Origin: a virus
Direction: 5' to 3' (one strand)
Length of the DNA: 35,634 nucleotides
Virus record (IMG/VR): IMGVR_UViG_3300006733_000030
Location: 1 to 35,634 of that record
Below the pieces are notes generated by a model. That model had not been told where the DNA came from and made no database searches. It was given only the letters and a program-made list of their open reading frames with translations. Both the position numbers and the translations under genes were made by a program. This document shows, piece after piece, positions 1 to 35,634 of the stretch. Each line of letters starts with the position of its first letter. The first letter of the stretch is position 1.

Positions 1-270
1 AGAGATTATACACCTTTTTCAGACGGACATAGAGAGTGTGTGCCAGTAGATGGTAAGCCTGTTGGAGCATTAACAGCACAGGCAATAGCAAAGGACAGCT
101 TAATTGGTAACGAAACAAAAATCCGCAGATTAACCCCTACTGAATGTGAAAGACTACAAGGATTCCCTGATGGCTGGACGGATGGAATAAGTGATACACA
201 GAGATATAAAACCTTGGGTAATGCAGTTACTGTGAATGTTATAAGAGAAATAATGAAGACATTAAAGTAA
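1..270 (+). CDS. C5-cytosine DNA methyltransferase, C-terminal part
   Basis: The frame is open from base 1, so the 5' part is missing. The C-terminal 89 residues carry the last conserved blocks of cytosine-C5 methylases: motif IX-like RRLTPTECERLQGFPDGW and motif X-like RYKTLGNAVTVNVI. Motif IX supports the target-recognition domain; motif X helps bind S-adenosylmethionine. The catalytic PC motif would lie upstream and cannot be seen. A complete protein would methylate cytosine and probably shields phage DNA from restriction (inferred). The gene ends in the 45-base sequence that recurs at the end of the window, so it may be an alternative allele of the terminal locus. Confidence 0.85.
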   Translation, partial: RDYTPFSDGHRECVPVDGKPVGALTAQAIAKDSLIGNETKIRRLTPTECERLQGFPDGWTDGISDTQRYKTLGNAVTVNVIREIMKTLK

Positions 271-312
271 AAACATTTAACATTAAGTAATATGCAAGAA
301 ATATTGGATACA
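268..312 (+). repeat. 45-bp direct repeat, left copy
   Basis: These 45 bases are identical to 35590-35634. The left copy starts at the stop codon of the methylase gene and the right copy at the end of the 3D-domain gene. It may be the join of a circular assembly, a shared linker next to a variable cassette, or less likely an attachment core, since no integrase is seen. Confidence 0.9.
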
Positions 313-330
313 TTCACTAGAAGACCTTAG
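292..330 (+). pseudogene. short remnant ORF between linkers
   Basis: ATG after the TAATATG-type junction opens a 12-residue frame ending at TAG. In another frame the same DNA gives LEDLRDQINKNINS followed by the linker stop. That resembles the C-terminus of the protein at 1541-1843 (EQILKNINS). I read this as the stump of a linker cassette after deletion or frameshift, not as a working gene. Confidence 0.3.
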
Positions 331-349
331 AGACCAAATTAATAAAAAC

Positions 350-363
350 ATAAATAGTTAAGT
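350..363 (+). repeat. stop-start linker, copy 1
   Basis: ATAAATAGTTAAGT, with ATG two bases further on at 366. The 14-mer has TAA, TAG and TAA in three different frames. This copy has GT between motif and ATG. Confidence 0.85.
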
Positions 364-365
364 GT

Positions 366-917
366 ATGGAAAAATCAAAATGTTGTGAGTCTAAAATTTT
401 AACTGTAAATTTAGGATCAGAGGTTGGCGATAGAAATAAAGGTGAACTTCAAAAAATACCACCACATATACTCATGGTTGATGTTTGTTCTAATTGTGGA
501 ATTATTGTAAAACAAGAAACAGGTAGCATTTTAGATAAAAAACTCCAAGAAGTATCAAAAGAATTTGAGGATTTTTCTGATAATGTGTGGCAGGTGAAGT
601 ATAGGGAGATGTCAGTAAATGAATTATTAGGAAAACAAAAACAATTTATGATAGAAAAAATTAAAGAATGTTGTGAGTTTGTTGTGCCAGAAAAAAAACA
701 ACAATTTGAGAATAATGACCATGAAATTGTTGGCTGGAACGAGTGCCGAGAACAAATATTAAAAAACATAAAAAAACAAATAAACTGGTGCATGTGTACT
801 GAGCTTTCAGCGGTAGCCAGAAACATGAAGTCAACATGCTCTAAGTGTGGTGGAGATGACGCTTATGGTACTTCTTCGCAAAGACCAGCTGAATATAAAA
901 AGAGAATTAAAACATAA
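366..917 (+). CDS. small zinc-ribbon accessory protein, probably a fusion
   Basis: 183 residues, no family recognised. The N-terminus has KCC followed by a second CSNC pair near residue 42, a likely treble-clef or zinc-ribbon site. A further CSKC pair lies near residue 158. The first residues (EKSKCCES) match the protein at 1236, so the two share an N-terminal module. Near residue 130 the sequence EQILKNI and its DNA match the end of the 1541 gene just before its linker. Here the linker has lost its stops, so the frame runs on into a second cysteine-bearing segment. This suggests two cassettes fused by loss of a linker. No SD precedes the ATG. Confidence 0.7.
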   Translation: MEKSKCCESKILTVNLGSEVGDRNKGELQKIPPHILMVDVCSNCGIIVKQETGSILDKKLQEVSKEFEDFSDNVWQVKYREMSVNELLGKQKQFMIEKIKECCEFVVPEKKQQFENNDHEIVGWNECREQILKNIKKQINWCMCTELSAVARNMKSTCSKCGGDDAYGTSSQRPAEYKKRIKT

Positions 918-927
918 ATAGTTAAGT
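914..927 (+). repeat. stop-start linker, copy 2
   Basis: ATAAATAGTTAAGT directly abutting ATG at 928. The first TAA (915-917) is the stop codon of the preceding gene. Confidence 0.85.
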
Positions 928-1086
928 ATGAAAAAACCAAGCATAAAAGACATCTACGGGTATATTATTGGTGACTACCAGAGTATCTACTACACAGAAA
1001 ACAATGGGCTGTGTGGACCAAGATATTATAATGTCATACTGGACTTCGTACACGACATTGTTTGGAAGTTGAGATATAAAAAATAA
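928..1086 (+). CDS. small hypothetical protein (52 aa)
   Basis: Short frame set between two copies of the linker. The product is tyrosine-rich (several YY and IY pairs) with a basic end (WKLRYKK). No motif or family is recognised. The argument for a real gene is its position: it starts at the linker ATG and its stop lies in the next linker, as for its neighbours. No SD is present. Confidence 0.55.
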   Translation: MKKPSIKDIYGYIIGDYQSIYYTENNGLCGPRYYNVILDFVHDIVWKLRYKK

Positions 1087-1096
1087 ATAGTTAAGT
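1083..1096 (+). repeat. stop-start linker, copy 3
   Basis: ATAAATAGTTAAGT immediately before ATG 1097. The stop codon of the 928 gene (1084-1086) is the first TAA of the motif. Confidence 0.85.
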
Positions 1097-1234
1097 ATGA
1101 TAAAACATAAAACTTACTGTAGGTTATCCTTAGTTCGTGACAGCAAATTTTGTCCTTTGTTGCTTGTTAAGTTAATTGATTATATAAGGTACAAATATTA
1201 TATTGAAAAAATAAATAAAAATAACACAATATAA
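1097..1234 (+). CDS. small basic hypothetical protein (45 aa)
   Basis: Starts at the linker ATG and ends one base before the next ATG (TAA-T-ATG junction). The product is basic, with two cysteines and a tyrosine/lysine-rich tail. No family recognised. Support is positional only. Confidence 0.5.
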   Translation: MIKHKTYCRLSLVRDSKFCPLLLVKLIDYIRYKYYIEKINKNNTI

Positions 1235-1235
1235 T

Positions 1236-1538
1236 ATGCAAGAAGAAAAATCAAAATGCTGTGAATCAGATGTAAGTGTCATTGGTGACACAACCAAATA
1301 CTACAAATGCAAGTTATGTGGAAAGGCTTGTGATTTATCAACAGAGGCAAAAGAATACAAAGATTTTGAAGTAAGGAAAGTTACTGATATAACTGGTCAT
1401 TATTGGGCTTTTATTGATTGTGAAGGTTATGAATTTGGGAGTTGTCGCAGAAAAATTGACTCAAATTCTGAAGATGGCTATTCCTATGAGGAAGCAAAAG
1501 AAAGGGCTGAAAAATTATTTAAGCACATAAATACCTAA
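1236..1538 (+). CDS. zinc-ribbon accessory protein (100 aa)
   Basis: The N-terminal third has KCCES, then YKCKLCGKAC, a CxxC-type zinc knuckle. The rest is acidic and charged, with GYSYEEAKERAEKLF, which looks like a closing amphipathic helix. The start of the protein is nearly the same as the 366 protein (KSKCCES), so they are probable paralogues or share a swapped module. Function unknown; nucleic-acid or protein binding would be usual for such ribbons (inferred). The stop lies in a variant linker, ATAAATACCTAAAT. Confidence 0.75.
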   Translation: MQEEKSKCCESDVSVIGDTTKYYKCKLCGKACDLSTEAKEYKDFEVRKVTDITGHYWAFIDCEGYEFGSCRRKIDSNSEDGYSYEEAKERAEKLFKHINT

Positions 1539-1540
1539 AT

Positions 1541-1843
1541 ATGCTAGAACAAATCATAAAAAAAACAATGAAAGAGTTTGATTTAATGTTTGGAGAGTGT
1601 CCAGTTGGTAGCGTTAAGTATAAGAAGAGAGAGGAGATCAAACAATTCATCAAGGAAAACTTTGTTCCAAAAAGTGAGTTGGAGAAAGGAATAGGGGTGT
1701 TAAGGCAAATAATTAACGAGGACTACAAAAAAAATTTGATTGATAATAAGGATATAGTTCGATGGCTTGGTGTTGATCTGGAGATAGAGAATAACCTTTC
1801 AGATGAGATTAAAGAACAAATATTAAAAAACATAAATAGTTAA
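1541..1843 (+). CDS. hypothetical helical protein (100 aa)
   Basis: Highly charged, predicted mostly helical from its heptad-like lysine/glutamate pattern. No family recognised. The ATG follows the variant linker by 0 bases. The C-terminal EQILKNINS is encoded by DNA that continues straight into linker copy 4, and the same 23 bases up to the linker recur inside the 366 gene, so the end of this gene belongs to the repeated unit. Confidence 0.65.
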   Translation: MLEQIIKKTMKEFDLMFGECPVGSVKYKKREEIKQFIKENFVPKSELEKGIGVLRQIINEDYKKNLIDNKDIVRWLGVDLEIENNLSDEIKEQILKNINS

Positions 1844-1845
1844 GT
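1832..1845 (+). repeat. stop-start linker, copy 4
   Basis: ATAAATAGTTAAGT followed by AT and ATG at 1848. The stop of the 1541 gene is the third-frame TAA of the motif (1841-1843). Confidence 0.85.
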
Positions 1846-1847
1846 AT

Positions 1848-2030
1848 ATGGATAAAATAAAAGCGTGGGCGTTCTTAGCTGAGAAGGATAAAGATAAATA
1901 TTTTGTGACTGATGAAGGTGCAACAGCGTTAATATATCTTAAAAAACCTAAACCAAGAACTAACCCATTTGATTATTTCAACCATGGCTTAAAGTGGAAA
2001 CCAACAAAGATAGAAATAATAAATAAATAG
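1848..2030 (+). CDS. hypothetical protein (60 aa)
   Basis: Short basic protein with a KKPKPRTNPFDYF centre. No family recognised. Placed exactly between linker copies 4 and 5; its stop TAG is the middle stop of copy 5. Confidence 0.6.
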   Translation: MDKIKAWAFLAEKDKDKYFVTDEGATALIYLKKPKPRTNPFDYFNHGLKWKPTKIEIINK

Positions 2031-2036
2031 TTAAGT
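2023..2036 (+). repeat. stop-start linker, copy 5
   Basis: ATAAATAGTTAAGT abutting ATG 2037. The preceding gene stops at the TAG inside it (2028-2030). Together with copies 2, 3 and 4 this shows all three stop frames of the motif being used. Confidence 0.85.
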
Positions 2037-2261
2037 ATGGAAAAAAACAAACGAGACATAAACTACTATAGTGGCTTACTAAAAATTATGGCAGATGAGT
2101 TAAATGTTCATGAGGTTGTTATATTAAAAGCTGAAACAGAAGAAGGGGAATTAAAGGTTTACTATGATAAAAAGGAAGGCAGAGTGATGACAATGCTTGG
2201 AGGACAAGAGACTTTTTCTAATGCTATTGCTCTCAATGTGTGTGAACAGCAGTTTAGTTAA
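2037..2261 (+). CDS. hypothetical protein (74 aa)
   Basis: Small mixed alpha/beta-looking protein with a charged N-terminus and a strand-like VVILKAE / ELKVYYDKK region. No family recognised. It stops just before linker copy 6 (TAA at 2259-2261), the only gene of the set whose own stop is outside the linker. Confidence 0.6.
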   Translation: MEKNKRDINYYSGLLKIMADELNVHEVVILKAETEEGELKVYYDKKEGRVMTMLGGQETFSNAIALNVCEQQFS

Positions 2262-2263
2262 TA

Positions 2264-2277
2264 ATAAATAGTTAAGT
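2264..2277 (+). repeat. stop-start linker, copy 6
   Basis: ATAAATAGTTAAGT, then AT and ATG at 2280. Last exact copy; junctions further right use TAATATG or AAATATG instead. Confidence 0.85.
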
Positions 2278-2279
2278 AT

Positions 2280-2741
2280 ATGAAGCCTAAGTCAGCAATA
2301 CAAAAAGGAAAGCTGTTAGAGGACTATATAGCTGACCAAATAAAAGAGAAGGGGTTAGACCCAAAGGCGTGTAGATCTGCTGGTTCAGGTTCTGGCAACA
2401 GAGAAAAAGCTGATATAAATACTTCACTTGTAATACTAGGAAGAAATGTTGGTATTGAAGCAAAGAACCACAAAGTCCCTCACATAAAAGACTGGTGGAA
2501 GCAAACACAGAAGCTGGAAGTGCTTGGTAGAGAGCCTGTATTGGTCTATAAATTGGCTGGAGAGAGCTTTGGAGACTCAAAGGCTGTAATATACCTAAAT
2601 ACATTGCTAGACCTTATTAAACTGGCAAATACTGGAGACTTTAGAGAGCCAGTAGATGACAAAACTGAAAGTAGGGAGATGTTGTGGAAGCTTAATAATT
2701 TAAAGAATGCTATAAAGCAGTTAGAGAAGGAGTTAAAATAA
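2280..2741 (+). CDS. PD-(D/E)XK nuclease, resolvase-like
   Basis: 153 residues. The sequence has the spacing of a PD-(D/E)XK nuclease: E14 in the first helix (GKLLEDYIAD), D45 (EKADINTS) and E60-A-K62 (VGIEAKNHK), followed by strands and a helix (KDWWKQTQKLE). This layout is usual for phage Holliday-junction resolvases and related VRR/RecB-type nucleases. The likely role is cutting branched DNA during recombination or packaging; a restriction-like role cannot be excluded. It is the last gene of the linker series and the only one with a clear enzymatic fold. Confidence 0.65.
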   Translation: MKPKSAIQKGKLLEDYIADQIKEKGLDPKACRSAGSGSGNREKADINTSLVILGRNVGIEAKNHKVPHIKDWWKQTQKLEVLGREPVLVYKLAGESFGDSKAVIYLNTLLDLIKLANTGDFREPVDDKTESREMLWKLNNLKNAIKQLEKELK

Positions 2742-2742
2742 T

Positions 2743-3072
2743 ATGAAAACTAAAGACCTAAAAGATTATTCACAATTCCATTGCAACGAAGTCACAACAT
2801 CTACAATTAGAGGGTTAAGTATATATTTAAAGAAAGACAAAAATAACATGAACAGTATAGACAAAAAGGAAATATCAAGACTAAGGAAGTTAATGCTAAA
2901 CAGAAAGATAGAAATGCTAGATGGTAAGTTTTATTTAGATATAGTATATGAGGAATGTAGGTGTGACTGGAGTGACTTGTTTATACAAGATGTATTAATA
3001 GGCCAGTGTTACAAGAAGATGGATAAGATAGTTAGGAAATATGCTACTTATACACAGACCTGTTGTGAATAG
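2743..3072 (+). CDS. hypothetical protein (109 aa)
   Basis: Follows the nuclease gene with a TAA-T-ATG junction. Basic N-terminal half, then an EECRCDW segment and C-terminal cysteines (TQTCCE). No family recognised. The early cassette cluster ends here, followed by a promoter. Confidence 0.65.
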   Translation: MKTKDLKDYSQFHCNEVTTSTIRGLSIYLKKDKNNMNSIDKKEISRLRKLMLNRKIEMLDGKFYLDIVYEECRCDWSDLFIQDVLIGQCYKKMDKIVRKYATYTQTCCE

Positions 3073-3096
3073 TAAATTTACTACAAACTTATGGTA

Positions 3097-3125
3097 TGGA
3101 CAAAGACATTCATTTATGCTATAAT
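3097..3125 (+). promoter_or_regulatory. sigma-70 promoter, extended -10
   Basis: TGGACA (3097-3102), 17-base spacer, TATAAT (3120-3125). The -10 is preceded by TATGC, an extended -10 context shared with the sites at 18118 and 19762. A start near 3132 would give a short RNA ending at the terminator at 3213-3222. Confidence 0.7.
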
Positions 3126-3152
3126 ACATGTATAAAGTGAAGAACTTCTACC

Positions 3153-3206
3153 ATGCGTACTAAATTTAAATATAAAAAGACTAACACTCGATTTTGTGAA
3201 GATTAA
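3153..3206 (+). CDS. putative 17-aa basic leader peptide
   Basis: ATG at 3153 opens a short frame (MRTKFKYKKTNTRFCED) that ends at 3206, within the right arm of the terminator hairpin. Ribosomes finishing this peptide would cover the hairpin, the geometry of translational attenuation. No SD is visible. It could also be chance. Confidence 0.3.
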   Translation: MRTKFKYKKTNTRFCED

Positions 3207-3222
3207 TCGTGTGCTTTTTTTT
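3185..3222 (+). terminator. rho-independent terminator
   Basis: Arms 3185-3193 and 3205-3213 pair over nine positions with one T-T mismatch, with an 11-base loop, followed by eight T (3215-3222). Confidence 0.75.
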
Positions 3223-3227
3223 GTTTG

Positions 3228-3370
3228 TTAACTGACGGTGGATGAAAAAGAAATCAAGTAAGATATAACAACCCAAATTTCGAATGGAGCAGACTCATTG
3301 GTTACGACTAAGTGAGCATGCAATTACTGAGGGATTGGAAAAGTTCTTTCCTTTGTCCGTCGTCAGTTAA
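3228..3370 (+). ncRNA. structured RNA closed by a 16-bp stem
   Basis: Bases 3228-3243 pair with 3355-3370 (ten Watson-Crick pairs from TTAACTGACG, then six more with three wobbles). They enclose about 110 bases without a good reading frame. Inside are a six-pair hairpin (CTCATT...AGTGAG) and a GGAAA/TTTCC hairpin. The region follows a terminator and precedes a small gene. Length and closure suggest a folded RNA element, but no known family is recognised. Confidence 0.45.
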
Positions 3371-3378
3371 TAGAGTAT

Positions 3379-3513
3379 ATGTGTAATTGTTATTATTGCG
3401 GAAAACATATAGAGAGAGTGGATATAGATGCGGCAATAGGTGGCGACCAAATTATTTATGTTGGTGAGCTATGCAAGGAATGCTTAAAAAACGTTATAGA
3501 CAATGCAAAATGA
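3379..3513 (+). CDS. tiny zinc-ribbon protein (44 aa)
   Basis: Two cysteine pairs, CNCYYC near the start and CKEC near residue 34, form a compact zinc ribbon. The stop codon overlaps the next ATG (ATGA), suggesting translational coupling. No SD. Function unknown. Confidence 0.6.
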   Translation: MCNCYYCGKHIERVDIDAAIGGDQIIYVGELCKECLKNVIDNAK

Positions 3514-3599
3514 TGTTAGAAGACATAAAAGACTATTTATTACTTATATTAAGCGCTCTAATGCTACTATATGTAGTGCGGAGTTTTATAAAAATATAA
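3510..3599 (+). CDS. single-span membrane peptide (29 aa)
   Basis: Starts within the stop of the zinc-ribbon gene. After a short acidic N-terminus, a run of about 17 hydrophobic residues (YLLLILSALMLLYVV) is followed by a basic end (RSFIKI), typical of a membrane anchor. Too short to assign; a role in the host membrane is possible. Confidence 0.45.
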   Translation: MMLEDIKDYLLLILSALMLLYVVRSFIKI

Positions 3600-3603
3600 A
3601 ATT

Positions 3604-3813
3604 ATGACAGACAAAAAGAGCGAGGGGGTTAAAAAAGAAGAAACCACAACAGATGAGGCTAAGGCTTTAATAGCTAAAAAGAACGCTGAGGACATTGCAG
3701 CGTGTACAGAGGGCCTAAAGGCACTATTAGAGGAGCATGGTTGTGACTTCAACATTACAATGACAATTTCTCCTAGAGGGAACCAACCAAATATACAAAT
3801 AATCAAGAAATAG
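3604..3813 (+). CDS. hypothetical protein (69 aa)
   Basis: Charged N-terminus, a helix (ALIAKKNAEDIAACTEGLKALLEEHG), then a strand pattern (DFNITMTISPRG) with a proline/asparagine-rich tail. The helix followed by a strand of alternating residues recurs in small phage proteins of unknown function. Lies three bases before the next gene. Confidence 0.65.
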   Translation: MTDKKSEGVKKEETTTDEAKALIAKKNAEDIAACTEGLKALLEEHGCDFNITMTISPRGNQPNIQIIKK

Positions 3814-3815
3814 AT

Positions 3816-4127
3816 ATGGCAGAAGAACAAAAAAAGGAAAAGTTTGTATCAGCTACTAATGAGGAGATGGCTGAGAGATGTTTCAACGATGATAGACTAG
3901 ACACAATTCATCAACTAGCGATGGAGGAGGTAAATATTGCTGGTTTGGAGCATGAATTAGAAGATCTGTCAGAAAGAACTGACCTTACAATGGAGGATAA
4001 GGAAAAGAACCTACAAACATGTAAAGATAATATTGAATTAAAGGCTAGAAGAATAAAGGCATTAAGAGGTAAACTAGCTATAGTAGAGAAGCTAGAGAAG
4101 AACATTAAGAAGTTCTTAAAAGGTTAA
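3816..4127 (+). CDS. coiled-coil protein (103 aa)
   Basis: Almost entirely helical and charged, with heptad-like hydrophobic spacing from residue 40 to the end. No family recognised. It is followed by the group I intron-like RNA; a short open stretch beyond that RNA (395-425 of the 4000s, ending TAG at 4427) could encode a C-terminal extension if splicing occurs, but this is speculative. Confidence 0.7.
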   Translation: MAEEQKKEKFVSATNEEMAERCFNDDRLDTIHQLAMEEVNIAGLEHELEDLSERTDLTMEDKEKNLQTCKDNIELKARRIKALRGKLAIVEKLEKNIKKFLKG

Positions 4128-4145
4128 TAGGAACAATTATTGATA

Positions 4146-4397
4146 AGAGATATACAACGTATCAAGTGCCGTGATCAGTGACTTACGGTAGATAATATAA
4201 GCGACTGGAGCTGAATGAGGTAGCTCACTCCCACCATTAGTATATAAGCTTTTGTATATTATTGGGGTGAGTGAAACCAGAGACTCATGCAAGGCTCACC
4301 ATCATAGTGATGTCTAACAACATTAAGATAGTCTCTAAGTGGAAGGGGGACTAGGCGATGTAAACTTGATGCTACATAGTATGGTGGAAGTATCTCT
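4146..4397 (+). ncRNA. group I intron-like structured RNA
   Basis: About 250 bases with no credible coding frame. AGAGACT (4279-4285) pairs with AGTCTCT (4330-4336), and the 3' strand is preceded by TTAAGAT, as in the R and S elements forming P7 of group I introns. A P8-like hairpin CATCA/TGATG (4300-4312) sits between them. Upstream, a long hairpin pairs 4234-4245 with 4254-4265, extended by 4224-4228 with 4267-4271. Another hairpin is 4169-4174/4183-4188, and ends 4146-4152/4391-4397 pair over seven bases. P3 (GAGCT 4208-4212 with GGCTC 4293-4297) is weak and P4/P5 are unresolved. It encodes no homing nuclease. Confidence 0.5.
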
Positions 4398-4433
4398 GGT
4401 ATTAAATTAGGAATGATTCCTAAATAGAAAACT

Positions 4434-5654
4434 ATGGACATAAACCTAATAAAACCATACGAGAAGAACGCCAAGAAGCATCCAAAAAAACAGATCCAGC
4501 AGGTAGCAAACAGCATCAAGGAGTTTGGTTTTAATCAGCCTATTGTGGTTGATAAAAATAATGTAATTATAGTAGGACACGGAAGATATGAAGCAAGTAA
4601 ACTATTAGGATTGGAAGAAGTGCCTGTGAAAGTAGTTGATTTGACAGAAGAACAAGCAAAAGCATACAGATTGGCTGATAACAAGCTTAATGAGAGTGAT
4701 TGGGATATGGATTTAGTTATCCAGGAGTTAAAAGACCTAGACAGTGAGGAATTGGTTGAATTATCAGGGTTTGAGAAAGATTTACTTATAGAGCCAGAAG
4801 ACAAAGATGATGATGTTCCTGATGCACCAGAAGAACCAACAGCTAAATTGGGAGATATATACCAACTAGGAACCCACAGGATAATGTGTGGTGATAGTAC
4901 TAAGGTTGAGGATGTTGAGGCGTTGATGGATGGGACTAAGGCAGATTTAGTTGTTACTGATCCACCGTATAATGTAGATTATGAGGGAAAAACAAAAGAC
5001 GCATTAAAAATTGAAAATGATAAAAAGAGTGATAATGAGTTTTGTTTGTTTTTAATAGAAGCGTTTAAGCGGATGAATGAATCAATAAAGTTGGGAGCAT
5101 CTTTTTATATTTGGCACGCGGACTCCGAGGGATTTAATTTTAGAAAAGCATGTAAAGAATCTGGATTACTAATTAGACAATGTATTATTTGGAACAAAAA
5201 CAGCTTAGTAATGGGGAGACAAGACTATCAGTGGAAGCATGAACCATGTTTATATGGATGGAAAGAGGGGTCAACACATAATTGGTATGGAGACAGAGAT
5301 AAAACAACAGTTTATAAAATCCCAGAAGATGAGAAAAAAGCATTTAAATGGTTCAAAAATCAATTAAAAAGACAGGAAAATAAGAACACCAGTATTGTAA
5401 ATCATGATAGACCAACAAGAAGCAGTGAGCATCCAACAATGAAGCCAGTGGAATTACTAGAAAAACAAGTTATTAACAGTTCTAAACAAGAAGATGTCGT
5501 TTTGGACACATTCCTAGGAAGCGGAAGCACATTGATAGCATGCGAGAAGACTAACAGAATATGTTATGGAATGGAACTAGACCCTAAATATATAGATGTA
5601 ATCATAAAACGATGGGAAGATTATACGGGGAATAAAGCAGAAAAGATTTCCTAA
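4434..5654 (+). CDS. ParB/Srx-domain DNA N6-adenine (or N4-cytosine) methyltransferase
   Basis: 406 residues. Residues 1-95 form a ParB/sulfiredoxin-type domain (IKPYEKNAKKHP, GHGRYEA at 48-54), a common N-terminal partner of phage methylases. The catalytic motif TDPPY is at 175-179, and the AdoMet-binding motif DTFLGSGST lies in the last quarter, a beta-class order. It transfers a methyl group from AdoMet to exocyclic amino groups in DNA, probably for restriction avoidance or marking DNA for packaging next to the terminase (inferred). The start is close to the first ParB strand; an in-frame TAG at 4425 rules out much extension. Confidence 0.9.
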   Translation: MDINLIKPYEKNAKKHPKKQIQQVANSIKEFGFNQPIVVDKNNVIIVGHGRYEASKLLGLEEVPVKVVDLTEEQAKAYRLADNKLNESDWDMDLVIQELKDLDSEELVELSGFEKDLLIEPEDKDDDVPDAPEEPTAKLGDIYQLGTHRIMCGDSTKVEDVEALMDGTKADLVVTDPPYNVDYEGKTKDALKIENDKKSDNEFCLFLIEAFKRMNESIKLGASFYIWHADSEGFNFRKACKESGLLIRQCIIWNKNSLVMGRQDYQWKHEPCLYGWKEGSTHNWYGDRDKTTVYKIPEDEKKAFKWFKNQLKRQENKNTSIVNHDRPTRSSEHPTMKPVELLEKQVINSSKQEDVVLDTFLGSGSTLIACEKTNRICYGMELDPKYIDVIIKRWEDYTGNKAEKIS

Positions 5655-5677
5655 AGAAACAGGACAAAACAGGAATT

Positions 5678-5998
5678 ATGCCAAAAGAAGATACACAATT
5701 CAAGCCAGGACAGTCAGGAAACCCTAAAGGAAGACCAAAGGGGACATTAAGCGTGGTCGCAGAGCTAAAGAAACAACTAGAACAATGTCCAGACGGTGAT
5801 AAGAGAACTTATTTAGAGATATTGGTTAAGAAGGTTTTAAAGAAGGGCATAGTAGATGGCGATGTAAACATGATAAAGGATATTATAAACAGGGTGGATG
5901 GTATGCCACAACAGAAGATAGAGCAAGAAATATCAGTTAAAGAATATCAATGGGGAGATTATGAAGACGATAATATACAAACCGAGGAAGTGGAGTAA
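5678..5998 (+). CDS. DUF5681-type protein, small-terminase candidate
   Basis: 106 residues. The N-terminus has the DUF5681 signature FKPGQSGNPKGRPKG (residues 7-21), followed by helices. Such proteins commonly sit directly before large terminase genes and are often taken as small-terminase-like DNA-recognition subunits, although this role is inferred. It overlaps the large terminase gene by 38 bases, supporting a joint packaging function. Confidence 0.8.
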   Translation: MPKEDTQFKPGQSGNPKGRPKGTLSVVAELKKQLEQCPDGDKRTYLEILVKKVLKKGIVDGDVNMIKDIINRVDGMPQQKIEQEISVKEYQWGDYEDDNIQTEEVE

Positions 5999-7244
5999 AC
6001 AGTTCCACGAGAGTGATAAGAGGTATAAGGTTCTGGTTATTCACAGAAGAGCTGGCAAGACCTATGCTAGTGTGAACCACTTGATAAGGGATGCAATGAG
6101 AAAAGAAAAGAGTAGATATGCTTATATAGCTCCAACGTACAAACAGGCAAAGGATATTGCGTGGGACATGTTAAAGGCTAGTAGTGTAGATATAGACGGA
6201 GTTACATTCAATGAGAGTGAGCTTAGAGTAGACTTCATGAACGGTAGTAGAATTAGATTATACGGTGCTGATAACCCTGATGCTTTGCGTGGTATTTCAT
6301 TAGATGGAGTGGTGTTTGATGAGTATAGTCAACAACCAGGGAATATCTTTACTGAGATTATAAGACCTGCACTAGCTGATAGAAAAGGATACGCTATATG
6401 GATTGGTACTCCTAAGGGAATGAATGACTTCTATGACTTGTATAACGAGCATCAGACAAACCCTAAGTGGCTTACGATGCTGCTCACAGTGGATGATACT
6501 GGTGTGTTGGATAAGGATGAATTAGAGGATGCACAGGATGTGATGGATCCAGATGAGTTCAGTCAAGAGTTCTATTGTTCGTTTGAAGCTTCACTTAAAG
6601 GATCTTATTACTCTAATCAGCTTGAGAAGGCTAGACATGATAATAGGATTACTAGAATACCTTATGACTCTAACCTACCAGTGTTTACGTTCTGGGACTT
6701 GGGTATCAGCGATAGCATGACTATATGGTTCATGCAGATGGTAGGGCAGGAGTACAGGTTTATAGATTACTACGAGAATGAGGGGGAGAGCTTACAGCAC
6801 TACATACAAGTATTACAACAAAAGGATTATATATACGACAGTCACTACGCTCCACATGATATTGAGGTAAGGGAGTTAACTACAGGAGTTACACGGTGGG
6901 AGACTGCACAGAAGCTAGGGATTACATTTAAGATCGTACCTAGAACACCAAGCCTAGCTGATGGTATACAGGCAACTAGGGCTATATTCCATAAGTGTTG
7001 GTTTGATAAGGATAAATGCTTTAAGGGAATAAACGCACTAATGAGTTACAAGAAGAGATGGAACGAGAAGATGCAGATCTTTAGTGACACACCTGAACAT
7101 AACTGGGCTAGCCATGGCGCAGACGCATTTAGACAGTTCGCACAGATAAGTCCTAAGTTAAACATTACAAGCGAGATAGGGAACAATGCACAAGTCCAAT
7201 ACTTTGAGGAGACAAGAACTAAAACTAAACATAGATTTACATAA
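5961..7244 (+). CDS. terL: terminase large subunit
   Basis: 427 residues. ATPase domain: Walker A HRRAGKT at 28-34, Walker B VVFDE at 117-121, coupling motif IGTPKG at 148-153. RNase H-like nuclease domain: FWDLG (D246), YAPHD (D300) and a late acidic residue in SHGADAFRQF. The enzyme cuts concatemers and pumps DNA into the capsid through the portal. The overlapping start at 5961 is favoured because the PRKWSKQFHESDKRYKVLV block is the usual start of this family. The portal gene follows at once. Confidence 0.95.
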   Translation: MKTIIYKPRKWSKQFHESDKRYKVLVIHRRAGKTYASVNHLIRDAMRKEKSRYAYIAPTYKQAKDIAWDMLKASSVDIDGVTFNESELRVDFMNGSRIRLYGADNPDALRGISLDGVVFDEYSQQPGNIFTEIIRPALADRKGYAIWIGTPKGMNDFYDLYNEHQTNPKWLTMLLTVDDTGVLDKDELEDAQDVMDPDEFSQEFYCSFEASLKGSYYSNQLEKARHDNRITRIPYDSNLPVFTFWDLGISDSMTIWFMQMVGQEYRFIDYYENEGESLQHYIQVLQQKDYIYDSHYAPHDIEVRELTTGVTRWETAQKLGITFKIVPRTPSLADGIQATRAIFHKCWFDKDKCFKGINALMSYKKRWNEKMQIFSDTPEHNWASHGADAFRQFAQISPKLNITSEIGNNAQVQYFEETRTKTKHRFT

Positions 7245-7246
7245 AT

Positions 7247-9061
7247 ATGAGCAAGAGCATATACCACATTATTGATGATTACGAGCATGATTTTGATAAC
7301 AATCGTGTAACAATCGTTGATGGGTATGATTTCAGTCAATTAGACACAGTTAAGAAGATCAACAGATATTACGCTGGTAAGTTCGACAGTGGTAATGAGG
7401 ATGAGTTCGGAAGAAAGTTCTTTTATAACTTTACTAAGCCAAGAGTAAAGAACGCACAAAAGAACATTGATGTGGACAGTAAGAACATTCAGTTATTGGC
7501 AATGAAGCCTGAGGATCATGCAAAGGTATGGTTACTTAGAAGAGAGTTAGATATATACATGAAGGATAACAAGATCGGTAAGTCGCTAAACGAGCTTACA
7601 GCATTGTTACCTAAGTACGGTTCATTTGTTGTTAAGAGAGTTAATGGAGAGAAGATCTTCGACATAGTTGATCTACGGAACTTTAAGAATGATATGACAG
7701 CTGACTCATTAAAGAACAGTTGGCGGATAGAAGAGCATTATTATACTCCTAGTGAGCTAAGAGATCGTAAGGGATGGGACAATGAAGCTATAGAGGATGC
7801 TATAAGAAACTTCTCTACCTACAGGAAAGAGAACTATGTAACAGTAAAGGACAGTCAATATGATGAGCAAGGCGATGCTAAGTTCATTAGAGTGGTAGAG
7901 TTCAGTGCTGAGATGGCGGAGAGTGTACTTACTGGCGACTACAATGATAATGATATAGTTCCACAGATGTGGGTAGTGGTAATGCCAGAGCATTCAAAGG
8001 AAAACAACATGGATGGCGAAGGGTTAGTGCTATTTAGTGAGAAGCTTACTACAGAAGAATATAGGAAGAAGTTATATAAAGAATGTCATTATGACAAGGA
8101 GAGAGGTAGATGGTTAGGATACGGTGTAGTTGAGGATATGTTCGAGATGCAAGAGCTAAAGAACACACAGCTTAACTATGAGGTTAAGGCGATGGAACTA
8201 GCTAACTTGATATTACTTGCTACAAACGATAAGAAGTTCGCTAAGAACGTACTTACAGACTTAATGAGTGGAGATGTAGTTCAAGTTGAGGGAGCTATTA
8301 CACGGATCCCTACAGAGGTTAGATCAATGAATGTTAATAGTGCAGTGGCTGGTCAAGTTGATAGTTTGGCAAATGAGCTTTCAAATAGTTTCGAAGCTAC
8401 TACAGGCGAGTCAATGCCATCAGGTACACCATTTAGACTTGGGTTGATGCTTAATAGGAATGCTAATAAGTTGTTTGACTTCATTAGACAGAACTATGGT
8501 CTATTTGTAGAGGAATTAGTTGGTGATTGGATCTTGCCAGAGCTACAGAAAAACTTAACAGAAGAACATTTATTACAAATTACAGATAAAGACGAATACG
8601 AATACTTGGCTAGAGAAGTAGCTAAGAACAAGTCATGGGATATGATCAAGAAGATGGCTTTAGAAGGTGGAGAATTCCCGTCAAAGGAAGAAGCTACACA
8701 GCTACAAGCACTTATGGAGGAGAGAGTTAGTGCTACTAACGGGTTAGCAGTGAATATACCTAAAGACTTCTATAAAGATCTACAGGTTAAAGTGGTTGTT
8801 ACAGATGAGAACTTAGATAAGGCTGAACGAATAACAACACTTACTACTATTTTGCAGATGTTAGGCGCTAGTCCACAATTGATCGATAGTCCAGTATTGG
8901 CTGAATTAATGAACCTATCTGGAATAGGTGAGGCTGATATCAAGAAGTTGCAGGAAACGCCACAGATCGCACCACAGAGCCCCACAGGGCAAGGTGGAGC
9001 GCAGGCTGCACAACAGTTAAGACAACCAGTACCAGACGATTCAAAAATAAGCACTGAATAA
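7247..9061 (+). CDS. portal protein
   Basis: 604 residues, right after the large terminase and before scaffold and capsid, the usual place for the portal. The size suits podovirus portals. A long helical region with FRLGLMLNRNANKLFDFIRQN near residue 400 fits the portal stem/crown helices, and the C-terminus is glutamine- and proline-rich. It should form the dodecameric ring for DNA entry and tail attachment. Assigned from position, length and pattern rather than a single motif. Confidence 0.85.
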   Translation: MSKSIYHIIDDYEHDFDNNRVTIVDGYDFSQLDTVKKINRYYAGKFDSGNEDEFGRKFFYNFTKPRVKNAQKNIDVDSKNIQLLAMKPEDHAKVWLLRRELDIYMKDNKIGKSLNELTALLPKYGSFVVKRVNGEKIFDIVDLRNFKNDMTADSLKNSWRIEEHYYTPSELRDRKGWDNEAIEDAIRNFSTYRKENYVTVKDSQYDEQGDAKFIRVVEFSAEMAESVLTGDYNDNDIVPQMWVVVMPEHSKENNMDGEGLVLFSEKLTTEEYRKKLYKECHYDKERGRWLGYGVVEDMFEMQELKNTQLNYEVKAMELANLILLATNDKKFAKNVLTDLMSGDVVQVEGAITRIPTEVRSMNVNSAVAGQVDSLANELSNSFEATTGESMPSGTPFRLGLMLNRNANKLFDFIRQNYGLFVEELVGDWILPELQKNLTEEHLLQITDKDEYEYLAREVAKNKSWDMIKKMALEGGEFPSKEEATQLQALMEERVSATNGLAVNIPKDFYKDLQVKVVVTDENLDKAERITTLTTILQMLGASPQLIDSPVLAELMNLSGIGEADIKKLQETPQIAPQSPTGQGGAQAAQQLRQPVPDDSKISTE

Positions 9062-9062
9062 T

Positions 9063-9302
9063 ATGGATAATAAGAAGTTAGAACAAATAGCTAAGAGCGA
9101 AGTATTTATAACAATAAAGGAATTATTCGATGAATTGGTTATTGAGGGGTTAAATGCACCTTATGATAGTCGTATAGCAGAGGAGGTGGCACTTGAGGCG
9201 TTGAGCCGAGAGAAGTCAGCTAAAATGGTGAGGGATATGATTAGTTTAATCGAACGATCAGTGGCTGGAGATACTTCGGCTATAAAGCGTTCATTCAAAT
9301 AG
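9063..9302 (+). CDS. small helical protein between portal and scaffold (79 aa)
   Basis: TAA-T-ATG junction with the portal gene. Predicted all-helical and acidic, with EEVALEALSREKSAKMVRDMI. No family recognised. Genes here are often head-completion helpers, but nothing proves it. Confidence 0.7.
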   Translation: MDNKKLEQIAKSEVFITIKELFDELVIEGLNAPYDSRIAEEVALEALSREKSAKMVRDMISLIERSVAGDTSAIKRSFK

Positions 9303-9351
9303 AGAACACACTCATAACAAAGTAATGGGAATAAACCCTAAATTAAAACTT

Positions 9352-9981
9352 ATGACAGAAGAATTCAAAGAGAGCGTAACTCTTAATGAGACAGACGCAC
9401 CAGAGAACACTGGTATAGAAAACCAAGAAGATTTAGACCTTTCAAGTGAAGATTTGGAAGGGTTAGACGACGATACTTCTAAAAAGCTTCAAACTTCAAT
9501 TGCCCAAAAAAAGCATTGGAGGGACAAGTATGAACAACAAACTAAAGCTCTTAAAGAGCTAGAAGGCAAACTAGAGGCTGAAGAGCCAAAGGAAGAGCCA
9601 AAAAAAGTAGAGAAGTCTGAACAGGTAGGTGATGACAAAATTGCGGCATTAGAGTTGAAGATTGATAACCCAGAATTAAGTATGGAGAATATCAAGAAAG
9701 CAATGACTTATGCCAAAGTTGAAGGATCATCGCCAAGTGATGTAATTAATTCAACTTACTTCAAGGCTATGATTAGTGAGGAATCTCGAAAGGAACGAGT
9801 CGAGAACGCTGCTGCTGACCCAAGCACTCGTGCTGGAGGCGGTAGACTCAACTTCGAACGGATTGCAGCTGACGATACTGGTGCTGAGTATAAAAAGCTT
9901 AGTGCTGACGATCGAGCTAAATTCAGAGACTACCAAAAAGGTAAGTCTCCTAAAGGAGGACTGAGGTTCATAGAGAGATAG
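9352..9981 (+). CDS. scaffolding-type protein
   Basis: About 209 residues, acidic, with a coiled-coil stretch (AQKKHWRDKYEQQTKALKELEG), low-complexity E/K-rich linker and a basic glycine-rich tail (SPKGGLRFIER). This composition and the place just before the capsid gene are typical of scaffolds, which guide capsid assembly and then leave. I prefer ATG 9352 because it is preceded by AAAACTT, resembling AAACTTT before the capsid start; ATG 9325 is possible and adds nine residues. Confidence 0.75.
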   Translation: MTEEFKESVTLNETDAPENTGIENQEDLDLSSEDLEGLDDDTSKKLQTSIAQKKHWRDKYEQQTKALKELEGKLEAEEPKEEPKKVEKSEQVGDDKIAALELKIDNPELSMENIKKAMTYAKVEGSSPSDVINSTYFKAMISEESRKERVENAAADPSTRAGGGRLNFERIAADDTGAEYKKLSADDRAKFRDYQKGKSPKGGLRFIER

Positions 9982-10015
9982 TCCGATCAATGCCTAGAAG
10001 TTCAAAAAAAACTTT

Positions 10016-11200
10016 ATGGCTAATGCTTTAACAGCTTTAAACAAAGAAGTTTGGTCCGACGAAATGCAAATCATCAGAGAAAAGATGACAGTTGCAATGG
10101 AATTGGCAAACACTGAGTTAAGAGCTAAATTAAACAACGGTGATAAGGCACACAAACCTTATCGAAACAACTTATATGCAGTTAACTATACAAAGGCTAC
10201 TGCATTAACAGCACAAGATATTTCTGCAACTGATGAATATTTAGATGTAGATCAAATCAAGGCTGTACCTGTTTACTTGGATGACATTGATGCTATCCAA
10301 AACAGTTATGAGACAAGATCAGAATTTGCAAGAGATATGCAAGAAGATCTATCTCGACAAATGGACGCTAAATTCTTAGCTGAAGTTTCAAACGCTACAA
10401 GCGATGTAGATGATGGTGATGTTGGTGGAACTGATGGTGACCCAATCACACTTTCAACTTCAAATGTTTCAAGTGTATTTACTGCTGCTGGAAGAAAACT
10501 TAACCAATTAAATGTTAAGCAATCAGAAAGATTTGCTGTTATTACACCTGGATTCTTAGAACAGTTACAATTATATCTTTCATCTAAAGATACTGCTTTC
10601 GGTGATAAGGTTGGTATGAATGGTTTAGTAGGTACAAGATTTGGTTTCGAAATTTATGTTTCAAACAACCTACCTTACTACGCTAAATGGACTCCAGCTG
10701 ATAACCCAACAGAAGATGATACAATCACTATTAATGGTGTAACATTCACTTTTAAAGCTGCTCCAGTATTACCTGGCGCTGTTGATATCGGTGGTTCTAC
10801 TGCTGTTACAATTGATAACTTAGTAACTTTATTGGATGCTCCTGCAACAACAACTGCTACTGGTATTGCTGTTTCACAGGCTGACCAAGCTAAGTTAGAA
10901 GGAATGGACGCTACTGACGGTACAACATATCTACAGATTGATGTACAAGGTGGTGGTGAACTTGCAGTTGCTGGTTCAGAAGTTGCAGATGTATGGTCAG
11001 ATGAGACTGTATATTGCATGTTCGGTAGAAAAGGTGCTGTTGACATGGTAGTTCAACAAGCTCCAACATTGAAGGTACAAGACGCTACTTCAAACTTGAA
11101 ACTTGGTACTTATCTAATTGCTTTCGACCTATATGGTGTGAAGACATTTGCAGATGGTGCTGACGCTCTAGTAGAAGTTAACGTTGCTCCTGCTGTTTAG
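10016..11200 (+). CDS. major capsid protein with inserted domain
   Basis: 394 residues. N-terminal arm and helix (residues 1-50), then a region with SRQMDAKFLAEV and RFAVITPGFLEQLQLYL typical of HK97-fold coat proteins. Residues about 225-328 (DTITINGVTFTF, PGAVDIG, TIDNLVTLL) look like a separate beta-rich domain also seen in other phage structural proteins, inserted before the fold resumes at FGRKGAVDMVVQQAP. That domain is probably exposed on the capsid surface. The gene is led by AAACTTTATGG without SD and followed by a strong hairpin. Confidence 0.9.
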   Translation: MANALTALNKEVWSDEMQIIREKMTVAMELANTELRAKLNNGDKAHKPYRNNLYAVNYTKATALTAQDISATDEYLDVDQIKAVPVYLDDIDAIQNSYETRSEFARDMQEDLSRQMDAKFLAEVSNATSDVDDGDVGGTDGDPITLSTSNVSSVFTAAGRKLNQLNVKQSERFAVITPGFLEQLQLYLSSKDTAFGDKVGMNGLVGTRFGFEIYVSNNLPYYAKWTPADNPTEDDTITINGVTFTFKAAPVLPGAVDIGGSTAVTIDNLVTLLDAPATTTATGIAVSQADQAKLEGMDATDGTTYLQIDVQGGGELAVAGSEVADVWSDETVYCMFGRKGAVDMVVQQAPTLKVQDATSNLKLGTYLIAFDLYGVKTFADGADALVEVNVAPAV

Positions 11201-11208
11201 TATATTAC

Positions 11209-11240
11209 GGAGGGCTGGCTATAATGGTCAGCTCTCCTTT
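11209..11240 (+). terminator. hairpin after capsid gene
   Basis: Arms 11209-11220 and 11226-11237 make a 12-bp stem with four G-T wobbles, loop ATAAT, followed by only TTT. It could be a weak terminator that lets part of transcription pass to the next genes, or a 3' stabiliser of the capsid message. Confidence 0.65.
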
Positions 11241-11251
11241 AAGTAAATAAT

Positions 11252-11294
11252 TGTATATAGACCTTAGGGTAAGAGTCTTTGACCTCTATATACA
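11252..11294 (+). promoter_or_regulatory. leader hairpin before the head-fibre-like gene
   Basis: TGTATATAGA (11252-11261) pairs with TCTATATACA (11285-11294), a perfect 10-bp stem around a 23-base loop, ending 15 bases before ATG 11310. It may tune translation or protect the 5' end of a processed message. Confidence 0.5.
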
Positions 11295-11309
11295 TTGAAA
11301 GAAAACTTT

Positions 11310-12761
11310 ATGGGAAAAATTCCTAAAGGAAAACAATTTAATAGAGCTATTGATGCCAAATATATTGGTATGAGTGGTGAAAACATCTTAGTTGGTGCTA
11401 CAACTGTAAAAGTATTACAGATTGATAACGCTAAAGATGTATTATTCTGTACAGGCACATCAGCTCCAACAGGTGCTGGTTATGCTAAGGGTTGTATCTT
11501 TATTAAGACAGATGCAGGGTCTGGTACAGAAGGTTTCTATAGAAATATTGGAACTACTGCTAGTGCTTCATTTCAAGCATTAGACACAATCGTTGCTAGT
11601 GAAATCGCTCTAGCTGACGGTGATATCTTGGTTGGTAATGCTGGTGGTGTAGCTGCTGCAAACACAATGGGTGGTGAAGTTACAATCACAAACGCTGCTG
11701 TTGCTACTGTTGGCGTTATGGCTAGTGGTAAGATTATCAGGGCTACTAATGATACAGCTAGTGGTGCTTCATTGATATTAAGTCATGTTTCTGCTAGTCC
11801 TGCTACTGATGACGTTATTGCTGCTTTTGAGGGAGAAGGTAAAAGCGATGCTGCTTCTGATGTTACTTATGCAACAGTAGCTGTTGCTATTGACGATCCG
11901 ACTGATGGAGCTGAATTTGGTTCTGTTAGATTCGGTGCTCAAAATGGTACTGGAGCTCAAGCAGATTGTGGTAGAATTTTACATAATGGATCATACGGTG
12001 TATTCGCTGCTGGTGATGGTGCCGCTGAAGGCGTAGTCCAATCACAAGGAGATTTCGATTTAATTTTAAGAACAGGTAATGCTGTTTCTGGTGCTTTGAC
12101 AATTACCGACGGTGCTGCTGGTGCCTTAACATGGGCGCCGAGTGGAGTTTCTGCGTTTGAGAACGTGGTTACAGATGATGGCGCTCTCGGCGCACAGCTT
12201 GTAGGAAAACACATCTCTGCTTCTCCTGCTACATCTGACGTGGTTTTACAGATTTCTGGTATTGGTAAGGATAGTGCTGCAAACGATCAAACATATGGTG
12301 TAATTACAAATGAAATTGTTACTCCAACCGATGGCATAGAGTCAGGTGCTATTAAAATAAAGCCTGCCGTTGCTGGAACTCCTACTGATAGAATCATTGC
12401 TGATGCTAATGGTGTTATCTTGGTAGGTAGTTTATCTGCTGGTTCCGAGCCAATTACCGCTACAGATGCTGGTGTTGCTGCTAATCCTTTGGTTGCAATC
12501 ACATCTATTACTACTAATGGTGATTCAGATTTAGACAATGTTACATTAGCAGACGGTATTATAAATGGACAAATTAAAAAGTTCATTGTAAGTGCTGTTG
12601 GTAATGCTGCTGACTCTGTAAAAATTACCCCTGCTAAGATGATTGGTGGTACTATAATCACTTTCGCTGCTAATCCTTTAGGACTTGGTTGTGAAATGAT
12701 TTGGGATGCTGCTGCTGACGGTTGGGTAGTTTGTTCAAATAACGGTGGTACAATTTCATAG
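11310..12761 (+). CDS. head-fibre or decoration-type structural protein with duplicated domain
   Basis: 483 residues, rich in alanine, glycine and threonine as phage fibres are. Two copies of a beta domain are visible, each with SASPAT(D/S)DV, then GK-DAA, TY and PTDG-E (DNA about 11770-12030 and 12200-12440). This module is known from phage structural proteins. The C-terminal 80 residues (ending in a WDAAADGWVV segment) form a different cap. Start 11310 is chosen because AAACTTTATGG repeats the capsid start context; 11295 has no such support. Confidence 0.7.
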   Translation: MGKIPKGKQFNRAIDAKYIGMSGENILVGATTVKVLQIDNAKDVLFCTGTSAPTGAGYAKGCIFIKTDAGSGTEGFYRNIGTTASASFQALDTIVASEIALADGDILVGNAGGVAAANTMGGEVTITNAAVATVGVMASGKIIRATNDTASGASLILSHVSASPATDDVIAAFEGEGKSDAASDVTYATVAVAIDDPTDGAEFGSVRFGAQNGTGAQADCGRILHNGSYGVFAAGDGAAEGVVQSQGDFDLILRTGNAVSGALTITDGAAGALTWAPSGVSAFENVVTDDGALGAQLVGKHISASPATSDVVLQISGIGKDSAANDQTYGVITNEIVTPTDGIESGAIKIKPAVAGTPTDRIIADANGVILVGSLSAGSEPITATDAGVAANPLVAITSITTNGDSDLDNVTLADGIINGQIKKFIVSAVGNAADSVKITPAKMIGGTIITFAANPLGLGCEMIWDAAADGWVVCSNNGGTIS

Positions 12762-12774
12762 ATATGATGGTTTA

Positions 12775-12810
12775 GGGGAGTACCATTTAAACTCCCCCCT
12801 CCTATGGGGG
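12775..12810 (+). promoter_or_regulatory. two mutually exclusive hairpins
   Basis: GGGGAGT (12775-12781) pairs with ACTCCCC (12791-12797), or CCCCC (12795-12799) pairs with GGGGG (12806-12810). The two compete for the same C-run. No T-tract follows. Confidence 0.5.
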
Positions 12811-12826
12811 TAATAACATAAAAAAT

Positions 12827-13000
12827 ATGAGAAAAGATGCTTTAGTTAAAATAGATGGGAAGGTTTCTACATACGCTGAATTAGATGCGCCAGTAGAAGC
12901 TCCAAAGGAAGAAGTTAAGGAAGAAAAAAGGGAAGTAAAGAAGGTTGCAAAGAAACCTGCTAAGAAAGTAGCTAAGAAGAAAGTATCTAAGAAAAAATAA
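12827..13000 (+). CDS. lysine/alanine-rich basic protein (57 aa)
   Basis: After an ordinary N-terminus the second half is a chain of KK, AKKPAKK and VSKKK repeats, like histone H1 tails. In a structural cluster it could be a packaged DNA-binding protein or a basic internal head peptide (inferred). ATG follows AAAAAT; no SD. Too short and biased for firm assignment. Confidence 0.6.
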   Translation: MRKDALVKIDGKVSTYAELDAPVEAPKEEVKEEKREVKKVAKKPAKKVAKKKVSKKK

Positions 13001-13022
13001 CTAATTAAAAAAAATAACTAAT

Positions 13023-13373
13023 ATGTACATACACAAATTAGCGAATGCGGCGGCTAGCAAATTGACTGTTAGTAACACTGCAACAAGTTTATATGACTTT
13101 ATTGACGCAGCTGGTGGTTCTGCAAGTGATTTGCCAACTAACCTAAATGCTGTTGATTTAGCTTTAGAAGATAATGATGTAAGAATTTTATTTGACGGAA
13201 ACACACCAACTGCTGCTAACGGATTATTGTTGACAGGTGTTGGTCATTATAGCTTTAGGGGAGTACCTTTAACAAAATTAAAACTAATTAGAGCTACTGG
13301 TGCTGACGCTGCTGTAAGTGTTCAAGTTGGAACAAGCAAGACAGGCGAAAGTTCTTGTGCTGCTCTAGCATAA
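13023..13373 (+). CDS. small structural protein (116 aa)
   Basis: Alanine/threonine-rich, beta-strand patterned, with GVGHYSFRGVPLTKLKLIRATG, typical of small head decoration or neck proteins. Lies four bases from the next, similarly sized protein. No family named. Confidence 0.65.
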   Translation: MYIHKLANAAASKLTVSNTATSLYDFIDAAGGSASDLPTNLNAVDLALEDNDVRILFDGNTPTAANGLLLTGVGHYSFRGVPLTKLKLIRATGADAAVSVQVGTSKTGESSCAALA

Positions 13374-13376
13374 AAT

Positions 13377-13655
13377 ATGGATCATATATTTGATACAGGA
13401 ACTAATTCTAGTGTAACGGTTGGGGCTACATCTACTTTAGTGGTGGATAAGAGATCAGAGCGTAGATACTGTTTATTGGTAAATGATTCAGATGAGGTGA
13501 TTTATTTGGCTTTAGGAGCTGATGCGGTAATGAATAAAGGTATACCGATATGGCCAACAGGTTATATAGAGCTAGATGGAACAATGCCATTCAAGGGATT
13601 GATCAGAGCAATCTGTGCATCTGGTGGTAAAAACTTAACTATTTTTGACGCATAA
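13377..13655 (+). CDS. small structural protein (92 aa)
   Basis: Beta-rich with VVDKRSERRYCLLVNDSDEVIYLALG and a terminal strand. Its pattern (response to a surface-exposed value followed by NKGIPIWP) is common in small phage virion proteins that bind the head or fibres. It may act with the 13023 and 13772 products. Confidence 0.65.
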   Translation: MDHIFDTGTNSSVTVGATSTLVVDKRSERRYCLLVNDSDEVIYLALGADAVMNKGIPIWPTGYIELDGTMPFKGLIRAICASGGKNLTIFDA

Positions 13656-13659
13656 AACT

Positions 13660-13782
13660 ATGAAATACGGATCATCAAATCAATTAATGAAGACTGGCGT
13701 ATTTAAGGCAATATTTGTTGTTTTAATAATAATCGCCATAGAATTATTAACAGAATTAATATTAAGAGTATATGGGTTATAA
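13660..13782 (+). CDS. single-span membrane peptide (40 aa)
   Basis: Basic N-terminus, then about 20 hydrophobic residues (AIFVVLIIIAIELL) and a short tail. It overlaps the next ATG by 11 bases. Membrane peptides in late clusters can act in lysis, but no family is evident. Confidence 0.5.
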   Translation: MKYGSSNQLMKTGVFKAIFVVLIIIAIELLTELILRVYGL

Positions 13783-14134
13783 CGGAGGATCAAGAGATAA
13801 ATATGATGGATCAGGTTATTTATTGGTAAATGCAAGTGGTGGTGCTGCTGACGCAACAACACCTACTGAATATAATGTTACATTAGCTTCGGCTGATACT
13901 GAATACAGTCAAGCGTTACCGACTAATACACTAAGGTTCACTATGCAAAATAGAGGTTATCAACCTTTAAGGTGGTCTTATGTTACAGGTAAAGTAGCAG
14001 GTCCAACAGCTCCTTATAACCAATTGAAACCAGGTGCTTCAATTTCAGAGGATGATATTGATTTAACTGGTAAGACTTTGTATTTGGCTAGCAGCAATGC
14101 TGGCGACGTTGTAGAGCTAACGGTTTGGACATAA
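13772..14134 (+). CDS. small beta-rich structural protein (120 aa)
   Basis: Starts MGYNGGSRDKYDGSGY, then a beta domain with EYSQALPTNTLRFTMQNRG and a C-terminal VVELTVWT strand. This resembles small phage virion proteins that sit on capsid or neck surfaces. A glycine-rich N-terminal arm suggests a flexible tether. Function inferred from position. Confidence 0.65.
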   Translation: MGYNGGSRDKYDGSGYLLVNASGGAADATTPTEYNVTLASADTEYSQALPTNTLRFTMQNRGYQPLRWSYVTGKVAGPTAPYNQLKPGASISEDDIDLTGKTLYLASSNAGDVVELTVWT

Positions 14135-14135
14135 T

Positions 14136-15053
14136 ATGACTATAAATAACGCTCCATTATGGAGACTAATAGGAGATGAGACATCACCAGCCAATGAGGA
14201 CTGGGACATTTCATTACCACAAGACGGAGTAGCAACTGGCGTTAATTTTGGTGTCCCGTCACATTACATGGAGTTTAATGCTGAGTCTTGGAATATAGCT
14301 GGTGGCGTTGGTGTTCCAACTACTGCACAGATTCTTAATTATCAACCTGTTGGGTTCGACTTTGGAAACGTTACATATATATTTGATGGCGAGTTAAGGT
14401 TTATTACAGATGAAACTGGGCATGTATTTGTTCCTGATTTTGCTGGCGGAGACACCTTTACATTTGGTTCTTCTATTGCAGCAACAGGAGAGGGTACAAG
14501 GTTAGACTTTAAGGGTGGAAACGCTGTATCTGGAAATAATAATGGAGGGTCAATAACCGTTACTGGTGGACTTCCATCTGGAACTGGTACGCCTGGAACA
14601 ATTAATTTCGGAGAGTTCGGTTTAGCTGACCAAGGTTTGATTATCTTTTCTGATGCTTATACAAGATGGTATGCGAACTTAGACTATGACGCTCAAGAAG
14701 AGTGGGCGCCATTTACAACTCAAACATCTGACGCTTCTGATAACACTTTTGTGTTTGGGGCGGAACTGGAAGACAATTCTTCTGTTCGTATAGAGGTAGT
14801 TATTCAGGGAACAGAAACTGATGGCTCAGACAGGGGAACATATAGGTTCTATGGAACTTTTTATCGAGACGGAGGAAATGTTTTACAGCAAGGTACAACC
14901 ACTTATTCTTCAGTTGAAACGAGCGACTTGAACTGGAATGTCGATTTTGTTATAGACGTTCCTGGAAATACTGTTAATGCCTATGCCAACAGTAATGGCG
15001 ACACGGTTAATTGGTCAGGCTACATTAAATCATCATTAGTAACAACAGCATAA
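14136..15053 (+). CDS. fibre or appendage protein (305 aa)
   Basis: N-terminal module with PLWRLIGDETSPANEDWDIS, a middle glycine-rich repeat (GGNAVSGNNNGGSITVTGG) like the coiled beta region of phage fibres, and a C-terminal beta domain (RGTYRFYGTFYRDGG, NWSGYIKSS). Probably a virion appendage carried on head or neck. ATG follows TAA-T. Confidence 0.65.
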   Translation: MTINNAPLWRLIGDETSPANEDWDISLPQDGVATGVNFGVPSHYMEFNAESWNIAGGVGVPTTAQILNYQPVGFDFGNVTYIFDGELRFITDETGHVFVPDFAGGDTFTFGSSIAATGEGTRLDFKGGNAVSGNNNGGSITVTGGLPSGTGTPGTINFGEFGLADQGLIIFSDAYTRWYANLDYDAQEEWAPFTTQTSDASDNTFVFGAELEDNSSVRIEVVIQGTETDGSDRGTYRFYGTFYRDGGNVLQQGTTTYSSVETSDLNWNVDFVIDVPGNTVNAYANSNGDTVNWSGYIKSSLVTTA

Positions 15054-15056
15054 AAT

Positions 15057-15821
15057 ATGGCATTAGACCCAAAAACAGGATTTATAAACGATGACATTTT
15101 CGGAGAGGACTTAACCCTCGGTACTGTTTCAGGTACTGGAGAAATAACAGCACCGACACTAAATATAATTAGTGACGTGGTTAATATTGGAACAGGTTCT
15201 GATGTTGATGTAGCCTTAGCCTTTAATGGAAATACTAACGACGGATTAATTACATGGAAAGAGGACGAAGATTATTTCGAGTTCGCTGATGATGTTAATA
15301 TAAATACACTCACTGCCAGTAAATTTGTAAAGACAGACGCATCTAAAACTCTTGTTTCCGCTGATGTTGAGGTTAGTGATATTGTAAGAACATTTGAAAC
15401 TCCAGATACACAGACTGTAACTACTGGGACTCTTTCAGGTGGGACTGTTAGTGATGTACAGACATGGCAAGATGGTAATGAGGTTCATATTTCAGAGGTA
15501 ACTGGAACACCAGGTTTTGATGTTAGATACACATTTAATAACATAACTAATTTTGCGGAGGTAATGTGTTCGTTCTATTATGATGGTTCTTCAACTCATG
15601 ATTGTCAGGTTCAAATATATGATGACACTAACGCGGTTTGGAAAGAGTTTTTTACACAAGCAGGTGCTGGGTTGAGCCACAATACTAGGTTCAGTCCATT
15701 TCCGTTAGACGCTTCTGACTTTATAAATAGTAGCGACCAAGTAATAATGAGGTTTTATCATCCGCAAAATGGTAACGCCTCGCACGATTTATACATTGAT
15801 TACGTGTCAATAATTTGCTAA
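15057..15821 (+). CDS. fibre-like protein with lectin-like C-terminal domain (254 aa)
   Basis: Residues 1-110 are fibre-like (repeated ITAPTLNI, GSDVDVALAF strands). Residues 120-254 form a jelly-roll-looking domain (WQDGNEVHISEV, DVRYTFNNI, ending YIDYVSIIC) seen in sugar-binding parts of phage fibres. A receptor- or glycan-binding role is plausible. The gene ends the head/fibre block. Confidence 0.65.
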   Translation: MALDPKTGFINDDIFGEDLTLGTVSGTGEITAPTLNIISDVVNIGTGSDVDVALAFNGNTNDGLITWKEDEDYFEFADDVNINTLTASKFVKTDASKTLVSADVEVSDIVRTFETPDTQTVTTGTLSGGTVSDVQTWQDGNEVHISEVTGTPGFDVRYTFNNITNFAEVMCSFYYDGSSTHDCQVQIYDDTNAVWKEFFTQAGAGLSHNTRFSPFPLDASDFINSSDQVIMRFYHPQNGNASHDLYIDYVSIIC

Positions 15822-15838
15822 CAAAAATAAACATATAT

Positions 15839-16120
15839 ATGAATGAAATAACAAAAGAAGTTGTTGATGATGGTCAAGGCAGAATAATGCTAAAGGTCAC
15901 AGAGACAAGGGTTAGTTATTTACCACTAACTCACAAAAAACTAAAAGAACAAGCTGAGAAGACTAAACACGACATGGCAACCTTCAATGAAACAGTTGAC
16001 CTTATGACTGAATGGGAAAACGTAACGGGCAAGAAGATGGACGACAAACCAATTAAACTGGTGTCGCTTACTCCAAACGGAGATGGACCTGACCCAATGA
16101 GTAAACCTAAAAAGAAGTAA
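15839..16120 (+). CDS. hypothetical protein (93 aa)
   Basis: Start ATG 15839 is chosen over TTG 15815 because it follows an AT-rich ATATAT stretch like other genes here. The product is charged, with a helical centre (LKEQAEKTKHDMATFNETVDL) and a basic tail. Possibly a chaperone for neighbouring fibres; no family recognised. Confidence 0.6.
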   Translation: MNEITKEVVDDGQGRIMLKVTETRVSYLPLTHKKLKEQAEKTKHDMATFNETVDLMTEWENVTGKKMDDKPIKLVSLTPNGDGPDPMSKPKKK

Positions 16121-16121
16121 T

Positions 16122-16418
16122 ATGCCTGAATTAAGTAAGCTATCACAAAAACTAGACGACCACATTAAAGATGATGATAGGCGTTTTGAGTACATGGAAA
16201 ATCATATTATTAATACAAGAGATGATATTAAAAAGATAAAAGATAACCACCTTGCTCACGTACAAGCTGATGTTGCCGAACTAAGAACATCTATAGCCAC
16301 CGTAAAAACCGATGTTAGTTGGCTGAAAAAAAACCAGTGGTGGATTATGACTACTAGCGTGGGTACTTTAATAACCGTACTAGCGGGCGTAATAATGATG
16401 TTCTTAAAATTGAAATAA
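16122..16418 (+). CDS. XhlA-like coiled-coil membrane protein
   Basis: 98 residues: a coiled coil over residues 5-70 and one transmembrane helix near the C-terminus (MTTSVGTLITVLAGVIMMF) ending in a basic LKLK. This layout matches the XhlA/haemolysin-type family, which assists holins in lysis. It begins one base after the previous stop. A stand-alone holin role is less likely. Confidence 0.7.
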   Translation: MPELSKLSQKLDDHIKDDDRRFEYMENHIINTRDDIKKIKDNHLAHVQADVAELRTSIATVKTDVSWLKKNQWWIMTTSVGTLITVLAGVIMMFLKLK

Positions 16419-16420
16419 AT

Positions 16421-16436
16421 ATGTGCATAACTTTTT
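16421..16436 (+). repeat. boundary repeat, copy 1
   Basis: ATGTGCATAACTTTTT. A copy with a single change (T for C) lies at 28765-28780. Both copies are intergenic and mark module boundaries: here the left edge of the SD-rich block. Confidence 0.6.
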
Positions 16437-16451
16437 GACAAGTTATGGAAA

Positions 16452-16637
16452 ATGATAGCACTTTTCTGTGCTAATTGTGGAAAGTTTAGAGAGTTTGTTC
16501 TTTCAATTGATAGCGTAAAAAAAGAATGGGTTTATTACAAGCGTGGTTACCGTTGGTTCGGTAACTACGAGTGTACGGCGTGCAAACGAATAATCGTGGC
16601 GGAAGCCACTGGAGGAGAAACCTATGAAAAGAACTAG
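16452..16637 (+). CDS. zinc-ribbon protein (61 aa)
   Basis: CANC at the start and CTAC near residue 45 form a zinc ribbon, with aromatic residues between (YYKRGYRWFG). It overlaps the start of the phosphoesterase gene by 14 bases. It opens the block with unusual translation signals. Confidence 0.7.
   Translation: MIALFCANCGKFREFVLSIDSVKKEWVYYKRGYRWFGNYECTACKRIIVAEATGGETYEKN
16611..16617 (+). promoter_or_regulatory. strong Shine-Dalgarno for 16624
   Basis: GGAGGAG six bases before ATG 16624. SD sequences of this strength are absent from most starts in the window. Confidence 0.85.
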
Positions 16638-17388
16638 AGTTGCTAGAGTAACAATAAAGCCATGTAAAAGCGGATTTGCAAAGTTCGCTGCAATTGGTGA
16701 CTGTCACTGGGGAGCAAAAACCTGTGACAAACAAATGTTCTTAGATGCAATTGATAGCTGTCTTAAAAAGAAGATGCCAGTTATCTTTATGGGTGATTTG
16801 CTTGAATGTGCTACAAAGTATTCTGTTGGTGCTGGTGTTTATGAACAAGAACAAGCCCTACAGGGTCAGATCGAAGAGATGGTTGAGATCATTCGACCTC
16901 TTGCCGAAGCTGGACTTGTTATGGGTATGCTCGACGGTAATCATTGCCAAAGAGCCTACAAAGAGGTTGGCATCAATCCGACCAGTATTATGTGTCAATT
17001 GCTTGGTGTTCCCTATCTTGGGTACACTGGTAGATTGCTTATTCGGTGTGGAGTTAATACCTATACGGTGTTTGCAACGCATGGAAAGTCCAACGCAAAG
17101 AAATCTGTTACCAAGTTGAATGCTGCTATTAATGCAACTATTCATCAGATTGTTGACCTTGTTTTGTACGCACACACACATGCTCTTGATAAGACATCTG
17201 TTCCGATGATGTTTATTGATAAGAGAAACAAGAATGTGATCACTGAACGAAAGCACATTGTGCTTACTGGTTCTTTCCTTAGCTATGAGAACAGTTACGC
17301 TGAAGACATGGGACTTGAGCCTGCCAAGAACGGTTATCCAATCGTTAGACTTGGTTCTAGAGCAAAAGAAGTCTTTGTGAGTACCTAA
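16624..17388 (+). CDS. calcineurin-like metallophosphoesterase
   Basis: 254 residues. All key motifs are present: GDCH (D26, H28), GD (57-58), GNH (105-107), a later histidine in ATHG and the final AHTH. They bind two metal ions for hydrolysis of phosphoesters; substrates in phages include nucleic acid ends and nucleotides, and the exact one cannot be told. Leucine codons favour CTT and TTG, whereas other genes favour TTA. With the strong SD this suggests transfer from a phage of another host. The next gene overlaps its stop (TAATG). Confidence 0.9.
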   Translation: MKRTRVARVTIKPCKSGFAKFAAIGDCHWGAKTCDKQMFLDAIDSCLKKKMPVIFMGDLLECATKYSVGAGVYEQEQALQGQIEEMVEIIRPLAEAGLVMGMLDGNHCQRAYKEVGINPTSIMCQLLGVPYLGYTGRLLIRCGVNTYTVFATHGKSNAKKSVTKLNAAINATIHQIVDLVLYAHTHALDKTSVPMMFIDKRNKNVITERKHIVLTGSFLSYENSYAEDMGLEPAKNGYPIVRLGSRAKEVFVST

Positions 17389-17471
17389 TGATTGAATGGA
17401 GCATTATCCTGGGCATTATCTTTGTCTATGGATACTGGAATGAGATTAAGGACATTTGGAGGGGAAGATGA
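17388..17471 (+). CDS. membrane peptide (27 aa)
   Basis: ATG shares a base with the preceding TAA. The peptide is a hydrophobic helix (IEWSIILGIIFVYGYW) with a basic end. Its stop overlaps the next ATG. The tight coupling and coding length argue that it is real, but the role is unknown. Confidence 0.5.
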   Translation: MIEWSIILGIIFVYGYWNEIKDIWRGR

Positions 17472-17638
17472 AAATACTTGAAAAGGTAATTGTTTACTGC
17501 GAGAATTGCGAATGCAAGAAAACTCAACTAGTTGCAAGCAAACGCAATATGGGTAACGGAATGATTAAGTATCAGTTCATTTGTGGCAAGTGCCAAGGGT
17601 ACAACTACAAGTACATCATGGAGGACAAAAATGGTTAA
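17468..17638 (+). CDS. zinc-ribbon protein (56 aa)
   Basis: Cysteine pairs CENC and CGKC frame a small ribbon. GGAGGGG (17458-17464) precedes the ATG at 17468; TTG 17456 is rejected because it would lie before this SD. Part of the overlapping SD-led block. Confidence 0.7.
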   Translation: MKILEKVIVYCENCECKKTQLVASKRNMGNGMIKYQFICGKCQGYNYKYIMEDKNG

Positions 17639-17822
17639 CTGCTACAAGTGCGGTGGAGAGATGAAGTACGAAGCATGTGATACTGTTGGTAAGAAATGTA
17701 TGGTACAGATGGATTGTATTGTTTGTAAGTCCACAGCTATTATGTGGCTTAAAAGAAAGACTGATTGTATTGATTGCCCATTGATGCAAAAGAAGTTGGC
17801 TATTCGCAAAGCAAGGAAATGA
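17631..17822 (+). CDS. zinc-binding protein (63 aa)
   Basis: Several pairs: CYKC near the start, CIVC in the middle and CIDC near residue 48. Start ATG 17631 has GGAGGA at 17620-17625 upstream; an earlier start at 17583 is not supported. The gene overlaps its neighbours by 8 and 4 bases. Confidence 0.7.
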   Translation: MVNCYKCGGEMKYEACDTVGKKCMVQMDCIVCKSTAIMWLKRKTDCIDCPLMQKKLAIRKARK

Positions 17823-18007
17823 TCCTTCACATGAAAGAGTGTAAGGCCATTGAGGCCATGTGCGAAGTCTGTCTTCACAAGACACGCATGCACATGATCC
17901 CTGGCACATTGCACATTCACGAGATGACAATTATTTGCGCTGTATGCTTACGCTGTGGCGGACACAACATTGTGAAAATCTCATTTGATCTGGAGGACTT
18001 AGAATGA
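17819..18007 (+). CDS. zinc-binding protein (62 aa)
   Basis: Begins in the stop of the preceding gene (ATGA). CEVC and CAVCLRC give two knuckles, and histidines are frequent. Third zinc protein in a row, so the block seems devoted to small metal-binding proteins. ATG 17831 is an alternative start. Confidence 0.65.
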   Translation: MILHMKECKAIEAMCEVCLHKTRMHMIPGTLHIHEMTIICAVCLRCGGHNIVKISFDLEDLE

Positions 18008-18096
18008 ACTGGCCGCTAAACATGGGGGAGTTACGCAGTTCTCCTCCGAACAAAACAAAAAAAACTGCTCCAATTCATGGTCACAATAAAAATTAG
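18004..18096 (+). CDS. tiny basic peptide (30 aa)
   Basis: GGAGGA (17992-17997) lies seven bases before ATG 18004, and the ATG overlaps the preceding gene's stop (TAG at 18005-18007 region). The product is short, basic and proline-rich. Probably the last gene of the SD-led block; the promoter for the next region overlaps its end. Confidence 0.45.
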   Translation: MNWPLNMGELRSSPPNKTKKTAPIHGHNKN

Positions 18097-18123
18097 ACAA
18101 TATCGAAAAAACTATGCTATAAT
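18094..18123 (+). promoter_or_regulatory. sigma-70 promoter, extended -10
   Basis: TAGACA (18094-18099), 18-base spacer, TATAAT (18118-18123) preceded by TATGC. A start near 18130 would serve the nuclease gene at 18154. Confidence 0.7.
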
Positions 18124-18153
18124 TACTATATATAAACAGTAACAAGCATAATT

Positions 18154-18594
18154 ATGAAAACGAAAGAAGAGATGAGGTTATATAAAAGAAACTGGGCGAG
18201 GAAAAAAAGGATGAGCACCGTAAAAAGCCTATCTAATTCATGCACATGGAAAGGCAGAAGGGCAGAAATATTTGCATGCGGTTTTATTGATGGTTCAACA
18301 GATAATAACGCAGGAGCCTTGAATAAGGGATATGACCTCTTGTGGAATGGGCAAAGGGTTGATGTTAAGAGTTGCAACCTTTATAAAAGGAAATTTCGTC
18401 GAGGGAAAAAAACTGAGAACTGTTCTGGTTGGTGGGTGTTTAATAAAAATAAGGGTTATTCGGACTACTACTTCTGTGTTTGTATGATTAACAATATTCC
18501 AGTGAAATATTACTTGATTCCTTCTAGTGCTTTTGGGAGAGGAATAACAATTGGATGGAAGTCAAGCAGGTATGACAAGTTTAAAATTAAATAA
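18154..18594 (+). CDS. PD-(D/E)XK nuclease, homing-type candidate
   Basis: 146 residues. N-terminus YKRNWARKKR is a basic helix seen at the start of many phage homing and HNH-type proteins. Catalytic layout E38 (RRAEIFACG), D61 (KGYDLLW), D70-V-K72 (VDVKSC) fits a PD-(D/E)XK fold; a WWVF-YYFCVC beta core follows. It has its own promoter and lies between unrelated genes, as free-standing homing nucleases do. Which site it cuts cannot be said. A restriction-type role is an alternative. Confidence 0.65.
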   Translation: MKTKEEMRLYKRNWARKKRMSTVKSLSNSCTWKGRRAEIFACGFIDGSTDNNAGALNKGYDLLWNGQRVDVKSCNLYKRKFRRGKKTENCSGWWVFNKNKGYSDYYFCVCMINNIPVKYYLIPSSAFGRGITIGWKSSRYDKFKIK

Positions 18595-18604
18595 AGAAGT
18601 TTAT

Positions 18605-19543
18605 ATGACCAAAGAATTTGGTTTATTAATAGAAAAACAAGGGTGTTCAAAGGACTGGGTGGGCGGAGGTTATAGCGCTATCAGTGAAGACGTTTTAGTT
18701 AGAGATGGACAGTGGGGTGATTTTATACCAGTGTACGAGGCACAACGCAATAAATATTTTGATACAATGAGTTGTGTAACGTACTCTGCCTTGAATTGTT
18801 TAGAGATGTTACATAAAAACCTTTATGGTGAGGAGATTAACTGGTCTGATAGGTTTATAGCCAAAGCCAGTGACACCACAAAAAGTGGGAATTATTTAAG
18901 AAAGGTAGCTGAAACTATCAGATTGAAGGGATTAATATTAGAGAAATACTGGTCGTTTGAAGATTATAAGAGTTGGGAAGAATACATGGCAGACATTCCT
19001 GAGGCGTTGTTTGACTATGGTGAAGAGTTTTTGCAACACTACAGCGTTAAATGGGAATGGGTATATACAAGAGAAATAACAGAATTAAAGAATATATTAA
19101 GGTACGCTCCTCTGCAGGTAACAGTTTACGCCTGGGAGAAACCTGTTAATAGCATATATGAACGAACAGATAAAAAGCAAAATCATGCAGTTGCATTATA
19201 TGGTTACAAGGATGGCGAGTATTGGCTTATCTATGACCATTACTCTAAAACGATAAAGAAGCTTGCATGGAACTTTAAGTTCGGACACATAATCAGATAT
19301 AATTTAATAAGAGAAAAACCTATGAAACAAAAGATTGACAACAATACGCTAGTCCAATTAGTTGAGGGCAAGGGAGGATTTGGCTTAGTGTTAGATGGCA
19401 AAATAATTGTAGATGATTTAGCAAGTGTTCAGGCTAGTTTTATATTGAGAAATAATGGAGACATAAACGGTAAAACCTTGGCACTAACACAAGAGCAATG
19501 GGACGAGTTTGAAAAGATTAACCTCAAAAAAGATGTTATATAG
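18605..19543 (+). CDS. papain-like cysteine peptidase
   Basis: 312 residues from ATG 18605 (TTG 18551 lies inside the previous gene and is less likely). C57 in DTMSCVTYSALNCLE, H194 in KQNHAVALYGY and D211 in WLIYDHYSK form the C1/C39-type triad in the right order. The last 75 residues form a separate domain. Peptidases with this motif occur in phages of uncultured hosts near lysis genes; it might open peptide bridges of the cell envelope or process virion proteins. The substrate is unknown. No signal peptide is seen. Confidence 0.75.
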   Translation: MTKEFGLLIEKQGCSKDWVGGGYSAISEDVLVRDGQWGDFIPVYEAQRNKYFDTMSCVTYSALNCLEMLHKNLYGEEINWSDRFIAKASDTTKSGNYLRKVAETIRLKGLILEKYWSFEDYKSWEEYMADIPEALFDYGEEFLQHYSVKWEWVYTREITELKNILRYAPLQVTVYAWEKPVNSIYERTDKKQNHAVALYGYKDGEYWLIYDHYSKTIKKLAWNFKFGHIIRYNLIREKPMKQKIDNNTLVQLVEGKGGFGLVLDGKIIVDDLASVQASFILRNNGDINGKTLALTQEQWDEFEKINLKKDVI

Positions 19544-19567
19544 TATGTATTCTTTAATCAAAAGAAT

Positions 19568-19837
19568 ATGGGCTTTATTGAAAAGCGAATACGTCGCAAC
19601 GAAGAGCGAATACGTGACAATGAAAGAGTTTTGTCGCACTTACAAAAACTAAAGGAAATAAAATCTAATAAAAACTATAAAGAAATCTTACTATGTCAAA
19701 TCAAAAATCAAAGAGAACAAAATGCGAGGTATATTCTATTGTATAAATCTCACAAGTATGCTATAATGTTTAAGAGTTTTATAAATAACTTGAAAACATT
19801 ATGGGAAAAAGAAACGAAAAAGGACAGTTCATTATGA
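19568..19837 (+). CDS. coiled-coil protein (89 aa) with 21-bp tandem repeat
   Basis: The frame contains AGCGAATACGT-type DNA repeated at 21-base spacing (19581-19622), coding for the heptads RIRRNEE and RIRDNER. The rest is charged and helical, ending in TLWEKETKKDSSL. A second frame beginning at ATG 19545 (36 codons to 19652) reads through the same repeat as KSEYVAT/KSEYVTM, so the true frame is uncertain. Its 3' end carries the promoter of the HNH gene, which overlaps it by 37 bases. Confidence 0.45.
   Translation: MGFIEKRIRRNEERIRDNERVLSHLQKLKEIKSNKNYKEILLCQIKNQREQNARYILLYKSHKYAIMFKSFINNLKTLWEKETKKDSSL
19739..19767 (+). promoter_or_regulatory. sigma-70 promoter inside 19568 gene
   Basis: TTGTAT (19739-19744), 17-base spacer, TATAAT (19762-19767) with TATGC before it. 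The start near 19774 is 27 bases before the HNH gene. Confidence 0.65.
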
Positions 19838-20268
19838 CCACTGGTGGTGGTAGGTATAAGAGAAGGATGGTAGATGGTAAAAACTGTTCTGTATCAAGGC
19901 TTGTCTGGGAGGAAAATTTTGGAAAGATACCAGAGGGCTTAATTATTCATCATGTGGATAAAGACAAAATGAATAATGACATTAATAACTTAGCACTAAT
20001 GACAGTTACAGCACACAACAGGCTTCACGCTCCAGGCAGGGAGATATGGAATACTGGCCTATCTACGAAAACAAGTAAGAAATGGAAAGAAACAATAGCA
20101 AAAAGAGATAAAATAAAAAAAGCAAAATATAATAAAAAACTTGAAGATACTTGGGAACTATACTGTTGTTGTTTGTCTGCGAATGAAATTGCTGAAAAGC
20201 TTAATATTTGCAATAGACAAGTCTATTCAAGAATGAAAGACCTAACAAATAACCATAGTAAAATATGA
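19801..20268 (+). CDS. HNH homing endonuclease
   Basis: 155 residues. HNH motif: H50-H51 (IIHHVDKDKMNNDINNL), conserved asparagines near 60-63, and H72/H76 (AHNRLHA). C-terminal helices (LSANEIAEKLNICNRQVYSRM) form a DNA-binding helix-turn-helix that gives specificity. It makes nicks or breaks at a target near its own gene to spread. It sits immediately upstream of, and overlaps, an NrdD-tail-like peptide; nrd genes are frequent homing targets in phages. It has its own promoter. Confidence 0.85.
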   Translation: MGKRNEKGQFIMTTGGGRYKRRMVDGKNCSVSRLVWEENFGKIPEGLIIHHVDKDKMNNDINNLALMTVTAHNRLHAPGREIWNTGLSTKTSKKWKETIAKRDKIKKAKYNKKLEDTWELYCCCLSANEIAEKLNICNRQVYSRMKDLTNNHSKI

Positions 20269-20415
20269 AACAAGGAGAAAATAAGAGTATATCTCGCACA
20301 CGGTGTGAGGTGTACTCACGGTAAAAGAGTTGTAGGATACCTTAGTCCAGTTAATCGTTGGAACCCTGGGAAGAGAAGCGAGATGGTCGATAGACAAACA
20401 TTTAACATAAAATAA
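20265..20415 (+). pseudogene. NrdD-tail-like peptide with +1 frameshift
   Basis: From ATG 20265 the first frame gives ...RTRCEVYSR, then TAA at 20322-20324. In the +1 frame the text continues KRVVGYLSPVNRWNPGK...EMVDRQTF and stops at 20413-20415. The two halves together match the C-terminal cysteine/glycyl-radical end of anaerobic ribonucleotide reductase (EVYSRVVGYL-PV--WN-GK--E--DR), also known as short stand-alone phage proteins. The junction CGG-TAA-A could be a programmed +1 shift at a stop, an indel, or decay after nuclease invasion. The end frame shows the usual TAA-T-ATG junction with the next gene, arguing it is still used. Confidence 0.6.
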
Positions 20416-20416
20416 T

Positions 20417-20632
20417 ATGAAATTATTCAAAATGAGTACAATTAAACAATTAATTAAATCAAGAACATTCTGGAGTGCTAAGTTAAAAGGCATGGCAGGT
20501 GTGTTGACATCAGTAATTATGTGCCTAGACGGTGAACTTTCTTTATTAGAAGCTATGCCAGCAATAATCATGACAATCTGGTCAACAATTGATGTAATAA
20601 TTAGAATCGATACAACTAAGAAGATTAAATAA
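20417..20632 (+). CDS. holin-like membrane protein (71 aa)
   Basis: Two hydrophobic stretches (GMAGVLTSVIMCLDG and AMPAIIMTIWSTIDVIIR) with a basic C-terminus (TTKKIK). Size and layout fit small two-span holins, which form membrane lesions to release lysis enzymes. It stands near the XhlA-like and peptidase genes. A membrane protein of other function is possible. Confidence 0.55.
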   Translation: MKLFKMSTIKQLIKSRTFWSAKLKGMAGVLTSVIMCLDGELSLLEAMPAIIMTIWSTIDVIIRIDTTKKIK

Positions 20633-20638
20633 AATAAT

Positions 20639-21376
20639 ATGGTAATTGGTGCAGCATCAAGTACAGTGCCAAGCACATTGCTTGGACTTGCTAGATTTAT
20701 AACTGATACTCAGTCAAATGTGGCCTCATTTAGTGATGCTGACATCTTGGCTATTATCAACAACAAATATAGAGATGTTCAGTCAAGTATTCTGACAAAC
20801 ATCATGAATGAATGGCGAGAGAATACAGAGGATGGTACGGGTAGCGGTGCTATTAATTTAGTTGCAGGAACACAAAGCTATTCCTTTGCAACTGACATAA
20901 TGACATTAGACAGGGTGGAGGTTAACTATACTGGTGACTCGAATGATTATACAAAGGTTGACATTGTAAAGTTAAACTCAATCACAGACAAAGGTGTCCT
21001 TAACACGGATGATAACACTGCTGTTAAAGGCTCAAAATCAGCCCCTATAGCGTGGATAAGGGACGGAGCTATATATTTAGACCCAATGCCAGATTTATCT
21101 GTCACAAACGGTTTAATGCTTTGGACTACAACCCTTGTTACTGATTTAGTGTTGGGAACTGGTGCAACAAGCACACCAGTATTTAATGCTGCATTTCATG
21201 AGATACTAGCTTATCTTGCAGCTGCTGAATGGCTTAACTCAAGAGATCAAGCACAGAAGGCTGGAATAACTATGCAACAGTCACAAATGATATTACAAAA
21301 GATGCTAAACTTCTATGCTACTAGAACGGCAGATGAGATGGCTAAAATAAAACCTAGAAGAAGGGACATGAACTAA
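20639..21376 (+). CDS. P22 gp4-like adaptor (head-tail connector)
   Basis: 245 residues, mostly helical at both ends with a central beta part. The SDADILAIINNKYRDVQSSI helix, DPMP block and C-terminal helix rich in charged residues (DEMAKIKPRRRDMN) fit adaptor proteins of podoviruses that bind under the portal. It directly precedes the hub-like protein, the same order as in P22-like phages. Assignment is by pattern and context. Confidence 0.6.
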   Translation: MVIGAASSTVPSTLLGLARFITDTQSNVASFSDADILAIINNKYRDVQSSILTNIMNEWRENTEDGTGSGAINLVAGTQSYSFATDIMTLDRVEVNYTGDSNDYTKVDIVKLNSITDKGVLNTDDNTAVKGSKSAPIAWIRDGAIYLDPMPDLSVTNGLMLWTTTLVTDLVLGTGATSTPVFNAAFHEILAYLAAAEWLNSRDQAQKAGITMQQSQMILQKMLNFYATRTADEMAKIKPRRRDMN

Positions 21377-21377
21377 T

Positions 21378-22835
21378 ATGGCAAATACATGGAACATACA
21401 AATTAGTGCTCCATTTCAGGGATTTGCTCCTGGTTACTTTTTGAATACATATCCAGTGGTTGGAAACTCAAGTATGGCTGGTTCTATGGTTGACGTTGAT
21501 ATTAGTGATCCAGTTGGCATAACACAAGGTCCAGGTTTAGCAGATCTAACAAATGGAACACAGGCTGGAGTAGTGACTACTCTAATGAAGCACATATTAA
21601 ACACTCCAAGTTCTGATGGTGTTACTTGGGGAATTGGTGGTAACTTATTATACAAGGTTGAGCCAACAACTGTTACCAGTGATGGAAACTATCCACATAC
21701 GATTGATAAAGCAGCAGTAACAGATGAGCTTGGTGAGAGCACAATACATTTGGGAGATTATTTATATTACCTTTATAACCATTCTGGCAGTGCTGGAGAT
21801 ATTGGAAGACTTACAATTGCTACTAACACATTTGATGATGATTGGGGAAGCACAGTTCCAGCTACTGGTGCTAGTGCTTTAGAAGATGCACCGCATCCAA
21901 GTGTTATTGGTAATGATGGTATTATTTATTTTGGTAACGGTCGTTATGTTGGATATTATGATCCAGTTACGGACACAATGAGTGCTGATGAATTAGACTT
22001 TTGGGAAGGTGCTGAGGTTGTAGATGTGGACTTTGACAATGACAGATTGGTGGCTACTGTTAACTTCCCTAATTTAGGTGGGGTAAATGGAAACATTGGT
22101 GCTGTTTATTACTGGGATACTGTTAGCAGCTCATTTGACGCACAACCGAACCCTAGAATAAAGGGACAAATGGGAGCTATGTATATTAAAGATGGCGTAG
22201 TTTTTGTTTGGTATAAAAAGGCAAATGCACAAGGCTATTCATTTGGGCAGGTATATGGAAACAGGGTTCAACTAATAAGAAACTATGATGGTAATATTCC
22301 TAATTTCGGACAAGTAACAGAGGATAGTGGATTTATTCAGTGGGTTAGTGACGACAAGATTTACAGATGGGGCGCAGAGGACGAAGCTTTAGGTGCTTAT
22401 ATGAGTCAATACTGTGACGGTGGTCATGCTACTGTTGGAGCAATAGCAGTTCCTTTTGATGAGCTTTTATTGGCTTCCAATATAACTACTAGTTATAGAT
22501 TGGCGAAGACAAGCGGTTACACAACCACATCCTCATGGAAGAGTTTGAATTTTAATGTGGCAACAAGTCAGATAGATGAAATAGTAATTCATTATGAACC
22601 AACAGCGACTGGCTCAAGGGTGGATGCTACGCTTAGATATGACAGAGGAACTAAATCACTTTCCATAGGAGATGTGCGACATGCCAATGATGGTACATTA
22701 GTGGTCAAGAACTTTACACCTAAACAACGTGTAGAGGATTTTAGTATAGAGTTAGATTGGTCAAATGGAAGCACAAGCAACCCGCTAAAGGTTAGAAAGG
22801 TAGAAGTATTTGGTCATAGACTAGAAAGAAAATAA
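21378..22835 (+). CDS. tail hub/nozzle, beta-propeller type
   Basis: 485 residues built of repeating strands: LYYLYNHSG, GIIYFGNGRYVGYYDP, GAVYYWDTV, IQWVSDDKIYRWGA. The repeats suggest a beta-propeller, as in the P22 gp10 hub that closes the portal after packaging and carries the tailspikes. It follows the adaptor and precedes a fibre, matching that role. Sequence identity to any named protein cannot be checked here. Confidence 0.6.
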   Translation: MANTWNIQISAPFQGFAPGYFLNTYPVVGNSSMAGSMVDVDISDPVGITQGPGLADLTNGTQAGVVTTLMKHILNTPSSDGVTWGIGGNLLYKVEPTTVTSDGNYPHTIDKAAVTDELGESTIHLGDYLYYLYNHSGSAGDIGRLTIATNTFDDDWGSTVPATGASALEDAPHPSVIGNDGIIYFGNGRYVGYYDPVTDTMSADELDFWEGAEVVDVDFDNDRLVATVNFPNLGGVNGNIGAVYYWDTVSSSFDAQPNPRIKGQMGAMYIKDGVVFVWYKKANAQGYSFGQVYGNRVQLIRNYDGNIPNFGQVTEDSGFIQWVSDDKIYRWGAEDEALGAYMSQYCDGGHATVGAIAVPFDELLLASNITTSYRLAKTSGYTTTSSWKSLNFNVATSQIDEIVIHYEPTATGSRVDATLRYDRGTKSLSIGDVRHANDGTLVVKNFTPKQRVEDFSIELDWSNGSTSNPLKVRKVEVFGHRLERK

Positions 22836-22836
22836 T

Positions 22837-24054
22837 ATGGCAAAAGACATAATCAATCCAGATGGAAAAGACTTGTTCAATAAAGACGATAAGGTTTTAA
22901 CATACAACGAAACAATCCCAGAGATCACTACTTATGATGATGTACAGCAAGGTGCTATACTGGAGAGTGGTAGTATAGGTGGATGGAAACTAAGAACAGG
23001 TGAATTAATTTCTGGTAATGGATTAGTTGGCATTAGCAGTGAGGTTACCGCTGGCACTGACTGGCGGTTCTGGGCAGGTAATGTTAGTCCTGGCTCTGCA
23101 CCATTTAGAGTTGATGAAGCTGGCAATATGGTTGCTAGTAGTGCAACTATTAGTGGCTCTATAACTGCTACTACTGGTGCAATTGGTGGTTTTGATATAA
23201 CGGCTACAACAATTGAGAGCGGGACTGACATAGTTCTTGACTCAAGTGCAAAGGCTATTTATATAAATGATACTGACTTTGGTGATCAGGGTGTTCAAAT
23301 AGAATACAACGCAGGAACGCCTAGAATGTATATTGGTAACGGAGCTAACAGGTTCTTCGAGTTTGACGGTGTGGACGCTTCAGTGGGCTCTGAGAGCCTC
23401 CTAAGCAATACTGTAGCGAGTCTTATAGAAGAGCGTGCTAACAGATGGGATAATGAGATCATATTTAATGGTAGAGATAATGATGGGTTAACAGAGTCAC
23501 CAAGTATAGGTCCAGGTGCTGGAAGCATTACAAGGTATCCGTTTTATACAGACCTTGATAGCGGTGACGCAACTAGTTGCATTATGTATAGTGCTAACTT
23601 GGGTGCTTCTCCTATAACGAACTTTAATTCTAACCTTGAATACACAATATCAATTAAGACAGAACTGGCTGCTACTCAGGACATTTTTATTGGGTTAACT
23701 AGTTGGGCAGCTGGAGCAGTACCAGCTAATTCAACGTCCACCTCTATGCACATAGGCTTTTTTATAGATGATGCTGTAATTTATGCTAGCAATGCGAGCG
23801 GAGCTACTCAAACAAAGACTGATGTAACTGGAACATATACCATGACCGACTGGAATAGTTATAGAATTGTTTTCACAGCTGGATCAGATGTATTGTTTTA
23901 TATAAACGACACATTGGTGGCGACCCACTCAACTAATTTACCAAGTGGTGCGACTGTTCCATATATATACATAGGAATAGAGCAGCAGTCTGGTGGTGGG
24001 CAAAAGCATTTATATGTAAAAAATAATTATCAAGCTATACAAAACATTCTATAA
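22837..24054 (+). CDS. tail fibre/spike
   Basis: 405 residues. N-terminal 60 residues bind the tail; then GSIGGWKLRTGELIS, WRFWAGN--PGSAPFRVDEAGNMVAS and ATISGSITA, the usual fibre module. The last 200 residues look like a concanavalin-type lectin domain (IIFNGRDNDG, HIGFFIDD, VLFYINDTLVATHS, YIYIGIEQQSGGG). It should bind a surface sugar or protein of the host. Confidence 0.75.
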   Translation: MAKDIINPDGKDLFNKDDKVLTYNETIPEITTYDDVQQGAILESGSIGGWKLRTGELISGNGLVGISSEVTAGTDWRFWAGNVSPGSAPFRVDEAGNMVASSATISGSITATTGAIGGFDITATTIESGTDIVLDSSAKAIYINDTDFGDQGVQIEYNAGTPRMYIGNGANRFFEFDGVDASVGSESLLSNTVASLIEERANRWDNEIIFNGRDNDGLTESPSIGPGAGSITRYPFYTDLDSGDATSCIMYSANLGASPITNFNSNLEYTISIKTELAATQDIFIGLTSWAAGAVPANSTSTSMHIGFFIDDAVIYASNASGATQTKTDVTGTYTMTDWNSYRIVFTAGSDVLFYINDTLVATHSTNLPSGATVPYIYIGIEQQSGGGQKHLYVKNNYQAIQNIL

Positions 24055-24055
24055 T

Positions 24056-24205
24056 ATGAAAAAGAAACTAGAGATAACAGAGAAACCAAGCTACTTTCAA
24101 CTATTAGAGATAATTAAACTAATGGCAGGTGAGATGAGACTAGAATTAGAGGATGGCAAGATACCTAAGAGCATAACTAAGCATTTTAAAGACATAAACA
24201 AATAA
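24056..24205 (+). CDS. small charged protein (49 aa)
   Basis: Sits between fibre and ejection protein with TAA-T-ATG on both sides. Mostly charged and helical (FQLLEIIKLMAGEMRLELEDG). No family recognised. Could be a fibre-assembly helper. Confidence 0.6.
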   Translation: MKKKLEITEKPSYFQLLEIIKLMAGEMRLELEDGKIPKSITKHFKDINK

Positions 24206-24206
24206 T

Positions 24207-27071
24207 ATGGCAACAGCAAGAGAATTTTTAATTGAGAAAGGTAAATTGCCAAGTAATGTGGAAACACTTGCTGGCGACATACAAAAGACTGGTGTTTCCG
24301 AGATGTTCGGAAAAACTGGTAAGAAGATAAATGTAGGAGGTCAAGACTTCTTTTGGAGTGGTGGACAATTGCTAGACCTACAGGGTGGTGTTCTTGGTAG
24401 CGCACCAGAGGCACAAGACAGTGTTAATGTGGTTAAGGGTATTTTGGGTGCAGCTGGTTTTGACGCTGGTGCATTTGGAATTAACCCACTACAAGAAGCT
24501 AATATGGCAACTGAACTAGGCTTTAGTGGAATGACTGGGTTTGAAGACGACCCAGGCTTTAAGGGTTTTAAAGGACCTGGTCAATTTGTAGATACTGGTA
24601 TAGGACAGCAGAAGTTTGTTCAAGAAGCAGACTTAACTCCTGAACAAAAAGCTGGTGGACAAGTACCAGAAGGGTTTGTTAAACCACAGAGTATATTCGA
24701 CCAACAACCTGGCATGGGAATTGCAGCTGCAACTCCTGGAGCTAAGGGTTTGGTGTGGGTAAAAGATCCCAAGACTGGACTACAACTACAGATGAACGAG
24801 GATGCTGCTAATGCTAAGGTTTCACAAGGTTGGAGTATTATACAAGCTCCAAGCGAAGCTGCTCCTGGAGAGGTTAAGGCTGGAGGTTTATTAAAGCCAT
24901 CAGACATTGCACAAGGAACTAGCTTGACAGAGGATGATATTGCTAGAACAACTGGCGTTAATATTTATAGAAGAGACTTGGCAAAAGAACAAGCTAAGTT
25001 GGGCGACTGGATAAAACTTGCAGGCTCACCTAAGAACGACCAAGACTGGCTAGCATTTCATGACTTTGTTTATGAGGGCAAGATGCCAGGTAGTGCTGAG
25101 GGTATAGCAGGTGGTCAAGAGGGCGTTATTGGTGCAGGAGAGGCAACTCCAGTGGTTAACCCAGCAGACTATATGGGAACTGTCGGAACTGGTAGTAAGG
25201 CTTTAACAGACTTCCAAAATTTCGCTAACGGTTATTTAACTGGTGCAGACGCTTATATTAATAAGATCGCACAAGAGCGACAAGCAAAGGCTGCTTCTGA
25301 CTTAAAGGTTGCAGAAGGAGAACTTGCTGGAGCAAAGGCTGGTTTTGAAGCTGCTGCTGAATTTAACCCACAAGTGGAGTTTGAAAAACAATTAGAAGAA
25401 AGAAAATATAATGAAAACCTAGCATTACTAAATGGGGCTTTACAGGGAATAGCACAAGAGAAAGAGTCAATGCAACTTGGAATACTTCAAGAGGGTGACA
25501 GAATTGCACCAATGACTTTAATTGGTCGTAGACAAAAGGGAATTGAAGAGAGAGGAATAGCAAGGATCGGAGCATTAACATCTATTGCTGAGATCTATCA
25601 AGGAAACATGAGTCAGGCAATGGAGATAGCAAAAACATCAACAAATTATTTAAGTGACTTTTATAGAAACCAGCAGGACACCTATCAAACATTAATGGAT
25701 CTTGCTAAGGATGATGTTATTCGTCTTGATAGTAAAGAACAAGAGTTCTTGAACCTACAGATGGAACTTGTTAAGTCTAAGGAGGAAAAGTTAGAAGCTA
25801 ATAAAGAAAAGGTTACGAACTTAATATTAGACAACCCAAAACTAGCACAGGCTGGTGGTGTTACGTTTGCTGATAGCTATGAGGAGGCTGCTAAAAAAAT
25901 AGCAAACCAAATGGCTATCTCTCCAGGTTCTAGTGAAATAGAATATGAATATAAAGATGGAAAATGGTATGCGTTAGACAAAACTAACAATACAGTAAGA
26001 GAGGTTAATACTGGGTCTGGAGAATTGTTAGGTCCAGTTAATGCTGGAGACTATGGCGGACAGTGTGGGACATGGGCAAGGCAACAATATTCAAGCATTG
26101 CTGGTGGAGAAGGCATGGGCGATACTTTCGTAAGTAAAAAGGCGTGGGTTGAAAGTCATGGAACAAGGGGAATAGACGGGCTACAGGTTGGTGATCTTGT
26201 AATTACAAATGAAAGCACTCCTGGAACAGAGACTGGTCATGCGTTCATAGTGGGTGCTATAGAGGATGGAATGATAACAGCCTATGAGTCTAATTATAAT
26301 GGCGACGAGCTTATTACAAACAATAGAGAAATCCCATTAAATAGTGACAGAATTTATGGATATGTTAGTGGCCAACTGAACGACGAGTTCAATACTGATA
26401 GTGGGATATATGACGATAACATTGAATTTTCTTATAATGAAAAAATAGACTTTAATAAATTACCAAAAATAGGAACGAAGAAAATAACAGATAAGTCTGC
26501 AAGACAGTCTAATCTGCCATTTGGGATCACACAAGAACAGGCAAATTGGATAATGGAGAGAAGACCAGGTAATATAGAATTTCAAAGGCTTAACGGGAAA
26601 GAGTATGAAAAAGTTGGAGCATTGCTTGAGTTATTAGAGGATATAGATCAAATTAAAGATCTTAAAAAAGAAGTAAACACTGGACCATTCTCTTCTAGGA
26701 GTGCCAGGGCGTCTAGGTTTGCTGGACTTGATGTTGGGAAATTTACAGAACTAGAAATAAAAACAGGAAAACAATTAGCCGAATACATAAAAGACATTTC
26801 TGGAGCAGCAGTTTCAGAACAAGAGGCTCAAAGACTGGCTAGAAACATACCTAATGTAAACATGCAAGATGACCAATTCATAACCGCCGTTGAGGACTTC
26901 CAGGATGATCTTAATAATACAATTCTAACAGTTCTTAATAGATACGACATTGAGGATGAAGAAACTTTAAGAAACGCTGTTGGTTTAGGTAAGGATATAA
27001 TTAAATCAGAAGACCCTCTTGGTTTTTCTTCTGGAATTGTTTCAGAGGATGACCCTATGGGTATAAAGTAA
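24207..27071 (+). CDS. large ejection-type protein with CHAP peptidoglycan hydrolase
   Basis: 954 residues, the largest gene. The first 350 residues are glycine-rich and mostly without clear fold; about 380-560 are helical and coiled. Around 605-725 lies a CHAP domain: catalytic cysteine in GGQCGTWAR, histidine in TGHAFIV, then ITAYESN with the third residue. CHAP cleaves peptide bonds or amidates in peptidoglycan. In a podovirus without tail tube this is expected to be an internal virion protein that enters the envelope with DNA. The C-terminal 230 residues are helical. It is not a typical tape measure. Confidence 0.7.
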   Translation: MATAREFLIEKGKLPSNVETLAGDIQKTGVSEMFGKTGKKINVGGQDFFWSGGQLLDLQGGVLGSAPEAQDSVNVVKGILGAAGFDAGAFGINPLQEANMATELGFSGMTGFEDDPGFKGFKGPGQFVDTGIGQQKFVQEADLTPEQKAGGQVPEGFVKPQSIFDQQPGMGIAAATPGAKGLVWVKDPKTGLQLQMNEDAANAKVSQGWSIIQAPSEAAPGEVKAGGLLKPSDIAQGTSLTEDDIARTTGVNIYRRDLAKEQAKLGDWIKLAGSPKNDQDWLAFHDFVYEGKMPGSAEGIAGGQEGVIGAGEATPVVNPADYMGTVGTGSKALTDFQNFANGYLTGADAYINKIAQERQAKAASDLKVAEGELAGAKAGFEAAAEFNPQVEFEKQLEERKYNENLALLNGALQGIAQEKESMQLGILQEGDRIAPMTLIGRRQKGIEERGIARIGALTSIAEIYQGNMSQAMEIAKTSTNYLSDFYRNQQDTYQTLMDLAKDDVIRLDSKEQEFLNLQMELVKSKEEKLEANKEKVTNLILDNPKLAQAGGVTFADSYEEAAKKIANQMAISPGSSEIEYEYKDGKWYALDKTNNTVREVNTGSGELLGPVNAGDYGGQCGTWARQQYSSIAGGEGMGDTFVSKKAWVESHGTRGIDGLQVGDLVITNESTPGTETGHAFIVGAIEDGMITAYESNYNGDELITNNREIPLNSDRIYGYVSGQLNDEFNTDSGIYDDNIEFSYNEKIDFNKLPKIGTKKITDKSARQSNLPFGITQEQANWIMERRPGNIEFQRLNGKEYEKVGALLELLEDIDQIKDLKKEVNTGPFSSRSARASRFAGLDVGKFTELEIKTGKQLAEYIKDISGAAVSEQEAQRLARNIPNVNMQDDQFITAVEDFQDDLNNTILTVLNRYDIEDEETLRNAVGLGKDIIKSEDPLGFSSGIVSEDDPMGIK

Positions 27072-27076
27072 TAAAT

Positions 27077-28561
27077 ATGACAAGAGAAGAATTTGCAAAA
27101 AAAATTAGAGGAAAATTCCCCAGTAAATATGATGACCTAACTGATGAGGAGCTTGTTAGTAAAACCTTAGAAAAATACCCACAATACAAGGAGGATGTAG
27201 AGCCAAGTTCGTTTGGTACAGCCAGAAAGGAAAGGTCTAAGGTTGACCAATTTATAACTGGAGCAGGCAAGGGGGTAATAAGCACGGTAGAAGGGCTTTC
27301 TAGTCTTAGCGAGAGACTAATAAGGGGAACACTTAAAACAATGTTACCAAAGTCAGCTGAAAAAGCTTTAAAGCTTGATGGGAAAATGGAGAAAACGGCA
27401 GCAGAAGAGTTAATCCCTAAAACACTTAGAACTCCAGAAACCAAAGCAGAGAAGGCAGGTTTCATGACGGAGCAAATAGCTGAGTTCTTTGTTCCAGCAA
27501 CGAAGGTAAGCAAGGCAAAGAAAGGTCTTTCGTTCGGAAAAAAGCTTTTAGCAAAAGGAAAGAATGTGTTAAAAGAGGCAGCTGAAATTGGAACAAAGGC
27601 AGCAATCCAAACTGGAGGAGACAAGGAAGAGTCTCTAAAGGGCGCAGCAATGGGTGCTATAGGTGGTGCTGCTGGTGAGTTTGTTTTGGCTCCAGTCATG
27701 AAAGGTCTTTTCCCAAAGTTGTCAAAATCATTGGAAAAGACAAGCCTAAGACTAACTCCAACACAAAAAAGAACAGCAGAAAAGGGAATACAAAACACCA
27801 TAGATCTTATCGAAGAGAAAAAAATAATAGGAACGCCAGATGTTAGGGTAGAAAAAGTGAAAGACTTATATATTAAAGCTGAAGATGATATACAAAAATT
27901 CTTAACAATTGAAGCTAAAGACAGATCAGTAACTAGAAAAAAAATAATAGAAGAAATTGAGGGCTTAAAGAAAAAGTATGCCAACGAAAGAGACGTTATA
28001 TCAATAGAAAAACAACTTGATGGGTTTAAGGACTTACTTGAAAACAAGTTTCCTGAAGAAATATCCATAGAGTCATTGAACAAACTGAAAAGATCAACAT
28101 ATAAAAACGCTTACAACAAGGCTGGTGATAAAGTTTTAGACTTCGTTGAACATGATGTTGGTGATGTTCTTAGAAAGAACATTATAGAAGGAGCAGAAGA
28201 TCTAACCATAAATGGCAAAACATTAAATGAGTTTAATAGCGAATATGGAAAGATAATTGAAGCTAGAAAGTTGCTAGAGCTTGCTGCATCAAGAAAACAA
28301 ATCGGACTGGTTGGAAAGTTTATGGCTTTAGGAATGGGGTCTAGCTTGGGAACTGCTGCCTCTGGTCCAGTTGGTGCTGCGGTCGGAATAGGAGCTTCAA
28401 CTCTATTGGCAGAACACCTTGCTGGCACACTAGCTAGGTCACTTACAGCAGAAACTCTTAGGCAGTTGAGCAGGTTACCAGCAAAAGAGGTCCCTGTGGT
28501 TATTAATAGAATATTAACACCACTAATAACAGCCGAACTTAAAAATGTTGACAAAAAGTAG
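27077..28561 (+). CDS. second ejection-type protein with hydrophobic Gly/Ala segments
   Basis: 494 residues, strongly charged and helical, with two glycine/alanine-rich hydrophobic segments: AAMGAIGGAAGEFVLAPVMKG near residue 193 and a second near 415-455 (FMALGMGSSLGTAASG, AAVGIGASTLLA). Proteins ejected by podoviruses to line a channel across the envelope have such segments. Its place after the CHAP protein supports a joint role. A 342-codon frame on the opposite strand is a shadow. Confidence 0.6.
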   Translation: MTREEFAKKIRGKFPSKYDDLTDEELVSKTLEKYPQYKEDVEPSSFGTARKERSKVDQFITGAGKGVISTVEGLSSLSERLIRGTLKTMLPKSAEKALKLDGKMEKTAAEELIPKTLRTPETKAEKAGFMTEQIAEFFVPATKVSKAKKGLSFGKKLLAKGKNVLKEAAEIGTKAAIQTGGDKEESLKGAAMGAIGGAAGEFVLAPVMKGLFPKLSKSLEKTSLRLTPTQKRTAEKGIQNTIDLIEEKKIIGTPDVRVEKVKDLYIKAEDDIQKFLTIEAKDRSVTRKKIIEEIEGLKKKYANERDVISIEKQLDGFKDLLENKFPEEISIESLNKLKRSTYKNAYNKAGDKVLDFVEHDVGDVLRKNIIEGAEDLTINGKTLNEFNSEYGKIIEARKLLELAASRKQIGLVGKFMALGMGSSLGTAASGPVGAAVGIGASTLLAEHLAGTLARSLTAETLRQLSRLPAKEVPVVINRILTPLITAELKNVDKK

Positions 28562-28575
28562 AAAAGATGTATAAT
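28548..28575 (+). promoter_or_regulatory. sigma-70 promoter P1 of replication region
   Basis: TTGACA (28548-28553), 16-base spacer, TATAAT (28570-28575), overlapping the end of the ejection-protein gene. The start near 28582 is only two bases before ATG 28584, so that message would be leaderless. Confidence 0.75.
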
Positions 28576-28583
28576 ATTACCAT

Positions 28584-28667
28584 ATGACATATTTTGAAGC
28601 TATCTTTTGGGGAGTATCGCTTGGGGTAATACTTAGATATACCTCAGTATATTTGCATAGTAAATAG
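28584..28667 (+). CDS. small membrane peptide (27 aa), leaderless candidate
   Basis: Hydrophobic peptide (YFEAIFWGVSLGVILRY) directly under promoter P1. The ATG follows the predicted start by about two bases, so a leaderless mode is likely if it is real. The next promoter begins at its stop codon. No family recognised. Confidence 0.45.
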   Translation: MTYFEAIFWGVSLGVILRYTSVYLHSK

Positions 28668-28696
28668 TTGACAAACACAAATATATTTAATAGAAT
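28668..28696 (+). promoter_or_regulatory. sigma-70 promoter P2 (small RNA)
   Basis: TTGACA (28668-28673), 17-base spacer, TAGAAT (28691-28696). The start near 28703 leads into the terminator at 28730-28760. Confidence 0.65.
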
Positions 28697-28702
28697 ACAT
28701 AT

Positions 28703-28760
28703 AGATGCTTAACGCATCGTGTTCTCAAGAAAACCACCTAACCCCTCTGGTGGTTTTTTG
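28703..28760 (+). ncRNA. putative small RNA of about 58 nt
   Basis: Bounded by promoter P2 and a strong terminator. It starts with a hairpin GATGC-TTAAC-GCATC (28704-28718), then a single-stranded stretch and the terminator. A frame from ATG 28705 would run through the terminator, so coding is unlikely. Its target is unknown; it lies just upstream of the replication leader. Confidence 0.55.
28730..28760 (+). terminator. rho-independent terminator
   Basis: AAAACCACC (28730-28738) and GGTGGTTTT (28749-28757) form a perfect 9-bp stem with a 10-base loop, followed by TT G. Confidence 0.85.
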
Positions 28761-28764
28761 TTAC

Positions 28765-28780
28765 ATGTGTATAACTTTTT
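28765..28780 (+). repeat. boundary repeat, copy 2
   Basis: ATGTGTATAACTTTTT, 15 of 16 bases as at 16421-16436. The inner TGTGTATAA equals a known DnaA-box variant read on the minus strand, so an origin role is possible but unproven. Confidence 0.5.
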
Positions 28781-28812
28781 AAATTTGCTAAGTTTGCGAT
28801 GAGTTGATGGTA

Positions 28813-28841
28813 TTGACAAGACTGTTTATTTTTGGTATAAT
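28813..28841 (+). promoter_or_regulatory. sigma-70 promoter P3 for replication genes
   Basis: TTGACA (28813-28818), 17-base spacer, TATAAT (28836-28841). Predicted start near 28848, just before the folded leader RNA. Confidence 0.8.
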
Positions 28842-28853
28842 GATGTTAACAAT

Positions 28854-28976
28854 ATGAATACAAATAAACTACGACAATATTTAAAGAGGCGAAAGCCATG
28901 TAAAGAAGTGGAGCAATCCACTGCACCTGTCGTAGGGTGTTTTGTACTTTGCATGGCTCTCGTCTTTTTTAATTAA
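28854..28976 (+). CDS. possible leader peptide (40 aa) over the switch RNA
   Basis: The only frame in this leader: basic start (NTNKLRQYLKRRK) and a hydrophobic end (CFVLCMALVFF). It covers the whole structured RNA, so the base pairing dictates the sequence. I treat the RNA as primary; if translated, ribosome position could choose between the two folds. Confidence 0.3.
   Translation: MNTNKLRQYLKRRKPCKEVEQSTAPVVGCFVLCMALVFFN
28869..28970 (+). ncRNA. switch-like leader RNA (three-way junction versus terminator)
   Basis: Fold 1: CTACGACA (28869-28876) pairs with TGTCGTAG (28928-28935) around two hairpins with GNRA loops, GGC-GAAA-GCC (28888-28897) and AGTGGA-GCAA-TCCACT (28907-28922). Fold 2: 28894-28905 pairs with 28947-28958 over 12 bp, extended by 28890-28892/28960-28962 and 28883-28887/28963-28967, followed by T-run 28965-28970, a terminator. 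The helices cross, so the two folds exclude each other unless a pseudoknot forms. This is the layout of a riboswitch or attenuator ahead of the replication genes. No known class is recognised. Confidence 0.6.
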
Positions 28977-28983
28977 AAACAAT

Positions 28984-29736
28984 ATGCACAGAGGATATAT
29001 AAAACTTTGGAGAAAATTGGAAGACAACCCAATCTGCACCAAGCCGAACTACTTGGCTGTGTGGATTTATTTACTCCGAAAAGCAAACCACTCAGACAAA
29101 GAAATAATCTGGAACAACAAAAAAGTAAAGATAGAAAGGGGGAGCTTTATTGGCTCAATGAGACAGATTGCAGATTATTACGAACTAAGTGTGTCAACCG
29201 TTAAATACATCATTGACTACCTAGTTGTTGAACGCATGATTGAACACCTGCCGAACAGGAGATTTAGCTTATTTAGGATAATAAACTGGGAAGATTATCA
29301 GGGTATTGAACGCCAGATTGTAAACAAACAAAAAACAAATAAAAAACAAATAAAAACAACTAATAATAACAAGAACAAAAAGAATGAAAAGAAAAGAGAG
29401 GTAATACCGCCTTCTCTTTCGGAAGTTCGGGAATATATAGCAAAGAAAAACTATGTTGTTGATGCTGAACAATGGTATGCGTTTTATGAGAGCAAGGATT
29501 GGATGATAGGCAAAAATAAAATGAAGAGCTGGAAAGCAGCACTTGTCACATGGCACACAAGAAATAAACCAAAAGAAGAGAGCTTGGAGGATAAGGCACA
29601 CAACATGGTTAGAGAGGCCATTGCTAAATACGGTGATAATGATGGTGCTTACGACTCTGCTAGAAGCAAGTTTACTCGTGAGACTGGAATAAAGGAGGCT
29701 GGTCTGTTAAAATATAAAGGTATATTCAAATTATAA
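28984..29736 (+). CDS. replication initiation-like HTH protein
   Basis: About 250 residues from ATG 28984. N-terminus HRGYIKLWRKLEDNP and a helix-turn-helix (GSMRQIADYYELSVSTVKYIIDYLV, about residues 58-85), then a basic asparagine/lysine linker and a helical C-terminal domain. This is the layout of phage O/DnaD-like initiators that bind the origin and recruit the helicase. The helicase gene follows at once. The start is after the leader RNA; 28942 lies inside that RNA and is less likely. Confidence 0.7.
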   Translation: MHRGYIKLWRKLEDNPICTKPNYLAVWIYLLRKANHSDKEIIWNNKKVKIERGSFIGSMRQIADYYELSVSTVKYIIDYLVVERMIEHLPNRRFSLFRIINWEDYQGIERQIVNKQKTNKKQIKTTNNNKNKKNEKKREVIPPSLSEVREYIAKKNYVVDAEQWYAFYESKDWMIGKNKMKSWKAALVTWHTRNKPKEESLEDKAHNMVREAIAKYGDNDGAYDSARSKFTRETGIKEAGLLKYKGIFKL

Positions 29737-29746
29737 AAATAAAAGT

Positions 29747-31531
29747 ATGTCTAAAGTTTTGTACACGCTAATAAAAGAAAATACAAAAACAAAGGAGGTC
29801 AAAGAGAATCAGGACTATGACGAGATACGGTTCAAGAAAATGAACAAAGATGGGTGGGGTATATTTAGAACTGTAAACGAGTTTGATGGCAAGAGATCAA
29901 GAGACAACTGCACCAAGCTAAACTATTGCTATTGTGATTTTGATATAGCCAAAGATGACGAGGAGCTAACCAGGGATCAAAAAGATATCAGGAAGTTAAT
30001 AGCATTGAAGAAATTAATAAAGAAGTGTGAGCCGACCATAGTCATTGACACATCAAACGGTTTTCAACCGCTATGGCAGATAACAGATAATGAACCGACA
30101 GAGGACAATAAGTGTTTATATGAAAAGGCCAACAAGGGAATAACAGAGTTCTCCAAAACAATAGGGAGCTATGGCGATTCTGTTCATGATGTATCCAGAA
30201 TATTGAGAAAGCCTGGCTACTATCACATGAAGGGTGAGCCATATATGTGCAATGTCGTACATCAATCAGGAAAGAAGTATTTGCTATCCGAGCTTGAGCA
30301 GATATTTCCATACAGTGAGCCCCTTGTTAAGCAAGTGGAATATGTTGCTGGTGATAATCCAACATTTGATGCTATTAAAATGATTCCGTTTAGGGATATA
30401 ATAATTGCTGCATTTGCAGAGACTGGACGACCAGTTACATTCGATGAGAGTGGTCATTTGATTGATCCAGTGGGTAAGACAACAGGAACATTCCAGGGCA
30501 GAAACGGCGATAGGCGATATTTGGCTTCTTCTTCACACGACCCTGTAAAGGGCAATGAGATAACATCAGTCGCTGATATACTTGATATTACTTATAGCGA
30601 TGCTTTTAAGTGGATATGTAATAAATTCAACATAGATGAAATAAAATCAAAACAACACACAAAGAGATTAGAAAAAATAAAGCCAATAGTTGAAGAAGAC
30701 AAGCGATACACATGGGGAACAACAGAACTTAATCATTCACTTGCCATTATAAAACCAGGTAATTTTATTGTAGCAGCTGCAAAGAGTAACGCAGGTAAGA
30801 CGACATTTGTTTTTAATATGGCCTGCAAGAATGCAGCTCTCGGCCATAAGGTATTGTTTGTGTCACTAGAAATGGATACTTGCGATATATTAGACGACAT
30901 AGGTCGTAAATACGCAGGGATTACAATAAGCGAAGAGTATAACAAAACAACACCAGATCATAAATCTAAGGCGTATACCAGAAAGAAGAAAGAGCTTGAA
31001 TCAATAGAGAATTTAAGCCTAAATGGTATTCGTAGGGATGGTAATGTTAAGTGGGATGACATTGAAGACTTAGTTAAGGAACAGTCCAATGTAGATATTT
31101 TGTTTGTTGATAATCTTGATCTAATATCGACAGGAGGAGAAGACAGCGATAATGAACGACAAAAGAAAATAGTAAAAAGCATACTCAACTTTACTTCGTT
31201 CACTAAGATCCCAGTTGTATTGATTCATCATTACAGAAAAACTGGTGCGAACTCAAAGGACATGGGAATGGATGAGATGGCAGGTAGTGGAAAGATTAGA
31301 GATGGTGCTGATAGGGTAATAAAGATTACAAGGAACGCTGAACCAGACGCTCCATATCCAGATAAGTATAGGTCAACAATTTATTTACAGAAAGGTCGTG
31401 GCTATCCAGAGACGATGAAAGATGTGTATTTTATTAGGGGCGACTTTGTTGATATACCGCCAAGCGAGGAAAACTATTATAACAGCGGAGCATTGAGTAG
31501 CGATGAAATAACTAATTTATTAAATGATTAA
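29747..31531 (+). CDS. PrimPol-helicase fusion (primase and DnaB-like helicase)
   Basis: 594 residues. Residues 1-190: archaeo-eukaryotic-type primase with CDFD (64-66, metal-binding), SNGFQ (103-107, the place where a histidine is usual; here glutamine as in RepB-like forms) and D147-SRILRKPG. Residues 320-594: RecA/DnaB-like helicase with Walker A AKSNAGKT (345-352), SLEM (373-376), Walker B DILFVDNLDLI and IHHYRKTG. One protein would unwind DNA and lay primers at the fork. No separate DNA polymerase is seen in the window, so the host's is needed. Confidence 0.85.
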   Translation: MSKVLYTLIKENTKTKEVKENQDYDEIRFKKMNKDGWGIFRTVNEFDGKRSRDNCTKLNYCYCDFDIAKDDEELTRDQKDIRKLIALKKLIKKCEPTIVIDTSNGFQPLWQITDNEPTEDNKCLYEKANKGITEFSKTIGSYGDSVHDVSRILRKPGYYHMKGEPYMCNVVHQSGKKYLLSELEQIFPYSEPLVKQVEYVAGDNPTFDAIKMIPFRDIIIAAFAETGRPVTFDESGHLIDPVGKTTGTFQGRNGDRRYLASSSHDPVKGNEITSVADILDITYSDAFKWICNKFNIDEIKSKQHTKRLEKIKPIVEEDKRYTWGTTELNHSLAIIKPGNFIVAAAKSNAGKTTFVFNMACKNAALGHKVLFVSLEMDTCDILDDIGRKYAGITISEEYNKTTPDHKSKAYTRKKKELESIENLSLNGIRRDGNVKWDDIEDLVKEQSNVDILFVDNLDLISTGGEDSDNERQKKIVKSILNFTSFTKIPVVLIHHYRKTGANSKDMGMDEMAGSGKIRDGADRVIKITRNAEPDAPYPDKYRSTIYLQKGRGYPETMKDVYFIRGDFVDIPPSEENYYNSGALSSDEITNLLND

Positions 31532-31533
31532 CT

Positions 31534-31680
31534 ATGATGGAAATCGAAAAGCAGTTAAGTATTTTATTAGACATGATAATAATTGCCTGTGAAAATGCGA
31601 CAGACAATGCTTATGAGAATCAAATAGAGTTAACAAAAATAAAACATAAACTAGAGGAGATAATATTTTATGAAGATTAA
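31534..31680 (+). CDS. small helical protein (48 aa)
   Basis: Begins three bases after the helicase stop and overlaps the next gene by 11 bases. Acidic, helical, with an isoleucine-rich core. Contains AGAGGAGA near its end, the SD of the next gene. No family recognised. Confidence 0.5.
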   Translation: MMEIEKQLSILLDMIIIACENATDNAYENQIELTKIKHKLEEIIFYED

Positions 31681-31906
31681 AATGGAAGACATTAAAAAAA
31701 TAGGCGAGCTTGACTGGGCAACATTCAAGCACAAGTTCGAGGTAAACGGACTAAACAAGGGCAAGCTAACACAAGAGCAGTATGTTGACCTGTGTGAGCT
31801 TTATACAGCCTTGAAGTCAGGCGACACTACGCCTAAAGAATACTTCAATAATGTTGTTGAGGGTACATGGATACCGACAGTGGAGGGGGTAGAGAAGATT
31901 ATATGA
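31670..31906 (+). CDS. hypothetical protein (78 aa)
   Basis: Charged helical protein (KIGELDWATFKHKFEVNGLNKG). Preceded by AGAGGAGA ten bases upstream, one of the few SD sites outside the 16.4-18.1 kb block. The stop overlaps the next ATG (ATGA). Confidence 0.6.
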   Translation: MKIKMEDIKKIGELDWATFKHKFEVNGLNKGKLTQEQYVDLCELYTALKSGDTTPKEYFNNVVEGTWIPTVEGVEKII

Positions 31907-32034
31907 GCCATGAAATAAGGTGTAATAAGTGTGGAGGTCAAGCATACAAGCAAGACGAAGACGGTAGAAAAATGGTTTATTGCACTACTTGTGGGGATAA
32001 ACAACTACTAAAAGAATATAATAGAAAAATATGA
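31903..32034 (+). CDS. zinc-ribbon protein (43 aa)
   Basis: CNKC near the start and CTTC about 20 residues later: a minimal zinc ribbon. Overlaps both neighbours by four bases, so expressed with the methylase that follows. Confidence 0.6.
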   Translation: MSHEIRCNKCGGQAYKQDEDGRKMVYCTTCGDKQLLKEYNRKI

Positions 32035-32972
32035 GAGCAGTTAATTTATTTGGAGTTCCACAAGTTGACGAGATAATAGTTCCAGCAATGCCATATATGG
32101 GCAATAAAAGAAAGTTGGCAACAAAAATATTAAACTCAATTTATAATACTGTTGGAGACTTTGGAAATCTATATGACTTGTTTGGTGGTGGTGGCTCAAT
32201 GAGTGTTGCTGGATTGTTAGCAGGACATAATGTATATTATAACGAATTGAATACTGGTATTTATAATTTACTGAAGTATATAAAAGGTGGTGGTGAGTTA
32301 CCCCGCAAGTGGATAAGCAGAAAAGAGTTTAACAAACACAAACATGGTGATGACTGGTATTCTGGCTTTATTAAGTGTTGTTGGAGTTTCGGGAACAATC
32401 AACAAGGCTATTTATTTGGAAAAGACATTGAAGAGTTAAAAAGACAAGCACATGAATATCAATTAAAAAATGGATATGACTGGACAAGCGAAAAAAGAAA
32501 CGAGTTATTAAGTGAATTTAAAGAAAAAGAAGGGATAAAAGGAAGATTTGGATTAGAGCAATTAGAGCGATTAGAGCGATTACAGCGATTACAGCAACTA
32601 GAGCGATTAGAGCGATTACAGCAACTAGAGCGATTAGAGCGATTACAGCAACTAGAGCGATTAGATCTTTCAAACAAAAGCTATGATGATGTTATCATAA
32701 GTAACAGATCTGTTATATATTGTGACCCCCCATATATAAACACTGCTGGCTATCAAGAAGGAAAAGATTTTGATTATGAAAAATTTTATAGTTGGTGTTT
32801 AGACAATGAAAATCCTGTGTTTATATCTGAGTATAATATGCCAGGCGATTTTAAGTGTATATTTGAAGTTGAGCATAGATCAACATTATCTTCAACAGCA
32901 AACAACAAAGTGGTGGAAAAGGTATATTGGAACGGAAAAAATTTATCCACAGGTGGGAATAATAGCTATTGA
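32031..32972 (+). CDS. D12-class (Dam-type) adenine DNA methyltransferase with Leu-Glu-Arg repeat insert
   Basis: 313 residues. AdoMet region PYMGNKRKLATKIL (21-34) and YDLFGGGGSMSVAG (48-61), YNELNTGIY, then catalytic CDPPY near 231-235: an alpha-class D12 methylase that modifies adenine. Between about residues 175 and 212 sits a repeat of LERLERLQQ, coded by DNA at 32554-32666 with perfect 27-base units. Similar repeats are known in other D12 methylases. Slippage would change the length in frame. Probable roles are protection from restriction or DNA marking. Confidence 0.9.
   Translation: MRAVNLFGVPQVDEIIVPAMPYMGNKRKLATKILNSIYNTVGDFGNLYDLFGGGGSMSVAGLLAGHNVYYNELNTGIYNLLKYIKGGGELPRKWISRKEFNKHKHGDDWYSGFIKCCWSFGNNQQGYLFGKDIEELKRQAHEYQLKNGYDWTSEKRNELLSEFKEKEGIKGRFGLEQLERLERLQRLQQLERLERLQQLERLERLQQLERLDLSNKSYDDVIISNRSVIYCDPPYINTAGYQEGKDFDYEKFYSWCLDNENPVFISEYNMPGDFKCIFEVEHRSTLSSTANNKVVEKVYWNGKNLSTGGNNSY
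32554..32666 (+). repeat. 9/27-bp tandem repeat inside methylase
   Basis: Basic unit TTAGAGCGA (Leu-Glu-Arg) and its TTACAGCAA/GA variants; 27-base units at 32599-32625 and 32626-32652 are identical, with degenerate units around. In-frame, so the copy number can vary without frameshift. Confidence 0.85.
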
Positions 32973-32996
32973 CAACATTGTCAATCTTGATATAAT
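32968..32996 (+). promoter_or_regulatory. sigma-70 promoter with palindromic operator
   Basis: TTGACA (32969-32974), 16-base spacer, TATAAT (32991-32996). ATTGACA-ACAT-TGTCAAT (32968-32985) is a perfect 7-bp inverted repeat covering the -35, a likely repressor site for the RHH protein encoded next. Confidence 0.75.
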
Positions 32997-33019
32997 AGAG
33001 TCAGAAAGGAGAAAACATT

Positions 33020-33160
33020 ATGGAGAAAGTAAGACTAACAGTAGAAATTGAGCCTGAATTAAAATATAGATACAAGGTTCAATGTACTGTTGAGGGGGTT
33101 GATATGAACGAGGACATATCTAATTATATTAAGTCTAAAATTAAAAAGTATGCTAAGTGA
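33020..33160 (+). CDS. ribbon-helix-helix (RHH) regulator
   Basis: 46 residues. A strand (VRLTVEIEPELKYRYKVQCTVEG) followed by two helices (VDMNEDISNYIKSKIKKYAK) is the Arc/CopG/ParG pattern; such dimers bind inverted repeats. SD AAAGGAG lies eight bases before the ATG. The operator-like palindrome overlies its own promoter, so autoregulation is likely. It may control the recombination cluster that follows. Confidence 0.75.
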   Translation: MEKVRLTVEIEPELKYRYKVQCTVEGVDMNEDISNYIKSKIKKYAK

Positions 33161-33278
33161 AACAATACAACAATGGCACGACAGCTTGGATGAGGTTATA
33201 CAAGAGTGTCGAGTAGAGCCAAGCAAACTATTACAAGGCTTTGGAGAGGTAACTGTCTTGGGGGAGGATATATTCTAA
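33150..33278 (+). CDS. small protein (42 aa)
   Basis: Overlaps the RHH gene by 11 bases. Acidic, helical start (ETIQQWHDSLDEVIQEC), no family. Coupled translation is likely. Confidence 0.5.
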   Translation: MLSETIQQWHDSLDEVIQECRVEPSKLLQGFGEVTVLGEDIF

Positions 33279-33285
33279 AAAGAAT

Positions 33286-33387
33286 ATGAAAAACAAACGA
33301 CTAATTAAAATGCACCTTAGAGGTTTAATACATGAGTTAAGCCTTTATAACAAAACACTAACCAAGCTAATTAAATTTGAACTATAA
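33286..33387 (+). CDS. small basic protein (33 aa)
   Basis: Basic helical peptide (KMHLRGLIHELSLYNKTLTKL). ATG follows AAAAAGAAT. Evidence is limited to position in the operon and the short gaps on both sides. Confidence 0.4.
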   Translation: MKNKRLIKMHLRGLIHELSLYNKTLTKLIKFEL

Positions 33388-33391
33388 CTAT

Positions 33392-33682
33392 ATGGAAAAA
33401 GAACTTTACTCAAAATTTATTGAAATAAGCAATAAGATTAGTGATCTAGAAAATCAGAAAAAGGTAATTAAAGAACAAGTAATGAAAAAATTTGAAGCTG
33501 AGAAGCTCGATAAGGCAGAGTCAGATAATGGGTTAATAACACTAGCATCAAGAAAAAGCTGGAAATATAGCGATAATGTAAAAAAGGCCGATACAGAACT
33601 AAAAGAATTGAAGAAAGTCGAAGAAGAAACTGGAGTCGCTGAAGAGAGCGAAACTAAATACTTGAGAGTGACACTAAGATAA
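33392..33682 (+). CDS. phage recombination-cluster coiled-coil protein (96 aa)
   Basis: From ATG 33392 (upstream ATG 33377 would lengthen the N-terminus by five residues and overlap the previous gene). A coiled coil (residues 8-40) is followed by GLITLASRKSWKYSDNV and a second helix ending in KYLRVTLR. Proteins of this shape often stand next to single-strand annealing genes in phages. Function unknown. Confidence 0.65.
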   Translation: MEKELYSKFIEISNKISDLENQKKVIKEQVMKKFEAEKLDKAESDNGLITLASRKSWKYSDNVKKADTELKELKKVEEETGVAEESETKYLRVTLR

Positions 33683-33684
33683 AT

Positions 33685-33891
33685 ATGAAAGCCACACTAA
33701 ACGAAAGGTCAAACCTTATAAGCTGGTTATTACAATCTGAATGGATTAAAAAAGAATACAGCGATGACCCTGGATGGTGGTGGGATAAGCTGGCAAATAT
33801 TACATCAGCACAAAAGAAGTTTATTAATGCACTACTAATACAGAAGAATAAAGAGAAGTTGTTCGAGGTTCTAAATAACATAGTAAAATAA
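33685..33891 (+). CDS. hypothetical protein (68 aa)
   Basis: Helical, tryptophan-rich centre (DDPGWWWDKLANI), then a helix. No family recognised. Two-base junctions to both neighbours. Confidence 0.6.
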   Translation: MKATLNERSNLISWLLQSEWIKKEYSDDPGWWWDKLANITSAQKKFINALLIQKNKEKLFEVLNNIVK

Positions 33892-33892
33892 T

Positions 33893-34264
33893 ATGATTGA
33901 TAAAAAATTTATAATCAATTTACAGGGTAATGATTTTGTAAAGTTTGAAGGATTATTAAACGAGTTCCATGCTAACGGTGGGAAGTCAATTGTCACAGAA
34001 ATAGTATCAACAGAGCCGTTCATTGTAAGAGCGACAGTTGAAGGAGAAAAGGGAATGTACCAAGGAATGGGTGATGCTGACGAAAAGAATGTGAATAAAA
34101 TGATAGTAAAACACAAAATAAGAATGGCTGAAACAAGAGCAATAGCCAGAGCGTTGAGATGGTATAACAATATCGGAATGTGTAGTGCTGATGAACTTGG
34201 TGGAAGTGATGACAAGCAAGTAACTAATAATGCACCTACTGGGTTTCCAGCTAATAGATTATAA
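33893..34264 (+). CDS. Rad52/ERF-like annealing or recombination protein
   Basis: 123 residues. Start FIINLQGNDFVKFEGLLNE, strands (TEPFIVRATVEGEKG), then the block NVNKMIVKHKIRMAETRAIARALRWYNNIG found in short phage proteins related to single-strand annealing and Rad52-like proteins. It probably binds single-stranded DNA at forks or ends. Exact family is uncertain. Confidence 0.65.
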   Translation: MIDKKFIINLQGNDFVKFEGLLNEFHANGGKSIVTEIVSTEPFIVRATVEGEKGMYQGMGDADEKNVNKMIVKHKIRMAETRAIARALRWYNNIGMCSADELGGSDDKQVTNNAPTGFPANRL

Positions 34265-34277
34265 ATAAAATAAAATT

Positions 34278-34529
34278 ATGACAGAAGAAAAACAATTTCC
34301 GCAAGGAATTATATTTAAGACACCAAGAGAGAATGCTCCTGAATTTATTAAAGGACACCTTTCTTTTAAGACAGAAGAGTTTATTCAATACCTACAGGAA
34401 AAGAATAATAACGGATGGGTAAACATCGACATTAAGAAGTCAAAAGCTGGCAAGCTGTATTTAGACTTAAACGACTGGAAGCCAGAGCAAAAGAAAGACG
34501 ATACCAATGTAGAACAAGTCCCATTTTAA
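34278..34529 (+). CDS. small protein, possible ssDNA-binding helper (83 aa)
   Basis: Contains GIIFKTPRENAPEFIKGHLSF and WVNIDIKKSKAGKLYLDLN, with an acidic/polar tail ending in VPF, a common end of ssDNA-binding proteins. Lies next to the annealing gene, so a role in single-strand handling is likely. Not confirmed by any single motif. Confidence 0.6.
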   Translation: MTEEKQFPQGIIFKTPRENAPEFIKGHLSFKTEEFIQYLQEKNNNGWVNIDIKKSKAGKLYLDLNDWKPEQKKDDTNVEQVPF

Positions 34530-34532
34530 TAA

Positions 34533-34629
34533 TTTAAACTCTAGCTCCGTGCGTTGCATGTGCTTCCAACAGTCCGTCCTGGCGGTATAACCAGGGAGGG
34601 TATATAAAAACGGCGGAGCTGGATTTAAA
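34533..34629 (+). ncRNA. three-way-junction RNA element
   Basis: AGCTCCG (34543-34549) pairs with CGGAGCT (34614-34620), a perfect 7-bp stem, extended by TTTAAA (34533-34538/34624-34629). Inside: GTTG/CAAC (34553-34556/34567-34570), and CCGT/ACGG (34574-34577/34610-34613) stacked on CCTGG/CCAGG (34578-34582/34591-34595). It precedes the ATG at 34633. It is tRNA-like in size but lacks a T-arm. A regulatory leader or processing site is possible. Confidence 0.5.
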
Positions 34630-34632
34630 TAT

Positions 34633-34998
34633 ATGTATAATATTACACTTAGCGGGAAAATGAACATCCCGCACAAACTAGACGAAGAAAAAGACATTAG
34701 CTTTGTGTGTAAGAGAGCTGGTCTAACAAGTATTAGCAGAAAGCCACAAAGTGTTGATGGCACAGAGGAAGACATAACCTATAGGTATAAGAACTTAGAT
34801 GAAATTACAATTATTCAGGAAGACAAGGTGGTTTTTGGTAAGCCAAGAAAAGGAAGTTTGTCACAGGTGCTAAAGTTCCTGTTGAACGATATCTATAATG
34901 AACAACATGCTGGTGGTGACGAGTATGCGGATGAAGAAGACTATTATAAAAAAGAAATGCTTAAAATAATAGAAGAGAAGAAACAAGAATTAATATAA
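34633..34998 (+). CDS. hypothetical protein (121 aa)
   Basis: Begins YNITLSGKMNIPHKLDEEKDISFVCKRAG, then a beta-strand region (DGTEEDITYRYKNLDEITII) and an acidic/helical tail. No family recognised. The beta-rich first half suggests a small nucleic-acid-binding or regulator protein. It follows the structured RNA by three bases. Confidence 0.65.
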   Translation: MYNITLSGKMNIPHKLDEEKDISFVCKRAGLTSISRKPQSVDGTEEDITYRYKNLDEITIIQEDKVVFGKPRKGSLSQVLKFLLNDIYNEQHAGGDEYADEEDYYKKEMLKIIEEKKQELI

Positions 34999-35006
34999 AC
35001 CCCACG

Positions 35007-35033
35007 AGCTAGGGTGCAAATCCCTGCCCAGCT
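35007..35033 (+). other. hairpin with tRNA T-arm-like loop
   Basis: AGGG-TGCAAAT-CCCT (35011-35025) flanked by AGCT arms (35007-35010/35030-35033) with a 4-base bulge. The loop resembles a T-arm (GGTTCAAATCC), but no matching acceptor is found. Not followed by a T-tract. Confidence 0.4.
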
Positions 35034-35083
35034 GTGCTAAGTAATTTATAAATAAAATAACATGCTCTCACTAATAATAAGTT

Positions 35084-35338
35084 ATGAACTGTCCAAAATA
35101 TAAAAATTTAACGATTGATCAAAAGTTGATATGTAAAGGTTTAGGTGGTTATAAACAGTTTAAGTTTTGGTGGTATAGAATTAAAGAGCGTGAAAGAGAA
35201 ATAGATAAAAGATTGCTAGATCTTCTTGAGGGAGGATCTAAAACAAGTTATGATTATTCTAACAATATCCCTATATGCAATCCAACTACAATGCCAAGCA
35301 ATCATGTGTCAAGCCCCGATCAGCAATATGGTTGTTGA
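35084..35338 (+). CDS. hypothetical basic protein (84 aa)
   Basis: Basic, aromatic N-terminal part (KYKNLTIDQK, FKFWWYRIKERERE), then a glycine/serine-rich tail. Overlaps the next gene by 89 bases in another frame, so the tail may not be under protein-level selection. No family recognised. Confidence 0.55.
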   Translation: MNCPKYKNLTIDQKLICKGLGGYKQFKFWWYRIKEREREIDKRLLDLLEGGSKTSYDYSNNIPICNPTTMPSNHVSSPDQQYGC

Positions 35339-35612
35339 GGCGAGTTGCTACACTAACACTATTGCTCAAACTGATTCATCGCCTGATATCACTGCCAGTG
35401 GTTGGAAGATCGAAAAGGGCGATAAGATTATTGCTGCGAATTTCTTGCCATTTGAAACTAAAGTTATTATTGGCGAGGATGTGTATACGGTAAGGGATAG
35501 AATGAACCCACGCTACACAGGCAGGAATATAGACATACTCTTTGACGATTATGATGAGTGTATAGAGTTCGGTAGAAGAAATATTAAAATAAAAACATTT
35601 AACATTAAGTAA
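35250..35612 (+). CDS. 3D-domain lytic protein with signal peptide
   Basis: 120 residues from ATG 35250; the TTG at 35226 is less likely. Residues 1-17 (MIILTISLYAIQLQCQA) look like a signal peptide. Then a 3D domain: EASCYTNT, GDKIIAANFLPFETKV, DRMNPRYTGRNIDILFDD with the conserved aspartates, and GRRNIKI. 3D proteins resemble MltA lytic transglycosylases, cutting cell-wall glycan. It may help lysis or entry. Its end runs into the 45-base repeat. Confidence 0.75.
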   Translation: MIILTISLYAIQLQCQAIMCQAPISNMVVEASCYTNTIAQTDSSPDITASGWKIEKGDKIIAANFLPFETKVIIGEDVYTVRDRMNPRYTGRNIDILFDDYDECIEFGRRNIKIKTFNIK

Positions 35613-35634
35613 TATGCAAGAAATATTGGATACA
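35590..35634 (+). repeat. 45-bp direct repeat, right copy
   Basis: Identical to 268-312. It begins within the last codons of the 3D gene and runs to the end of the window. Confidence 0.9.

Follow-up and report, generated by a model that had tools for sequence, protein, structure and literature searches.

Linkers and genes of the array

The window, that is the whole stretch of 35,634 nucleotides that was analysed (IMG/VR record IMGVR_UViG_3300006733_000030), is a phage contig with genes for TerL, head, tail, helicase-loader and helicase. Close to its left end lies an array of small genes, in which the 14-mer ATAAATAGTTAAGT occurs in six exact copies on the + strand within 2 kb, accompanied by a seventh, variant copy, ATAAATACCTAAAT, with three mismatches (Table 1). 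The ATGs that follow open reading frames of 45-183 aa and lie 0 nt from the linker for the copies at 914, 1083 and 2023 and the variant at 1527, and 2 nt from it for those at 350, 1832 and 2264, which confirms the placement given in a preliminary description of this DNA. All copies share one orientation and one array, no further exact copy was found in the 35.6-kb contig or the whole record, and the sole match with one mismatch (13633, - strand) falls within a coding gene. Under a Markov-2 model of the contig, the expected number of copies per strand is 0.001 contig-wide and 6e-5 in 2 kb. An assembly artefact was ruled out as the source of the linkers, as 14-bp repeats with unique flanks are not made by assembly.

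The three stops of the 14-mer (TAA, TAG and TAA) occupy all three reading frames. Genes upstream end at the first TAA (917 and 1086), at the TAG (2030) or at the second TAA (1843; for the variant, 1538), so that an upstream gene, in whichever frame it is read, comes to its end 2-12 nt short of the following ATG. The earlier proposal of a junction that stops translation in any frame and immediately starts it again is thus a direct reading of the sequence, with the caveats that the gene 5' of the linker at 2264 already stops at 2261, just short of the linker, and that only a gene remnant, and no intact gene, precedes the linker at 350. Of shuffled versions of the motif 3.4% had stops in all three frames, as did 1.8% of other leader 14-mers and 0.17% of all 14-mers in the window. 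Taken by itself this property is unusual but not extreme, and it is the identity and placement of the copies that exceed chance.

Table 1. Linkers, genes, remnant and repeats of the array, in window coordinates
Feature	Position	Strand	Remarks
Linker copy 1, exact	350..363	+	next ATG 366
Linker copy 2, exact	914..927	+	upstream stop TAA 915-917; ATG 928
Linker copy 3, exact	1083..1096	+	upstream stop TAA 1084-1086; ATG 1097
Variant linker ATAAATACCTAAAT	1527..1540	+	upstream stop TAA 1536-1538; ATG 1541
Linker copy 4, exact	1832..1845	+	upstream stop TAA 1841-1843; ATG 1848
Linker copy 5, exact	2023..2036	+	upstream stop TAG 2028-2030; ATG 2037
Linker copy 6, exact	2264..2277	+	upstream stop TAA 2259-2261, before linker; ATG 2280
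Small gene, 183 aa	366..917	+	no confident family; N-terminus KSKCCES resembles gene 1236-1538
Small gene, 52 aa	928..1086	+	no family
Small gene, 45 aa	1097..1234	+	
Small gene, 100 aa, CxxC-type	1236..1538	+	starts at TAATATG-like junction, not at a linker
Small gene, 100 aa	1541..1843	+	end EQILKNINS (then stop) from reading into linker
Small gene, 60 aa	1848..2030	+	no family
Small gene, 74 aa	2037..2261	+	no confident family
RusA-like Holliday junction resolvase family gene, 3' of last linker	2280..2741	+	phrog_244, E 3.9e-13
Gene remnant	292..361	+	start MQEILDTF..., other-frame end LEDLRDQINKNINS (then stop)
24-nt exact repeat, copy inside gene 366-917	749..772	+	
24-nt exact repeat, copy from end of gene 1541-1843 into linker copy 4	1813..1836	+	
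45-nt direct repeat with stop-start junction TTAAGTAATATG	268..312	+	identical to last 45 nt of contig
45-nt direct repeat, other copy, contig end	35590..35634	+	

Repeats and gene remnants

The array and its flanks carry a number of further repeats. The remnant ahead of the first linker shares its start (MQEILDT) with the gene at the contig's right-hand end, whilst its other-frame end, LEDLRDQINKNINS, resembles the end of gene 1541-1843. A 62-nt repeat with 79% identity joins 319-380 to 1801-1862, which identifies the sequence 5' of linker 1 as the end of a gene similar to 1541-1843. The copies of the 24-nt repeat at 749 and 1813 diverge inside the linker, and in 300 simulated sequences no repeat was longer than 18. 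The 45-nt direct repeat stands both at 268-312 and at the very end of the contig, and the methyltransferase region therefore lies between direct repeats. Repeats and remnants of this sort are the traces that would be expected from duplication, deletion and insertion at repeated junctions, but they do not prove that these took place. The D12-class methyltransferase gene itself (31867-32972) contains a low-complexity LERLQQLERL stretch that is the source of repeated 13-mers, e.g. ATTAGAGCGATTA.

An array of this kind could be the product of descent only, a gene and its linker having been duplicated together and the genes having since diverged or been replaced. The linker would then be uniform because the expansion is recent, and would have no role other than that of an ordinary A/T-rich leader that lacks an SD. 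Some members of the array are indeed kin, as judged from the N-termini (KSKCCES) of the products of genes 366 and 1236 and from the duplication of gene ends (319/1801 and 749/1813), and the pattern ATAAATA...TATG is near to ordinary leaders of this phage group, such as ATAAATAATATGG, which is found three times in L175, a near relative. However, the genes attached to the linkers are orphans whose products are mostly without recognisable kinship to each other, and yet the 14-mer is identical in six out of six copies; furthermore, in the repeat at 319/1801 the linker is conserved at 14/14 positions as against only 22/31 in the preceding 31 nt. The presence of an independent linker in sister phages (see below) also argues for a function or a recurrent process, and we consider descent alone to be a rather unlikely explanation.

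Relatives and ordinary gene starts

Over about 93% of its length the TerL of the contig shares 46-48% identity with the TerL of HTVC010P-type pelagiphages, but membership of the HTVC010P group is not claimed because the protein encoded just downstream of TerL, in the portal region, had no match in pelagiphages. By TerL the nearest IMG/VR relatives are L175 (89%), L176 (81%) and L177, L178 and L179 (79%), with L180 at 57%, and a TerL genome scan for clues as to the host returned only distant prophage-like relatives from several phyla. The TerL match in L177 is broken at residue 387 by about 0.94 kb (L177:11152-12095, also in L178 and L179), which holds an HNH-type gene and may be an intron or intein.

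An SD match of at least 4 nt precedes 14% of the long + strand genes of the window; in three pelagiphages the figure for the main coding strands is 46-70%. A T stands directly 5' of the ATG in 97% of the 35 long + strand genes, and the corresponding figures for a T before the start codon are 88% in L176, 83% in L190 and 28-45% in the pelagiphages. Ordinary junctions are tight, with a gap of 1-3 nt, and among those listed TAATATG occurs seven times, the others being TAAATATG or TAAAATATG. The missing SD and the T with which the linker ends, as before 97% of the long genes, might be taken to indicate an initiation signal imposed by the host in place of the Shine-Dalgarno site, and the preliminary description had suggested that the linker could substitute for the SD. 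As a special role this is not supported, since most genes of the genome have no SD and start without a linker, from short A/T leaders with no trace of the 14-mer. The property is that of the array and not of the genome or the host, and a host-imposed signal, largely refuted in this way, must be regarded as very improbable. The linker is instead a special, longer junction of this array and not a genome-wide start signal. No comparable repeat was found in the three pelagiphages with related TerL.

A hypervariable locus

The genes 34633-34998 and 3604-3813 of the window stand at opposite ends of the contig, but their L177 homologues are adjacent, with 16 bp between them. The contig ends therefore adjoin on a circular map and, relative to L177, the methyltransferase fragment, the linker array and the RNA-like region together make up an insertion of >4 kb. 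In conjunction with the 45-nt repeat, this synteny suggests that the map is circular and has a gap at the methyltransferase gene, with direct repeats on either side. Upstream of its own 3604-3813 homologue L175 carries other, unrelated small genes and no fixed linker, and no confident homologues of the linker genes were found in near relatives, nor did searches with genes 366, 1236 and 2280 yield useful relatives. Judged by gene content, therefore, the array locus is hypervariable among relatives.

It had been proposed that the linker makes small genes freely exchangeable. The hypervariability of the locus and the remnants that abut linkers are in keeping with this; against it, no relative carrying ATAAATAGTTAAGT was present among the IMG/VR matches listed, although very near records may lie outside the search. 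The listed matches to the 14-mer or 16-mer are single and scattered, with no array among them, although several are found again in related contigs. A gene order preserved in the absence of the motif, which would have told against exchange, was not encountered, as the relatives that lack the motif lack the genes as well. In a scan of 236 viral stretches, an 11-mer common to at least four ORF leaders was found only in the window and in L180, and such arrays are therefore uncommon. Two further repeats were considered as similar linkers and rejected, that of L166 (TTGTCAGACCCCTATG) as it does not resemble a gene-start junction and that of L131 as it is coding sequence.

Two regions with predicted RNA structure lie to the right of the array. 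At 3097-3378 an extended sigma-70-like promoter (11/12; 3097-3125) is directly followed by a noncoding region with predicted structure (z -2.39), and a small RNA just past the linker array is possible. The noncoding region 4128-4433 has a strong predicted RNA structure (z -2.84) with no Rfam match, and L177, L178 and L179 carry a stretch of about 200 nt of it, with 81-82% conservation, upstream of TerL.

A different linker in sister phages

The small genes of the L180 accessory array are separated by a different repeated junction, about TAACCCCYTAATTCTTAAAGCCATTATG, the fuller form of which is about TAACCCC[CT]TAATTCTTAAAGCCATTATG; shorter forms end in CTATATG and longer ones extend to about 57 nt. 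Exact copies number nine in L180 (hereafter G001, IMGVR_UViG_3300031952_000027), four in G003 (IMGVR_UViG_3300032069_000056) and two in G002 (IMGVR_UViG_3300005573_000020), and in both G001 and G003 they are confined to one accessory array. Upstream genes of G001 enter this sister linker and end in ...LTP and a stop, in a stop alone or in ...HNS and a stop, at different stop codons. The core stops cover two frames; all three are covered only in those copies that are preceded by an additional TAACC, and some copies lie 21-26 nt from the ATG.

G001 and G003 have in common a block of about 660 bp that is about 98% identical and includes two genes with 100% protein identity over the aligned part. 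The block terminates at a linker variant, TTAATCCTTAAAGCCAGCAC, past which the next homologous gene drops to 50-77% identity per 30 nt. A further match of 46 nt consists of upstream flank and linker and is followed by unrelated genes. The same linker precedes different genes in the two phages, and only one weak protein similarity was detected between their arrays. Gene exchange that stopped at the sister linker can thus be seen between G001 and G003, with one clear breakpoint, which is a small sample. The exchange at the linker that was originally envisaged is accordingly seen at the analogous linker of a related phage, but was not observed at the 14-mer of the window. In G003 a single-base deletion 13-18 nt 5' of a linker moves the stop of the upstream gene from the first TAA to the second, and, unless it is a sequencing error, this frameshift would be a natural example of a frame-independent stop.

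Elsewhere in G001 a mostly intergenic stretch of 167 nt (2069-2235, the reverse complement of L286) is 96% identical to G003, whilst the genes beside it have about 67% protein identity. This may be an exchanged regulatory element of a second kind.

Known repeats at phage gene boundaries

A number of repeated elements have been described from tailed viruses with which the linker may be compared. The SAS of Cluster K mycobacteriophages is a 13-bp repeat, present in 11-19 copies in the non-structural gene region only and situated no more than a few nt from start codons, whose consensus GGGATAGGAGCCC contains the SD core AGGAG; about half of the copies have upstream 17-bp inverted repeats (ESAS), and the stop of the gene upstream at times falls within the SAS (Pope et al. 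2011, PMC3203893). With the SAS the linker shares many near-identical copies just 5' of the starts of non-structural genes in one orientation. It lacks, however, the AGGAG core and the 17-bp inverted repeats of the ESAS, having no conserved upstream element, and RNA folding of the linker junctions gave no stable structure or stem-loop; it differs from the SAS as described in carrying a stop in every frame, in directly adjoining the ATG and in being restricted to a single 2-kb array. The stop function, which had been put forward as new, is so only in part, as stops inside the SAS had been marked before (PMC3203893), but the portion of that paper relied on does not speak of stops in each of the three frames.

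Boundary sequences have been proposed to account for phage mosaicism but are not findable at most mosaic junctions (PMC3029335). They are short homologies at gene boundaries where modules recombine, and the sister linker of G001 and G003 behaves likewise; the same sequence is found next to different modules in different genomes in the case of G001, G002 and G003. The linker of the window differs in having many copies per array and in carrying translational stop and start signals. The nearest known kin of the linker are the SAS and boundary sequences, and it would work like both. It misses, however, the defining sequence features of the SAS, and recurrence next to different modules in different genomes, which marks a boundary sequence, was seen only for the sister linker.

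Cluster A stoperators (L5, Bxb1) are repressor-bound and present in 24-34 copies genome-wide (PMC3029335). Like the linker they are of 13-14 bp, asymmetric, intergenic and in one orientation, and this likeness, shared with the start-associated sequences, together with TAAATA at the position of the -10 box of a leaderless transcript, could be held to favour a protein-binding or transcription element (a leaderless promoter, an operator or a stoperator-like site) that merely happens to be located at gene starts. Against this, the six linker copies all fall inside 2 kb of what looks like a continuous operon, with none at other transcription starts; a scan of the + strand detected no sigma-70-like sites at linkers, alignment of the upstream regions showed no conserved sequence except A-richness, sister phages use an unrelated sequence, and no integrase or repressor family was found among the proteins scanned, a subset of the ORFs. 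A transcription element is an unlikely reading. The PeSL of T4-type phages, ascribed to Arbiol et al. in 2010, is reportedly a repeated intergenic element, composed of an early promoter and a stem-loop, that is said to have been proposed as a shuffler of small early genes. At the linkers, unlike PeSL, neither promoter nor stem-loop was found. Intergenic repeats of the HF1-group haloviruses are long and A/T-rich, with demonstrated promoter activity (PMC7230728), and resemble the linker in their A/T-richness and in lying between genes of a tailed virus, but they differ from it in their length and promoter activity and in not being stop-start junctions.

A probable stop-start junction and recombination boundary

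On balance the 14-mer is probably a lineage-specific, frame-independent stop-start junction that serves also as a short recombination boundary in a hypervariable accessory locus, a reading for which we have a modest preference on the evidence of sequence. An upstream gene ends 2-12 nt from the ATG in any frame, so that ribosomes could reinitiate, and small genes would be kept translated in tandem by termination-reinitiation irrespective of the frame of an inserted gene. The SD-poor genome, with ordinary stops 1-3 nt before the ATG, would provide the setting for termination-reinitiation. The repeated linker would at the same time offer a short homology where recombination is harmless and a place to land that tolerates any frame, and accessory genes could be gained, duplicated, lost or swapped there without damage to their neighbours. 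The linker may have spread with the genes that it borders, its uniformity being maintained by selection and/or recombination. For the lineage of the window we infer exchange at the 14-mer from the duplicated gene ends that abut linkers. The gene directly after the last linker encodes a RusA-like Holliday-junction resolvase.

It has long been asked by what means phages exchange small genes and leave the adjacent ones intact, and a linker that ends every frame at the next start would be a concrete and testable route to frame-tolerant swaps. The second, unrelated linker, with a recombination end at it and a frameshift that it catches, lifts the idea above a curiosity. It is possible, though this is offered tentatively, that tailed phages of SD-poor hosts have converged on a design in which each lineage uses an arbitrary repeat of its own as stop-start junction and recombination boundary for plug-in accessory genes, the window and L180/G003 being two independent cases. 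Linkers of this type could serve as a marker for hypervariable accessory loci in uncultured phages.

The gene at 33893-34264 encodes a conserved small protein (79% in L177) that resembles a protein of a Rossellomorea phage whose annotation is DNA repair and recombination. It is possibly a single-strand annealing protein, the predicted structure being of low confidence.
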